Assembly (NCBI GenBank): GCA_030540195.1
Contig: JAUNWT010000015.1
Coordinates: 1 to 35,003 of the forward strand
Origin: Bacillota bacterium
Lineage (GTDB): Bacteria; Bacillota_I; Bacilli_A; Erysipelotrichales; Coprobacillaceae
Reading direction: 5' to 3'
Length of the DNA stretch: 35,003 nucleotides
Each line of letters begins with the position of its first letter. Position 1 is the first letter of the stretch. The translations under genes were made by a program, and so were the position numbers. The notes under the pieces were generated by a model. That model had not been told where the DNA came from, did no database searches, and saw only the letters and a program-made list of their open reading frames with translations. Of the stretch, positions 1 to 35,003 are shown piece by piece.

Positions 1-1
1 A

Positions 2-55
2 AATGATGATGTTGACACATCATCAAATTTAGATATTTCCGAAGTAGACTTTTAA
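2..55 (+). CDS. 3' end of an unidentified gene (partial)
   Basis: An open frame enters from the window edge and ends at TAA 53-55. The 17 visible codons give an acidic, Ser/Asp-rich tail (NDDVDTSSNLDISEVDF). A hairpin follows 13 bases later and separates it from the convergent alr gene, as expected for the end of a real + strand gene. The product cannot be named from so short a piece. Confidence 0.4.
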   Translation, partial: NDDVDTSSNLDISEVDF

Positions 56-68
56 ATCATAAAGAAAG

Positions 69-89
69 GTGGGGTGAATTTCACCCCAC
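69..89. terminator. Bidirectional hairpin between converging genes
   Basis: GTGGGGTGA (69-77) pairs perfectly with TCACCCCAC (81-89) around a 3-nt loop. T-rich sequence lies on the minus-strand exit side (CTTTCTTTATG) and only a weak T tract on the + side. It probably ends both the incoming + strand gene and the alr transcript. Confidence 0.6.
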
Positions 90-144
90 GCTATTTGATA
101 ACCAAAATATGAGCAACCCCTCATTATTTTAAATTACCGTTTTT

Positions 145-1245
145 TTATAACAATTCTTTTACTTGTCCGTTTTGCACATAAACTCTTGGCACACGTTTTG
201 AAATCAAGCATAAGACTTCATAAGATATCGTATCTAAATCCTTTGCCATACTTTCTAAAGAAATATGTTCCCCAAAGATTTCTACTTGATCACCAATCTT
301 CACATTTTCATCCACGCGTACCATCATTTGATCCATGCACACACGCCCTACAATTTCATAATATTTACCATTGATGTAAACTTTACGTCCTTGGTTTTTA
401 CGAATAAAGCCATCAGCATAACCAATTGGTAAAGTTGCAATGTATTCATCTTCTTTAGCGGTATAAGTTAAGCCATATCCCACTTTATCACCTGCAGGTA
501 TTTTTTTGATCATTGCTACTTTGGTATAAAGTGACATAACTTGTTTGAATTTTGTTTCTTCTTCACCATTTGGTGAACATCCATACATGGTAATACCAAG
601 TCTTCCCATATTTGATTTTTCATCATGATGATATGTCATGGCTGCTGAATTGCAACAATGAATGTATTTAAACTTACAATTACCAATCATTTCATAAAAG
701 AGACTTCTTTGTTTTTCAAAAGCTTCATCGTCACCATCTGCTGTCGCAAAATGTGTAAAGATTCCTTCAACATCAAATTTATTTGGATCAATTAATTCTA
801 ATAATGTTGATAATTCTTCTTTGGACATTAAACCAATACGATGCATTCCTGTATCTAATTTAATATGCACTTTTAAAGTTTGTCCTTCATCAATTAAGTT
901 TTCTAAAAGCTTTAAATAATCAACTGAAACCATTGTTAAAGAAATATCATATTTGATTGCTAAATCAATATCTTTTTTACTTGTAGGAATTGCTCCTAAA
1001 ATTAAAATTCCTTTATCAATTCCCAGTTCTCTTAATTCAATAGCTTCTGGTAATGTTGCTACTGCAAACATTTCTACATAATCTATATTCTTTAAAAAAC
1101 TAGCCACTTCTTTATATCCATGACCATAAGCATCTGCTTTAATAACCACCATTAATGGTCTTTTAAATTCATTATGTGCTAATTCTACATTATATTTTAA
1201 ATGATCTAAATCTACAATTGCATACGTGTCACGTTTTAAATTCAT
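145..1245 (-). CDS. alr: Alanine racemase
   Basis: PLP-dependent alanine racemase of fold type III, interconverting L- and D-alanine for peptidoglycan in the cytoplasm. The PLP lysine is K36 in VVIKADAYGHG. The opposing catalytic tyrosine is in VGYGLTYTA (about residue 257). The C-terminal domain carries PIGYADG and GRVCMDQ motifs. The chosen ATG at 1245-1243 gives 366 aa, normal for the family. A GTG five codons upstream is rejected because the sequence there (GTGGAGGTG) is the ribosome binding site itself. It lies 58 bases downstream of a YdcC-like gene. Bacillus subtilis has the same ydcC-alr neighbourhood, so co-transcription is likely. Confidence 0.96.
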   Translation of the reverse strand: MNLKRDTYAIVDLDHLKYNVELAHNEFKRPLMVVIKADAYGHGYKEVASFLKNIDYVEMFAVATLPEAIELRELGIDKGILILGAIPTSKKDIDLAIKYDISLTMVSVDYLKLLENLIDEGQTLKVHIKLDTGMHRIGLMSKEELSTLLELIDPNKFDVEGIFTHFATADGDDEAFEKQRSLFYEMIGNCKFKYIHCCNSAAMTYHHDEKSNMGRLGITMYGCSPNGEEETKFKQVMSLYTKVAMIKKIPAGDKVGYGLTYTAKEDEYIATLPIGYADGFIRKNQGRKVYINGKYYEIVGRVCMDQMMVRVDENVKIGDQVEIFGEHISLESMAKDLDTISYEVLCLISKRVPRVYVQNGQVKELL

Positions 1246-1303
1246 AAACGACACCTCCACACAATAGTATAATCCAACCCTTTCAATAATTCAATTTGAA
1301 ATA

Positions 1304-2278
1304 TTATTTTGTTGAAGAAGATTGAATACTTGTCATAACAGAAATCATTTCTTCTTTAGTAAGATCTTTCGAATATAAAGAGCATAAAACACCTTGATGA
1401 ATCATTGTTAATTTACCTGGTTGATAATAAGCAAACCCATCTACCAAATCAACAACTTCTTCTTTTTCAATTTGTATCATTTGATCCCCTACTAAACTTT
1501 CAACCATCGTAAAATTTTTATCTCCGGTGAATTTTAAAATATGATTTTTATCTCCTTCAATCGTTGAAACTGTTTCACTTTCTAATTTAGATCCTAATAA
1601 GGCAACGGGATATAAAACATCTAACTGACTTGAAACACGATCATTATTTTTTGATTCTTTTAAGGCTTGATTTTGATTAAAATGTTTTTGATCAAATTTT
1701 ACATTTGTTTTAAATTCATTGACTTTTACCGAAACAATTTCTCCTTCATCCTTATCTAAGCATAAAACAATCCATGGTTTTAATTTCTTATCAAAAATCA
1801 CTTGTTGTTTAACAATACGTGGATCATTAGGATAAGAGACTTTTGCTTCTATTTGATATCCTTTTTCAATCTTTTTTACTTTATTTTCATCAAGTAATTG
1901 TATTAAGTAAGAATAAATATAAGGTTTAGGACTATTTTCAGGCCAATCACTTTGAAACTTAAACATTTGATTTAAAGTTGGTGTTAAAACATAAACACCT
2001 TTTTTATTACGAATAATAACTTGTGCTTGATTCAAACTTTTATCATAAAGTTCTACGCGATAATATTTTTCTTTTCCTTTTTTTAAATAATCCACTTTTA
2101 CTTCATAGCTTTTCAATTCATCATTTTGACTCATTTCCATATCACAAACTAATTGATAGTTATTTACTTTTTTTGCTTCTTCTAATGTTGATTTTAAAGA
2201 ATTTCCTTTCATACGATAAAATAAAAAACCAACAACTATGACAACAACAATACCAATAATGAGATATATTTTTTTCAA
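1304..2278 (-). CDS. YdcC/LolA-like membrane-anchored protein
   Basis: 324 aa with one N-terminal membrane segment (residues 4-21) and a large extracytoplasmic domain. That domain resembles the LolA-like outer-membrane lipoprotein carrier fold of Firmicute YdcC proteins. The last 80 or so residues look like a DUF4367-type segment. No lipobox cysteine is visible, so it is probably anchored by the uncleaved helix. The start is TTG, supported by AAAGGAGGG six bases upstream. Its place just before alr matches the B. subtilis ydcC-alr order and is the best support for family membership. The molecular role of YdcC homologues is poorly defined; sporulation or envelope function is only suggested by family. 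Confidence 0.7.
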   Translation of the reverse strand: MKKIYLIIGIVVVIVVGFLFYRMKGNSLKSTLEEAKKVNNYQLVCDMEMSQNDELKSYEVKVDYLKKGKEKYYRVELYDKSLNQAQVIIRNKKGVYVLTPTLNQMFKFQSDWPENSPKPYIYSYLIQLLDENKVKKIEKGYQIEAKVSYPNDPRIVKQQVIFDKKLKPWIVLCLDKDEGEIVSVKVNEFKTNVKFDQKHFNQNQALKESKNNDRVSSQLDVLYPVALLGSKLESETVSTIEGDKNHILKFTGDKNFTMVESLVGDQMIQIEKEEVVDLVDGFAYYQPGKLTMIHQGVLCSLYSKDLTKEEMISVMTSIQSSSTK

Positions 2279-2312
2279 ATTGATCCCTCCTTTATTAAAT
2301 TATTCTTTTTTA

Positions 2313-2334
2313 TTTATTTTATGTATAAAATAAA
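2313..2334. repeat. 22-bp palindrome between divergent genes
   Basis: TTTATTTTAT (2313-2322) and ATAAAATAAA (2325-2334) are perfect inverted repeats around GT. They sit between the divergently transcribed ydcC-like and DUF378 genes, so this could be an operator or part of overlapping promoters. It is pure A/T and could be chance. Confidence 0.35.
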
Positions 2335-2371
2335 ATCTCTTGGATAGAATCTATTTAAGGAGGTTAAGAAA

Positions 2372-2575
2372 ATGAACGTATTACAAAAAACAGCCCTTGT
2401 TTTTACAATTATTGGAGCAATCAATTGGGGGCTTATTGGCTTATTTAATTTTAATTTAGTCGATAGTTTATTTGGTCAAAATAGTTTTTTATCAATGCTC
2501 ATTTATATTGTTGTAGGAATAGCGGGACTCATTAATATTATGCTTTTCTTTACAGATTTAAATATAAAAGAGTAG
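2372..2575 (+). CDS. DUF378 family small membrane protein
   Basis: 67 aa with two hydrophobic helices (about residues 7-30 and 38-60). The INWGLIGLFNFNLVDSLFG stretch is typical of DUF378 (YuzA-like) proteins. A good ribosome binding site (AAGGAGG) precedes the ATG. It stands alone on the + strand, and its stop codon lies inside a bidirectional terminator hairpin shared with the HAD phosphatase gene. DUF378 proteins are inner-membrane proteins of unknown function, and nothing here narrows the role. Confidence 0.85.
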   Translation: MNVLQKTALVFTIIGAINWGLIGLFNFNLVDSLFGQNSFLSMLIYIVVGIAGLINIMLFFTDLNIKE

Positions 2576-2588
2576 CCAAAGCTACTCT
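2569..2588. terminator. Bidirectional terminator containing both stop codons
   Basis: AGAGTAGC (2569-2576) pairs with GCTACTCT (2581-2588) around a CAAA loop. On the minus strand the stem runs into TTTTATATTT. The stop codons of the DUF378 gene and of the HAD gene both fall inside the hairpin. Confidence 0.75.
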
Positions 2589-3202
2589 ATTTCAAATGAT
2601 GACATATGGCCATCTTTGGTATCAATTTTAATACGATTTTTTACCATCTTTAACATAGGAATATCATGTAAAGAATCCGAATAAGCATAAGATAAGTCAT
2701 AATCTATTTCTAGATTATGATTTTTTATCACTTCTTGGATTCTTTTTACTTTTTCTTCATTTTTACAGTTATTACCAATCATTTGACTTGTATATTTACC
2801 CTCTTTGATCAAAGTCTTGGTTCCCAAGATTTCATCAACAGGTAACTTACAAAAACGAAGATAAGCTTCTACAGAAGCACTACATATATAAATTGTATAT
2901 CCTTCTGCTTTTTTCTTCTTTAATTCTTCAATTACATTTAAATAATAACAAGGCTCTAATTCTTCTTGATAAAACTTTTCAATTTCTTGATCATTCATAT
3001 AATCCAAAGGATAAAGCCATGCTGATTTTGCTTTATTTAATGGTTCTATTTTAAGTAAATAAAGTGCATAATGATAAACAACCTTTAATAGTCTAAAAAC
3101 AGAAAGTGGATGTTTTTTTAAATAATATTTTAAAAGTTTTCCACCAGAATCCCCATGTATTAAAGTATCATCAAAATCAAAAAAAGCAAACTTCGTTAAC
3201 AC
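2582..3202 (-). CDS. HAD-superfamily phosphatase (HAD-IB, SerB-like)
   Basis: 206 aa cytoplasmic HAD hydrolase. Motif I is FFDFDDTLI (nucleophile Asp plus the Asp two residues on). Motif II is the Ser in IYICSAS. Motif III is the Lys in CKNEEKVKRI. Motif IV is YAYSDSLHDIPML with the Mg-binding Asp. The helical cap between motifs I and II and the order of motifs fit subfamily IB (phosphoserine phosphatase-like). Substrate is unknown. The start is GTG, directly abutting the deoD stop codon, with GGAG about ten bases upstream inside deoD. Translational coupling with deoD is likely. A nucleotide or sugar-phosphate substrate would suit the context, but that is inference. Confidence 0.85.
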   Translation of the reverse strand: MLTKFAFFDFDDTLIHGDSGGKLLKYYLKKHPLSVFRLLKVVYHYALYLLKIEPLNKAKSAWLYPLDYMNDQEIEKFYQEELEPCYYLNVIEELKKKKAEGYTIYICSASVEAYLRFCKLPVDEILGTKTLIKEGKYTSQMIGNNCKNEEKVKRIQEVIKNHNLEIDYDLSYAYSDSLHDIPMLKMVKNRIKIDTKDGHMSSFEIE

Positions 3203-3901
3203 TTAGGCAATCTCCAAAGCAACTTCCATCATTGCTGTAAATGTTTTTTCTCTTTCTTCTGCTGTTGTTTCTTCATTTGTTACTAATGAATCAGAAACAG
3301 TTAATAAAGTTAACGCTTTTTTACCTGCATATGCGGCATTTGCGAATAAAGCATATGATTCCATTTCTGTTGCAAGACATCCCATTTTAATCCATTTATC
3401 AGCTCTATTATCGGCATGATAGAATAAATCAGAAGATAAGATATTACCAACATGATAAGTTAAATTCTTTTCTTTTGCTTTTTCTACTGCTTTTTCTAAT
3501 AAACTATAATCAGAAATAGCTGAATATGTTCCTGGTAATTCATATTGATGTGCATAATTTGAATCTGTACAAGCACCTTGAACAATAATGATATCTCTTA
3601 AATGAACATCTTCTTTAAATGATCCACAAGAACCAATACGAATAATATTTTCTACATCATAGAAATGAAATAATTCATAACTATAAATACCAATACTAGG
3701 CATTCCCATACCTGAACCCATGATAGAAACTTCTTTTCCTTTATAAGTTCCTGTATAGCCAAACATATTTCTTGTCGCATTAAATTGTTTAACATTTTCT
3801 AAATAAGTTTCTGCTAAATATTTTGCACGTAAAGGATCTCCTGGCATTAAGACAGTTTTTGCAATATCTCCTTTATTTGCTTGATTATGTGGTGTTGACA
3901 T
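3203..3901 (-). CDS. deoD: Purine-nucleoside phosphorylase, DeoD type
   Basis: Hexameric-type purine nucleoside phosphorylase that splits (deoxy)ribonucleosides with phosphate into base and (deoxy)ribose 1-phosphate during salvage. The 232-aa length is normal. Visible landmarks are the N-terminal MSTPHNQANKGDIA with the substrate His, LMPGDPLRAK (phosphate binding), IRIGSCGS, the ribose/base site ATEMESYALF, and the catalytic Asp in VSDSLV. The ATG at 3901 is chosen because AAAGGAGG stands seven bases upstream. The reading frame stays open for 29 more codons, but that extension has no homology and overlaps the upstream lipoprotein gene. The HAD phosphatase gene follows with no gap. Confidence 0.96.
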   Translation of the reverse strand: MSTPHNQANKGDIAKTVLMPGDPLRAKYLAETYLENVKQFNATRNMFGYTGTYKGKEVSIMGSGMGMPSIGIYSYELFHFYDVENIIRIGSCGSFKEDVHLRDIIIVQGACTDSNYAHQYELPGTYSAISDYSLLEKAVEKAKEKNLTYHVGNILSSDLFYHADNRADKWIKMGCLATEMESYALFANAAYAGKKALTLLTVSDSLVTNEETTAEEREKTFTAMMEVALEIA

Positions 3902-3965
3902 AAACACTTCCTCCTTTATTTTCTCTTTAAAGTTTAACATATTCTTTTTCAATTGATAATAACTT

Positions 3966-4430
3966 TTAAGACTTTTGTACTTTTCCATCCTTTAAATAAT
4001 AATATGTTTCAATTTCCGCAGCTTCATTTAATTCTTTTCCCTGAATAGCATTTACAAGATGTTTAACATAATCATCTTCATTTCCTGCACCTAAGATTGC
4101 AAGATAACCTTCTAAAAAGACCATTGGTCCATAGCCATAATCATCTTCATTAAAATCAATGATTTGATCAATATGTTCTTGATAACTTGCTTTCATTTCT
4201 TCAAATGTCTTTTCATCATCCATATCATATGCTTTAATTTTCATATGTTTTCCAAATTCTTTTTCAATTGCGGGAAGAACATTCTTTTTAAAGTGTTGAC
4301 AATTGGAACAATCTTTTAAATAAAAATAGGTTAAATGATATGTTCCTTTCCATTCATTCTTTTGACTTTGACAACCTACTAAAGGAATTAATAAGATTAT
4401 AATTAATAAAAGTTTCTTTATTTTCTTCAT
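3966..4430 (-). CDS. Thioredoxin-like lipoprotein, copy 2
   Basis: 154 aa. The N-terminal signal ends in lipobox LVGC (lipid-attached Cys20). It is followed by a thioredoxin-like region with a redox CxxC (DCSNCQHFK, Cys41/Cys44) after a beta-strand LTYFYLKD. This predicts a membrane-tethered extracytoplasmic thiol-disulfide protein, with partner and direction (oxidase or reductase) unknown. Its ATG overlaps the upstream copy's TGA in ATGA, so the two are coupled. Residues from the middle to near the C-terminus are almost identical to copy 1, while both ends differ. It does not match a named family that I can assign beyond the thioredoxin-like fold. Confidence 0.8.
   Translation of the reverse strand: MKKIKKLLLIIILLIPLVGCQSQKNEWKGTYHLTYFYLKDCSNCQHFKKNVLPAIEKEFGKHMKIKAYDMDDEKTFEEMKASYQEHIDQIIDFNEDDYGYGPMVFLEGYLAILGAGNEDDYVKHLVNAIQGKELNEAAEIETYYYLKDGKVQKS
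4021..4282 (-). repeat. 262-bp direct repeat, unit 2 (partner 4479-4740)
   Basis: Aligned base by base with 4479-4740 at a constant 458-bp offset, only two mismatches are seen (4041/4499 and 4272/4730). Identity stops abruptly at position 4021 and decays beyond 4282. The repeat lies inside the two thioredoxin-like lipoprotein genes. Confidence 0.9.
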
Positions 4431-4870
4431 TGTTTCACCCTACCATTTCTTAAATAATAATATCTTTCATTTTGGGATGCTTCATTTAATTCTTTTCCTT
4501 GAATAGCATTTACAAGATGTTTAACATAATCATCTTCATTTCCTGCACCTAAGATTGCAAGATAACCTTCTAAAAAGACCATTGGTCCATAGCCATAATC
4601 ATCTTCATTAAAATCAATGATTTGATCAATATGTTCTTGATAACTTGCTTTCATTTCTTCAAATGTCTTTTCATCATCCATATCATATGCTTTAATTTTC
4701 ATATGTTTTCCAAATTCTTTTTCAATTGCAGGAAGAACATCTTTTTTAAAGTGTTGACAGTTTAAACAATCTTCAACATAAAAATAAGTTAGATAATAGG
4801 TATCTTTCCACTTATTTCCTTGGCATCCTACAGATAATATAAGTAAAAATAGAATCAATATTTTTTTCAT
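4427..4870 (-). CDS. Thioredoxin-like lipoprotein, copy 1
   Basis: 147 aa from the ATG at 4870, about six bases after AGGAG. An in-frame ATG at 4873 and a TTG at 4888 are less well placed. The signal peptide ends in lipobox LSVGC (Cys16). The CxxC is DCLNCQHFK (Cys35/Cys38). The central part, through the acidic patch DFNEDDYGYGP and the YLAILGAGNEDDY motif, is shared with copy 2. It is the promoter-proximal gene of the pair, with a TATAAT box upstream. It is probably a surface-attached thiol-disulfide exchange protein. Function is inferred from the fold only. Confidence 0.8.
   Translation of the reverse strand: MKKILILFLLILSVGCQGNKWKDTYYLTYFYVEDCLNCQHFKKDVLPAIEKEFGKHMKIKAYDMDDEKTFEEMKASYQEHIDQIIDFNEDDYGYGPMVFLEGYLAILGAGNEDDYVKHLVNAIQGKELNEASQNERYYYLRNGRVKQ
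4479..4740 (-). repeat. 262-bp direct repeat, unit 1 (partner 4021-4282)
   Basis: Partner of the repeat at 4021-4282 with two mismatches. It covers the codons for most of the thioredoxin-like domain but not the signal peptide, the CxxC region or the last dozen or so codons. Confidence 0.9.
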
Positions 4871-4890
4871 CATCTTCTCCTGTTTCAATG

Positions 4891-4896
4891 ATTATA
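4891..4896 (-). promoter_or_regulatory. Probable -10 box for the lipoprotein pair
   Basis: Minus-strand TATAAT about 20 bases upstream of the copy 1 start. No good -35 is found at 16-18 bp; TTTTCA is the best candidate. It is kept as a probable promoter because the box is perfect and well placed. Confidence 0.4.
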
Positions 4897-4959
4897 CCGC
4901 ATTTATTTTTCAATGAAAAGAAATGTGATGAAGATAAATAATATTAATAATAATTAATA

Positions 4960-4988
4960 TTGAACAAAAATAATAAATATAATATAAT
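4960..4988 (+). promoter_or_regulatory. SigA-type promoter of the NfeD/SPFH operon
   Basis: TTGAAC (4960-4965), 17-bp spacer, TATAAT (4983-4988). The start codon of the first gene lies 22 bases downstream of the -10 box. This excludes an upstream in-frame TTG, which lies in the -35 element itself. Confidence 0.8.
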
Positions 4989-5010
4989 ACAAGTAGAAAG
5001 GGTGATAGCT

Positions 5011-5376
5011 ATGGCATTTGTATGGTCAACAAATGAAATTTCAAAGAAAACAGTGACTATTTATAGTACAAATCTTACTTTAAACACCGCGGCATGTAAA
5101 AATTTTGAAAATGTTCAATATGTTTTATTAGGTGTTGATAAAGAAAATAATTTATTAGGAATTAAACCTGTTGATAAAACGGCAATTGATGAAGGTCTTT
5201 ATCCCAAAGATCAATTACATCGTATTTCAATTGGTAAAAGTTATGGACGTGTTTCTAATAAAAACTTTATTGAAAACCTTGCAAGAGATTATCATTTAGA
5301 CTTAAGTGATAAGCAAGGAATTAAATATCCTGCAAACTTTGATGTTGTTCATCAGATTTTAACAGTTCATCTATAA
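5011..5376 (+). CDS. Conserved-looking protein of unknown function upstream of nfeD
   Basis: 121 aa with no signal peptide or membrane helix and no family that I recognise. It looks like a compact alpha/beta cytoplasmic protein: N-terminal strands (AFVWSTN, KTVTIYSTNLTLN), then YVLLGVDKENNLLGIKPV, then a mixed C-terminal half. The ATG is preceded by AAAGGGTG and lies just after a strong promoter. It is 13 bases upstream of nfeD, with AGGGAGG between, so it is the first gene of a three-gene unit with NfeD and the SPFH protein. A role in that membrane-domain system is suggested only by position. Confidence 0.75.
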   Translation: MAFVWSTNEISKKTVTIYSTNLTLNTAACKNFENVQYVLLGVDKENNLLGIKPVDKTAIDEGLYPKDQLHRISIGKSYGRVSNKNFIENLARDYHLDLSDKQGIKYPANFDVVHQILTVHL

Positions 5377-5389
5377 GGGAGGTATAGAT

Positions 5390-5830
5390 ATGATGTTGTG
5401 GATATGGCTAGGTATTACCATTGTTTCAGCTATTGTTGAGTTAATCACAATAGACTTAGTAAGTATCTGGTTTACTGTCGGGGGAATTGGCGCATTGATT
5501 GCGTATGCTCTTGGATTAAGTCAAACAATGCAAATTGTTGTTTTTGTAATCTTGAGTGTTATTTGTATTGTCGCAAGTCGTCCACTTGCTAAAAAGTATT
5601 TAAAAACACAAACCGTTAGTACCAACTACGATCGTGTTATTGGCCAACATGGTTTAGTGTTAAAAAGAATTGACGCTGACACAAGAGGAGAAGTCAAAGT
5701 ACTTTCCACGCAGTGGTCTGCTTCAAGTGTAGATAATTCTACTTTAGAAGCTGGCGATTATTGTGAAATACTTGCCGTAGAAGGTGCCCATCTTGTGGTT
5801 AAAAAAATTAATAAAGGAGAAGAAAAATGA
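5390..5830 (+). CDS. NfeD-like membrane protein
   Basis: 146 aa. Two to three N-terminal hydrophobic helices (about residues 2-25, 28-44 and 48-63) are followed by a soluble domain of about 75 residues. That domain has the OB-fold look of NfeD C-terminal domains (VIGQHGLVLKRID, GEVKVLSTQWSA, GDYCEILAVEGAHLVVKK). NfeD proteins pair with SPFH/stomatin proteins, and this gene overlaps the SPFH gene by ATGA. This is the short form lacking the ClpP-like protease domain. Starts at 5390 or the next codon are both possible after GGGAGG. Confidence 0.9.
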   Translation: MMLWIWLGITIVSAIVELITIDLVSIWFTVGGIGALIAYALGLSQTMQIVVFVILSVICIVASRPLAKKYLKTQTVSTNYDRVIGQHGLVLKRIDADTRGEVKVLSTQWSASSVDNSTLEAGDYCEILAVEGAHLVVKKINKGEEK

Positions 5831-6738
5831 GCATTATTACTTTAGTTTTTATCATTATTGTTTTACTTATTATCGTAAGTGTTATTGCTTTTGCTATTCG
5901 TATTGTTCCTCAATCAAAAGCATATGTTGTTGAAAGAATTGGTGCCTACAATCGTACATGCGGTGTTGGTCTTCATATTCTTGTTCCATTTTTAGATCGT
6001 GTTGCCAACAAAGTTTCTTTAAAAGAACAAGTTGTTGATTTTGCACCTCAACCTGTTATTACAAAAGATAACGTTACAATGCAAATTGATACTGTTGTTT
6101 ATTATCAAATTACCGATCCACGTTTATTCACATATGGTGTTGATCGTCCAATTAACGCTATTGAAAACTTAACAGCAACAACTCTTCGTAATATCATTGG
6201 AGATCTAGAATTAGATGAAACTTTAACATCACGTGATATTATTAATTCACGTATGAGAAGTATTCTTGATGAAGCAACAGATCCTTGGGGAATCAAAGTT
6301 CACCGTGTGGAAGTTAAAAACATTATTCCACCTCGTGATATTCAAGAAGCAATGGAAAAACAAATGCGTGCTGAACGTGAAAGACGTGAAGCAATCTTAC
6401 AAGCTGAAGGTAAAAAGACAGCGGCTATCTTAAATGCTGAAGGGGATAAACAATCAACAATCTTAAGAGCAGAAGCTGAAAAAGAAGCAGCCATCGCTAA
6501 AGCCGAAGGTCAAGCAGAAGCATTACGTTTAGTTTACGAAGCACAAGCAAAAGGTATTACTTATATCAACGATGCCCATCCAGATCAAGCTTATGTCACT
6601 TTACAAGGTTTCAAAGCTTTAGAAAACTTATCTAAGGGTGATGCTACTAAAATCATTATTCCAAGTGAATTACAAGGAATCGCTGGTCTTGCGACAACTT
6701 TAAAAGAAGTTGTAACAGAAAAGAAAGATAAAGAATAA
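5827..6738 (+). CDS. SPFH/band 7 (stomatin/QmcA-like) protein
   Basis: 303 aa. One N-terminal membrane segment (about residues 4-25) is followed by the SPFH domain (VPQSKAYVVERIGAYNRT to KNIIPPRDIQEAMEKQM). A long charged Ala/Glu-rich coiled coil then covers about residues 180-240. This is the architecture of stomatin/QmcA family proteins, which oligomerise at the membrane and organise microdomains or regulate membrane proteases. The start overlaps the nfeD stop (ATGA), indicating coupled translation and a functional pair. A UUCG-loop terminator follows the stop. Confidence 0.93.
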   Translation: MSIITLVFIIIVLLIIVSVIAFAIRIVPQSKAYVVERIGAYNRTCGVGLHILVPFLDRVANKVSLKEQVVDFAPQPVITKDNVTMQIDTVVYYQITDPRLFTYGVDRPINAIENLTATTLRNIIGDLELDETLTSRDIINSRMRSILDEATDPWGIKVHRVEVKNIIPPRDIQEAMEKQMRAERERREAILQAEGKKTAAILNAEGDKQSTILRAEAEKEAAIAKAEGQAEALRLVYEAQAKGITYINDAHPDQAYVTLQGFKALENLSKGDATKIIIPSELQGIAGLATTLKEVVTEKKDKE

Positions 6739-6740
6739 TA

Positions 6741-6762
6741 AAAACAGTCTTCGGACTGTTTT
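6741..6762 (+). terminator. Terminator of the NfeD/SPFH operon
   Basis: AAAACAGTC (6741-6749), UUCG tetraloop, GACTGTTTT (6754-6762), followed by further T residues. Perfect 9-bp stem, directly after the SPFH stop. Confidence 0.9.
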
Positions 6763-6808
6763 TTCATATTCTTTTTTTTATCTCATATAGTGTATAGGGT
6801 GAAAAACT

Positions 6809-8623
6809 ATGTGTGGTATTTTATGTTTATACAATAAACAAAGAAATGTTTTAGAGGATTGTGGTAAGTTTAATCAAATGCTTCATTTATTGGAACATCG
6901 TGGTCCTGATGATTCAAGGACTTATTTTGATAGTCATGTTTTATTAGGTCATTGTCGTTTGTCGATTATTGATTTAAAGGGTGGTAAACAGCCTTTTGAA
7001 TATACGTATCAAGGAAAAACATATCGTATTATTTTTAATGGTGAAATCTACAATATGAATGAATTGAAGAAGCATCTTATTGATTTAGGATTTCATTTTT
7101 CAAGTCAAAGTGATAGTGAAGTTTTACTTGTTTGTTTTATTGCTTATCAAGAAAAGTGCTTAAATATGTTAGATGGTATTTTTTCTTTTGTTATTTATTA
7201 CGATGATCAAATCTTTGCTTGTCGTGATCACTTAGGGGTAAAACCTTTGTATTATTATTTAAAAGATAATGATCTTATTATCGCTAGTGAAATCAAAGCC
7301 ATTTTAATGTATTTAGGAAAATGTATCGTTGACAAAACAGGTATTAAAGAACTCTTAGGATTAGGTCCTAGTTTGTCTCCAGGAAAAACACTCTATAAAG
7401 ATATTTCAAGTTTAAGACCAGCTCATTATTTATTTTATGATGGAAATGACTGTCTCATTGAACGTTACTGGTGCTTACAAAAAAAGCCTCATCTTAAAAG
7501 CTATGAAGAAACAGTACAAGATGTACGTTATCTCGTTAACCAAAGTATTCAACGGCAACTTTTAAGTGATGTGCCAATTTCTTGTATGTTATCAGGTGGT
7601 TTAGATTCAAGTATTATTACCGCTTTAAGCAGCCAATATGTCAATAACATATCAACCTATAGTATTGATTATTTAGATCAAGAAAAATACTTTAAACCTT
7701 ATGATTATCAATTAACTCGTGATAGTGATTATATTGATGAAATGGTCGAACGTTATCACAGTCATCATAATAATGTCGTACTTTCACAAAAGAACCTCAT
7801 TATCTTTTTAAAACAAAGTATGATTGCGCGTGATGCACCAGGTATGGCAGATATCGACTCAAGTTTTCTTTTATTTTGTAAAGAAATTAAAAGACATCAT
7901 AAAGTTGTTTTATCAGGGGAATGTGCTGATGAAATCTTTGGTGGTTATCCGTGGTTTTATAAAAAAGAGCTCTATAGTTTAGATACTTTCCCATGGATTA
8001 GAGATATTGATCAAAGACTTGATTTATTAAATGAAAATATAAAAAAATTGAACATCAAAGATTATGTTCAAAATCAATATTATCAAACTTTACAAGAAAT
8101 CGATTATCTTGATCAAAGTTTCTATGATACCAATAAAAGAAAAATGATTTATCTTAATATTGAATGGTTTATGCAAACCCTTCTAACTCGTAGTGATAGT
8201 CAATCAATGTATAACGCTGTTGAACTACGTGTCCCTTTTGCTTCCAAAGATCTTATTGAATATATGTATAACGTTCCTTGGGCTTATATGTATAAAGATC
8301 AACAAGAAAAAAGTGTTCTCCGTGATGCTTTTAAAGATTTCCTTCCTAACGATATCTACAATCGTAAAAAGAATCCTTACCCTAAAACCCACTCTCCTTT
8401 TTTCCTTACCTATATTAAACGGCTTCTATTAGAAACCCTCAATGATAAAAATAATATACTCTATCAACTCTTTGATATAAAAAAACTCAAACACTTCATT
8501 GAAAACAGTGAAACTATTGAAGTCCCTTGGTTTGGTCAATTGATGATGGGACCACAACTTCTTGCTTACTTCTATCAAATCTATGTTTGGGGTAAAATTT
8601 ATCATGTAGAATTAGAACTCTAA
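6809..8623 (+). CDS. asnB: Asparagine synthase (glutamine-hydrolysing)
   Basis: 604 aa, two domains. The N-terminal class II glutamine amidotransferase begins MCGI, with Cys2 becoming the N-terminal nucleophile, and has RLSIIDL, FNGEIYN and CRDHLGVKPLYY landmarks. The C-terminal ATP pyrophosphatase domain has LSGGLDSS (262-268) and a GECADEIFGGYPW motif. It converts aspartate, glutamine and ATP to asparagine. The ATG follows AGGGTG. Cys2 requires this exact start. It is a single gene, convergent with a small unknown gene, and the stop lies in a shared hairpin. Homologous domains also occur in antibiotic clusters, but nothing here suggests a special substrate. Confidence 0.94.
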   Translation: MCGILCLYNKQRNVLEDCGKFNQMLHLLEHRGPDDSRTYFDSHVLLGHCRLSIIDLKGGKQPFEYTYQGKTYRIIFNGEIYNMNELKKHLIDLGFHFSSQSDSEVLLVCFIAYQEKCLNMLDGIFSFVIYYDDQIFACRDHLGVKPLYYYLKDNDLIIASEIKAILMYLGKCIVDKTGIKELLGLGPSLSPGKTLYKDISSLRPAHYLFYDGNDCLIERYWCLQKKPHLKSYEETVQDVRYLVNQSIQRQLLSDVPISCMLSGGLDSSIITALSSQYVNNISTYSIDYLDQEKYFKPYDYQLTRDSDYIDEMVERYHSHHNNVVLSQKNLIIFLKQSMIARDAPGMADIDSSFLLFCKEIKRHHKVVLSGECADEIFGGYPWFYKKELYSLDTFPWIRDIDQRLDLLNENIKKLNIKDYVQNQYYQTLQEIDYLDQSFYDTNKRKMIYLNIEWFMQTLLTRSDSQSMYNAVELRVPFASKDLIEYMYNVPWAYMYKDQQEKSVLRDAFKDFLPNDIYNRKKNPYPKTHSPFFLTYIKRLLLETLNDKNNILYQLFDIKKLKHFIENSETIEVPWFGQLMMGPQLLAYFYQIYVWGKIYHVELEL

Positions 8624-8639
8624 AGAAGTTCTAATTCTA
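8607..8639. terminator. Bidirectional terminator between asnB and unknown gene
   Basis: TAGAATTAGAACT (8607-8619) pairs perfectly with AGTTCTAATTCTA (8627-8639) around a 7-nt loop. Both stop codons lie inside, and the two coding ends overlap by four bases. Confidence 0.75.
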
Positions 8640-8994
8640 TTTCATTATTTTGTAGATGAATATCTTTTAGATATTCATTTTTTATTCTTATTTGTTTTCC
8701 ATGAACTTGTATTTCAGGAATATCTTTTGTCCAATCTTTTAATAATTTTTCATAATTAAGTTTTAAAAAACCATAACGTATTGTTCCTTTTGTATCAAGA
8801 ACAAGATCATGATTAATATAAGGATCACCTTGTAAAGTAATACGTGTTTCAATTCCTTTATAATCTAAAACAAGTAAAACATGAAGATATTCATCTATCT
8901 TTATTTGAACATCTTTAAGCTTTCCTTTTTCCATAAAAAAGCGTTTATAAATGATCCATACAAGCTTTTGTAAAGTTATCGCATCTATTTTCAT
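8620..8994 (-). CDS. Small protein of unknown function
   Basis: 124 aa, cytoplasmic, with no family recognised. An N-terminal helix (AITLQKLVWIIYKRFF) is followed by alternating strands with many charged residues (KDVQIKIDEYLHVLLVLDY, RITLQGDPYINHD, IQVHGKQIRIKNEYL). It looks like a compact beta-rich domain. GGTGAGAG precedes the ATG. It converges on asnB with a four-base overlap and lies upstream of aroD on the same strand, but an aroD terminator-like gap of 41 bases separates the two. It is probably real because its ends are fitted to the shared hairpin. Confidence 0.65.
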   Translation of the reverse strand: MKIDAITLQKLVWIIYKRFFMEKGKLKDVQIKIDEYLHVLLVLDYKGIETRITLQGDPYINHDLVLDTKGTIRYGFLKLNYEKLLKDWTKDIPEIQVHGKQIRIKNEYLKDIHLQNNEIELELL

Positions 8995-9026
8995 ACTCTC
9001 ACCACTTTTATTCTATGTATAAAAAA

Positions 9027-9048
9027 TCAAGAAGCCTAGGCTTCTTGA
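9027..9048 (-). terminator. Terminator of aroD
   Basis: A 22-bp perfect palindrome (TCAAGAAGCCT / AGGCTTCTTGA) runs into TTTTTT on the minus strand. The aroD stop codon (9036-9038) is in the middle of it. Confidence 0.85.
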
Positions 9049-9803
9049 ACATTTTTATGAATTAATTGTAAAATTTGATTTAATTCTTGATAATTGATTT
9101 GTCCAGGCGCACTTGCTTTTCCTACACAACCAAAAGTAATGGCGCTACCAAATTGTTCTCCTACAAGACGTGTTGTAAGTCCTAATGGAGACATTGACAT
9201 TGTCACAATTGGTTTATTGCTGTATTCATGTTTAGCTTCTAATGTGAAAGTCAAAAGATTTAAAACATCGTGATAATCTTCTGGCATGACCGCAATTTTC
9301 ATAATATCTGCTTCTAATGAATCCATTGATTTAAATTTTTGCATTAATGAATCTACTTCTGGCGTACGATCAAAATGATGGGCAGACATTAACATATATT
9401 TTCCTGCATCATGAATTATTGTACGAAGTTCAATTGCCATATTTGTTCCTAAAGCTAATTCGACATCATAAATATCAAATGCTTTTGATTCAATTCCTAG
9501 TTCATAAACATGGAAATAATCTTTTGGATCGATTTCAATTTCTCCACCTTCTGCTGCTGTACGAATTGTTAGGATGATTGTTTTTTTAATTTGTAAAGCT
9601 GCAATGTTTAAAAATAAATTCTTCAATGCATCAAATTGTAAAATATTTTTATAAAAATCAATTCTTAATTCAATGATATCAACATCTAATTGATCAAACT
9701 CTTTTAATTTATCTAAGATTGCTTCATCATTATCTTCAACAATAGGAACACATACTTTAGGTAATCCTTCTCCTATTGTGATATCTTTGACATTAATACT
9801 CAT
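9036..9803 (-). CDS. aroD: 3-Dehydroquinate dehydratase, type I
   Basis: 255 aa TIM-barrel enzyme of the shikimate pathway that dehydrates 3-dehydroquinate through a Schiff base. The Schiff-base lysine is K169 in DIMKIAVMP. The catalytic histidine is in MSAHHFDRTP (H142/H143). Substrate-binding IIELRID (Glu46, Arg48) and TIRTAAEGG (Arg81) are present, as is the C-terminal SMSPLGLTTRL. Length is typical. AGAAGGTG precedes the ATG. It stands alone, with no other shikimate genes in view. A regulatory or quinate-linked role cannot be excluded. Confidence 0.95.
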   Translation of the reverse strand: MSINVKDITIGEGLPKVCVPIVEDNDEAILDKLKEFDQLDVDIIELRIDFYKNILQFDALKNLFLNIAALQIKKTIILTIRTAAEGGEIEIDPKDYFHVYELGIESKAFDIYDVELALGTNMAIELRTIIHDAGKYMLMSAHHFDRTPEVDSLMQKFKSMDSLEADIMKIAVMPEDYHDVLNLLTFTLEAKHEYSNKPIVTMSMSPLGLTTRLVGEQFGSAITFGCVGKASAPGQINYQELNQILQLIHKNVQEA

Positions 9804-9893
9804 AATTACACCTTCTTTGATTATTTAAAATTCAACAGCATAATAATATCATATTTTTTTATCATAATGTTAATTTTTTTATAATTTGCAAAA

Positions 9894-9921
9894 AAAAGCA
9901 TTAAAATTAATTAATGCTTTT
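9894..9921 (-). terminator. Terminator of the V/A-type ATPase operon
   Basis: AAAAGCATTAA (9894-9904) pairs with TTAATGCTTTT (9911-9921) around a 6-nt loop, with a run of eight T on the minus strand exit side. It overlaps the stop codon of subunit D. Confidence 0.88.
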
Positions 9922-10519
9922 GATTTTTTATAACTTTTTGTCTTGAAAATTCTTCACGTTCTTTTTCTTCAAGTGATTCACTAATAAATTTAATTGTTTC
10001 TTCAAAACGTGGAATTGAAATATTTTTTAACGCATTGGCACGTTTTTGAGTTTTTCTAATTGTATTAGCCAAACGATAAACTGAGTTTTCTACTTCCGCT
10101 AAAACAACAGTTAACTCTTTAACACGATAGAAACATTCATAAGCATAATCCACTTTTGAATTAGAACGGTCCATGTTATAACTACATACCATTGGTTGTT
10201 TATGATAAGTAATCTTAGGAATTTCCACACCCATAACACTTCGATAAGCAATACTAATTCCATAATCAATAGGTGTTGCTGTAACGAGGTCACTAATCAA
10301 CCCTAAAGAGATATTAGCTTCTTGTAAAGCATCATAAGCATTTTGATAAGCTTCCGTAATTTCATCTCTGACCATTTTAACGTCATCTAATAAAGACATC
10401 ATTTCTTTAATAAGAACGTTTCTTTTCTTATCTAATAGATCATATCCAAGAACAGCTAATTGTAATTGTTTCTTTGTAGAAATTAAATTTCCTTTTGTTG
10501 GAACAACTTTTAAAGCCAT
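9911..10519 (-). CDS. ntpD: V/A-type ATPase subunit D (central rotor shaft)
   Basis: 202 aa, the long antiparallel coiled-coil shaft turning inside the A3B3 head. The N-terminal VVPTKGNLISTKKQLQLAVLGYDLLDKKRNVLI and the C-terminal RTQKRANALKN-like segment (here KTQKRANALKNISIPRFEETI) are hallmark subunit D sequences. It is last in the operon and starts two bases after the end of subunit B, with AGGTGA in the end of that gene as ribosome binding site. The stop codon lies in the operon terminator. Confidence 0.95.
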   Translation of the reverse strand: MALKVVPTKGNLISTKKQLQLAVLGYDLLDKKRNVLIKEMMSLLDDVKMVRDEITEAYQNAYDALQEANISLGLISDLVTATPIDYGISIAYRSVMGVEIPKITYHKQPMVCSYNMDRSNSKVDYAYECFYRVKELTVVLAEVENSVYRLANTIRKTQKRANALKNISIPRFEETIKFISESLEEKEREEFSRQKVIKNQKH

Positions 10520-10521
10520 AA

Positions 10522-11964
10522 TTAATCACCTGCTTCTTGTAATTCTTTGATGATTGATTTTTCTTTAATATGGAAACGTTTTACAGCACGATCATGATCA
10601 TAATGTTCATCTAATAATTTGTTATCTAGACGATCAAGTGCTTCTCTTGGTAAAACAGAAACTAAATCCCATCCTAAATCTAATGTTTCTTCAATTGATC
10701 TATTAACATCGAAACCTTGATTTAAGAAATGTTGTTCAAATAATTTACCAAATGATAAATATTGTTTATCTAATGGAGATAATTCATCTTCACCGATAAC
10801 GGATGTTAATGATTTAACATCTTGTACGTGAGCGTAACATGCAAATAATTGGTTGGCAATGTCTTGGTGATCGCCACGTGTATAACCTTCACCGATACCA
10901 TCTTTCATTAAACGTGAAAGTGATGGTAAAACATCAACTGGTGGATAAATACCTGCTGAGTTTAATTCAGGTGATAAAGTAATTTGTCCTTCTGTGATAT
11001 ATCCAGTTAAGTCAGGAACTGGGTGAGTAATATCATTGTTAGGCATTGTTAGAATAGGGATTTGTGTTACAGAACCTTCTGCCCCTTTAATAATACCCGC
11101 TCTTTCATATAAAGAAGCTAAATCAGAATATAAGTAACCTGGATAACCTTTACGTCCAGGAATTTCTCCTTTACTTGAAGAGAATTCACGTAACGCTTCA
11201 CAATATGAAGTGATATCTGTATAGATAACTAATACGTGCATATTTTGTTTATAAGCTAAATATTCAGCAGCCGTTAAAGCACAACGTGGTGTTAATGTAC
11301 GTTCGATGATTGGATCGTTTGATAAGTTTAAGAACATAACAACTCTTTCCATAACACCGGCTTCTTTAAAGCTACGTGTAAAGTAGTTTGCAACGTCATT
11401 TGTAACACCCATTGCCGCAAAGACGATTGCGAAACCTTTTCCTGATTCATCAGCAACTTTGGCTTGTTTAACGATTTGTACAGCTAAACGGTCATGTGGT
11501 AAACCTGAACCAGAGAAGATTGGTAATTTTTGTCCACGAATTAATGTAGCAAGACAGTCAATTGATGAAATACCTGTATTGATGTAGTTACGTGGATAAA
11601 CACGGCTTACTGGATTTAATGGTAAACCATTGATATCCATCATTTCTTCAGCATAGATTTCACCTAAACCATCAATTGGTCGACCAGCACCATTGAAAAC
11701 ACGTCCTAAAATTTCTTTAGAAACAGGTAATTCCATTGGTCTACCTAATAATTTAGTCTTTGTATTTTCTAGTGATAAATCATTTGTTCCTTCAAATACT
11801 TGGACAACGATTTTTTCACCTTCAATTTGGACAACACGTCCAGAACGTGTTGTACCATTTTTTAATTGAATTTCAACCATTTCGTCGTAAGAGGCACCTT
11901 TTACGTGATCTAAAACGACTAATGATCCATTGATTTCATTTAATCCTACATATTGTAGTGCCAT
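10522..11964 (-). CDS. ntpB: V/A-type ATPase subunit B
   Basis: The non-catalytic nucleotide-site subunit of the A3B3 head, with a three-domain layout (beta barrel, nucleotide-binding domain, helical C-terminus). Typical motifs are [22 protein letters not shown] in the degenerate P-loop position, and the long [18 protein letters not shown]. The ATG at 11964 (480 aa) is preferred because it stands eight bases after GGAGG. Another in-frame ATG at 11970 is only two bases from it. It lies between subunits A and D with gaps of 12 and 2 bases, consistent with tight stoichiometric expression. Confidence 0.95.
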
Positions 11965-11976
11965 TTTCATTTCCTC

Positions 11977-13728
11977 CTACGCAACAGATTTTAATGCATT
12001 ATCAATATCTTGATAATAAGTATCTAATTTTTCAATATGATCATTTGGAATATCATATTTCATTTTAATTAATTGTTCAAAAATACCAGTTTCACTAATT
12101 GCACGAACAACTTTACCTTGAGCAACAGCTTCTTGACATTTTTTATTTAAATATAAGATAACATCCATCATCTTTAATTGTTTAGCAAGTGGTACGTATG
12201 TATCATCCTTATGGAAGGCATTTTGTTGTAAATAACCAACACGAACCACTTTCGCAATTTCCATAACTAATTTTTGATCTTCTGGTAACACATCAGGTCC
12301 CATTAAGTTAACAATTTCATTTAATCTTGATTCTTCAGCAAGAATGAATGAAAGTTGTTGACGATCACTAACGAAATCAGAACCAACATTTTGGTCATAC
12401 CATTTTTCAAGATCATAAACATAATCACTATAAGATTGAGTCCAGTTAATTGCGAAATAGTGACGAGCGTAAGCTAAGGCTTTATCTAAGGCCCAGAAAC
12501 ATCTTACGAAACGTTTTGTATTTTGTGTAACTGGTTCTGAGAAGTCTGCCCCTTGTGGTGATACGGCACCGATGATTGAAACAGAACCTTCTTGTCCATT
12601 TAAAGTTTTCATATATCCAGCACGTTCATAGAATTGTGATAAACGTGATGGTAAGTAAGCTGGGAATCCTTCTTCAGCTGGCATTTCTTCTAGACGACCA
12701 GAGATTTCACGTAACGCTTCAGCCCAACGTGAAGTTGAATCGGCCATGATTGCACAGTGATATCCCATATCACGATAATATTCAGCTAAAGTAATTCCTG
12801 TATAAATACTTGCTTCACGTGCCGCAACTGGCATGTTTGAAGTATTCGCAATTAAGACAGTTCTATCAGTTAATGGTTTACCACTCTTAGGGTCAATTAA
12901 CTCACTAAATTCTTCAAGAACTTGAGTCATTTCGTTTCCACGTTCTCCACAACCAACATAAATAATAATGTCAGCATCACACCATTTAGCGATTTGGTGT
13001 TGTGTCATTGTTTTACCAGTACCGAAACCACCAGGAATAGCAGCAGTTCCACCTTTAGCGATTGGGAATAATGTATCGATAACACGTTGTCCTGTTACTA
13101 AAGGAATAGAAATTGGTAAACGTTCTAAAGTTGGACGTGCTTGTTTGATTGGCCATTTTTGACATAATGTACATTCATGAATTTGACCATGTTCATCTTC
13201 AATTTTCATAACGACATCATTGATTTTATATTGACCATTTTCTTTTACTTCTACAACTTTACCGCTTAAAAGTGGTGAAAGCATGCATCTGTGTTCAATT
13301 AAATCTGTTTCAGGACATGTTGCATAGATGTCTCCACCTTTTAAAACATCTCCTACTTTTACTTTCATTGTAACGTCCCATAATTTTTCAACGTCAAGTG
13401 AATCAACATCGCTTCCAGCTTCGATAAAAGCACCAGATTGTTCAGCAATCGCTTGTAATGGACGTTCAATCCCATCAAAGATATTTCTTAAAATACCAGG
13501 ACCTAATGTAACACAAATTGGTGATCCTGTTGAAATAACAGGTTCTCCTGGTTTTAAACCAGTTGTTGTTTCATATACTTGGATAGTTGTTAAATCTTTA
13601 GAAATAGAAATAACTTCACCCATTAATTTAGCATGACCAACATAAACCATTTCTAACATTGAAAAGTCTTTGGCATTTTTTACTTTAACAACGGGACCAT
13701 TAATAGAATAAATTACATTTTCACTCAT
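11977..13728 (-). CDS. ntpA: V/A-type ATPase subunit A (catalytic)
   Basis: 583 aa catalytic subunit. The P-loop is GGFGTGKT (233-240). The catalytic glutamate is in GERGNEM, with MADSTSRWAEALREISGRLEEMP downstream. The roughly 90-residue non-homologous insert that distinguishes A subunits from F-type beta is present before the P-loop. It hydrolyses or makes ATP coupled to ion flow. GGGGGA lies upstream of the ATG and the gene follows subunit E after 11 bases. Nothing is missing relative to the family. Confidence 0.97.
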   Translation of the reverse strand: MSENVIYSINGPVVKVKNAKDFSMLEMVYVGHAKLMGEVISISKDLTTIQVYETTTGLKPGEPVISTGSPICVTLGPGILRNIFDGIERPLQAIAEQSGAFIEAGSDVDSLDVEKLWDVTMKVKVGDVLKGGDIYATCPETDLIEHRCMLSPLLSGKVVEVKENGQYKINDVVMKIEDEHGQIHECTLCQKWPIKQARPTLERLPISIPLVTGQRVIDTLFPIAKGGTAAIPGGFGTGKTMTQHQIAKWCDADIIIYVGCGERGNEMTQVLEEFSELIDPKSGKPLTDRTVLIANTSNMPVAAREASIYTGITLAEYYRDMGYHCAIMADSTSRWAEALREISGRLEEMPAEEGFPAYLPSRLSQFYERAGYMKTLNGQEGSVSIIGAVSPQGADFSEPVTQNTKRFVRCFWALDKALAYARHYFAINWTQSYSDYVYDLEKWYDQNVGSDFVSDRQQLSFILAEESRLNEIVNLMGPDVLPEDQKLVMEIAKVVRVGYLQQNAFHKDDTYVPLAKQLKMMDVILYLNKKCQEAVAQGKVVRAISETGIFEQLIKMKYDIPNDHIEKLDTYYQDIDNALKSVA

Positions 13729-13739
13729 CTTTAATCCCC

Positions 13740-14336
13740 CTATTTAATCATCAATCCAGAAGTTTTATAGAACCAATCTTTTTGAGCTTCTAAATTTGAG
13801 TCTAATGATTCATCTACGACAACATTTGTTGTTTTATTTTCAATAATGAATCCACCTAATTGAATTTGTTGACCTTCTTCAACTTCAATTGGTAAAGCAT
13901 ATGCTTTCTTTAAATCATCTGCATATTTTAAATCATCTTTTCTTACATATAAAACACAATCTGTCATTTGATATTCATCACTAACTGCTTTTACATGTGT
14001 TAATAAATAATCTTTGTAATCTTTACCGTTAACAAATTCAACAAGTTTATTTTTTACTTCTGTAAAAATTGTACTAACGTATTCTTCTCTTTTTTCAACT
14101 AATTTTTTTAATCTTTCTTCGAGTTGAGCTGAAGCTTCAATACTTGCTTTAGAAGAAATTTCTGCTAATTCTTTATCTAATTGATGTTTAGCATCAATTT
14201 CGGCTTCACCTCTTAATTGGTTATAAGCTTCTTGTTCAATTGATTTGGCTTCATCTAAAATTTCTTTTTCTTCAGCTGATGAAATTTTTTCAATTTCATC
14301 TTTGATATAAAGAAAGACTTGATCTTTTTTTTGCAT
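13740..14336 (-). CDS. ntpE: V/A-type ATPase subunit E (peripheral stalk)
   Basis: 198 aa. The N-terminal two thirds is a charged helix with Lys/Glu/Ala repeats that pairs with the H/G subunit to form the peripheral stalk. The C-terminal third is a globular domain (KAVSDEYQMTDCVLYVRKDD, QQIQLGGFIIENKTTNVVVDESLDSNLE) typical of subunit E, which caps the A3B3 head. It lies between F and A as part of the operon, which is strong supporting context because E subunits diverge quickly. Confidence 0.93.
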   Translation of the reverse strand: MQKKDQVFLYIKDEIEKISSAEEKEILDEAKSIEQEAYNQLRGEAEIDAKHQLDKELAEISSKASIEASAQLEERLKKLVEKREEYVSTIFTEVKNKLVEFVNGKDYKDYLLTHVKAVSDEYQMTDCVLYVRKDDLKYADDLKKAYALPIEVEEGQQIQLGGFIIENKTTNVVVDESLDSNLEAQKDWFYKTSGLMIK

Positions 14337-14347
14337 AGCACTTTCTC

Positions 14348-14656
14348 CTATAACTTAACTCCAATTGCTTCTGAAACATATCTATCAATCGTTTCACCAA
14401 TTTTAGAATTTCCATGTCTATCAGGAATTTCTACAAGCAATGGTTTTTGTTGTTTTAATTTTATTTCAGAAATAACATCAGGAGCTAATTCAATTAATTT
14501 CGTTGTAATTAAAATCACACCTATGGATCTATCTTTCATTTTTGTTTCCAAAACTTCAAGAAAATCACGTCTTTTATGAACAACTTCTCCTTCAATACCA
14601 ACAAGTCTTAAACCCATTTCAGTATCGACATTGTCACTTATTAAATAAAATTTCAT
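14348..14656 (-). CDS. ntpG: V/A-type ATPase subunit F (NtpG)
   Basis: 102 aa alpha/beta (CheY-like) central-stalk subunit that binds subunit D. It opens KFYLISDNVDTEMGLRLVGIEG, the family signature, then GVILITTKLIEL and PLLVEIPDRHG. It sits between K and E. In Enterococcus hirae nomenclature this is NtpG; in the archaeal/Thermus scheme it is subunit F. Confidence 0.92.
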   Translation of the reverse strand: MKFYLISDNVDTEMGLRLVGIEGEVVHKRRDFLEVLETKMKDRSIGVILITTKLIELAPDVISEIKLKQQKPLLVEIPDRHGNSKIGETIDRYVSEAIGVKL

Positions 14657-14674
14657 AAAAAATCACTCTCTAAA

Positions 14675-15109
14675 TTAGATTTTGTTGATGATTAAGATAG
14701 AGATTAATAAACCATAGATAGCTACCCCTTCACCTAAGGCAACGAAGATTAATGATTTACCAAAGTTCTTTTCATTTTCAGAGAAAGCTCCGATAGCTGC
14801 TGGAGCTGCTGCAGCAACGGCAATACCTGCACCTAAAGCAGAGAATCCAGTTGATAAAGATGCTGCTAAGAATCCTAAACCTTGAGCAATTGTTCCAGTG
14901 ATTGTAGCAACTTCACCTGCTGCAAATACACTTGAATTTGACATAGCAACTAATAAACATAAAACAACGGCACCAGCGAAACCACTGATATGAACACCTA
15001 ATCTTCTTTTAGCGCTTTGAGCTGATACTTTTCCTGTAAATACTTTAATTAATGGTAATGTTAATAAAACTACTGCAACTAATGGTAATAAAATTTCTAA
15101 TACTGTCAT
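14675..15109 (-). CDS. ntpK: V/A-type ATPase subunit K (membrane rotor ring)
   Basis: 144 aa, four hydrophobic segments (about 4-24, 41-63, 75-106 and 117-142). The second pair is a normal proteolipid hairpin (LGAGIAVAAAAPAAIGA, then ALGEGVAIYGLL) with ion-binding Glu127. The first pair has no intramembrane carboxylate and a basic loop (GKVSAQSAKRRLG), so each subunit offers one ion site. It is shorter than the 156-aa E. hirae NtpK. Residues next to the site (Gly after Glu127, no Gln four residues after Pro103) do not reproduce the usual Na-binding set. Ion choice is therefore unresolved. Confidence 0.94.
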   Translation of the reverse strand: MTVLEILLPLVAVVLLTLPLIKVFTGKVSAQSAKRRLGVHISGFAGAVVLCLLVAMSNSSVFAAGEVATITGTIAQGLGFLAASLSTGFSALGAGIAVAAAAPAAIGAFSENEKNFGKSLIFVALGEGVAIYGLLISILIINKI

Positions 15110-15129
15110 AATAAATTTCCTCCTTGAAT

Positions 15130-17037
15130 TTAATCTTCCTTAATAGTTTTAAATGGAATTCCATTTCCTTCATAATAACGTGAAAACATTTCATAGAATT
15201 CAAGACGTAATACTTGAATACCAACAATCAATCCTTCAAGACACATTACGAAAACGTTTCCTAAAATCAAGACGATGATTTCACCAAATCCTCCAACCAT
15301 TTCGGCAAGAGTATAAACAACAAGCATCATACCAGCATGTGATAAAACGAATCCCCCGACACGCAAGAATGACATTGTGTTTGTAATAAATGATAAGACT
15401 ACTTCAAATAATTCGAAGAATCCTTCAACAAAGAATGCTCCAAAACCATTTGGGAACATTTCACCATGTTCTTCTAATTTTCTAATTAATGGTTCTTTTA
15501 AGAACATTAAGATCAGTGGTAACACAATTAAAATTAAAATATAGAAAATATTTACAAAATGCATACCTGTAAGCATTCCAAGAGCTGCACCAATAACAGC
15601 TACGTAGAATGTAACCCCACATAAACCATTTTGACTTAAAATTGCTTCACCCATATTTTTCTTTTTAAAGTTCAAAATAATATTGAATGTCATTGAAACA
15701 AGAATTAAAACAATACCTAATCCAATGGCAGCCATTAATAATGTCATTGTATTTTCTGGTGACATTGCATTAAAGAATGAGAAACCTTTAAAATATTCAG
15801 ATAAGATTTCTTCATTTCCAAAGAATGAACCAAAGAATACACCGAAGATTGCACTGGAAATACCTAAACGAACTCCCACGCCACCTAATTTTAAATTAAA
15901 TTTCTTTTCAGCAACGAGGCCTACTAAAGAAAGAATAATACCTTGTCCTAAGTCACCGAACATAATACCAAACAATAAAGTATATGAAATAGCAACTAAT
16001 AAAGTTGGATCTACATCATTGTAACGAGGTACACCATACATTTCGACAAACATTCTAAACGGTCTTGCAAACCATGAGTTTTTAAGTCTTGTTGGTGGTT
16101 CTAGACGTACATCTGATGTAGCAGGTAATACTTCAAGTTTAACACCATCGATACTTTCAAAAGTGTTTTTGAAGTTATCTAAATCACTCTTAGGGACAAA
16201 TCCATGAACATTTAATTTATCACCTAATTTAACAATGTATTTTTGCATTGCATAAACTGAATTTAGTTTTTTCGCAATACTATAAATACGTGTTAATTCT
16301 TCCATATTTTCTGAAATTGTTTTATCAATTCTATTTTGTAAATCTTGGCTATATTGTTTAGCTGAATCTGATTCATTTTGAATTTCTTGTTCAGCTAATT
16401 CACATGAACCATGAACGAATTCAGGAATATGAATTTTTTCAAAATAAAGCGATGTGAACACATTATCCACTTCAGGAGCATCTGTAGGTGTTGTCATATA
16501 CATACACCATACATATTTATCATCTCTTTGGAATGCTTTATAAACAAATGGTAATGTTTCATAATACTCTAACTTTCCTTCATTATTGAGAGGAAGTTTA
16601 CCGAATCTTATTTTTAAATATTGTGTTCCAAATAATTGATCAAAGTCAATATTAGAACCTTCAACGTGATTTAAAGTAATGATAGCTTCATCATTTTCAT
16701 TAATCATCTTTGTCAATTCTTTTTTAACAGCATCAATACGGTCAATATCTAAAAATAAATCATCTAAAAATTCTTTAGCTCTAAATACATTAAGTTGCGT
16801 ATCTGTTTCAACTTCAGGAACTTCAAAATGATATTTTGTTTTCATTTCTTCAATTCTTGATAACAATTCTTCATAAAGATTGTCATTGTTGTAAGCTGAA
16901 AGACCAGCAACACTATCCGTAAACTTGCTTGCTAGCTCGGGATGAAAATCATCTCTTTGATAAAGCTCAAGTAACACATCATTACAATTTTCTTTATCAA
17001 AATCAAGGCTAACCAAGTTTAATTTTGCTATTGCCAT
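15130..17037 (-). CDS. ntpI: V/A-type ATPase subunit I (a-subunit, stator)
   Basis: 635 aa. A cytosolic N-terminal half with coiled coil (about 1-340) connects to the peripheral stalks. The C-terminal half, about eight membrane segments, forms the ion half-channels. The essential stator arginine is Arg559 in SFLRVGGFVLSHAG. The conserved VGIQVLRLEFYEMFSRYYEG near the C-terminus is intact. The start ATG lies inside the end of the short I-like gene (10-base overlap) with GGGGG six bases upstream, so the two are translationally coupled. This is the complete, presumably functional I subunit. Confidence 0.95.
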   Translation of the reverse strand: MAIAKLNLVSLDFDKENCNDVLLELYQRDDFHPELASKFTDSVAGLSAYNNDNLYEELLSRIEEMKTKYHFEVPEVETDTQLNVFRAKEFLDDLFLDIDRIDAVKKELTKMINENDEAIITLNHVEGSNIDFDQLFGTQYLKIRFGKLPLNNEGKLEYYETLPFVYKAFQRDDKYVWCMYMTTPTDAPEVDNVFTSLYFEKIHIPEFVHGSCELAEQEIQNESDSAKQYSQDLQNRIDKTISENMEELTRIYSIAKKLNSVYAMQKYIVKLGDKLNVHGFVPKSDLDNFKNTFESIDGVKLEVLPATSDVRLEPPTRLKNSWFARPFRMFVEMYGVPRYNDVDPTLLVAISYTLLFGIMFGDLGQGIILSLVGLVAEKKFNLKLGGVGVRLGISSAIFGVFFGSFFGNEEILSEYFKGFSFFNAMSPENTMTLLMAAIGLGIVLILVSMTFNIILNFKKKNMGEAILSQNGLCGVTFYVAVIGAALGMLTGMHFVNIFYILILIVLPLILMFLKEPLIRKLEEHGEMFPNGFGAFFVEGFFELFEVVLSFITNTMSFLRVGGFVLSHAGMMLVVYTLAEMVGGFGEIIVLILGNVFVMCLEGLIVGIQVLRLEFYEMFSRYYEGNGIPFKTIKED

Positions 17038-18392
17038 GACAGTCCCCCTTTACTCTTTATTGATCTTTTTGTCACTTTTTTTACTAAGCTACAAACTAAT
17101 AATACCACAATGTTTATAACAAAGAATAATCCAATTTGCATTGCATAGTTAGTTCCTACAACAAAGATTGAATTATAAAGTGACATACTATAGAAGACTG
17201 TTCCACTTAATAGTCCTCCTATTGTAACAGCAGCTCCTACACGTTGTAGTAACTTACCGATGTTACCTTTAATAATAAATGATAACAGAATAGCTAAAAC
17301 ACCTACTCCTAAATCACCAAGTAAAACAAGTGCTGAAAGCATCATGACCACACCAGCAATTACTGTTGGATCAAATTTTTCACCAGGTTTAAATGTGAAT
17401 AAACATTCAAATGGTTGGAAAAAAGCATTGTTTTCAACATAGACAGGACCTTCAATTCCTTGATCTTGATACGTATCAATAGGAAGTTCATGAATTGTAA
17501 TTCCTGGAACACTGACGATTGCTTCTAATTCATCTTTATTAAATGAACTAAAGGCATAAACTGCAGCTTTTGTTTTTAAATCAACAACATATTTACCTTT
17601 CTTGTATAACTCTTTCAAACGATAGGTTTTCCAGAAGTCACCAAGTAGTTGTTCTTCATTTTCTTCTTTGACTTTTTCAATACGTTGATCAAGTTCTTGA
17701 AGATAAGCTTCCATTGTTTTATTTTCTGCTTTTAATTCAGCAACTGCTTCTTCCATTTTACCATGGGCAAATTTTGGAAGTTTTACTTCTTCAAAGTTCA
17801 TTGAAGAGAAAATGTTATCAATTTCACCAATACTATTTTCAACCCCACCATAAACAATCCAAGCGAATTGATCAGTATGTGATAATTCTTGATAAACAAA
17901 TGGATAACTATCAAAATATTTGATTTTTTCAATTTGTGATAATGGTAATTTACCAAATCTTAAAGCAACATATTTTAATTCATGAATATCATCGATAGAA
18001 ATACGATCACGATTTAAACATGTGATTAATTCAATTGCTTCTTCATTTTCATAATAATCTTTTTTAATTCCTCTTTTAATTTCATTAATATCATCTAATT
18101 TTTGATGAATTTCTGAAATATAATCTAAAATTTCACGAACATTTAAAAATGCACTTTGAACAGGTCTATCTACTCTTTCAATATGTAAGATATCCATCAC
18201 ATTATAAAGTTCGTCTAATACTTCGTTATATGGATTTCTATCTTCCATAGAAGTTGCATGATCTAAGTTAGAAATCACTTTCTTCGCTTTAACTGGATAA
18301 ATAGAATCTTGATGATTTTCAAGTTTCATCAAAACTTCCATATAATCATCTCTAGAGAAAACAATGTTATATAAATGTGTATTCTTAATCAT
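17028..18392 (-). CDS. Short second I-like ATPase subunit lacking the arginine helices
   Basis: 454 aa, paralogous to subunit I along its whole length. Both share KYVALRFGKLPL / YLKIRFGKLPL, the PFVY segment, the helical arm and the junction FFQPFECLF / WFARPFRMF, followed by DPT and LGDLGVG / FGDLGQG. Only four membrane segments follow (about 342-358, 361-375, 384-402 and 419-437). The protein ends with a basic tail, without the SFLRVGGF and VLRLEFYE helices that carry the channel residues. It therefore cannot make a half-channel alone. It is well kept and lies between C and the full I gene, which it overlaps by 10 bases. It may be an extra stator arm or assembly factor. This is inference. 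Confidence 0.85.
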   Translation of the reverse strand: MIKNTHLYNIVFSRDDYMEVLMKLENHQDSIYPVKAKKVISNLDHATSMEDRNPYNEVLDELYNVMDILHIERVDRPVQSAFLNVREILDYISEIHQKLDDINEIKRGIKKDYYENEEAIELITCLNRDRISIDDIHELKYVALRFGKLPLSQIEKIKYFDSYPFVYQELSHTDQFAWIVYGGVENSIGEIDNIFSSMNFEEVKLPKFAHGKMEEAVAELKAENKTMEAYLQELDQRIEKVKEENEEQLLGDFWKTYRLKELYKKGKYVVDLKTKAAVYAFSSFNKDELEAIVSVPGITIHELPIDTYQDQGIEGPVYVENNAFFQPFECLFTFKPGEKFDPTVIAGVVMMLSALVLLGDLGVGVLAILLSFIIKGNIGKLLQRVGAAVTIGGLLSGTVFYSMSLYNSIFVVGTNYAMQIGLFFVINIVVLLVCSLVKKVTKRSIKSKGGLSWQ

Positions 18393-18403
18393 TTTTTCCC
18401 CTC

Positions 18404-19435
18404 CTATGCATAGATCAATGTATTTTCAATTTTTGAAACAGGTTGGTTGTAACGAATACCTTCAACGATATGCTTCAAGTTATCTATTTCAATTCTTTGT
18501 AAAATACTATAAGTCATATAAACAAGTGGTGCACTGTTTGAAAAACGCATATATCTTTTTGCGATATTATATTGAATACTATCAGCATAATATTCAATAT
18601 AGGCAAACTCTTTATCATCTATATAGAAGTTATATTTAGAAGTTGATAATAAAGATAATACTTCTTTAGGACCGCTTGCACTAATTAAACGATTCATCAT
18701 ATCTTTTGGCAATCTTGAATATTGTAAAAAGAGTGAACTTCTGATTGAATCTTCTGATTCGTGGAAATATTGTTTATAACGATAGATTTTTGAAATATTC
18801 TTTAATTCAATAGAAGTATAGAGAATATTTAATAAATCTTTTTGAACGCTTCCTTTGAAGTGTTTTTTAATTGTTTCAACAATATTTTCATAATAAAGTG
18901 ATTGTAAGCACATATGAACTTCTTTAACATCAAATGGAACAGAGAAATCAATTTCTTTAAGAACTTTATAATATCTTGTTTTTGAAAGATATTGTAAAAG
19001 ATCTTTAAATGATTCAATGTTGACTAATCCATCAATATTAAAACTTGTTTTCTTCGCTAAATAAGTAGGAATTGATAAATTAAAGCTATATTGTTCCTTT
19101 GCTTGTAAAGAAACAAGTTTATCCATAATTAAATTAATTTCTACTCCAATAATTTCAAATAGATAAAAATCTTCATCAGACTTAGGTGAATATTTCATCA
19201 ACTTAGCACAACGATGATAATATTCTTGATTTAAACAATCTTCTATTTGACCACGATGAACATGTCTAATATTAATATCCTTTAAAGCATCTGCATAACT
19301 TGTTTGAGATTTTAAATAAGAAACAACTTCTCCAATTGTTTGTTTTCTTGTTAAATCAAGATAAACATTCTTATTTAAACGTCCACCATACATTGCTTTA
19401 GCTTTTGCACATAAGGCATTTGAAGATAAAGACAT
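18404..19435 (-). CDS. ntpC: V/A-type ATPase subunit C (rotor socket, d-subunit)
   Basis: 343 aa, all-helical. It begins with SSNALCAKAKAMYGGRL, typical of AC39/subunit C proteins, and keeps the three-fold repeated helical bundle with RYYKVLKEIDFS and YSILQRIEIDNLKHIVEGIRYN near the end. It couples the central stalk (D/F) to the K ring. It is second in the operon, 11 bases after the H/G gene, with AGAAGGTG upstream. Confidence 0.92.
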   Translation of the reverse strand: MSLSSNALCAKAKAMYGGRLNKNVYLDLTRKQTIGEVVSYLKSQTSYADALKDINIRHVHRGQIEDCLNQEYYHRCAKLMKYSPKSDEDFYLFEIIGVEINLIMDKLVSLQAKEQYSFNLSIPTYLAKKTSFNIDGLVNIESFKDLLQYLSKTRYYKVLKEIDFSVPFDVKEVHMCLQSLYYENIVETIKKHFKGSVQKDLLNILYTSIELKNISKIYRYKQYFHESEDSIRSSLFLQYSRLPKDMMNRLISASGPKEVLSLLSTSKYNFYIDDKEFAYIEYYADSIQYNIAKRYMRFSNSAPLVYMTYSILQRIEIDNLKHIVEGIRYNQPVSKIENTLIYA

Positions 19436-19446
19436 CTTTACACCTT

Positions 19447-19755
19447 CTATTTAGTACATCTTGTAAAGATTTCATCTACCCATTTATCTTTATTTTGAGT
19501 AAATAAATCTTCCATATTTTTCATTGATTTATGAAATTCATTTTCTTGTAATTGTGCTTCTTCTTTATTCTTATTCAATAGATCTTGTTTATGCTTTTCA
19601 ACTTGATCTTGTTGACTATCAATATACTCACTATAAATCGTAGACTTTTGCGACATCATACTTGATTGAGCTTCCGCTTTTTTCTTTTTCGCAAGTTCTA
19701 CTTTTTCTACGCATTGGCGATCGAATTCTATTAACTTTTGAATAATATCATCCAT
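19447..19755 (-). CDS. V/A-type ATPase H/G-type peripheral stalk subunit
   Basis: 102 aa, almost entirely one charged helix rich in Lys, Glu, Gln and Ala (VEKVELAKKKKAEAQSSM to the C-terminus). This matches the partner of subunit E in peripheral stalks (NtpF/NtpH, subunit H/G). ATG 19755 is chosen because AAGGGGG lies upstream and family members start near here. An in-frame TTG 41 codons earlier falls in the structured leader. It is the first gene of the operon and its start is about 240 bases after the promoter. Sequence alone is low complexity; the operon position makes the call. Confidence 0.85.
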   Translation of the reverse strand: MDDIIQKLIEFDRQCVEKVELAKKKKAEAQSSMMSQKSTIYSEYIDSQQDQVEKHKQDLLNKNKEEAQLQENEFHKSMKNMEDLFTQNKDKWVDEIFTRCTK

Positions 19756-19995
19756 CTTATTTTCCCCCTTCTTCTTGTCGAGGATTATTGTACTCTCATT
19801 CTTCCAAAATTCAACAGATATAGCTTTCAAAAGCATTCTTAATGATAAATTTATGACGAATTTATAAGAATTTATCAAAAACCCTCTTTAAAGAACGTAT
19901 GTAAAAACAAAAACACCTCCCCCTATTTTTGTGTTGTTCATGTCACTTCCTAGAGATGTGGCGCTTGCAATACATACCTTATTCTTTATTTCGCA
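19756..19995 (-). promoter_or_regulatory. Structured 5' leader of the ATPase operon (candidate riboswitch)
   Basis: About 240 nt separate the promoter from the first ATPase gene with no convincing gene inside. On the minus strand a closing helix is AAAGAA (19987-19982) and GUAUGUA (19977-19971) with UACAUAC (19903-19897) and UUCUUU (19895-19890). Inside, AACACAAAAA and UUUUUGUUUU can enclose a G-rich loop. ACAUCUCU (19959-19952) can pair eight bases with GGAGGUGU (19920-19913). A second hairpin (TGATAAATT/AATTTATCA, 19877-19843) follows. UCCUC at about 19783 could pair with GGGGG of the ribosome binding site, which would allow control of translation. It is not matched to a named class here. 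Confidence 0.5.
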
Positions 19996-19999
19996 CGTT

Positions 20000-20029
20000 A
20001 TTCTACTCCCACTTTTCAACATTTGTCAA
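20000..20029 (-). promoter_or_regulatory. SigA-type promoter of the ATPase operon
   Basis: TTGACA (20029-20024), 18-bp spacer, TAGAAT (20005-20000). Transcription should start near 19993, giving a long untranslated leader. The rest of the gene-free stretch up to pepP (20030-20175) shows only a ribosome binding site and no clear second promoter. Confidence 0.75.
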
Positions 20030-20175
20030 TAGACAAATTTACACATTTGCATAAATCCGCCAAATCCATTGTCCACGCTACTTTCAAGAGAAAATCCATC
20101 TAAAAAAGCACACCTTTTATAAGACTTTTAATTCCTTAATGTAAATGTTAAAATTAAGTAGCTTAGGAGGTAATT

Positions 20176-21918
20176 ATGATTAATCAAAGAATTGCAAAAT
20201 TAAGACAGCTTATGAAAGAAAGAGGAATTGATCTTTATATCATTCCTACCAGTGATTTTCATCAAAGTGAATATGTAGGAAGTTACTTTGAAGCCCGTCA
20301 TTATATGTCAGGTTTTACAGGTTCAGCTGGAACCCTTATCGTAAAACAAGATGAAGCTTATTTATGGACAGACGGTCGTTACTTTATTCAAGCAGAAAAA
20401 GAACTTGCTGGAAGTGATATTCAATTAATGAAAATGCGTACACCAGGTGTTCCTACAATGAAAGAATACATTGAAAAATATCCTGATGATACCATCGGTT
20501 TTGATGGTCGTGTAATGGCTAATCATGAATGTCAATTTACAAATAATATTAAAGCGGATGAAGATCTCGTAGATCTTATTTGGGATAATCGTCCTGAACT
20601 TTCTCATGAAGAAGTTTATTTATATGATACAAAATATTGTGGTGTTCCTAGAAAAGAAAAATTGGAAATTATTCGAAAAGAAATGAAAGATGCAAAATAT
20701 CATTTAGTGACAACTTTAGATGATATTGCCTGGATCTTTAATATTCGTGGAAATGATGTCTTATGTAATCCAGTAGCTTTAGCTTATGCCTTAATCGAAA
20801 AAGAAAAAGCAACCCTTTATTTAAGAAAAGAAGCAGTAAGTCAAGAAGTTATTGATGAACTTAATAAAGATCAAATAGAAGTTAAAGATTATTTTGATGT
20901 TTATGAAGATATTAAAACAATTGATGGTAAAGTTCTTTTAGATACAAAGTCTGTAAACTATACATTAGTTAACTCTATCAATAAGAATCATATCGTCGAT
21001 CAAACAAATCCAAGTCAATTACTTAAATCAATTAAAAATGAAATAGAAATCAAAGCAACAAAAGATGCTCACTTACATGATGGTGTCGCTGTCACTAAAT
21101 TTATGTATTGGTTAAAAACAAATATAGGAAAGATAGAAATGGATGAACTTTCTATTTCTAACAAACTTTTAGAGTATCGTAAACAACAACCAAACTTTAA
21201 AGATATTTCCTTTACAACAATTTGTGCTTATCGTGAAAATGCTGCTTTAATGCATTATCATCCAACAAAAAAACAATATTCTAAAGTAAATGCTTCTCAT
21301 TTATTATTAATTGATAGTGGTGGTCAATATCTTACAGGGACAACAGATATTACAAGAACTTTTGTTTTAGGTGAAATGAATCAAGAAGAAAGAAAAGATT
21401 TCACTATTGCTTTAAAAGCGATGTTTAGATTACAAAATGCTCATTTTATTGAAGGTGTAACAACAGGTGCTAATTTAGATATTTTAGCTCGTGGTGTCAT
21501 TTATGATTATGATTTAGATTATCGTTGTGGTACAGGTCATGGCGTTGGTCATTTCTTAAATGTTCACGAAGGACCTAATGGACTTCGTCCAAAGAGTCTT
21601 TATGGACATGAAGCATGTATCGTTCCAGGCATGATTACAACGGATGAACCAGGTGTTTACGTAGAAGGATCTCATGGTATTCGTCATGAAAATGAACTTT
21701 TATGTGTAAAACATACTGAAAATGAATATGGAACATTCTTAAAATTTGAACCAATCACTTATGTTCCATTTGATATTGAAGGATTAGATTTAGATTATTT
21801 ATCAAATCATGAAATTCAAACAATTAATGATTACCAACACTATGCTTATGATCATATTAAAGATTATTTAACACAAGAAGAAAAAGATTGGTATTTAAAT
21901 AATTTATTCATTAAATAA
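20176..21918 (+). CDS. Xaa-Pro aminopeptidase (M24B)
   Basis: 580 aa metallopeptidase removing N-terminal residues before proline. There are three domains: two creatinase-like N-terminal domains (about 1-300) and a pita-bread catalytic domain. The five metal ligands are visible: Asp in LLIDSGGQY, Asp in GTTDITRTF, His in GTGHGVGHFL, Glu in TDEPGVYVEG and Glu in HENELL. The long three-domain form of about 580-600 aa is the aminopeptidase P1 type. AGGAGG precedes the ATG. It is divergent from the ATPase operon, monocistronic, with a terminator straight after the stop. Confidence 0.93.
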   Translation: MINQRIAKLRQLMKERGIDLYIIPTSDFHQSEYVGSYFEARHYMSGFTGSAGTLIVKQDEAYLWTDGRYFIQAEKELAGSDIQLMKMRTPGVPTMKEYIEKYPDDTIGFDGRVMANHECQFTNNIKADEDLVDLIWDNRPELSHEEVYLYDTKYCGVPRKEKLEIIRKEMKDAKYHLVTTLDDIAWIFNIRGNDVLCNPVALAYALIEKEKATLYLRKEAVSQEVIDELNKDQIEVKDYFDVYEDIKTIDGKVLLDTKSVNYTLVNSINKNHIVDQTNPSQLLKSIKNEIEIKATKDAHLHDGVAVTKFMYWLKTNIGKIEMDELSISNKLLEYRKQQPNFKDISFTTICAYRENAALMHYHPTKKQYSKVNASHLLLIDSGGQYLTGTTDITRTFVLGEMNQEERKDFTIALKAMFRLQNAHFIEGVTTGANLDILARGVIYDYDLDYRCGTGHGVGHFLNVHEGPNGLRPKSLYGHEACIVPGMITTDEPGVYVEGSHGIRHENELLCVKHTENEYGTFLKFEPITYVPFDIEGLDLDYLSNHEIQTINDYQHYAYDHIKDYLTQEEKDWYLNNLFIK

Positions 21919-21938
21919 CAAGAGAAATCTTGTTATTT
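21913..21938 (+). terminator. Terminator of the Xaa-Pro aminopeptidase gene
   Basis: AAATAACAAGA (21913-21923), GAAA loop, TCTTGTTATTT (21928-21938), then TTTT. Perfect 11-bp stem with a GNRA-type loop. Confidence 0.9.
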
Positions 21939-21946
21939 TTTTATTC

Positions 21947-21971
21947 TTGATATAGTTTAAAACTATATCAA
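21947..21971. repeat. 25-bp near-perfect palindrome, candidate operator
   Basis: TTGATATAGTTT (21947-21958) and AAACTATATCAA (21960-21971) flank a single A. With so small a loop it is better suited to a dimeric protein than to an RNA hairpin. It ends 19 bases before the -35 box of the MetE-like gene, where an activator would bind. Confidence 0.5.
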
Positions 21972-21989
21972 ACATAAGATATTATGTAT

Positions 21990-22018
21990 TTTACAATAAT
22001 TATATTCTTTTTTATACT
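21990..22018 (+). promoter_or_regulatory. SigA-type promoter of the MetE-like gene
   Basis: TTTACA (21990-21995), 17-bp spacer, TATACT (22013-22018). The ATG lies 27 bases after the -10 box, leaving too short a leader for an S-box or T-box. Confidence 0.7.
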
Positions 22019-22045
22019 TTTAGTAACAACTAGGAGGAATGTAAA

Positions 22046-23152
22046 ATGAGCGCACCTTATAAATATGATATTGTCGGAAGTTTTTTAAGAGATAAAGAAA
22101 TCAAACAAGCAAGAGAAGATTTTGCTTCAGGAAAAATAAATCAAAGTCAATTAGAAGAAGTTGAAAATAAAGCGATTGAAAATCTCGTTAATGAGGAAAA
22201 AGCTGTTGGTTTAAAAGCTGTTACTGATGGTGAATTTAGAAGAGCTTTTTGGCATTTAGATTTTCTATGGGATTTAAAAGGCGTAGAAAAAGTAGCTGTT
22301 GAACACTTTTCAATTGCTTTTAAAGGACATCAACCAAAAAGCCAAACTTTAAAAATTGTAGATAAAATTGATTTTCCTGAAGATCATCCATTTTTAAAAC
22401 ATTTTAAATTTATGCAAAGAGTATCTGGAGAAACAGAAGTCAAACAATGTATTCCTTCTCCATCAATGCTTCATTTAATTTGTTGTATTAGAGAAGAAAA
22501 CTATCAACCTATTGAAAGATATCAAGATGATGATGTTTTATTAAAGGATATTGCCTATGCTTATCAAAAAGCAATCAAAGCTTTTTATAATGCTGGATGT
22601 CGTTATCTTCAATTAGATGATACTTCATGGGGAGAATTTTGTTCAAAAGAAAAAAGAGAAGCTTACAAAGCAAGAGGCATTGATGTTGATGAGCTTGCTA
22701 AAAAATATGTTGATATGATCAATCTTGCTTTAGAAGCAAAACCAGATGATATGGTTATTACAATGCATATTTGTCGTGGTAACTTTAGATCAACATGGTT
22801 TACTTCTGGTGGATATGAACCTGTTGCTAAAACATTATTTGGTCACTGTAAAGTAGATGGTTTCTTCTTAGAATACGATAGTGAACGTGCTGGTGGTTTT
22901 GAACCACTTCGTTATATTCAAGATCAAAAAGTTGTCTTAGGTCTTGTAACTTCTAAAGATGCAAAACTTGAAAACAAAGAAGAAATCATTAAACGTATTC
23001 ATGAAGCTGAAAAATACGTTCCATTAAATCAACTTGCTTTATCTCCTCAATGTGGTTTTGCTTCAACCGAAGAAGGAAACTTACTTACTAAAGAGGAACA
23101 ATGGAATAAAATCAAACTTGTTAAAGAAATCGCAGAAGAAGTATGGCAATAA
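22046..23152 (+). CDS. MetE C-terminal-like methyltransferase (YxjG/YxjH family)
   Basis: 368 aa single-domain relative of the catalytic half of cobalamin-independent methionine synthase. It has the YxjG/YxjH family opening (DIVGSFLR, KAVTDGEFRRAFWHLDFLW). The zinc ligands appear as His and Cys in MHICRGNFRSTW and Cys in SPQCGFAS, with LQLDDTSWGEFC for substrate. It probably transfers a methyl group to homocysteine or a related thiol. The methyl donor is uncertain because these short forms lack the folate-binding N-terminal half. AGGAGG precedes the ATG. It is monocistronic with its own promoter, upstream palindrome and terminator. Confidence 0.88.
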   Translation: MSAPYKYDIVGSFLRDKEIKQAREDFASGKINQSQLEEVENKAIENLVNEEKAVGLKAVTDGEFRRAFWHLDFLWDLKGVEKVAVEHFSIAFKGHQPKSQTLKIVDKIDFPEDHPFLKHFKFMQRVSGETEVKQCIPSPSMLHLICCIREENYQPIERYQDDDVLLKDIAYAYQKAIKAFYNAGCRYLQLDDTSWGEFCSKEKREAYKARGIDVDELAKKYVDMINLALEAKPDDMVITMHICRGNFRSTWFTSGGYEPVAKTLFGHCKVDGFFLEYDSERAGGFEPLRYIQDQKVVLGLVTSKDAKLENKEEIIKRIHEAEKYVPLNQLALSPQCGFASTEEGNLLTKEEQWNKIKLVKEIAEEVWQ

Positions 23153-23176
23153 AAAAAGAACTTTCGTTCTTTTTTT
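23151..23176. terminator. Bidirectional terminator after the MetE-like gene
   Basis: AAAAAAAGAAC (23151-23161), TTTC loop, GTTCTTTTTTT (23166-23176). It overlaps the + strand stop codon and serves the converging ATP-cone gene from the other side. Confidence 0.88.
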
Positions 23177-23693
23177 ATTTACTTATTTTTTCTAAAGCGT
23201 CTGCTGTAATAGAAAAGGTTGTTGTGACTTTTTCTATAATTGTCTTTTCATCAATATTAAGTTCTTTTAACAGAGTTACTGTCTTTTTAATGTCTTCTTT
23301 ACGTGCTTTATCCATCGCATCATTCATCAAGTTTTCAAATATTTCAAATAAATTAATATCATCACTTGATTGATTTTCAATACTTTCTAATAAAATAGAT
23401 TTCATATCACGTGAACGACTTCGTTTATCACGATAAAGAATATAAGCCTTGGCCACTCGTACATAACCTTCTTCAATAAGAATTTCTTCTACCGTATCTT
23501 GTACAAGTTCTACAGTAGGAAAAGTACTTTCATTATCTTCTAGACGTTTTTCAACATCATGAGCAATGGCATATACTTTTTTTAAATCCACTTTATCATA
23601 ACAAGCACCAAAAGCTTTATAGAGTGCTCCCGCAATTTTATCTACTTCAAATTCAACAAGTCTTCCATCTCTTTTTCTTACATTTTTAATCAT
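23175..23693 (-). CDS. Stand-alone ATP-cone domain protein
   Basis: 172 aa. Residues 1-90 are an ATP-cone, the dATP/ATP-sensing module of ribonucleotide reductases and NrdR (IKNVRKRDGRLVEFEVDKIAGALYKAF opening, split here by context; VELVQDTVEEILIEEGYVRVAKAYILYRDKR end). There is no zinc ribbon as in NrdR and no reductase domain. The C-terminal 80 residues are helical (SILLESIENQ, DINLFEIFENLMNDAM), ending with TLLKELNIDEKTIIEKVTTTFSIT, which resembles short regulatory or coiled tails. AGGAG precedes the ATG. There is no reductase gene nearby. A nucleotide-responsive regulator or partner is possible. Confidence 0.8.
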   Translation of the reverse strand: MIKNVRKRDGRLVEFEVDKIAGALYKAFGACYDKVDLKKVYAIAHDVEKRLEDNESTFPTVELVQDTVEEILIEEGYVRVAKAYILYRDKRSRSRDMKSILLESIENQSSDDINLFEIFENLMNDAMDKARKEDIKKTVTLLKELNIDEKTIIEKVTTTFSITADALEKISK

Positions 23694-23739
23694 AGTATCA
23701 CTCCTATTATTAGTATAGCGAATATTTCAGGCTATTTCA

Positions 23740-25362
23740 TTAGATATGATATTTTTCAACCTTTACTTGATAGTTTTTATAAAGAACAAGAATATATTCT
23801 TCTTTTAATTTTTCAACAATGCCATATCTAAAGACATCTTCTTTATTTAAATAGTATGTATCTATTAATAGATGCTTAATTTCTTTTTCATTTTCGATTC
23901 TTGGTTTCCACCATTTTTTAGGTTTTACCTTCGATAATCTTAAATAATCTTCAATAAGTTCATCTTCGTATCTTCCTTTTAAATAAAGATTTAAATATTG
24001 AAATAATTCATCTAATTGAAAACCAAAGAATTTAAAATCATTCGCTTGATAAAATTCACCAAGATCTAAAAAGAAATAAAATGGTGAATCACTTGCTCTT
24101 AATACCTTATTCATTGTAATTGGCATTCTTCCTGAATTCCAATATTTTTGTAACATATCTTCTGCCAAGTGAATCTTTTCAATATCTTCTTTTGATAAAT
24201 CATGACTTTCAATAAGTTCATAAGGCGCTTCTTGTTGATACACATAACCATATTTATTAGCTTCGTTTCTTAAACTTGTTCCTCTTAAAAGCTTTAAAAA
24301 ACCAAGTTGTAATTCTTTTGGATAAAGTCTAAAGACATCATCAAAGGATTTAGAAAAACGTTGAAGATTTTCTAAAGGAAGTCCTGCGATAAGATCCAAA
24401 TGAAAATCGATTTTATGATTTTGTTGGAGCTGTTTGATAACATCACATAAACGTTCAAAGTTTTGATAACGTCGTACAACTTTATTAGTTGGTTCATAAG
24501 TTGATTGAATACCAATCTCAAAACGAAGTAAACCATCTGGTGCTTCTTCATTAATAAAATCAATAATTCTTTGATCTAAAACATCCCCATTGATTTCAAA
24601 TTGTAGTTGAACTCCTGGATGAGCATGTTTAAAGACAAAATCAAGAATTTCTAATGCATGTTCAGTTTTTGCGTTAAATGAGCGATCAAGTAATTTAATT
24701 ACTTTTACATCGGTTTCTAAAAGTAAACCTAACTGTTGTTTTAAATAGTCCATCGAAAAGAAACGTAATCCTTTCTCTAAAGAAGATAAACAATATTGAC
24801 ATTGATAAGGACAGCCACGACTTGTTTCAAAATACAAGATACGATTTTTCATGTCCTTTTTATCTCTTTCTAATAAATAAGGAGAATCTAATGTTTCTAA
24901 ATAGCTTAAATCTACCGGTGGTATAAGACGATCATCTCTTTTTTCTTTTGTAGATACCCCTTGAATATGAACTTCTTCTTTATTTTCTAAGCAAGTAAGA
25001 AGCTTATCTAAAGCAACTTCTCCTTCACCTGCCATAATATAATCAATTTCAAAGGTATCTAAGAAATGATTGATATCATACATGACCTCTGGTCCACCAA
25101 TAATAATGATTAAATTTGGTTGTTTTTGTTTTAAAAGATGACATAGTTCTTGAATAAGATCGACATTCCAGATATAAACACTTAAACAAAGAACATCTAA
25201 GTTTTGTTGAATCAAATCATCAACGATATGATTTAAATCATCTTTAATGGTATATTCTTTAAAATCAATATCATGTTTTTCTTTACAAGCGACATAAAGT
25301 AAACGGAGTGATAATGATTTATGGATAAATTTTGAATTGAGTGTTGTAATTAATGTTTTCAT
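23740..25362 (-). CDS. B12-binding radical SAM protein with DUF4080
   Basis: 540 aa. The N-terminal cobalamin-binding-like domain covers about 1-140 (TLITTLNSKFIHKSLSLR, VLCLSVYIWN, IIIGGPEVMYD). The radical SAM domain has the cluster cysteines in SRGCPYQCQYC (184, 188, 191). The DUF4080 C-terminal domain includes the KPKKWWKPR region. Substrate is unknown; relatives are annotated as B12-dependent radical SAM enzymes, which act on many molecules. The ribosome binding site is weak (AGAAAG) and the start is only 13 bases after the terminator hairpin of the upstream VanY gene. It must have read-through or an unseen promoter. Confidence 0.88.
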   Translation of the reverse strand: MKTLITTLNSKFIHKSLSLRLLYVACKEKHDIDFKEYTIKDDLNHIVDDLIQQNLDVLCLSVYIWNVDLIQELCHLLKQKQPNLIIIIGGPEVMYDINHFLDTFEIDYIMAGEGEVALDKLLTCLENKEEVHIQGVSTKEKRDDRLIPPVDLSYLETLDSPYLLERDKKDMKNRILYFETSRGCPYQCQYCLSSLEKGLRFFSMDYLKQQLGLLLETDVKVIKLLDRSFNAKTEHALEILDFVFKHAHPGVQLQFEINGDVLDQRIIDFINEEAPDGLLRFEIGIQSTYEPTNKVVRRYQNFERLCDVIKQLQQNHKIDFHLDLIAGLPLENLQRFSKSFDDVFRLYPKELQLGFLKLLRGTSLRNEANKYGYVYQQEAPYELIESHDLSKEDIEKIHLAEDMLQKYWNSGRMPITMNKVLRASDSPFYFFLDLGEFYQANDFKFFGFQLDELFQYLNLYLKGRYEDELIEDYLRLSKVKPKKWWKPRIENEKEIKHLLIDTYYLNKEDVFRYGIVEKLKEEYILVLYKNYQVKVEKYHI

Positions 25363-25375
25363 ATCTTTCTATATA

Positions 25376-25401
25376 AAAATCTAGAGAAACCTCTAGATTT
25401 T
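25376..25401 (-). terminator. Terminator after the VanY-like gene
   Basis: AAAATCTAGAG (25376-25386), AAAC loop, CTCTAGATTTT (25391-25401). On the minus strand it ends TTTTT and overlaps the VanY-like stop codon. It lies immediately ahead of the radical SAM start, so it may also attenuate that gene. Confidence 0.82.
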
Positions 25402-26659
25402 AATCTTTCTTATATTTTGGAATCGCATTTTTATAAAGACAATATTCTTCTAATGTCCAGTTATTATTCATGATTTCTTTAGCGACATCTTTACCAACAT
25501 AACGTAAATGCCAAGGTTCATGAGAAATACCTGTAATACCATCTGTTCCTTCAGTAAAACGAACAATGAAACCATATTTTGCACAGTTTTTAACGACCCA
25601 TTTATATTCAACTGTATCTCCAAAAACAAGTCTTTGTTTATCAACAACACTTTGTGATGTCATATCAATTCCAAGTCCTGTTTGGTGTTCACTTGCTCCT
25701 GGTGTTGCAACGTATTCTTTAGCGTAAACTTCACCATATTTTTGTTGAGTTTCATCATAGATTTTTGTTTGTTCTTCATAAGAACGATAACCACTGTTTA
25801 ATAATAAATGCATATCATCTTTTTCGGCATCTTTGATCATTTTAATTAAAGCATCAGCGGCTACTTTACGAAGTTGTGGATGATCACATGTTGGAGCCAC
25901 ATATTCACTATCTACATTGACTAAATCTTTTGGTTCATAATCATTTAAATAGAATCCTTTTTTAACAAGTGTTAATAAATCATCTGGATTTGTAATGTTA
26001 TATTTTTCTTTGGTATCTCCATTACTTGAGATAATAAATGGATAGTTAACGACATTTACTGCATAATTGTAATCTTTTACTTCTTTATATTTTTCAATAT
26101 AATCATTGATTTTCTTTAAGTTATATCCTTTTACTTTTCTAAAAGGAGCTGTTTGACTATTTGAAAGTTTGTTATCTACAAGATATTGAAGATCACTTTT
26201 ACCAGCACCATCTTCCATCATTTTCCAAATAGTAGAATCTTTATAACCTAATTGATGTAATGTAGGTACTTGATTTTCAAAAATATAATCTACTACTTCT
26301 ACAAGATCATCATAAGATAATTCTTTATGTAATGCATAAAAACGTTCATATTCATCATAAAGGTTTACTTTATTTGAATTATCGATCCATTTTAAAATAT
26401 GTGTCATTTTATCATGAGATAATAATTCTTTTTCTTCATCATTATCAAATGATCTGACAAGTTCACTTGTTGTTGACCAAGAATAACCTTTTACTAAAAA
26501 TTGAATACGATTAAAATTAAAATAAACAATAATTCCTACAACAAGTAGAATTCCTGCAATTACCGCTAAAGCTGCACGATCTACTCTTAATCTTCTTCTT
26601 TTTGAACTATAAGAGCTATAATACCCATAGTCCATTTTTTTCTTTCTAAATAATCCCAT
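25400..26659 (-). CDS. VanY-type D-alanyl-D-alanine carboxypeptidase
   Basis: 419 aa membrane-anchored M15B peptidase. Basic N-terminus, one membrane helix (about 28-48), a helical linker region of about 170 residues, then the zinc peptidase domain. Ligands and catalytic residues are seen in SEHQTGLGIDM (His, Asp) and HEPWHLRYVG (Glu, His), with NSGYRSYEEQ before them. It trims the terminal D-Ala from peptidoglycan stem peptides outside the cell. ATG 26659 is chosen because AGAGGTGAG lies upstream. An in-frame upstream ATG at 26713 would overlap fumarase beta and adds an unrelated stretch. No vanH/A/X genes are nearby, so glycopeptide resistance is not implied. Confidence 0.92.
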   Translation of the reverse strand: MGLFRKKKMDYGYYSSYSSKRRRLRVDRAALAVIAGILLVVGIIVYFNFNRIQFLVKGYSWSTTSELVRSFDNDEEKELLSHDKMTHILKWIDNSNKVNLYDEYERFYALHKELSYDDLVEVVDYIFENQVPTLHQLGYKDSTIWKMMEDGAGKSDLQYLVDNKLSNSQTAPFRKVKGYNLKKINDYIEKYKEVKDYNYAVNVVNYPFIISSNGDTKEKYNITNPDDLLTLVKKGFYLNDYEPKDLVNVDSEYVAPTCDHPQLRKVAADALIKMIKDAEKDDMHLLLNSGYRSYEEQTKIYDETQQKYGEVYAKEYVATPGASEHQTGLGIDMTSQSVVDKQRLVFGDTVEYKWVVKNCAKYGFIVRFTEGTDGITGISHEPWHLRYVGKDVAKEIMNNNWTLEEYCLYKNAIPKYKKD

Positions 26660-26703
26660 TTTCTCACCTCTATCAACGATAGCTATTATAGAAAATAACC
26701 TAT

Positions 26704-27261
26704 CTATTGACAATCATTTTTTAAATAGTTTTTTCTACCAATTTCATAGAGATCATTTCCTAAATGATCTATCACGACAACAAGTGGCATGTTTTTAACT
26801 TTAAGTTTGCGAATTGCTTCTGGACCTAAATCATCAAAGGCGATAATTTCGCATTCTTCAATACATGATGACATCATCGCTCCAGCACCACCAATTGCAC
26901 CAAAATAAACACCACAATGATCAACAATGGCTTTTTTAACTGCATCATTACGATAGCCTTTACCAATCATCGCATGTAAACCAAGTCCAATTAACCTTGG
27001 TGAATAAGCATCCATTCTTCCTGAAGTTGTTGGCCCTCCACTACCAAAAACTTGTCCTGGTTTGGAAGGTGTTGGTCCAACATAGAAGATGGTTTGATCT
27101 TTAATATCAAAAGGAAGTTCTTTTCCTTCATCTAATAATTGAATCAATCTTTTGTGAGCCGCATCTCGACCAGTATAAATCGTTCCACTTAAATAAACTT
27201 CATCTCCTACGTGAAGTTGTTTAATTTTATCAACTGTTAACGGTGTTTCTAAATAAATCAT
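26704..27261 (-). CDS. Fumarate hydratase class I, beta subunit
   Basis: 185 aa, the C-terminal half of the class I iron-sulfur hydro-lyase. Family motifs are VGDEVYLSGTIYTGRDAAHKR (quoted in part; start of chain), GPTPSKPGQVFGSGGPTTSG and the closing FGAIGGAGAMM. With the alpha subunit it hydrates fumarate to malate. L-tartrate dehydratase has the same architecture and cannot be told apart here. The ATG overlaps the alpha TGA (ATGA), so the two subunits are made together. Confidence 0.9.
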   Translation of the reverse strand: MIYLETPLTVDKIKQLHVGDEVYLSGTIYTGRDAAHKRLIQLLDEGKELPFDIKDQTIFYVGPTPSKPGQVFGSGGPTTSGRMDAYSPRLIGLGLHAMIGKGYRNDAVKKAIVDHCGVYFGAIGGAGAMMSSCIEECEIIAFDDLGPEAIRKLKVKNMPLVVVIDHLGNDLYEIGRKNYLKNDCQ

Positions 27262-28103
27262 AACGAAGCCTCCTTATGACGTGATACATGACAACAAATA
27301 CTTACAGCGACCGGCATTCCAGCAATATGAGTTGGAAATGTTTCAATATTTAAAGATAAAGCTGTTGTCTTTCCACCATAACCTGCTGGTCCAATTCCAG
27401 TTTCATTGATCATCTTTAAAAGCTCATCTTCTAAAGAAGCATATCTTTGATCTGGATGATGACTTCCAATTTCACGAATCATCGCTTTTTTAGCAAGCAT
27501 GGTTACTTTATCAAAAGAACCTCCAATACCAACACCAATAACCATTGGTGGGCAGGCATTTGGTCCTGCATCATTGACTACTTTCATGACAAAATCTTTG
27601 ACTCCTTGTAAGCCATCACTTGGTTTTAACATCTTGATTTGACTCATATTTTCTGAACCAAATCCTTTAGGTGCTAAAGTGATATGAAAAGTATCACCCT
27701 CTACAATATCATAATAAATGATGGCAGGTGTGTTATCTTTGGTATTTGTACGTTCAAATAAAGGATCTTTGACAACCGACTTTCTTAAATAGCCTTCACT
27801 GTATCCTTGACGTACCCCTTCTTGAATCGCTTCATTTAAACTACCACCAGTAATATGAACTTCTTGCCCCATTGTGACATAAACAAAAGCCATTCCTGTA
27901 TCTTGACAAATTGGCATTTGTTTTTCTCTTGCAAGATTGGCATTATCAATAAGAACTTGTAGTGTTTTTTTAGCAAGAGGACTATCTTCTTCCTCATGTT
28001 TTTGATGAAGTTGTTGATAAACATCTTTTGGTAGATCTGTTGCAGCTTCAATACACATTGTTTTTAAAGTTTCTGTAATTTTTTGACATGTTATTTCTTT
28101 CAT
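27258..28103 (-). CDS. Fumarate hydratase class I, alpha subunit
   Basis: 281 aa, holding the 4Fe-4S cluster. The three ligand cysteines are visible: Cys66 in PICQDTGMAF, Cys184 in GPNACPPMVIG, and Cys270 or 271 in SICCHVSRH. KGFGSENMSQIKML and GIGGSFDKV are family landmarks. Fumarate hydration is most likely, with L-tartrate dehydratase as the alternative. GAGGGTG precedes the ATG, 11 bases after the RpiR-type regulator. The cluster makes the enzyme oxygen-sensitive, fitting an anaerobe. Confidence 0.92.
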   Translation of the reverse strand: MKEITCQKITETLKTMCIEAATDLPKDVYQQLHQKHEEEDSPLAKKTLQVLIDNANLAREKQMPICQDTGMAFVYVTMGQEVHITGGSLNEAIQEGVRQGYSEGYLRKSVVKDPLFERTNTKDNTPAIIYYDIVEGDTFHITLAPKGFGSENMSQIKMLKPSDGLQGVKDFVMKVVNDAGPNACPPMVIGVGIGGSFDKVTMLAKKAMIREIGSHHPDQRYASLEDELLKMINETGIGPAGYGGKTTALSLNIETFPTHIAGMPVAVSICCHVSRHKEASL

Positions 28104-28114
28104 ATCAGCACCCT

Positions 28115-28933
28115 CTATTCAATAATATTGTCTTTAACATCTGGATAATAAATAGAATAATAACGTAACGCCATTAATTCCATCGTTGTCAGTAAATTAT
28201 GTTTTCCTGTTCTTTTATATTTAGGATCACCTATTCCAATAACATAATCTGGTTCAAAATCAAAATTAAAATCTTGATCATTGGTAATAACAACAACTTT
28301 CGCATTTGATTTTTTTATGTATGAAATCATTTTTTGACTTCCTTTAAAAATATGTCCACTTACAGTGAGAATAATGGCTACACTATTTTCATCTAATTCC
28401 TTAGCACATTGTAATTGACTTGTTTGTTCCATATAAGCCATTGTAAATTTTTCTAACATCAATAAATCCGTTTGAAAGTGTAATGCAACAGAATGGGAAA
28501 ACTGTGTTCCAAAAAAAGCCACATTATCACTATCGTGAATCAATTGAATGACTTGGTCTATGATATTCCAATCCAAATAAGAAGAAAGTTGACTTAAGGA
28601 AGCACAAATTTGTTGACTATAGTAAGCTGTACTTTCTTCAGGATGATCTTTCATCATATCTAAAGGAACATTGATTAAATTATTAAACTTTCTTGATGTC
28701 GAACTGAACCACGCACACTCTTGTTTTAAATGCGCATAATTTTCATAACCTAGTGTTCGACAAAAACGAGAAATCGTTGCTGGTGAAACAAAACATTCAC
28801 TTGCAAGCTTGGAAATTCCCATGTGTGCCACTTCTGAAATATGATGTGCCATATACCAAGCAATATTATAATTTGTATCTGCTTCATTAGCACTATCTAG
28901 ATATATTAATAAACGATAAAATAAATTTTTCAT
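28115..28933 (-). CDS. RpiR/MurR-family transcriptional regulator
   Basis: 272 aa. N-terminal helix-turn-helix (about 38-65: ISKLASECFVSPATISRFCR). C-terminal SIS sugar-phosphate binding domain (about 125-235: NVAFFGTQFSHSVALHFQTD, AIILTVSGHIFKGSQKMI, VVVITND). This family senses phosphosugars. It is the first gene of a unit with fumarase alpha and beta and VanY. AGAGGAGAG is upstream, and a perfect TATAAT lies at about 28957-28962 on the minus strand, without a convincing -35. A phosphosugar sensor ahead of fumarase is unusual; autoregulation of the operon is the simplest guess. Confidence 0.9.
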   Translation of the reverse strand: MKNLFYRLLIYLDSANEADTNYNIAWYMAHHISEVAHMGISKLASECFVSPATISRFCRTLGYENYAHLKQECAWFSSTSRKFNNLINVPLDMMKDHPEESTAYYSQQICASLSQLSSYLDWNIIDQVIQLIHDSDNVAFFGTQFSHSVALHFQTDLLMLEKFTMAYMEQTSQLQCAKELDENSVAIILTVSGHIFKGSQKMISYIKKSNAKVVVITNDQDFNFDFEPDYVIGIGDPKYKRTGKHNLLTTMELMALRYYSIYYPDVKDNIIE

Positions 28934-29045
28934 GCTACTCTCCTCTATTCTACAATATTATACACTAAATCATTTATTTGTTGATAGGTATTTTAGAATT
29001 ATAAATCACATATTTTTTGACATTTGTGCCTTTTTTTCTCTACTT

Positions 29046-29168
29046 TTTCTTTCTATATTTATAGCTGTAGAAAGAAATAGATTTTACTATTCATATTCCC
29101 TCTATTTACTTTCTACATATTCTTATCCTCCCAAATAAGAATATCGAAAAGGCATCTTGATGTCTTTT
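29046..29168 (+). other. Three successive hairpins ending in a terminator, upstream of mscL
   Basis: The gene-free stretch 28934-29212 contains three stems. They are TTTCTTTCTA/TAGAAAGAAA (29046-29055 with 29068-29077), ATATTCTTAT/ATAAGAATAT (29117-29126 with 29135-29144, loop CCTCCCAA) and AAAAGGCATC/GATGTCTTTT (29147-29168). The last is followed by further T residues, a plausible intrinsic terminator on the + strand. No + strand gene ends here, so it may finish a small RNA or a leader of mscL. No clear promoter is seen. Confidence 0.45.
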
Positions 29169-29212
29169 TTTGTTTTACATATAATTGTATCTAAAGGAGA
29201 TAGAAAGAAAAA

Positions 29213-29656
29213 ATGTTAAAAGAGTTTAAAGAGTTTGCCTTAAAGGGAAACATGATTGACTTAGCTGTAGGGGTAATCATTGGTGGTGCTTTTAATTCAC
29301 TTGTAACATCACTTGTTGAAAATATCATCATGCCTATCTTAAGTTTAGTTACAGGTAAGATTGATTTTTCTAACTTATTTATCGCTTTAGATGGAAATAC
29401 CTATAAAACACTTGCACAAGCACAAAAAGCAGGTGCTTCGACAATTAACTATGGTTTATTTATTACTGGTTTATTAAACTTTATTATCATGGCCTTTGTT
29501 ATCTTTATGATTGTAAAAGCAATGAATAAATTAAGAGAAAAAACAGAAAAACCAGTTGAAGAAAAACCAACTAAAAAAATCTGTCCTTATTGTCAAAGCG
29601 AAATTTCTATTCAAGCAACTCGTTGCCCACATTGTACAAGTCAATTAGAAAATTAA
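29213..29656 (+). CDS. mscL: Large-conductance mechanosensitive channel with C-terminal zinc ribbon
   Basis: 147 aa. It has the MscL signature [22 protein letters not shown], a first pore-lining helix (about 15-45), a periplasmic loop shorter than in E. coli, and a second helix (about 78-103). In place of the usual cytoplasmic helix bundle there is a charged linker and a four-cysteine zinc ribbon (CPYC at 124-127, CPHC at 138-141). The channel opens on membrane tension to release solutes on osmotic downshock. The zinc ribbon may bind protein or replace the bundle as a molecular sieve. AAAGGAGATAG precedes the ATG, and a strong hairpin follows the gene. Confidence 0.94.
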
Positions 29657-29697
29657 AAAAGCTTTCTGTAATGTCACTCGTTACAAAAAGCTTTTTT
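29655..29697 (+). terminator. Terminator of mscL
   Basis: AAAAAAGCTTT (29655-29665) pairs with AAAGCTTTTTT (29687-29697). An inner TGTAA/TTACA stem extends it. It ends in a T run directly after the stop. Confidence 0.85.
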
Positions 29698-29712
29698 AAT
29701 AAATTTTATATT

Positions 29713-29770
29713 GCATTATTTATGTGATATTTAAGAGAGGAAAAATATCGGTGCATGTTATAAATAATGC
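29713..29770. repeat. 58-bp nested inverted repeat between mscL and rpiB
   Basis: The outer arms are GCATTATTTAT (29713-29723) and ATAAATAATGC (29760-29770). The inner arms are GATATTT (29726-29732) and AAATATC (29743-29749). No T run follows on either side, so it is not a standard terminator. It lies between the 3' ends of two converging genes. Confidence 0.6.
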
Positions 29771-29787
29771 TATTTCTGTCTAATTAA

Positions 29788-30243
29788 TTATTTATTTTTT
29801 TGTTTTTCTTCGATTTCTTTTAACATATCAATTCGTACTTGATGTCTTCCACCTTCATATTCTCCTGAAAGCCATGCATCTACGATCATTTTTGCAAGTT
29901 CGATCCCTACTACTCTTGCTCCAAAGGCCAACATATTTGTATTGTTATGTTGTCTTGATAAAAGTGCACTATAGGGTTCACTACATGTTACACATCTTAT
30001 TCCATTGACTTTATTTGCTGCTAGTGAGATCCCTACTCCTGTTCCACAGATAACGATTCCTTTATCCACTTCTCCACTTACTACTGCATTCGCTACTGCT
30101 TCTCCTGATACAGGATAGTTGAATCTTTCTGTACTGTCTGTTCCATAGTTGACTACTTCATAGCCATATTTTTCTTCTATATATTTTTTGATTTCTTTCT
30201 TGTATTCTACTGCTACATGATCATTTCCAATTCCTATTTTCAT
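29788..30243 (-). CDS. rpiB: RpiB-type sugar-phosphate isomerase
   Basis: 151 aa LacA/RpiB family isomerase. Motifs are GIGNDHVAVEYK, the active-site Cys66 in GIVICGTGVG, and the C-terminal HNNTNMLAFGAR. It isomerises ribose 5-phosphate and, in allose pathways, allose 6-phosphate to allulose 6-phosphate. Here the PTS and AlsE-like neighbours favour the latter; this is inference. It is last in the operon, two bases after the damaged epimerase, with only a weak GAGAG upstream. Arginine codons are five AGA and one CGA with no CGT, unlike the CGT-rich ATPase and SPFH genes, which hints at foreign origin. Confidence 0.93.
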   Translation of the reverse strand: MKIGIGNDHVAVEYKKEIKKYIEEKYGYEVVNYGTDSTERFNYPVSGEAVANAVVSGEVDKGIVICGTGVGISLAANKVNGIRCVTCSEPYSALLSRQHNNTNMLAFGARVVGIELAKMIVDAWLSGEYEGGRHQVRIDMLKEIEEKQKNK

Positions 30244-30245
30244 AA

Positions 30246-30659
30246 TTATGACGCTCTCAATTCTTCAATAATTTCTTGATAACTTCTTCCTTTTCCAAAT
30301 AATGCACTTGTTCCTAATATGAATTCTTTGACTCCTATCTTAGATAACATTTCTATTTTCTCTGGCGAACATGCTCCATCGATCATCACATCATATCCCT
30401 CATAGTTCTTTGTTTCCTCTACAAACTTTTCTACATATTTTGCTGGATTTTCAATCATGAGATGCATATCACATGGCTTTGTAGCTGTCTTACAGATATA
30501 TTCGATATCTTGTAATCCCATTCCAAAGTTGGGTACAAAACTTCCATCCATCACATCTAAGTGAAAGATATCGATTCCACCTTTTTCTAGATTTTCTATT
30601 TCTGTTTTAAGTGATGCAAAATCTGCACACATCATACTTGGACATAATAACTTTTCCGT
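30246..30659 (-). pseudogene. alsE: Decayed D-allulose-6-phosphate 3-epimerase (AlsE/Rpe family)
   Basis: Family members are about 220-230 aa, but only 137 codons remain. The first third (CPSMMCADFASL, FHLDVMDGSFVPN, CDMHLMIENP) runs straight from PAKYVEKFV into the last quarter (YDVMIDGACSPEKI, FILGTSALFG). Strands 4-6 of the TIM barrel, about 75-80 residues, are missing in frame. The expected start has ACG (30659-30657) seven bases after AGGAG, where ATG would be normal. A TTG at 30686 inside the IIA gene also opens the frame but has no good ribosome binding site. The metal-site His/Asp residues at the ends survive. A folded enzyme is unlikely. The reading frame is intact, so the damage looks recent. 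Confidence 0.75.
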
Positions 30660-30669
30660 ATAAATACTC

Positions 30670-31155
30670 CTATTTTTGAATTTCAATAATAGTATCAGTT
30701 ATCATTTTATTCCCTTCGCATGTTTTCACAGAAGAATATTCTTGAGAATTAGTAACTACAAATAAAACTGTAGCATCATATCCACTTTCTTTGACACCAT
30801 CAAAATCAACTTCCAAAAGTTTATCTCCTTGTTTTATTTTGTCTCCTTGTTCTTTTAAGGCGTTAAAATATTTACCATTTAATTCAACTGTATCAATTCC
30901 TACATGAATAAGAATATCTACCCCATCATTCGTAGTAATACCAATTGCATGTTTAGTAGGAAAAAAAGTTTTTATTACTCCATTAACAGGAGATACCAAA
31001 GTATTTTCTTCAGCAATAATTCCTACACCTTTTCCTAATGCTTCCTCTTTAAATAATGGGTCATTTGTCTTAGTTATATCAACAACATTCCCTTTTACAG
31101 GGGAACAAATATTATAATTTTCTACTTTTTTCGCTTTAAATTTATCAAATATCAT
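30670..31155 (-). CDS. PTS glucose-type EIIA (Crr family)
   Basis: 161 aa soluble phosphocarrier. It accepts phosphate from HPr on His84 in ILIHVGIDT, assisted by His69 in FFPTKHAIGI, and passes it to the IIB domain of the IIBC protein nearby. The lipoyl-like barrel motifs SPVKGNVVDI and GKGVGIIAEENTLVSPVNG are clear. AAGGAG precedes the ATG. It is separated from the deoR gene by a hairpin that may lower its expression. Its stop overlaps the ribosome binding site of the damaged epimerase. Confidence 0.93.
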   Translation of the reverse strand: MIFDKFKAKKVENYNICSPVKGNVVDITKTNDPLFKEEALGKGVGIIAEENTLVSPVNGVIKTFFPTKHAIGITTNDGVDILIHVGIDTVELNGKYFNALKEQGDKIKQGDKLLEVDFDGVKESGYDATVLFVVTNSQEYSSVKTCEGNKMITDTIIEIQK

Positions 31156-31176
31156 TTTTCTTCTCCTTATTTAAAA

Positions 31177-31200
31177 GCGAGTACACTATCAGTGACTCGC
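31177..31200 (-). terminator. Hairpin between deoR-type gene and PTS IIA
   Basis: GCGAGT (31177-31182) and ACTCGC (31195-31200) with inner CACT/AGTG and one bulged A. On the minus strand TTTTAAATAA follows. It may be a partial terminator or mRNA-processing site inside the sugar operon. Confidence 0.5.
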
Positions 31201-31224
31201 CAATTTTCATAATATAATTTCTAG

Positions 31225-31965
31225 CTATAATTCAGTAATTATTGAAACTTTCTCATTTAATTTTGTATCATTTTTATCCGAAATTACAATTACATCATCT
31301 AAATCAAATGCTTTTACATTTGATAACTTATGGAACTTAGAACTGTCACATACAAGATAAATTTGATCTGAATGTCTTTTTACCATTCTTTTTTTTGTTG
31401 CTTCTTCTATAGTAGGTGTTGTAACGCCTAATGTTTCATCTATCCCATTAGCTCCTAAGAATGATTTATTAAAATATAGGTTTTTTAATAAATCTTCTGT
31501 AAATGGTCCAGTTAATGAAGAGGTGATGGGATTATATCTACCTCCAAGCACAAATATATCAGCTATTACATTTTCATTTATAGAAAACACATCTGTATTC
31601 GTAGTATAAATCGTAATTTTTTTTCCGATAATATATTTTAAAATCATTGTACATGTTGATCCTGAATCAAGATATATTGTATCTCCATCCACAATTAATT
31701 CAGATGCCATTCTAGCAATCTTTTCCTTTTTTTCACTTTCTAATGTATTTTTCGTTGAAATTGGTATTTCTCCAATTGTAGATATTTTTTTAAAAGCACC
31801 ACCAGAGAAAGATTCTATTTTCCTATTTTTTTCAAGTTCCTTTAGATCTCTTCTCAAAGTTGAAACGGATACACCATCAAATATTTTTTGTAATTCATCT
31901 ATTTTTACAAGTTCTTTTTCTTCAATAATACTTAAAATTTTCTTTTGTCTTTCATATGGAATCAT
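31225..31965 (-). CDS. DeoR-family transcriptional regulator
   Basis: 246 aa. N-terminal winged helix (YERQKKILSIIEEKELVKID, split here; recognition helix VSVSTLRRDLKELE at about 32-45). C-terminal DeoR sensor domain with GDTIYLDSGSTC, FLGANGIDE and VCDSSKFHK, which binds sugar phosphates. It is in the middle of the sugar operon, 64 bases after PTS IIBC, and is likely the local repressor. The 10-bp phased repeats ahead of the operon promoter are a good candidate for its binding site, since some DeoR-family proteins such as IolR use tandem direct repeats. Confidence 0.93.
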   Translation of the reverse strand: MIPYERQKKILSIIEEKELVKIDELQKIFDGVSVSTLRRDLKELEKNRKIESFSGGAFKKISTIGEIPISTKNTLESEKKEKIARMASELIVDGDTIYLDSGSTCTMILKYIIGKKITIYTTNTDVFSINENVIADIFVLGGRYNPITSSLTGPFTEDLLKNLYFNKSFLGANGIDETLGVTTPTIEEATKKRMVKRHSDQIYLVCDSSKFHKLSNVKAFDLDDVIVISDKNDTKLNEKVSIITEL

Positions 31966-32029
31966 ATTTTAAATACACCTGCTTCCTGTTTATAAGGATA
32001 ACATATTTTCCATAATTTATAAAACAATA

Positions 32030-33394
32030 CTATGCGAGTTTGTCTTCTTTGTTTGTAAACATATATCCTAATACTGCTCCAACAATAGTAGCAATTAATA
32101 AACCAATTGCACCATGAATAACATTTGCATTATTTACGATAAATGCTGGGAATGTTGTTACACTACCAAAAACAAATGCATTTGTAACAACCTTCATTAA
32201 TCCTAAATAAGCGCCACCTACAGCACCACCAATAATTTGTGCTAAGAACAATTTCTTATTTTTTACTAACATACCAAATAAAGTTGGTTCAATAATTGCA
32301 GATAATGCAATTGTGATAATACCTGTTAATGAAAATCCTTTTAATTGAGGATCTTTAGCTTTTAAATAAACACCTAAAGCTGTCCCAATTACTGCAAAGT
32401 TACATGCAAATGTTAAAGGACAAATGTAATCATAACCAAATTGAGAAATATTATTAATCATAATTGGATTAACCGCCCAATGCACACCAAAACTTACAAG
32501 GACACTCCATCCACCACCAATTAAGACACCAGTTAAAACTCCACTACGTTCAATTAACCAGTTAACAACATTTGCAATACCTTCTCCTACATAAACTCCA
32601 ATTGGACCAATGACAATTAATGTTAATGGAACCATTACTACTAAAGATACAAGTGGAACAATAACTAATTTTAATGTTTCAGGAACTTTTCTATCTAAAA
32701 ATTTATATAAGAAAGAATATGCCCAAATTGTAATAATAATAGGTAAAACTGTAGAGTTATAATTCATTAAAACTGTTGGAATACCAAAGAATGAAGTTGT
32801 TGCTCCATTTCCAACATTTCCCATTAATCCAATTAAATCTGGATGAAGTAAAGCAGCCCCAATAAGTGCTGAAATATAAGGACTTGCACCAAATCTTTTA
32901 CCAGATGTAAATGCTAATAGAACTGGTAAGAAATAAAATACTGCCATAGATGTTGAATATAAAATAGTATAAGTTCCACTACCTTCTTTAATCATTCCTA
33001 ATTGTACAGCCAAAATCAATAAACCTCTTAAAATTCCTGATCCGGCTAAAGCAGGTAATAATGGTGCGAAAATTGCAGAGATTGCCGAGAAAACTTTACT
33101 TATAATCCCTTCATCTTCATTATTTTCTGTCATTTCAACATTTCCATTACCTTTTACTAATTTTTCAAATTCTTCAAAAACATGAGGAACTTCAATTCCA
33201 ATAAGTACTTGATATTGTCCAGCTTTATTGATGACATTAACAACACCATCTACCGCTTTAACATCTTCATCATTTGCTAATGTTTCATCTTTCAAATTTA
33301 ATCTTAAACGTGTTGCACAATGTGACATATTTGATATATTTTCAACGCCACCAACATGTTCAAGAATACCTTTTGCAGTTTCTTTATAATTCAT
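32030..33394 (-). CDS. PTS EIIBC permease, glucose/beta-glucoside superfamily
   Basis: 454 aa. N-terminal IIB domain (about 1-85) with phospho-accepting Cys26 in SNMSHCATRLRLNL. A IIC membrane domain with about ten helices follows (about 105-450). It includes FGVHWAVNPI and the IIEPTLFG motif of the substrate site. It takes up and phosphorylates a sugar, with IIA supplied by the separate gene downstream. ATG 33394 is chosen because AAAGGAGGAG lies upstream, and nine extra codons in the open frame are not needed. It overlaps the epimerase gene by 11 bases. The substrate cannot be read from sequence; the neighbours suggest allose, allulose or a glycoside of them. Confidence 0.93.
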   Translation of the reverse strand: MNYKETAKGILEHVGGVENISNMSHCATRLRLNLKDETLANDEDVKAVDGVVNVINKAGQYQVLIGIEVPHVFEEFEKLVKGNGNVEMTENNEDEGIISKVFSAISAIFAPLLPALAGSGILRGLLILAVQLGMIKEGSGTYTILYSTSMAVFYFLPVLLAFTSGKRFGASPYISALIGAALLHPDLIGLMGNVGNGATTSFFGIPTVLMNYNSTVLPIIITIWAYSFLYKFLDRKVPETLKLVIVPLVSLVVMVPLTLIVIGPIGVYVGEGIANVVNWLIERSGVLTGVLIGGGWSVLVSFGVHWAVNPIMINNISQFGYDYICPLTFACNFAVIGTALGVYLKAKDPQLKGFSLTGIITIALSAIIEPTLFGMLVKNKKLFLAQIIGGAVGGAYLGLMKVVTNAFVFGSVTTFPAFIVNNANVIHGAIGLLIATIVGAVLGYMFTNKEDKLA

Positions 33395-34340
33395 TTTTTT
33401 CTCCTCCTTTAAAGAATCCAAGCATTAACTTACTAGCTGCAATAGCATCATTTCTATCTATAATAGATTGAATATAGTCTAATCCAACTTTATCTATTAA
33501 GTCATTCATATAATTAATCATTTCAATGTTTCTTTCACATTCTGCCGCAGCTTCTTCGATAACAGGGAATGTATCAAAATAAATTGCATTTTTATAACCA
33601 TGTTTTTTAAAATAATAAAGCATTTCTAAAGTTTTAAATGGAGTTGATGTTCCAATCATCAAGCCGTCATCATGTACCCCGTAACCATCATTTAAATGAA
33701 TACCATAAAGTTTATTTCGACTTCCAAAAATATCTGCAGCAAATGCAGGATTTTCATGTTTCATTAACATATGACAATAATCTAATGTTACTCCAATATT
33801 ATCTCTATCAATATCATTTAGCATCATTCCTGTAACACCCATTGAATCAATAAATGCATATGATCTTTCTTCATATGGTTTATATTCAATACTTATTTGT
33901 AAATCAGGTGCATAATCACAAACTTCTTGGAATGCATGAACTAATTGATCCCAAACTTTTTTATAGTTGATTTGAAAACTATAATCAAATCCATCAAAAC
34001 CTAACCATATTGTAACAACTTTTCCCCCTACATCCCTACAGTAATCTGCAGCATCTTTACATAATTGAAGTGCATCTTTTGCAAGCTCAGGGTCAGAATT
34101 TCCTAATTCACCATTAATAAATTTATTTCTAAATCTAAGTGCAACACCATTTAATTTTAAATCATATTTGTTTAATAATGATTTCATGGTATTTGCATCA
34201 TAACCTTTAACATGTTCTGGATAATTTAAATCAACATATCCCAATCCAACTTTCTTAAAATCTGAAAATGATTTTTCTAAATCATATCCTTCTATTCTTA
34301 AATAAGAATTAATTCTTGTTGCTAATTTCATTCTTTTCAT
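33384..34340 (-). CDS. Sugar isomerase/epimerase, TIM-barrel (AP-endonuclease 2 superfamily)
   Basis: 318 aa, cytoplasmic. It has the xylose-isomerase-like barrel of tagatose epimerases and sugar-phosphate isomerases. A metal quartet can be read in order: Glu in SIEYKPYE, Asp in TLDYCHML, His in GIHLNDGYG and Asp in IYFDTFP. An Asp as fourth ligand resembles L-rhamnose isomerase-type enzymes more than the Glu of tagatose 3-epimerase. The substrate is unknown. It is the first gene of the operon, about 15 bases after the predicted transcription start. GGGAGG is only two bases from the ATG at 34340; ATG 34331 at eleven bases is an alternative start. Confidence 0.88.
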   Translation of the reverse strand: MKRMKLATRINSYLRIEGYDLEKSFSDFKKVGLGYVDLNYPEHVKGYDANTMKSLLNKYDLKLNGVALRFRNKFINGELGNSDPELAKDALQLCKDAADYCRDVGGKVVTIWLGFDGFDYSFQINYKKVWDQLVHAFQEVCDYAPDLQISIEYKPYEERSYAFIDSMGVTGMMLNDIDRDNIGVTLDYCHMLMKHENPAFAADIFGSRNKLYGIHLNDGYGVHDDGLMIGTSTPFKTLEMLYYFKKHGYKNAIYFDTFPVIEEAAAECERNIEMINYMNDLIDKVGLDYIQSIIDRNDAIAASKLMLGFFKGGEKNEL

Positions 34341-34361
34341 TACCTCCCTTTGACAGTTTCA

Positions 34362-34390
34362 ATATTAGCACACAAAGATAGCGTTTTCAA
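34362..34390 (-). promoter_or_regulatory. SigA-type promoter of the sugar operon
   Basis: TTGAAA (34390-34385), 17-bp spacer, TAATAT (34367-34362). Transcription should begin near 34355, just ahead of the GGGAGG ribosome binding site. Confidence 0.8.
34376..34389 (-). promoter_or_regulatory. cre site (CcpA operator) over the promoter
   Basis: TGAAAACGCTATCT matches the Bacillus cre consensus TGWAARCGYTWNCW at every position. It overlaps the -35 box and the spacer, where CcpA binding would block transcription under glucose. Confidence 0.75.
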
Positions 34391-34430
34391 TCATTTTATT
34401 TCATTTTTTTTCATTATTTTTCATTTATTT
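34391..34430 (-). promoter_or_regulatory. Four tandem decamers in 10-bp phase, candidate operator
   Basis: On the + strand the decamers are TCATTTTATT, TCATTTTTTT, TCATTATTTT and TCATTTATTT, abutting one another and the -35 box. A fifth, TCGTATTTAT, follows. On the operon strand each reads as ending AATGA. All copies face the same side of the helix. Upstream, 34441-34510 is A/T-rich with TGA kept at similar 10-bp spacing, otherwise without genes. Confidence 0.65.
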
Positions 34431-34517
34431 TCGTATTTATATGATTTTATATGAATTTTATTTGATATTTATTAAATATAATTGAATTAATTTGAATTTT
34501 TTTGATTATAATTAAAA

Positions 34518-34554
34518 AAGGAAACTTTTCTTCTGTCATCAAAAAAATTTCCTT
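34518..34554 (-). terminator. Hairpin guarding the sugar operon
   Basis: AAGGAAA (34518-34524) and TTTCCTT (34548-34554) with extra TTTT/AAAA pairing inside. On the minus strand T residues follow. It would stop transcripts from the tRNA operon entering the sugar promoter region. Confidence 0.5.
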
Positions 34555-34661
34555 AAACATTTATGTCTATATTAAATAAAAATATTTTATAAACAATACT
34601 ATTTTTTCAAAATCACAACATGTAATCGTAAATAACATATTATGTTTCATCTTTATAAAAC

Positions 34662-34685
34662 AAAAAAACATCGATTTCTCGATGT
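34662..34685 (-). terminator. Terminator of the tRNA operon
   Basis: ACATCGA (34668-34674), TTTC loop, TCGATGT (34679-34685), followed on the minus strand by seven T. It lies about ten bases after tRNA-Leu. Confidence 0.85.
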
Positions 34686-34695
34686 CTCTTACATT

Positions 34696-34780
34696 TGGTG
34701 CGGGCGACAGGAATCGAACCTGCACGCCGAAGGCGCTAGATCCTAAGTCTAGTGCGTCTGCCAGTTCCGCCACGCCCGCA
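34696..34780 (-). tRNA. tRNA-Leu (UAG)
   Basis: 85 nt with encoded CCA (34696-34698). The acceptor stem is TGCGGGC/GCCCGCA. The anticodon stem CTAGA/TCTAG has loop CTTAGGA, giving anticodon UAG. The long variable arm GCGCCTTCGGCGT marks a class II tRNA. It is last in the tRNA operon. Confidence 0.95.
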
Positions 34781-34786
34781 TTGAAA

Positions 34787-34862
34787 TGGTGACCCGCAGG
34801 CGACTCGAACGCCTGACCCTCTGATTAAAAGTCAGATGCTCTACCAACTGAGCTAGCGGGTC
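34787..34862 (-). tRNA. tRNA-Lys (UUU)
   Basis: 76 nt with encoded CCA. Acceptor GACCCGC/GCGGGTC. The anticodon arm CTGACTTTTAATCAG gives UUU. Six bases upstream of tRNA-Leu. Confidence 0.96.
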
Positions 34863-34868
34863 ATAATA

Positions 34869-34944
<76 letters not shown>

Positions 34945-34955
34945 ATTTAAAAAAA

Positions 34956-35003
34956 TGGTGGAGGTTAACGGGCTCGAACCGCTGACCCTCTGCTTGTAAG
35001 GCA
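34956..35003 (-). tRNA. tRNA-Val (UAC), partial
   Basis: The 3' part from the anticodon arm to the encoded CCA. Loop CTTACAA gives anticodon UAC, and the T arm GCGGTTCGAGCCCGT and acceptor strand TAACCTCC are present. The 5' half lies beyond the window edge. Confidence 0.88.

Follow-up and report, generated by a model that had tools for sequence, protein, structure and literature searches.

In the bacterial V/A-ATPases whose structures are known, a single I subunit (also called a) is combined with two peripheral stalks. In the Thermus enzyme, the two lobes of the a-subunit arm bind one E/G stalk apiece (PMC7367684), and the Enterococcus hirae enzyme has two asymmetric stalks, with R573 and R629 as the arginines named for its I subunit (PMC10382590). 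In eukaryotic V-ATPases, subunit C holds a third stalk (PMC6131620); subunits C and H are stated to lack functional homologues in the bacterial ones (PMC3569449). Our search of the open literature found no account of bacteria with a second subunit I or a truncated one.

The window, that is, the whole 35,003-nucleotide stretch of DNA analyzed here, comes from a Faecalibacillus genome and carries a V/A-ATPase operon on the minus strand in the order G-C-iS-I-K-F-E-A-B-D, where iS is a short second I subunit. The iS gene (17028–18392) encodes 454 amino acids from an ATG start in a clean frame, and lies between the genes for the rotor cap, subunit C (18404–19435, PF01992; AC39, the d subunit of eukaryotes), and for the full-length, 635-amino acid subunit I (15130–17037). 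Subunit G/H of the peripheral stalk (19447–19755, 102 amino acids from its ATG) was assigned by position, size, and charged helical sequence; it has no matches in Pfam or NCBIfam, and the gene so assigned occupies the same operon place in relatives. The remaining genes encode the c-ring subunit K (14675–15109, 144 amino acids, PF00137), F (14348–14656, PF01990), the peripheral stalk subunit E (13740–14336, PF01991), the catalytic subunit A (11977–13728), B (10522–11970, PF00006), and the rotor shaft D (9911–10519, PF01813). The product of 11977–13728, which we take to belong to the A-subunit family, was assigned by sequence and by its conserved place in relatives. In subunit K, the ATP-synt_C model covers the second hairpin only (residues 81–140), and Pfam gives no match to the first. 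A search of the genome found one V/A-type I locus, which together with the single copy of each operon gene excludes a second complete motor, in agreement with the sequence-only reading of the window, which had thought a wholly separate one unlikely. The genome also encodes the a subunit of an F-type ATPase (G000:C15:8038-8640, L095), and the cell appears to be equipped with both F-type and V/A-type rotary ATPases.

Residues 2–391 of iS align with full I at 27% identity (E 2e-49). In an AlphaFold2 model of iS (mean pLDDT 85), an arm made up of two α/β lobes and a long hairpin of helices extends over residues ~1–316 and is followed by four helices at the C-terminus; the top structural matches of the model are the a subunits of Thermus, yeast, and mammals. 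With NtpI of E. hirae (8wci) and the a subunit of Thermus thermophilus (6r0z), iS shares the two-lobed arm fold and hairpin, the GDxGxG motif at the membrane entry, and its place in the operon, and the homology is clear. It differs from them in being present in addition to a full I and in missing the last membrane helices, which carry both c-ring-facing arginines. These arginines are R559 and R611 in full I, the counterparts by motif of E. hirae R573 and R629, and they are invariant among 52 aligned full I proteins; both motifs were identified in all 80 full I proteins of a larger set and in none of the short or arm-only forms. Thus, by alignment and predicted structure iS has the two-lobed cytosolic arm of the a-subunit fold, and it does not have the tilted helices 7–8 of a subunit I. 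Because the defining channel arginines are missing, iS is a subunit I descendant that cannot be a working I. The sequence-only reading had described an I-type paralogue composed of the arm and four helices and lacking the region of the essential Arg559; the alignment and model bear this out, and R611 is absent as well. Family models recognize iS poorly, with no match to Pfam V_ATPase_I at E 0.001 and at most 34 bits, far below cut-off, with the NCBIfam PRK05771 models, which weighs little as the full I of the window also falls below the NCBIfam cut-offs. Eukaryotic a isoforms (Vph1/Stv1, a1–a4) are likewise paralogous a subunits within one organism, but all of these are complete channels and mutually replaceable, whereas iS is no substitute for full I.

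Yeast and mammalian subunit C chains come next after the a subunits in a Foldseek search with the iS model (E 1.7e-7 to 1.4e-4). Like eukaryotic subunit C (Vma5), iS would be an elongated, two-lobed stator protein with an arm-like shape, and the anchoring of a third E/G stalk by subunit C is the role that we propose, by analogy, for iS. The two have no detectable sequence kinship, and the iS of the window differs in having membrane helices, of which the arm-only proteins described below have none. For the head-neck-foot fold of subunit C, the Foldseek E of 1.7e-7 (yeast) stands beside a weak superposition (TM 0.20, Z 7.9), and VIA-align places the match at the level of unrelated helical rows. 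Since full I gives similar matches to subunit C and the superposition is poor, we ascribe the resemblance to general arm architecture and not to demonstrated kinship.

The spread of the short form was surveyed in 41 genomes of the family, each at least 80% complete. A membrane-anchored short I lies directly upstream of full I, in the slot C-iS-I, in 33 of these; three have it as a lone gene outside the operon (G022, G024, and G030), one has an arm-only second I (G014), and four have full I alone (G011, G015, G016, and G018). Some second I-type gene is therefore present in 37 of 41 genomes, counting the separate arm-only copy of G014, while operons examined in the sister family have one I each. 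Mapping the short gene next to ntpI and building a tree of I proteins were among the checks proposed in the sequence-only reading. In the tree, all short forms make up one old clade (support 100/100), which is sister to the full I of the family (93/96; 100/98 for both together in a second tree) and branches in much the same order as full I does. From these sequence relationships it follows that a single duplication preceded the diversification of the family and was succeeded by vertical inheritance with the operon and a few losses. A local accident or a frameshifted I gene is ruled out by the age and conservation of the clade. The short form has ~508 amino acids and six helices in many genera, ~453 amino acids and four helices in the branch of the window, and ~435 amino acids in the lone copies. 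A contig scan that reached two Faecalibacillus loci only showed the iS product to be 97% identical to its counterpart in F. faecis and 92% identical to that in F. intestinalis. In the genus group of the window, short I is ~40% identical between species clusters versus 80% for full I; subunits C, G, and E likewise diverge fast between these clusters.

The short gene is under purifying selection, with omega of 0.08–0.17 in most close pairs, across genera. This is about twice the value for full I and similar to that for subunit E. The pace of iS evolution is roughly double that of full I. The lone copies (L025:8239-9549, L027:8004-9311, and L029:9029-10336) belong to one branch of the family and lie, as judged by eye, near genes for an rRNA methyltransferase, a DNA glycosylase, AroB, and a cell-wall hydrolase, a neighborhood partly common to the three loci. 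These are housekeeping genes and are uninformative on function. Purifying selection has continued after relocation (omega 0.08 in the one pair measured), which indicates that the product does not need to be synthesized from the operon. Two family members depart from the usual arrangement. In G036 (L042:9200-10806), the short I is frameshifted near codon 380, with the rest readable in another frame, which is either real or an assembly error. In G009 (L035:7591-10860), short and full I share one frame with nothing but a stop codon and a few further codons in between, and read-through would join them into a protein of almost 1,090 residues.

In the window, the iS stop codon (TAG, 17030–17028) and the start codon of full I (ATG at 17037) lie within a 10-base overlap of the two genes (17028–17037). 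The sequence-only reading had taken this overlap to force coupled synthesis. The overlap itself is real, and is confined to the window and the two relatives nearest to it; in other carriers the genes usually lie 10–15 bases apart, or else overlap by a single base. Each gene also has its own strong ribosome-binding site, as read from the sequence: AAGGGGG within iS for full I (17044–17050) and AGGAGGGG at the end of gene C for iS (18398–18405). With an unconserved overlap, separate ribosome-binding sites, and a short gene at a separate locus in three genomes, forced coupling is not supported.

A search of the class Bacilli uncovered further second I genes within V/A-ATPase operons (L085-L088, L096-L104, and L031). 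These encode ~320–340 amino acids without a hydrophobic segment and end at the boundary between arm and membrane domain. Two different gene orders are seen: nine f22 family genomes, G388, and G014 carry the arm gene immediately ahead of full I, and three genomes of genus g118 have the order G-arm-C-I. In the tree, the arm-only proteins are nested among full I proteins from related bacteria, except that the G388 arm is too divergent to be placed and the G014 arm is a long branch. Approximately unbiased (AU) tests reject holding together all second arms (p-AU 0.0004), the short clade with the g118 arms (p-AU 7e-8), and the g118 with the f22 arms (p-AU 9e-5), as well as a single origin even within f22 (p-AU 1e-4). 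Because common origin is rejected, at least four separate origins of second arms are likely, a count that gene conversion between tandem copies may inflate. Conversion is unlikely to be the whole story, however, since the gene order in g118 and the end points differ, and arm-to-full I identity is only 42–59% (30% in G388). As these independent second arms have no membrane helices at all, the membrane part of a second I is apparently dispensable, a point that the sequence-only reading had overlooked.

What all second copies have in common is the arm, the membrane domain being variable or dropped, and the function most likely resides there. Measured against full I, the iS arm has kept more of its conservation than membrane helices 3–4 have, and in the return helix of its hairpin conservation comes close to the full I level (ratio 0.90 vs. 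0.48). We propose, with a probability of about 0.5, that iS serves the V/A-ATPase as an additional stator arm that does not pump and that holds E/G, probably as a third E/G stalk, in the manner of eukaryotic subunit C. Its presence in the complex, its binding of E/G, and the third stalk are inferences. The gene arose by tandem duplication of subunit I and the subsequent loss of helices 7–8 with both channel arginines, and in the branch of the window also of helices 5–6. As an ion half-channel facing the K ring, iS can no longer act. The arm, however, is kept with its two lobes and hairpin; the lobes would hold E/G to create a further stalk attachment, and the membrane helices would serve as an anchor only, one that other lineages dispense with. 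The four family genomes without iS count against the proposal, as does the roughly twofold faster evolution of iS relative to full I; given these four genomes, iS is not essential everywhere. Rate covariation with iS was dropped as a means of naming a partner subunit, as the values are weak and inconsistent (partial r of 0.47 with G and 0.15 with E). An extra stator anchor was among the options listed from the window alone, and it now ranks as the most likely of these, with a brake and an assembly scaffold kept as less likely rivals.

An assembly factor, whether iS or an arm-only protein, would hold E/G or an immature Vo during assembly and be outside the finished enzyme. The existence of soluble arm-only versions, the position of the iS gene just before full I, its faster evolution compared with core subunits, and its tolerated absence from four genomes all accord with such a role. 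The fixed place among structural subunits and the retention of both lobes, however, fit a permanent subunit equally well, and nothing specific indicates a chaperone; we regard this alternative as rather unlikely. Less probable still is a brake, in which the second arm would bind the rotor cap (subunit C, or d) and lock rotation when V1 is detached or ions are scarce. There is precedent in isolated Vo, where the Thermus arm binds d and blocks rotation (PMC7367684), and iS adjoins gene C, while the g118 arm gene lies between G and C. Full I already has such an arm, however, and the rate covariation of iS with C (0.34) does not exceed that with G or I. It is quite improbable that iS is a regulatory isoform, one in competition with full I for E/G and thereby reducing the amount of working enzyme: retention of the arm without the channel suits competition and relocation as a lone gene would permit separate regulation, but sharing an operon with full I in most genomes leaves little room for separate control. 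A slowly decaying duplicate without function, to which the C-terminal losses, the roughly twofold faster evolution, the absence from four genomes, and the frameshift in G036 might point, is highly improbable given the open frame, the purifying selection across genera, and the recurrence elsewhere with the same end point.

The sequence-only reading had also held that iS is not an eroding duplicate, and the low omega values and the second I in 37 of 41 genomes agree with this. We conclude that iS is a conserved, channel-less second I that is apparently functional, and that the earlier observation holds, and holds more widely than the sequence of the window alone could show. A conserved and recurrent second I arm brings into question the picture of one I subunit with two stalks and no functional counterpart of subunits C and H. 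The series of short forms with six helices, four helices, and none constitutes a natural set for asking about the role of the arm apart from that of the channel, and the carriers include cultured gut bacteria (Faecalibacillus strains). It is possible, though doubtful, that several bacterial lineages independently made a duplicated I into a dedicated stator arm, giving V/A-ATPases with a third stalk and a convergent counterpart of subunit C. A second I arm offers a model for a possible beginning of the three-stalk stator of eukaryotes, and the recurrence of the extra arm suggests a bacterial way of bracing the motor that resembles the use of subunit C in animal and plant cells.
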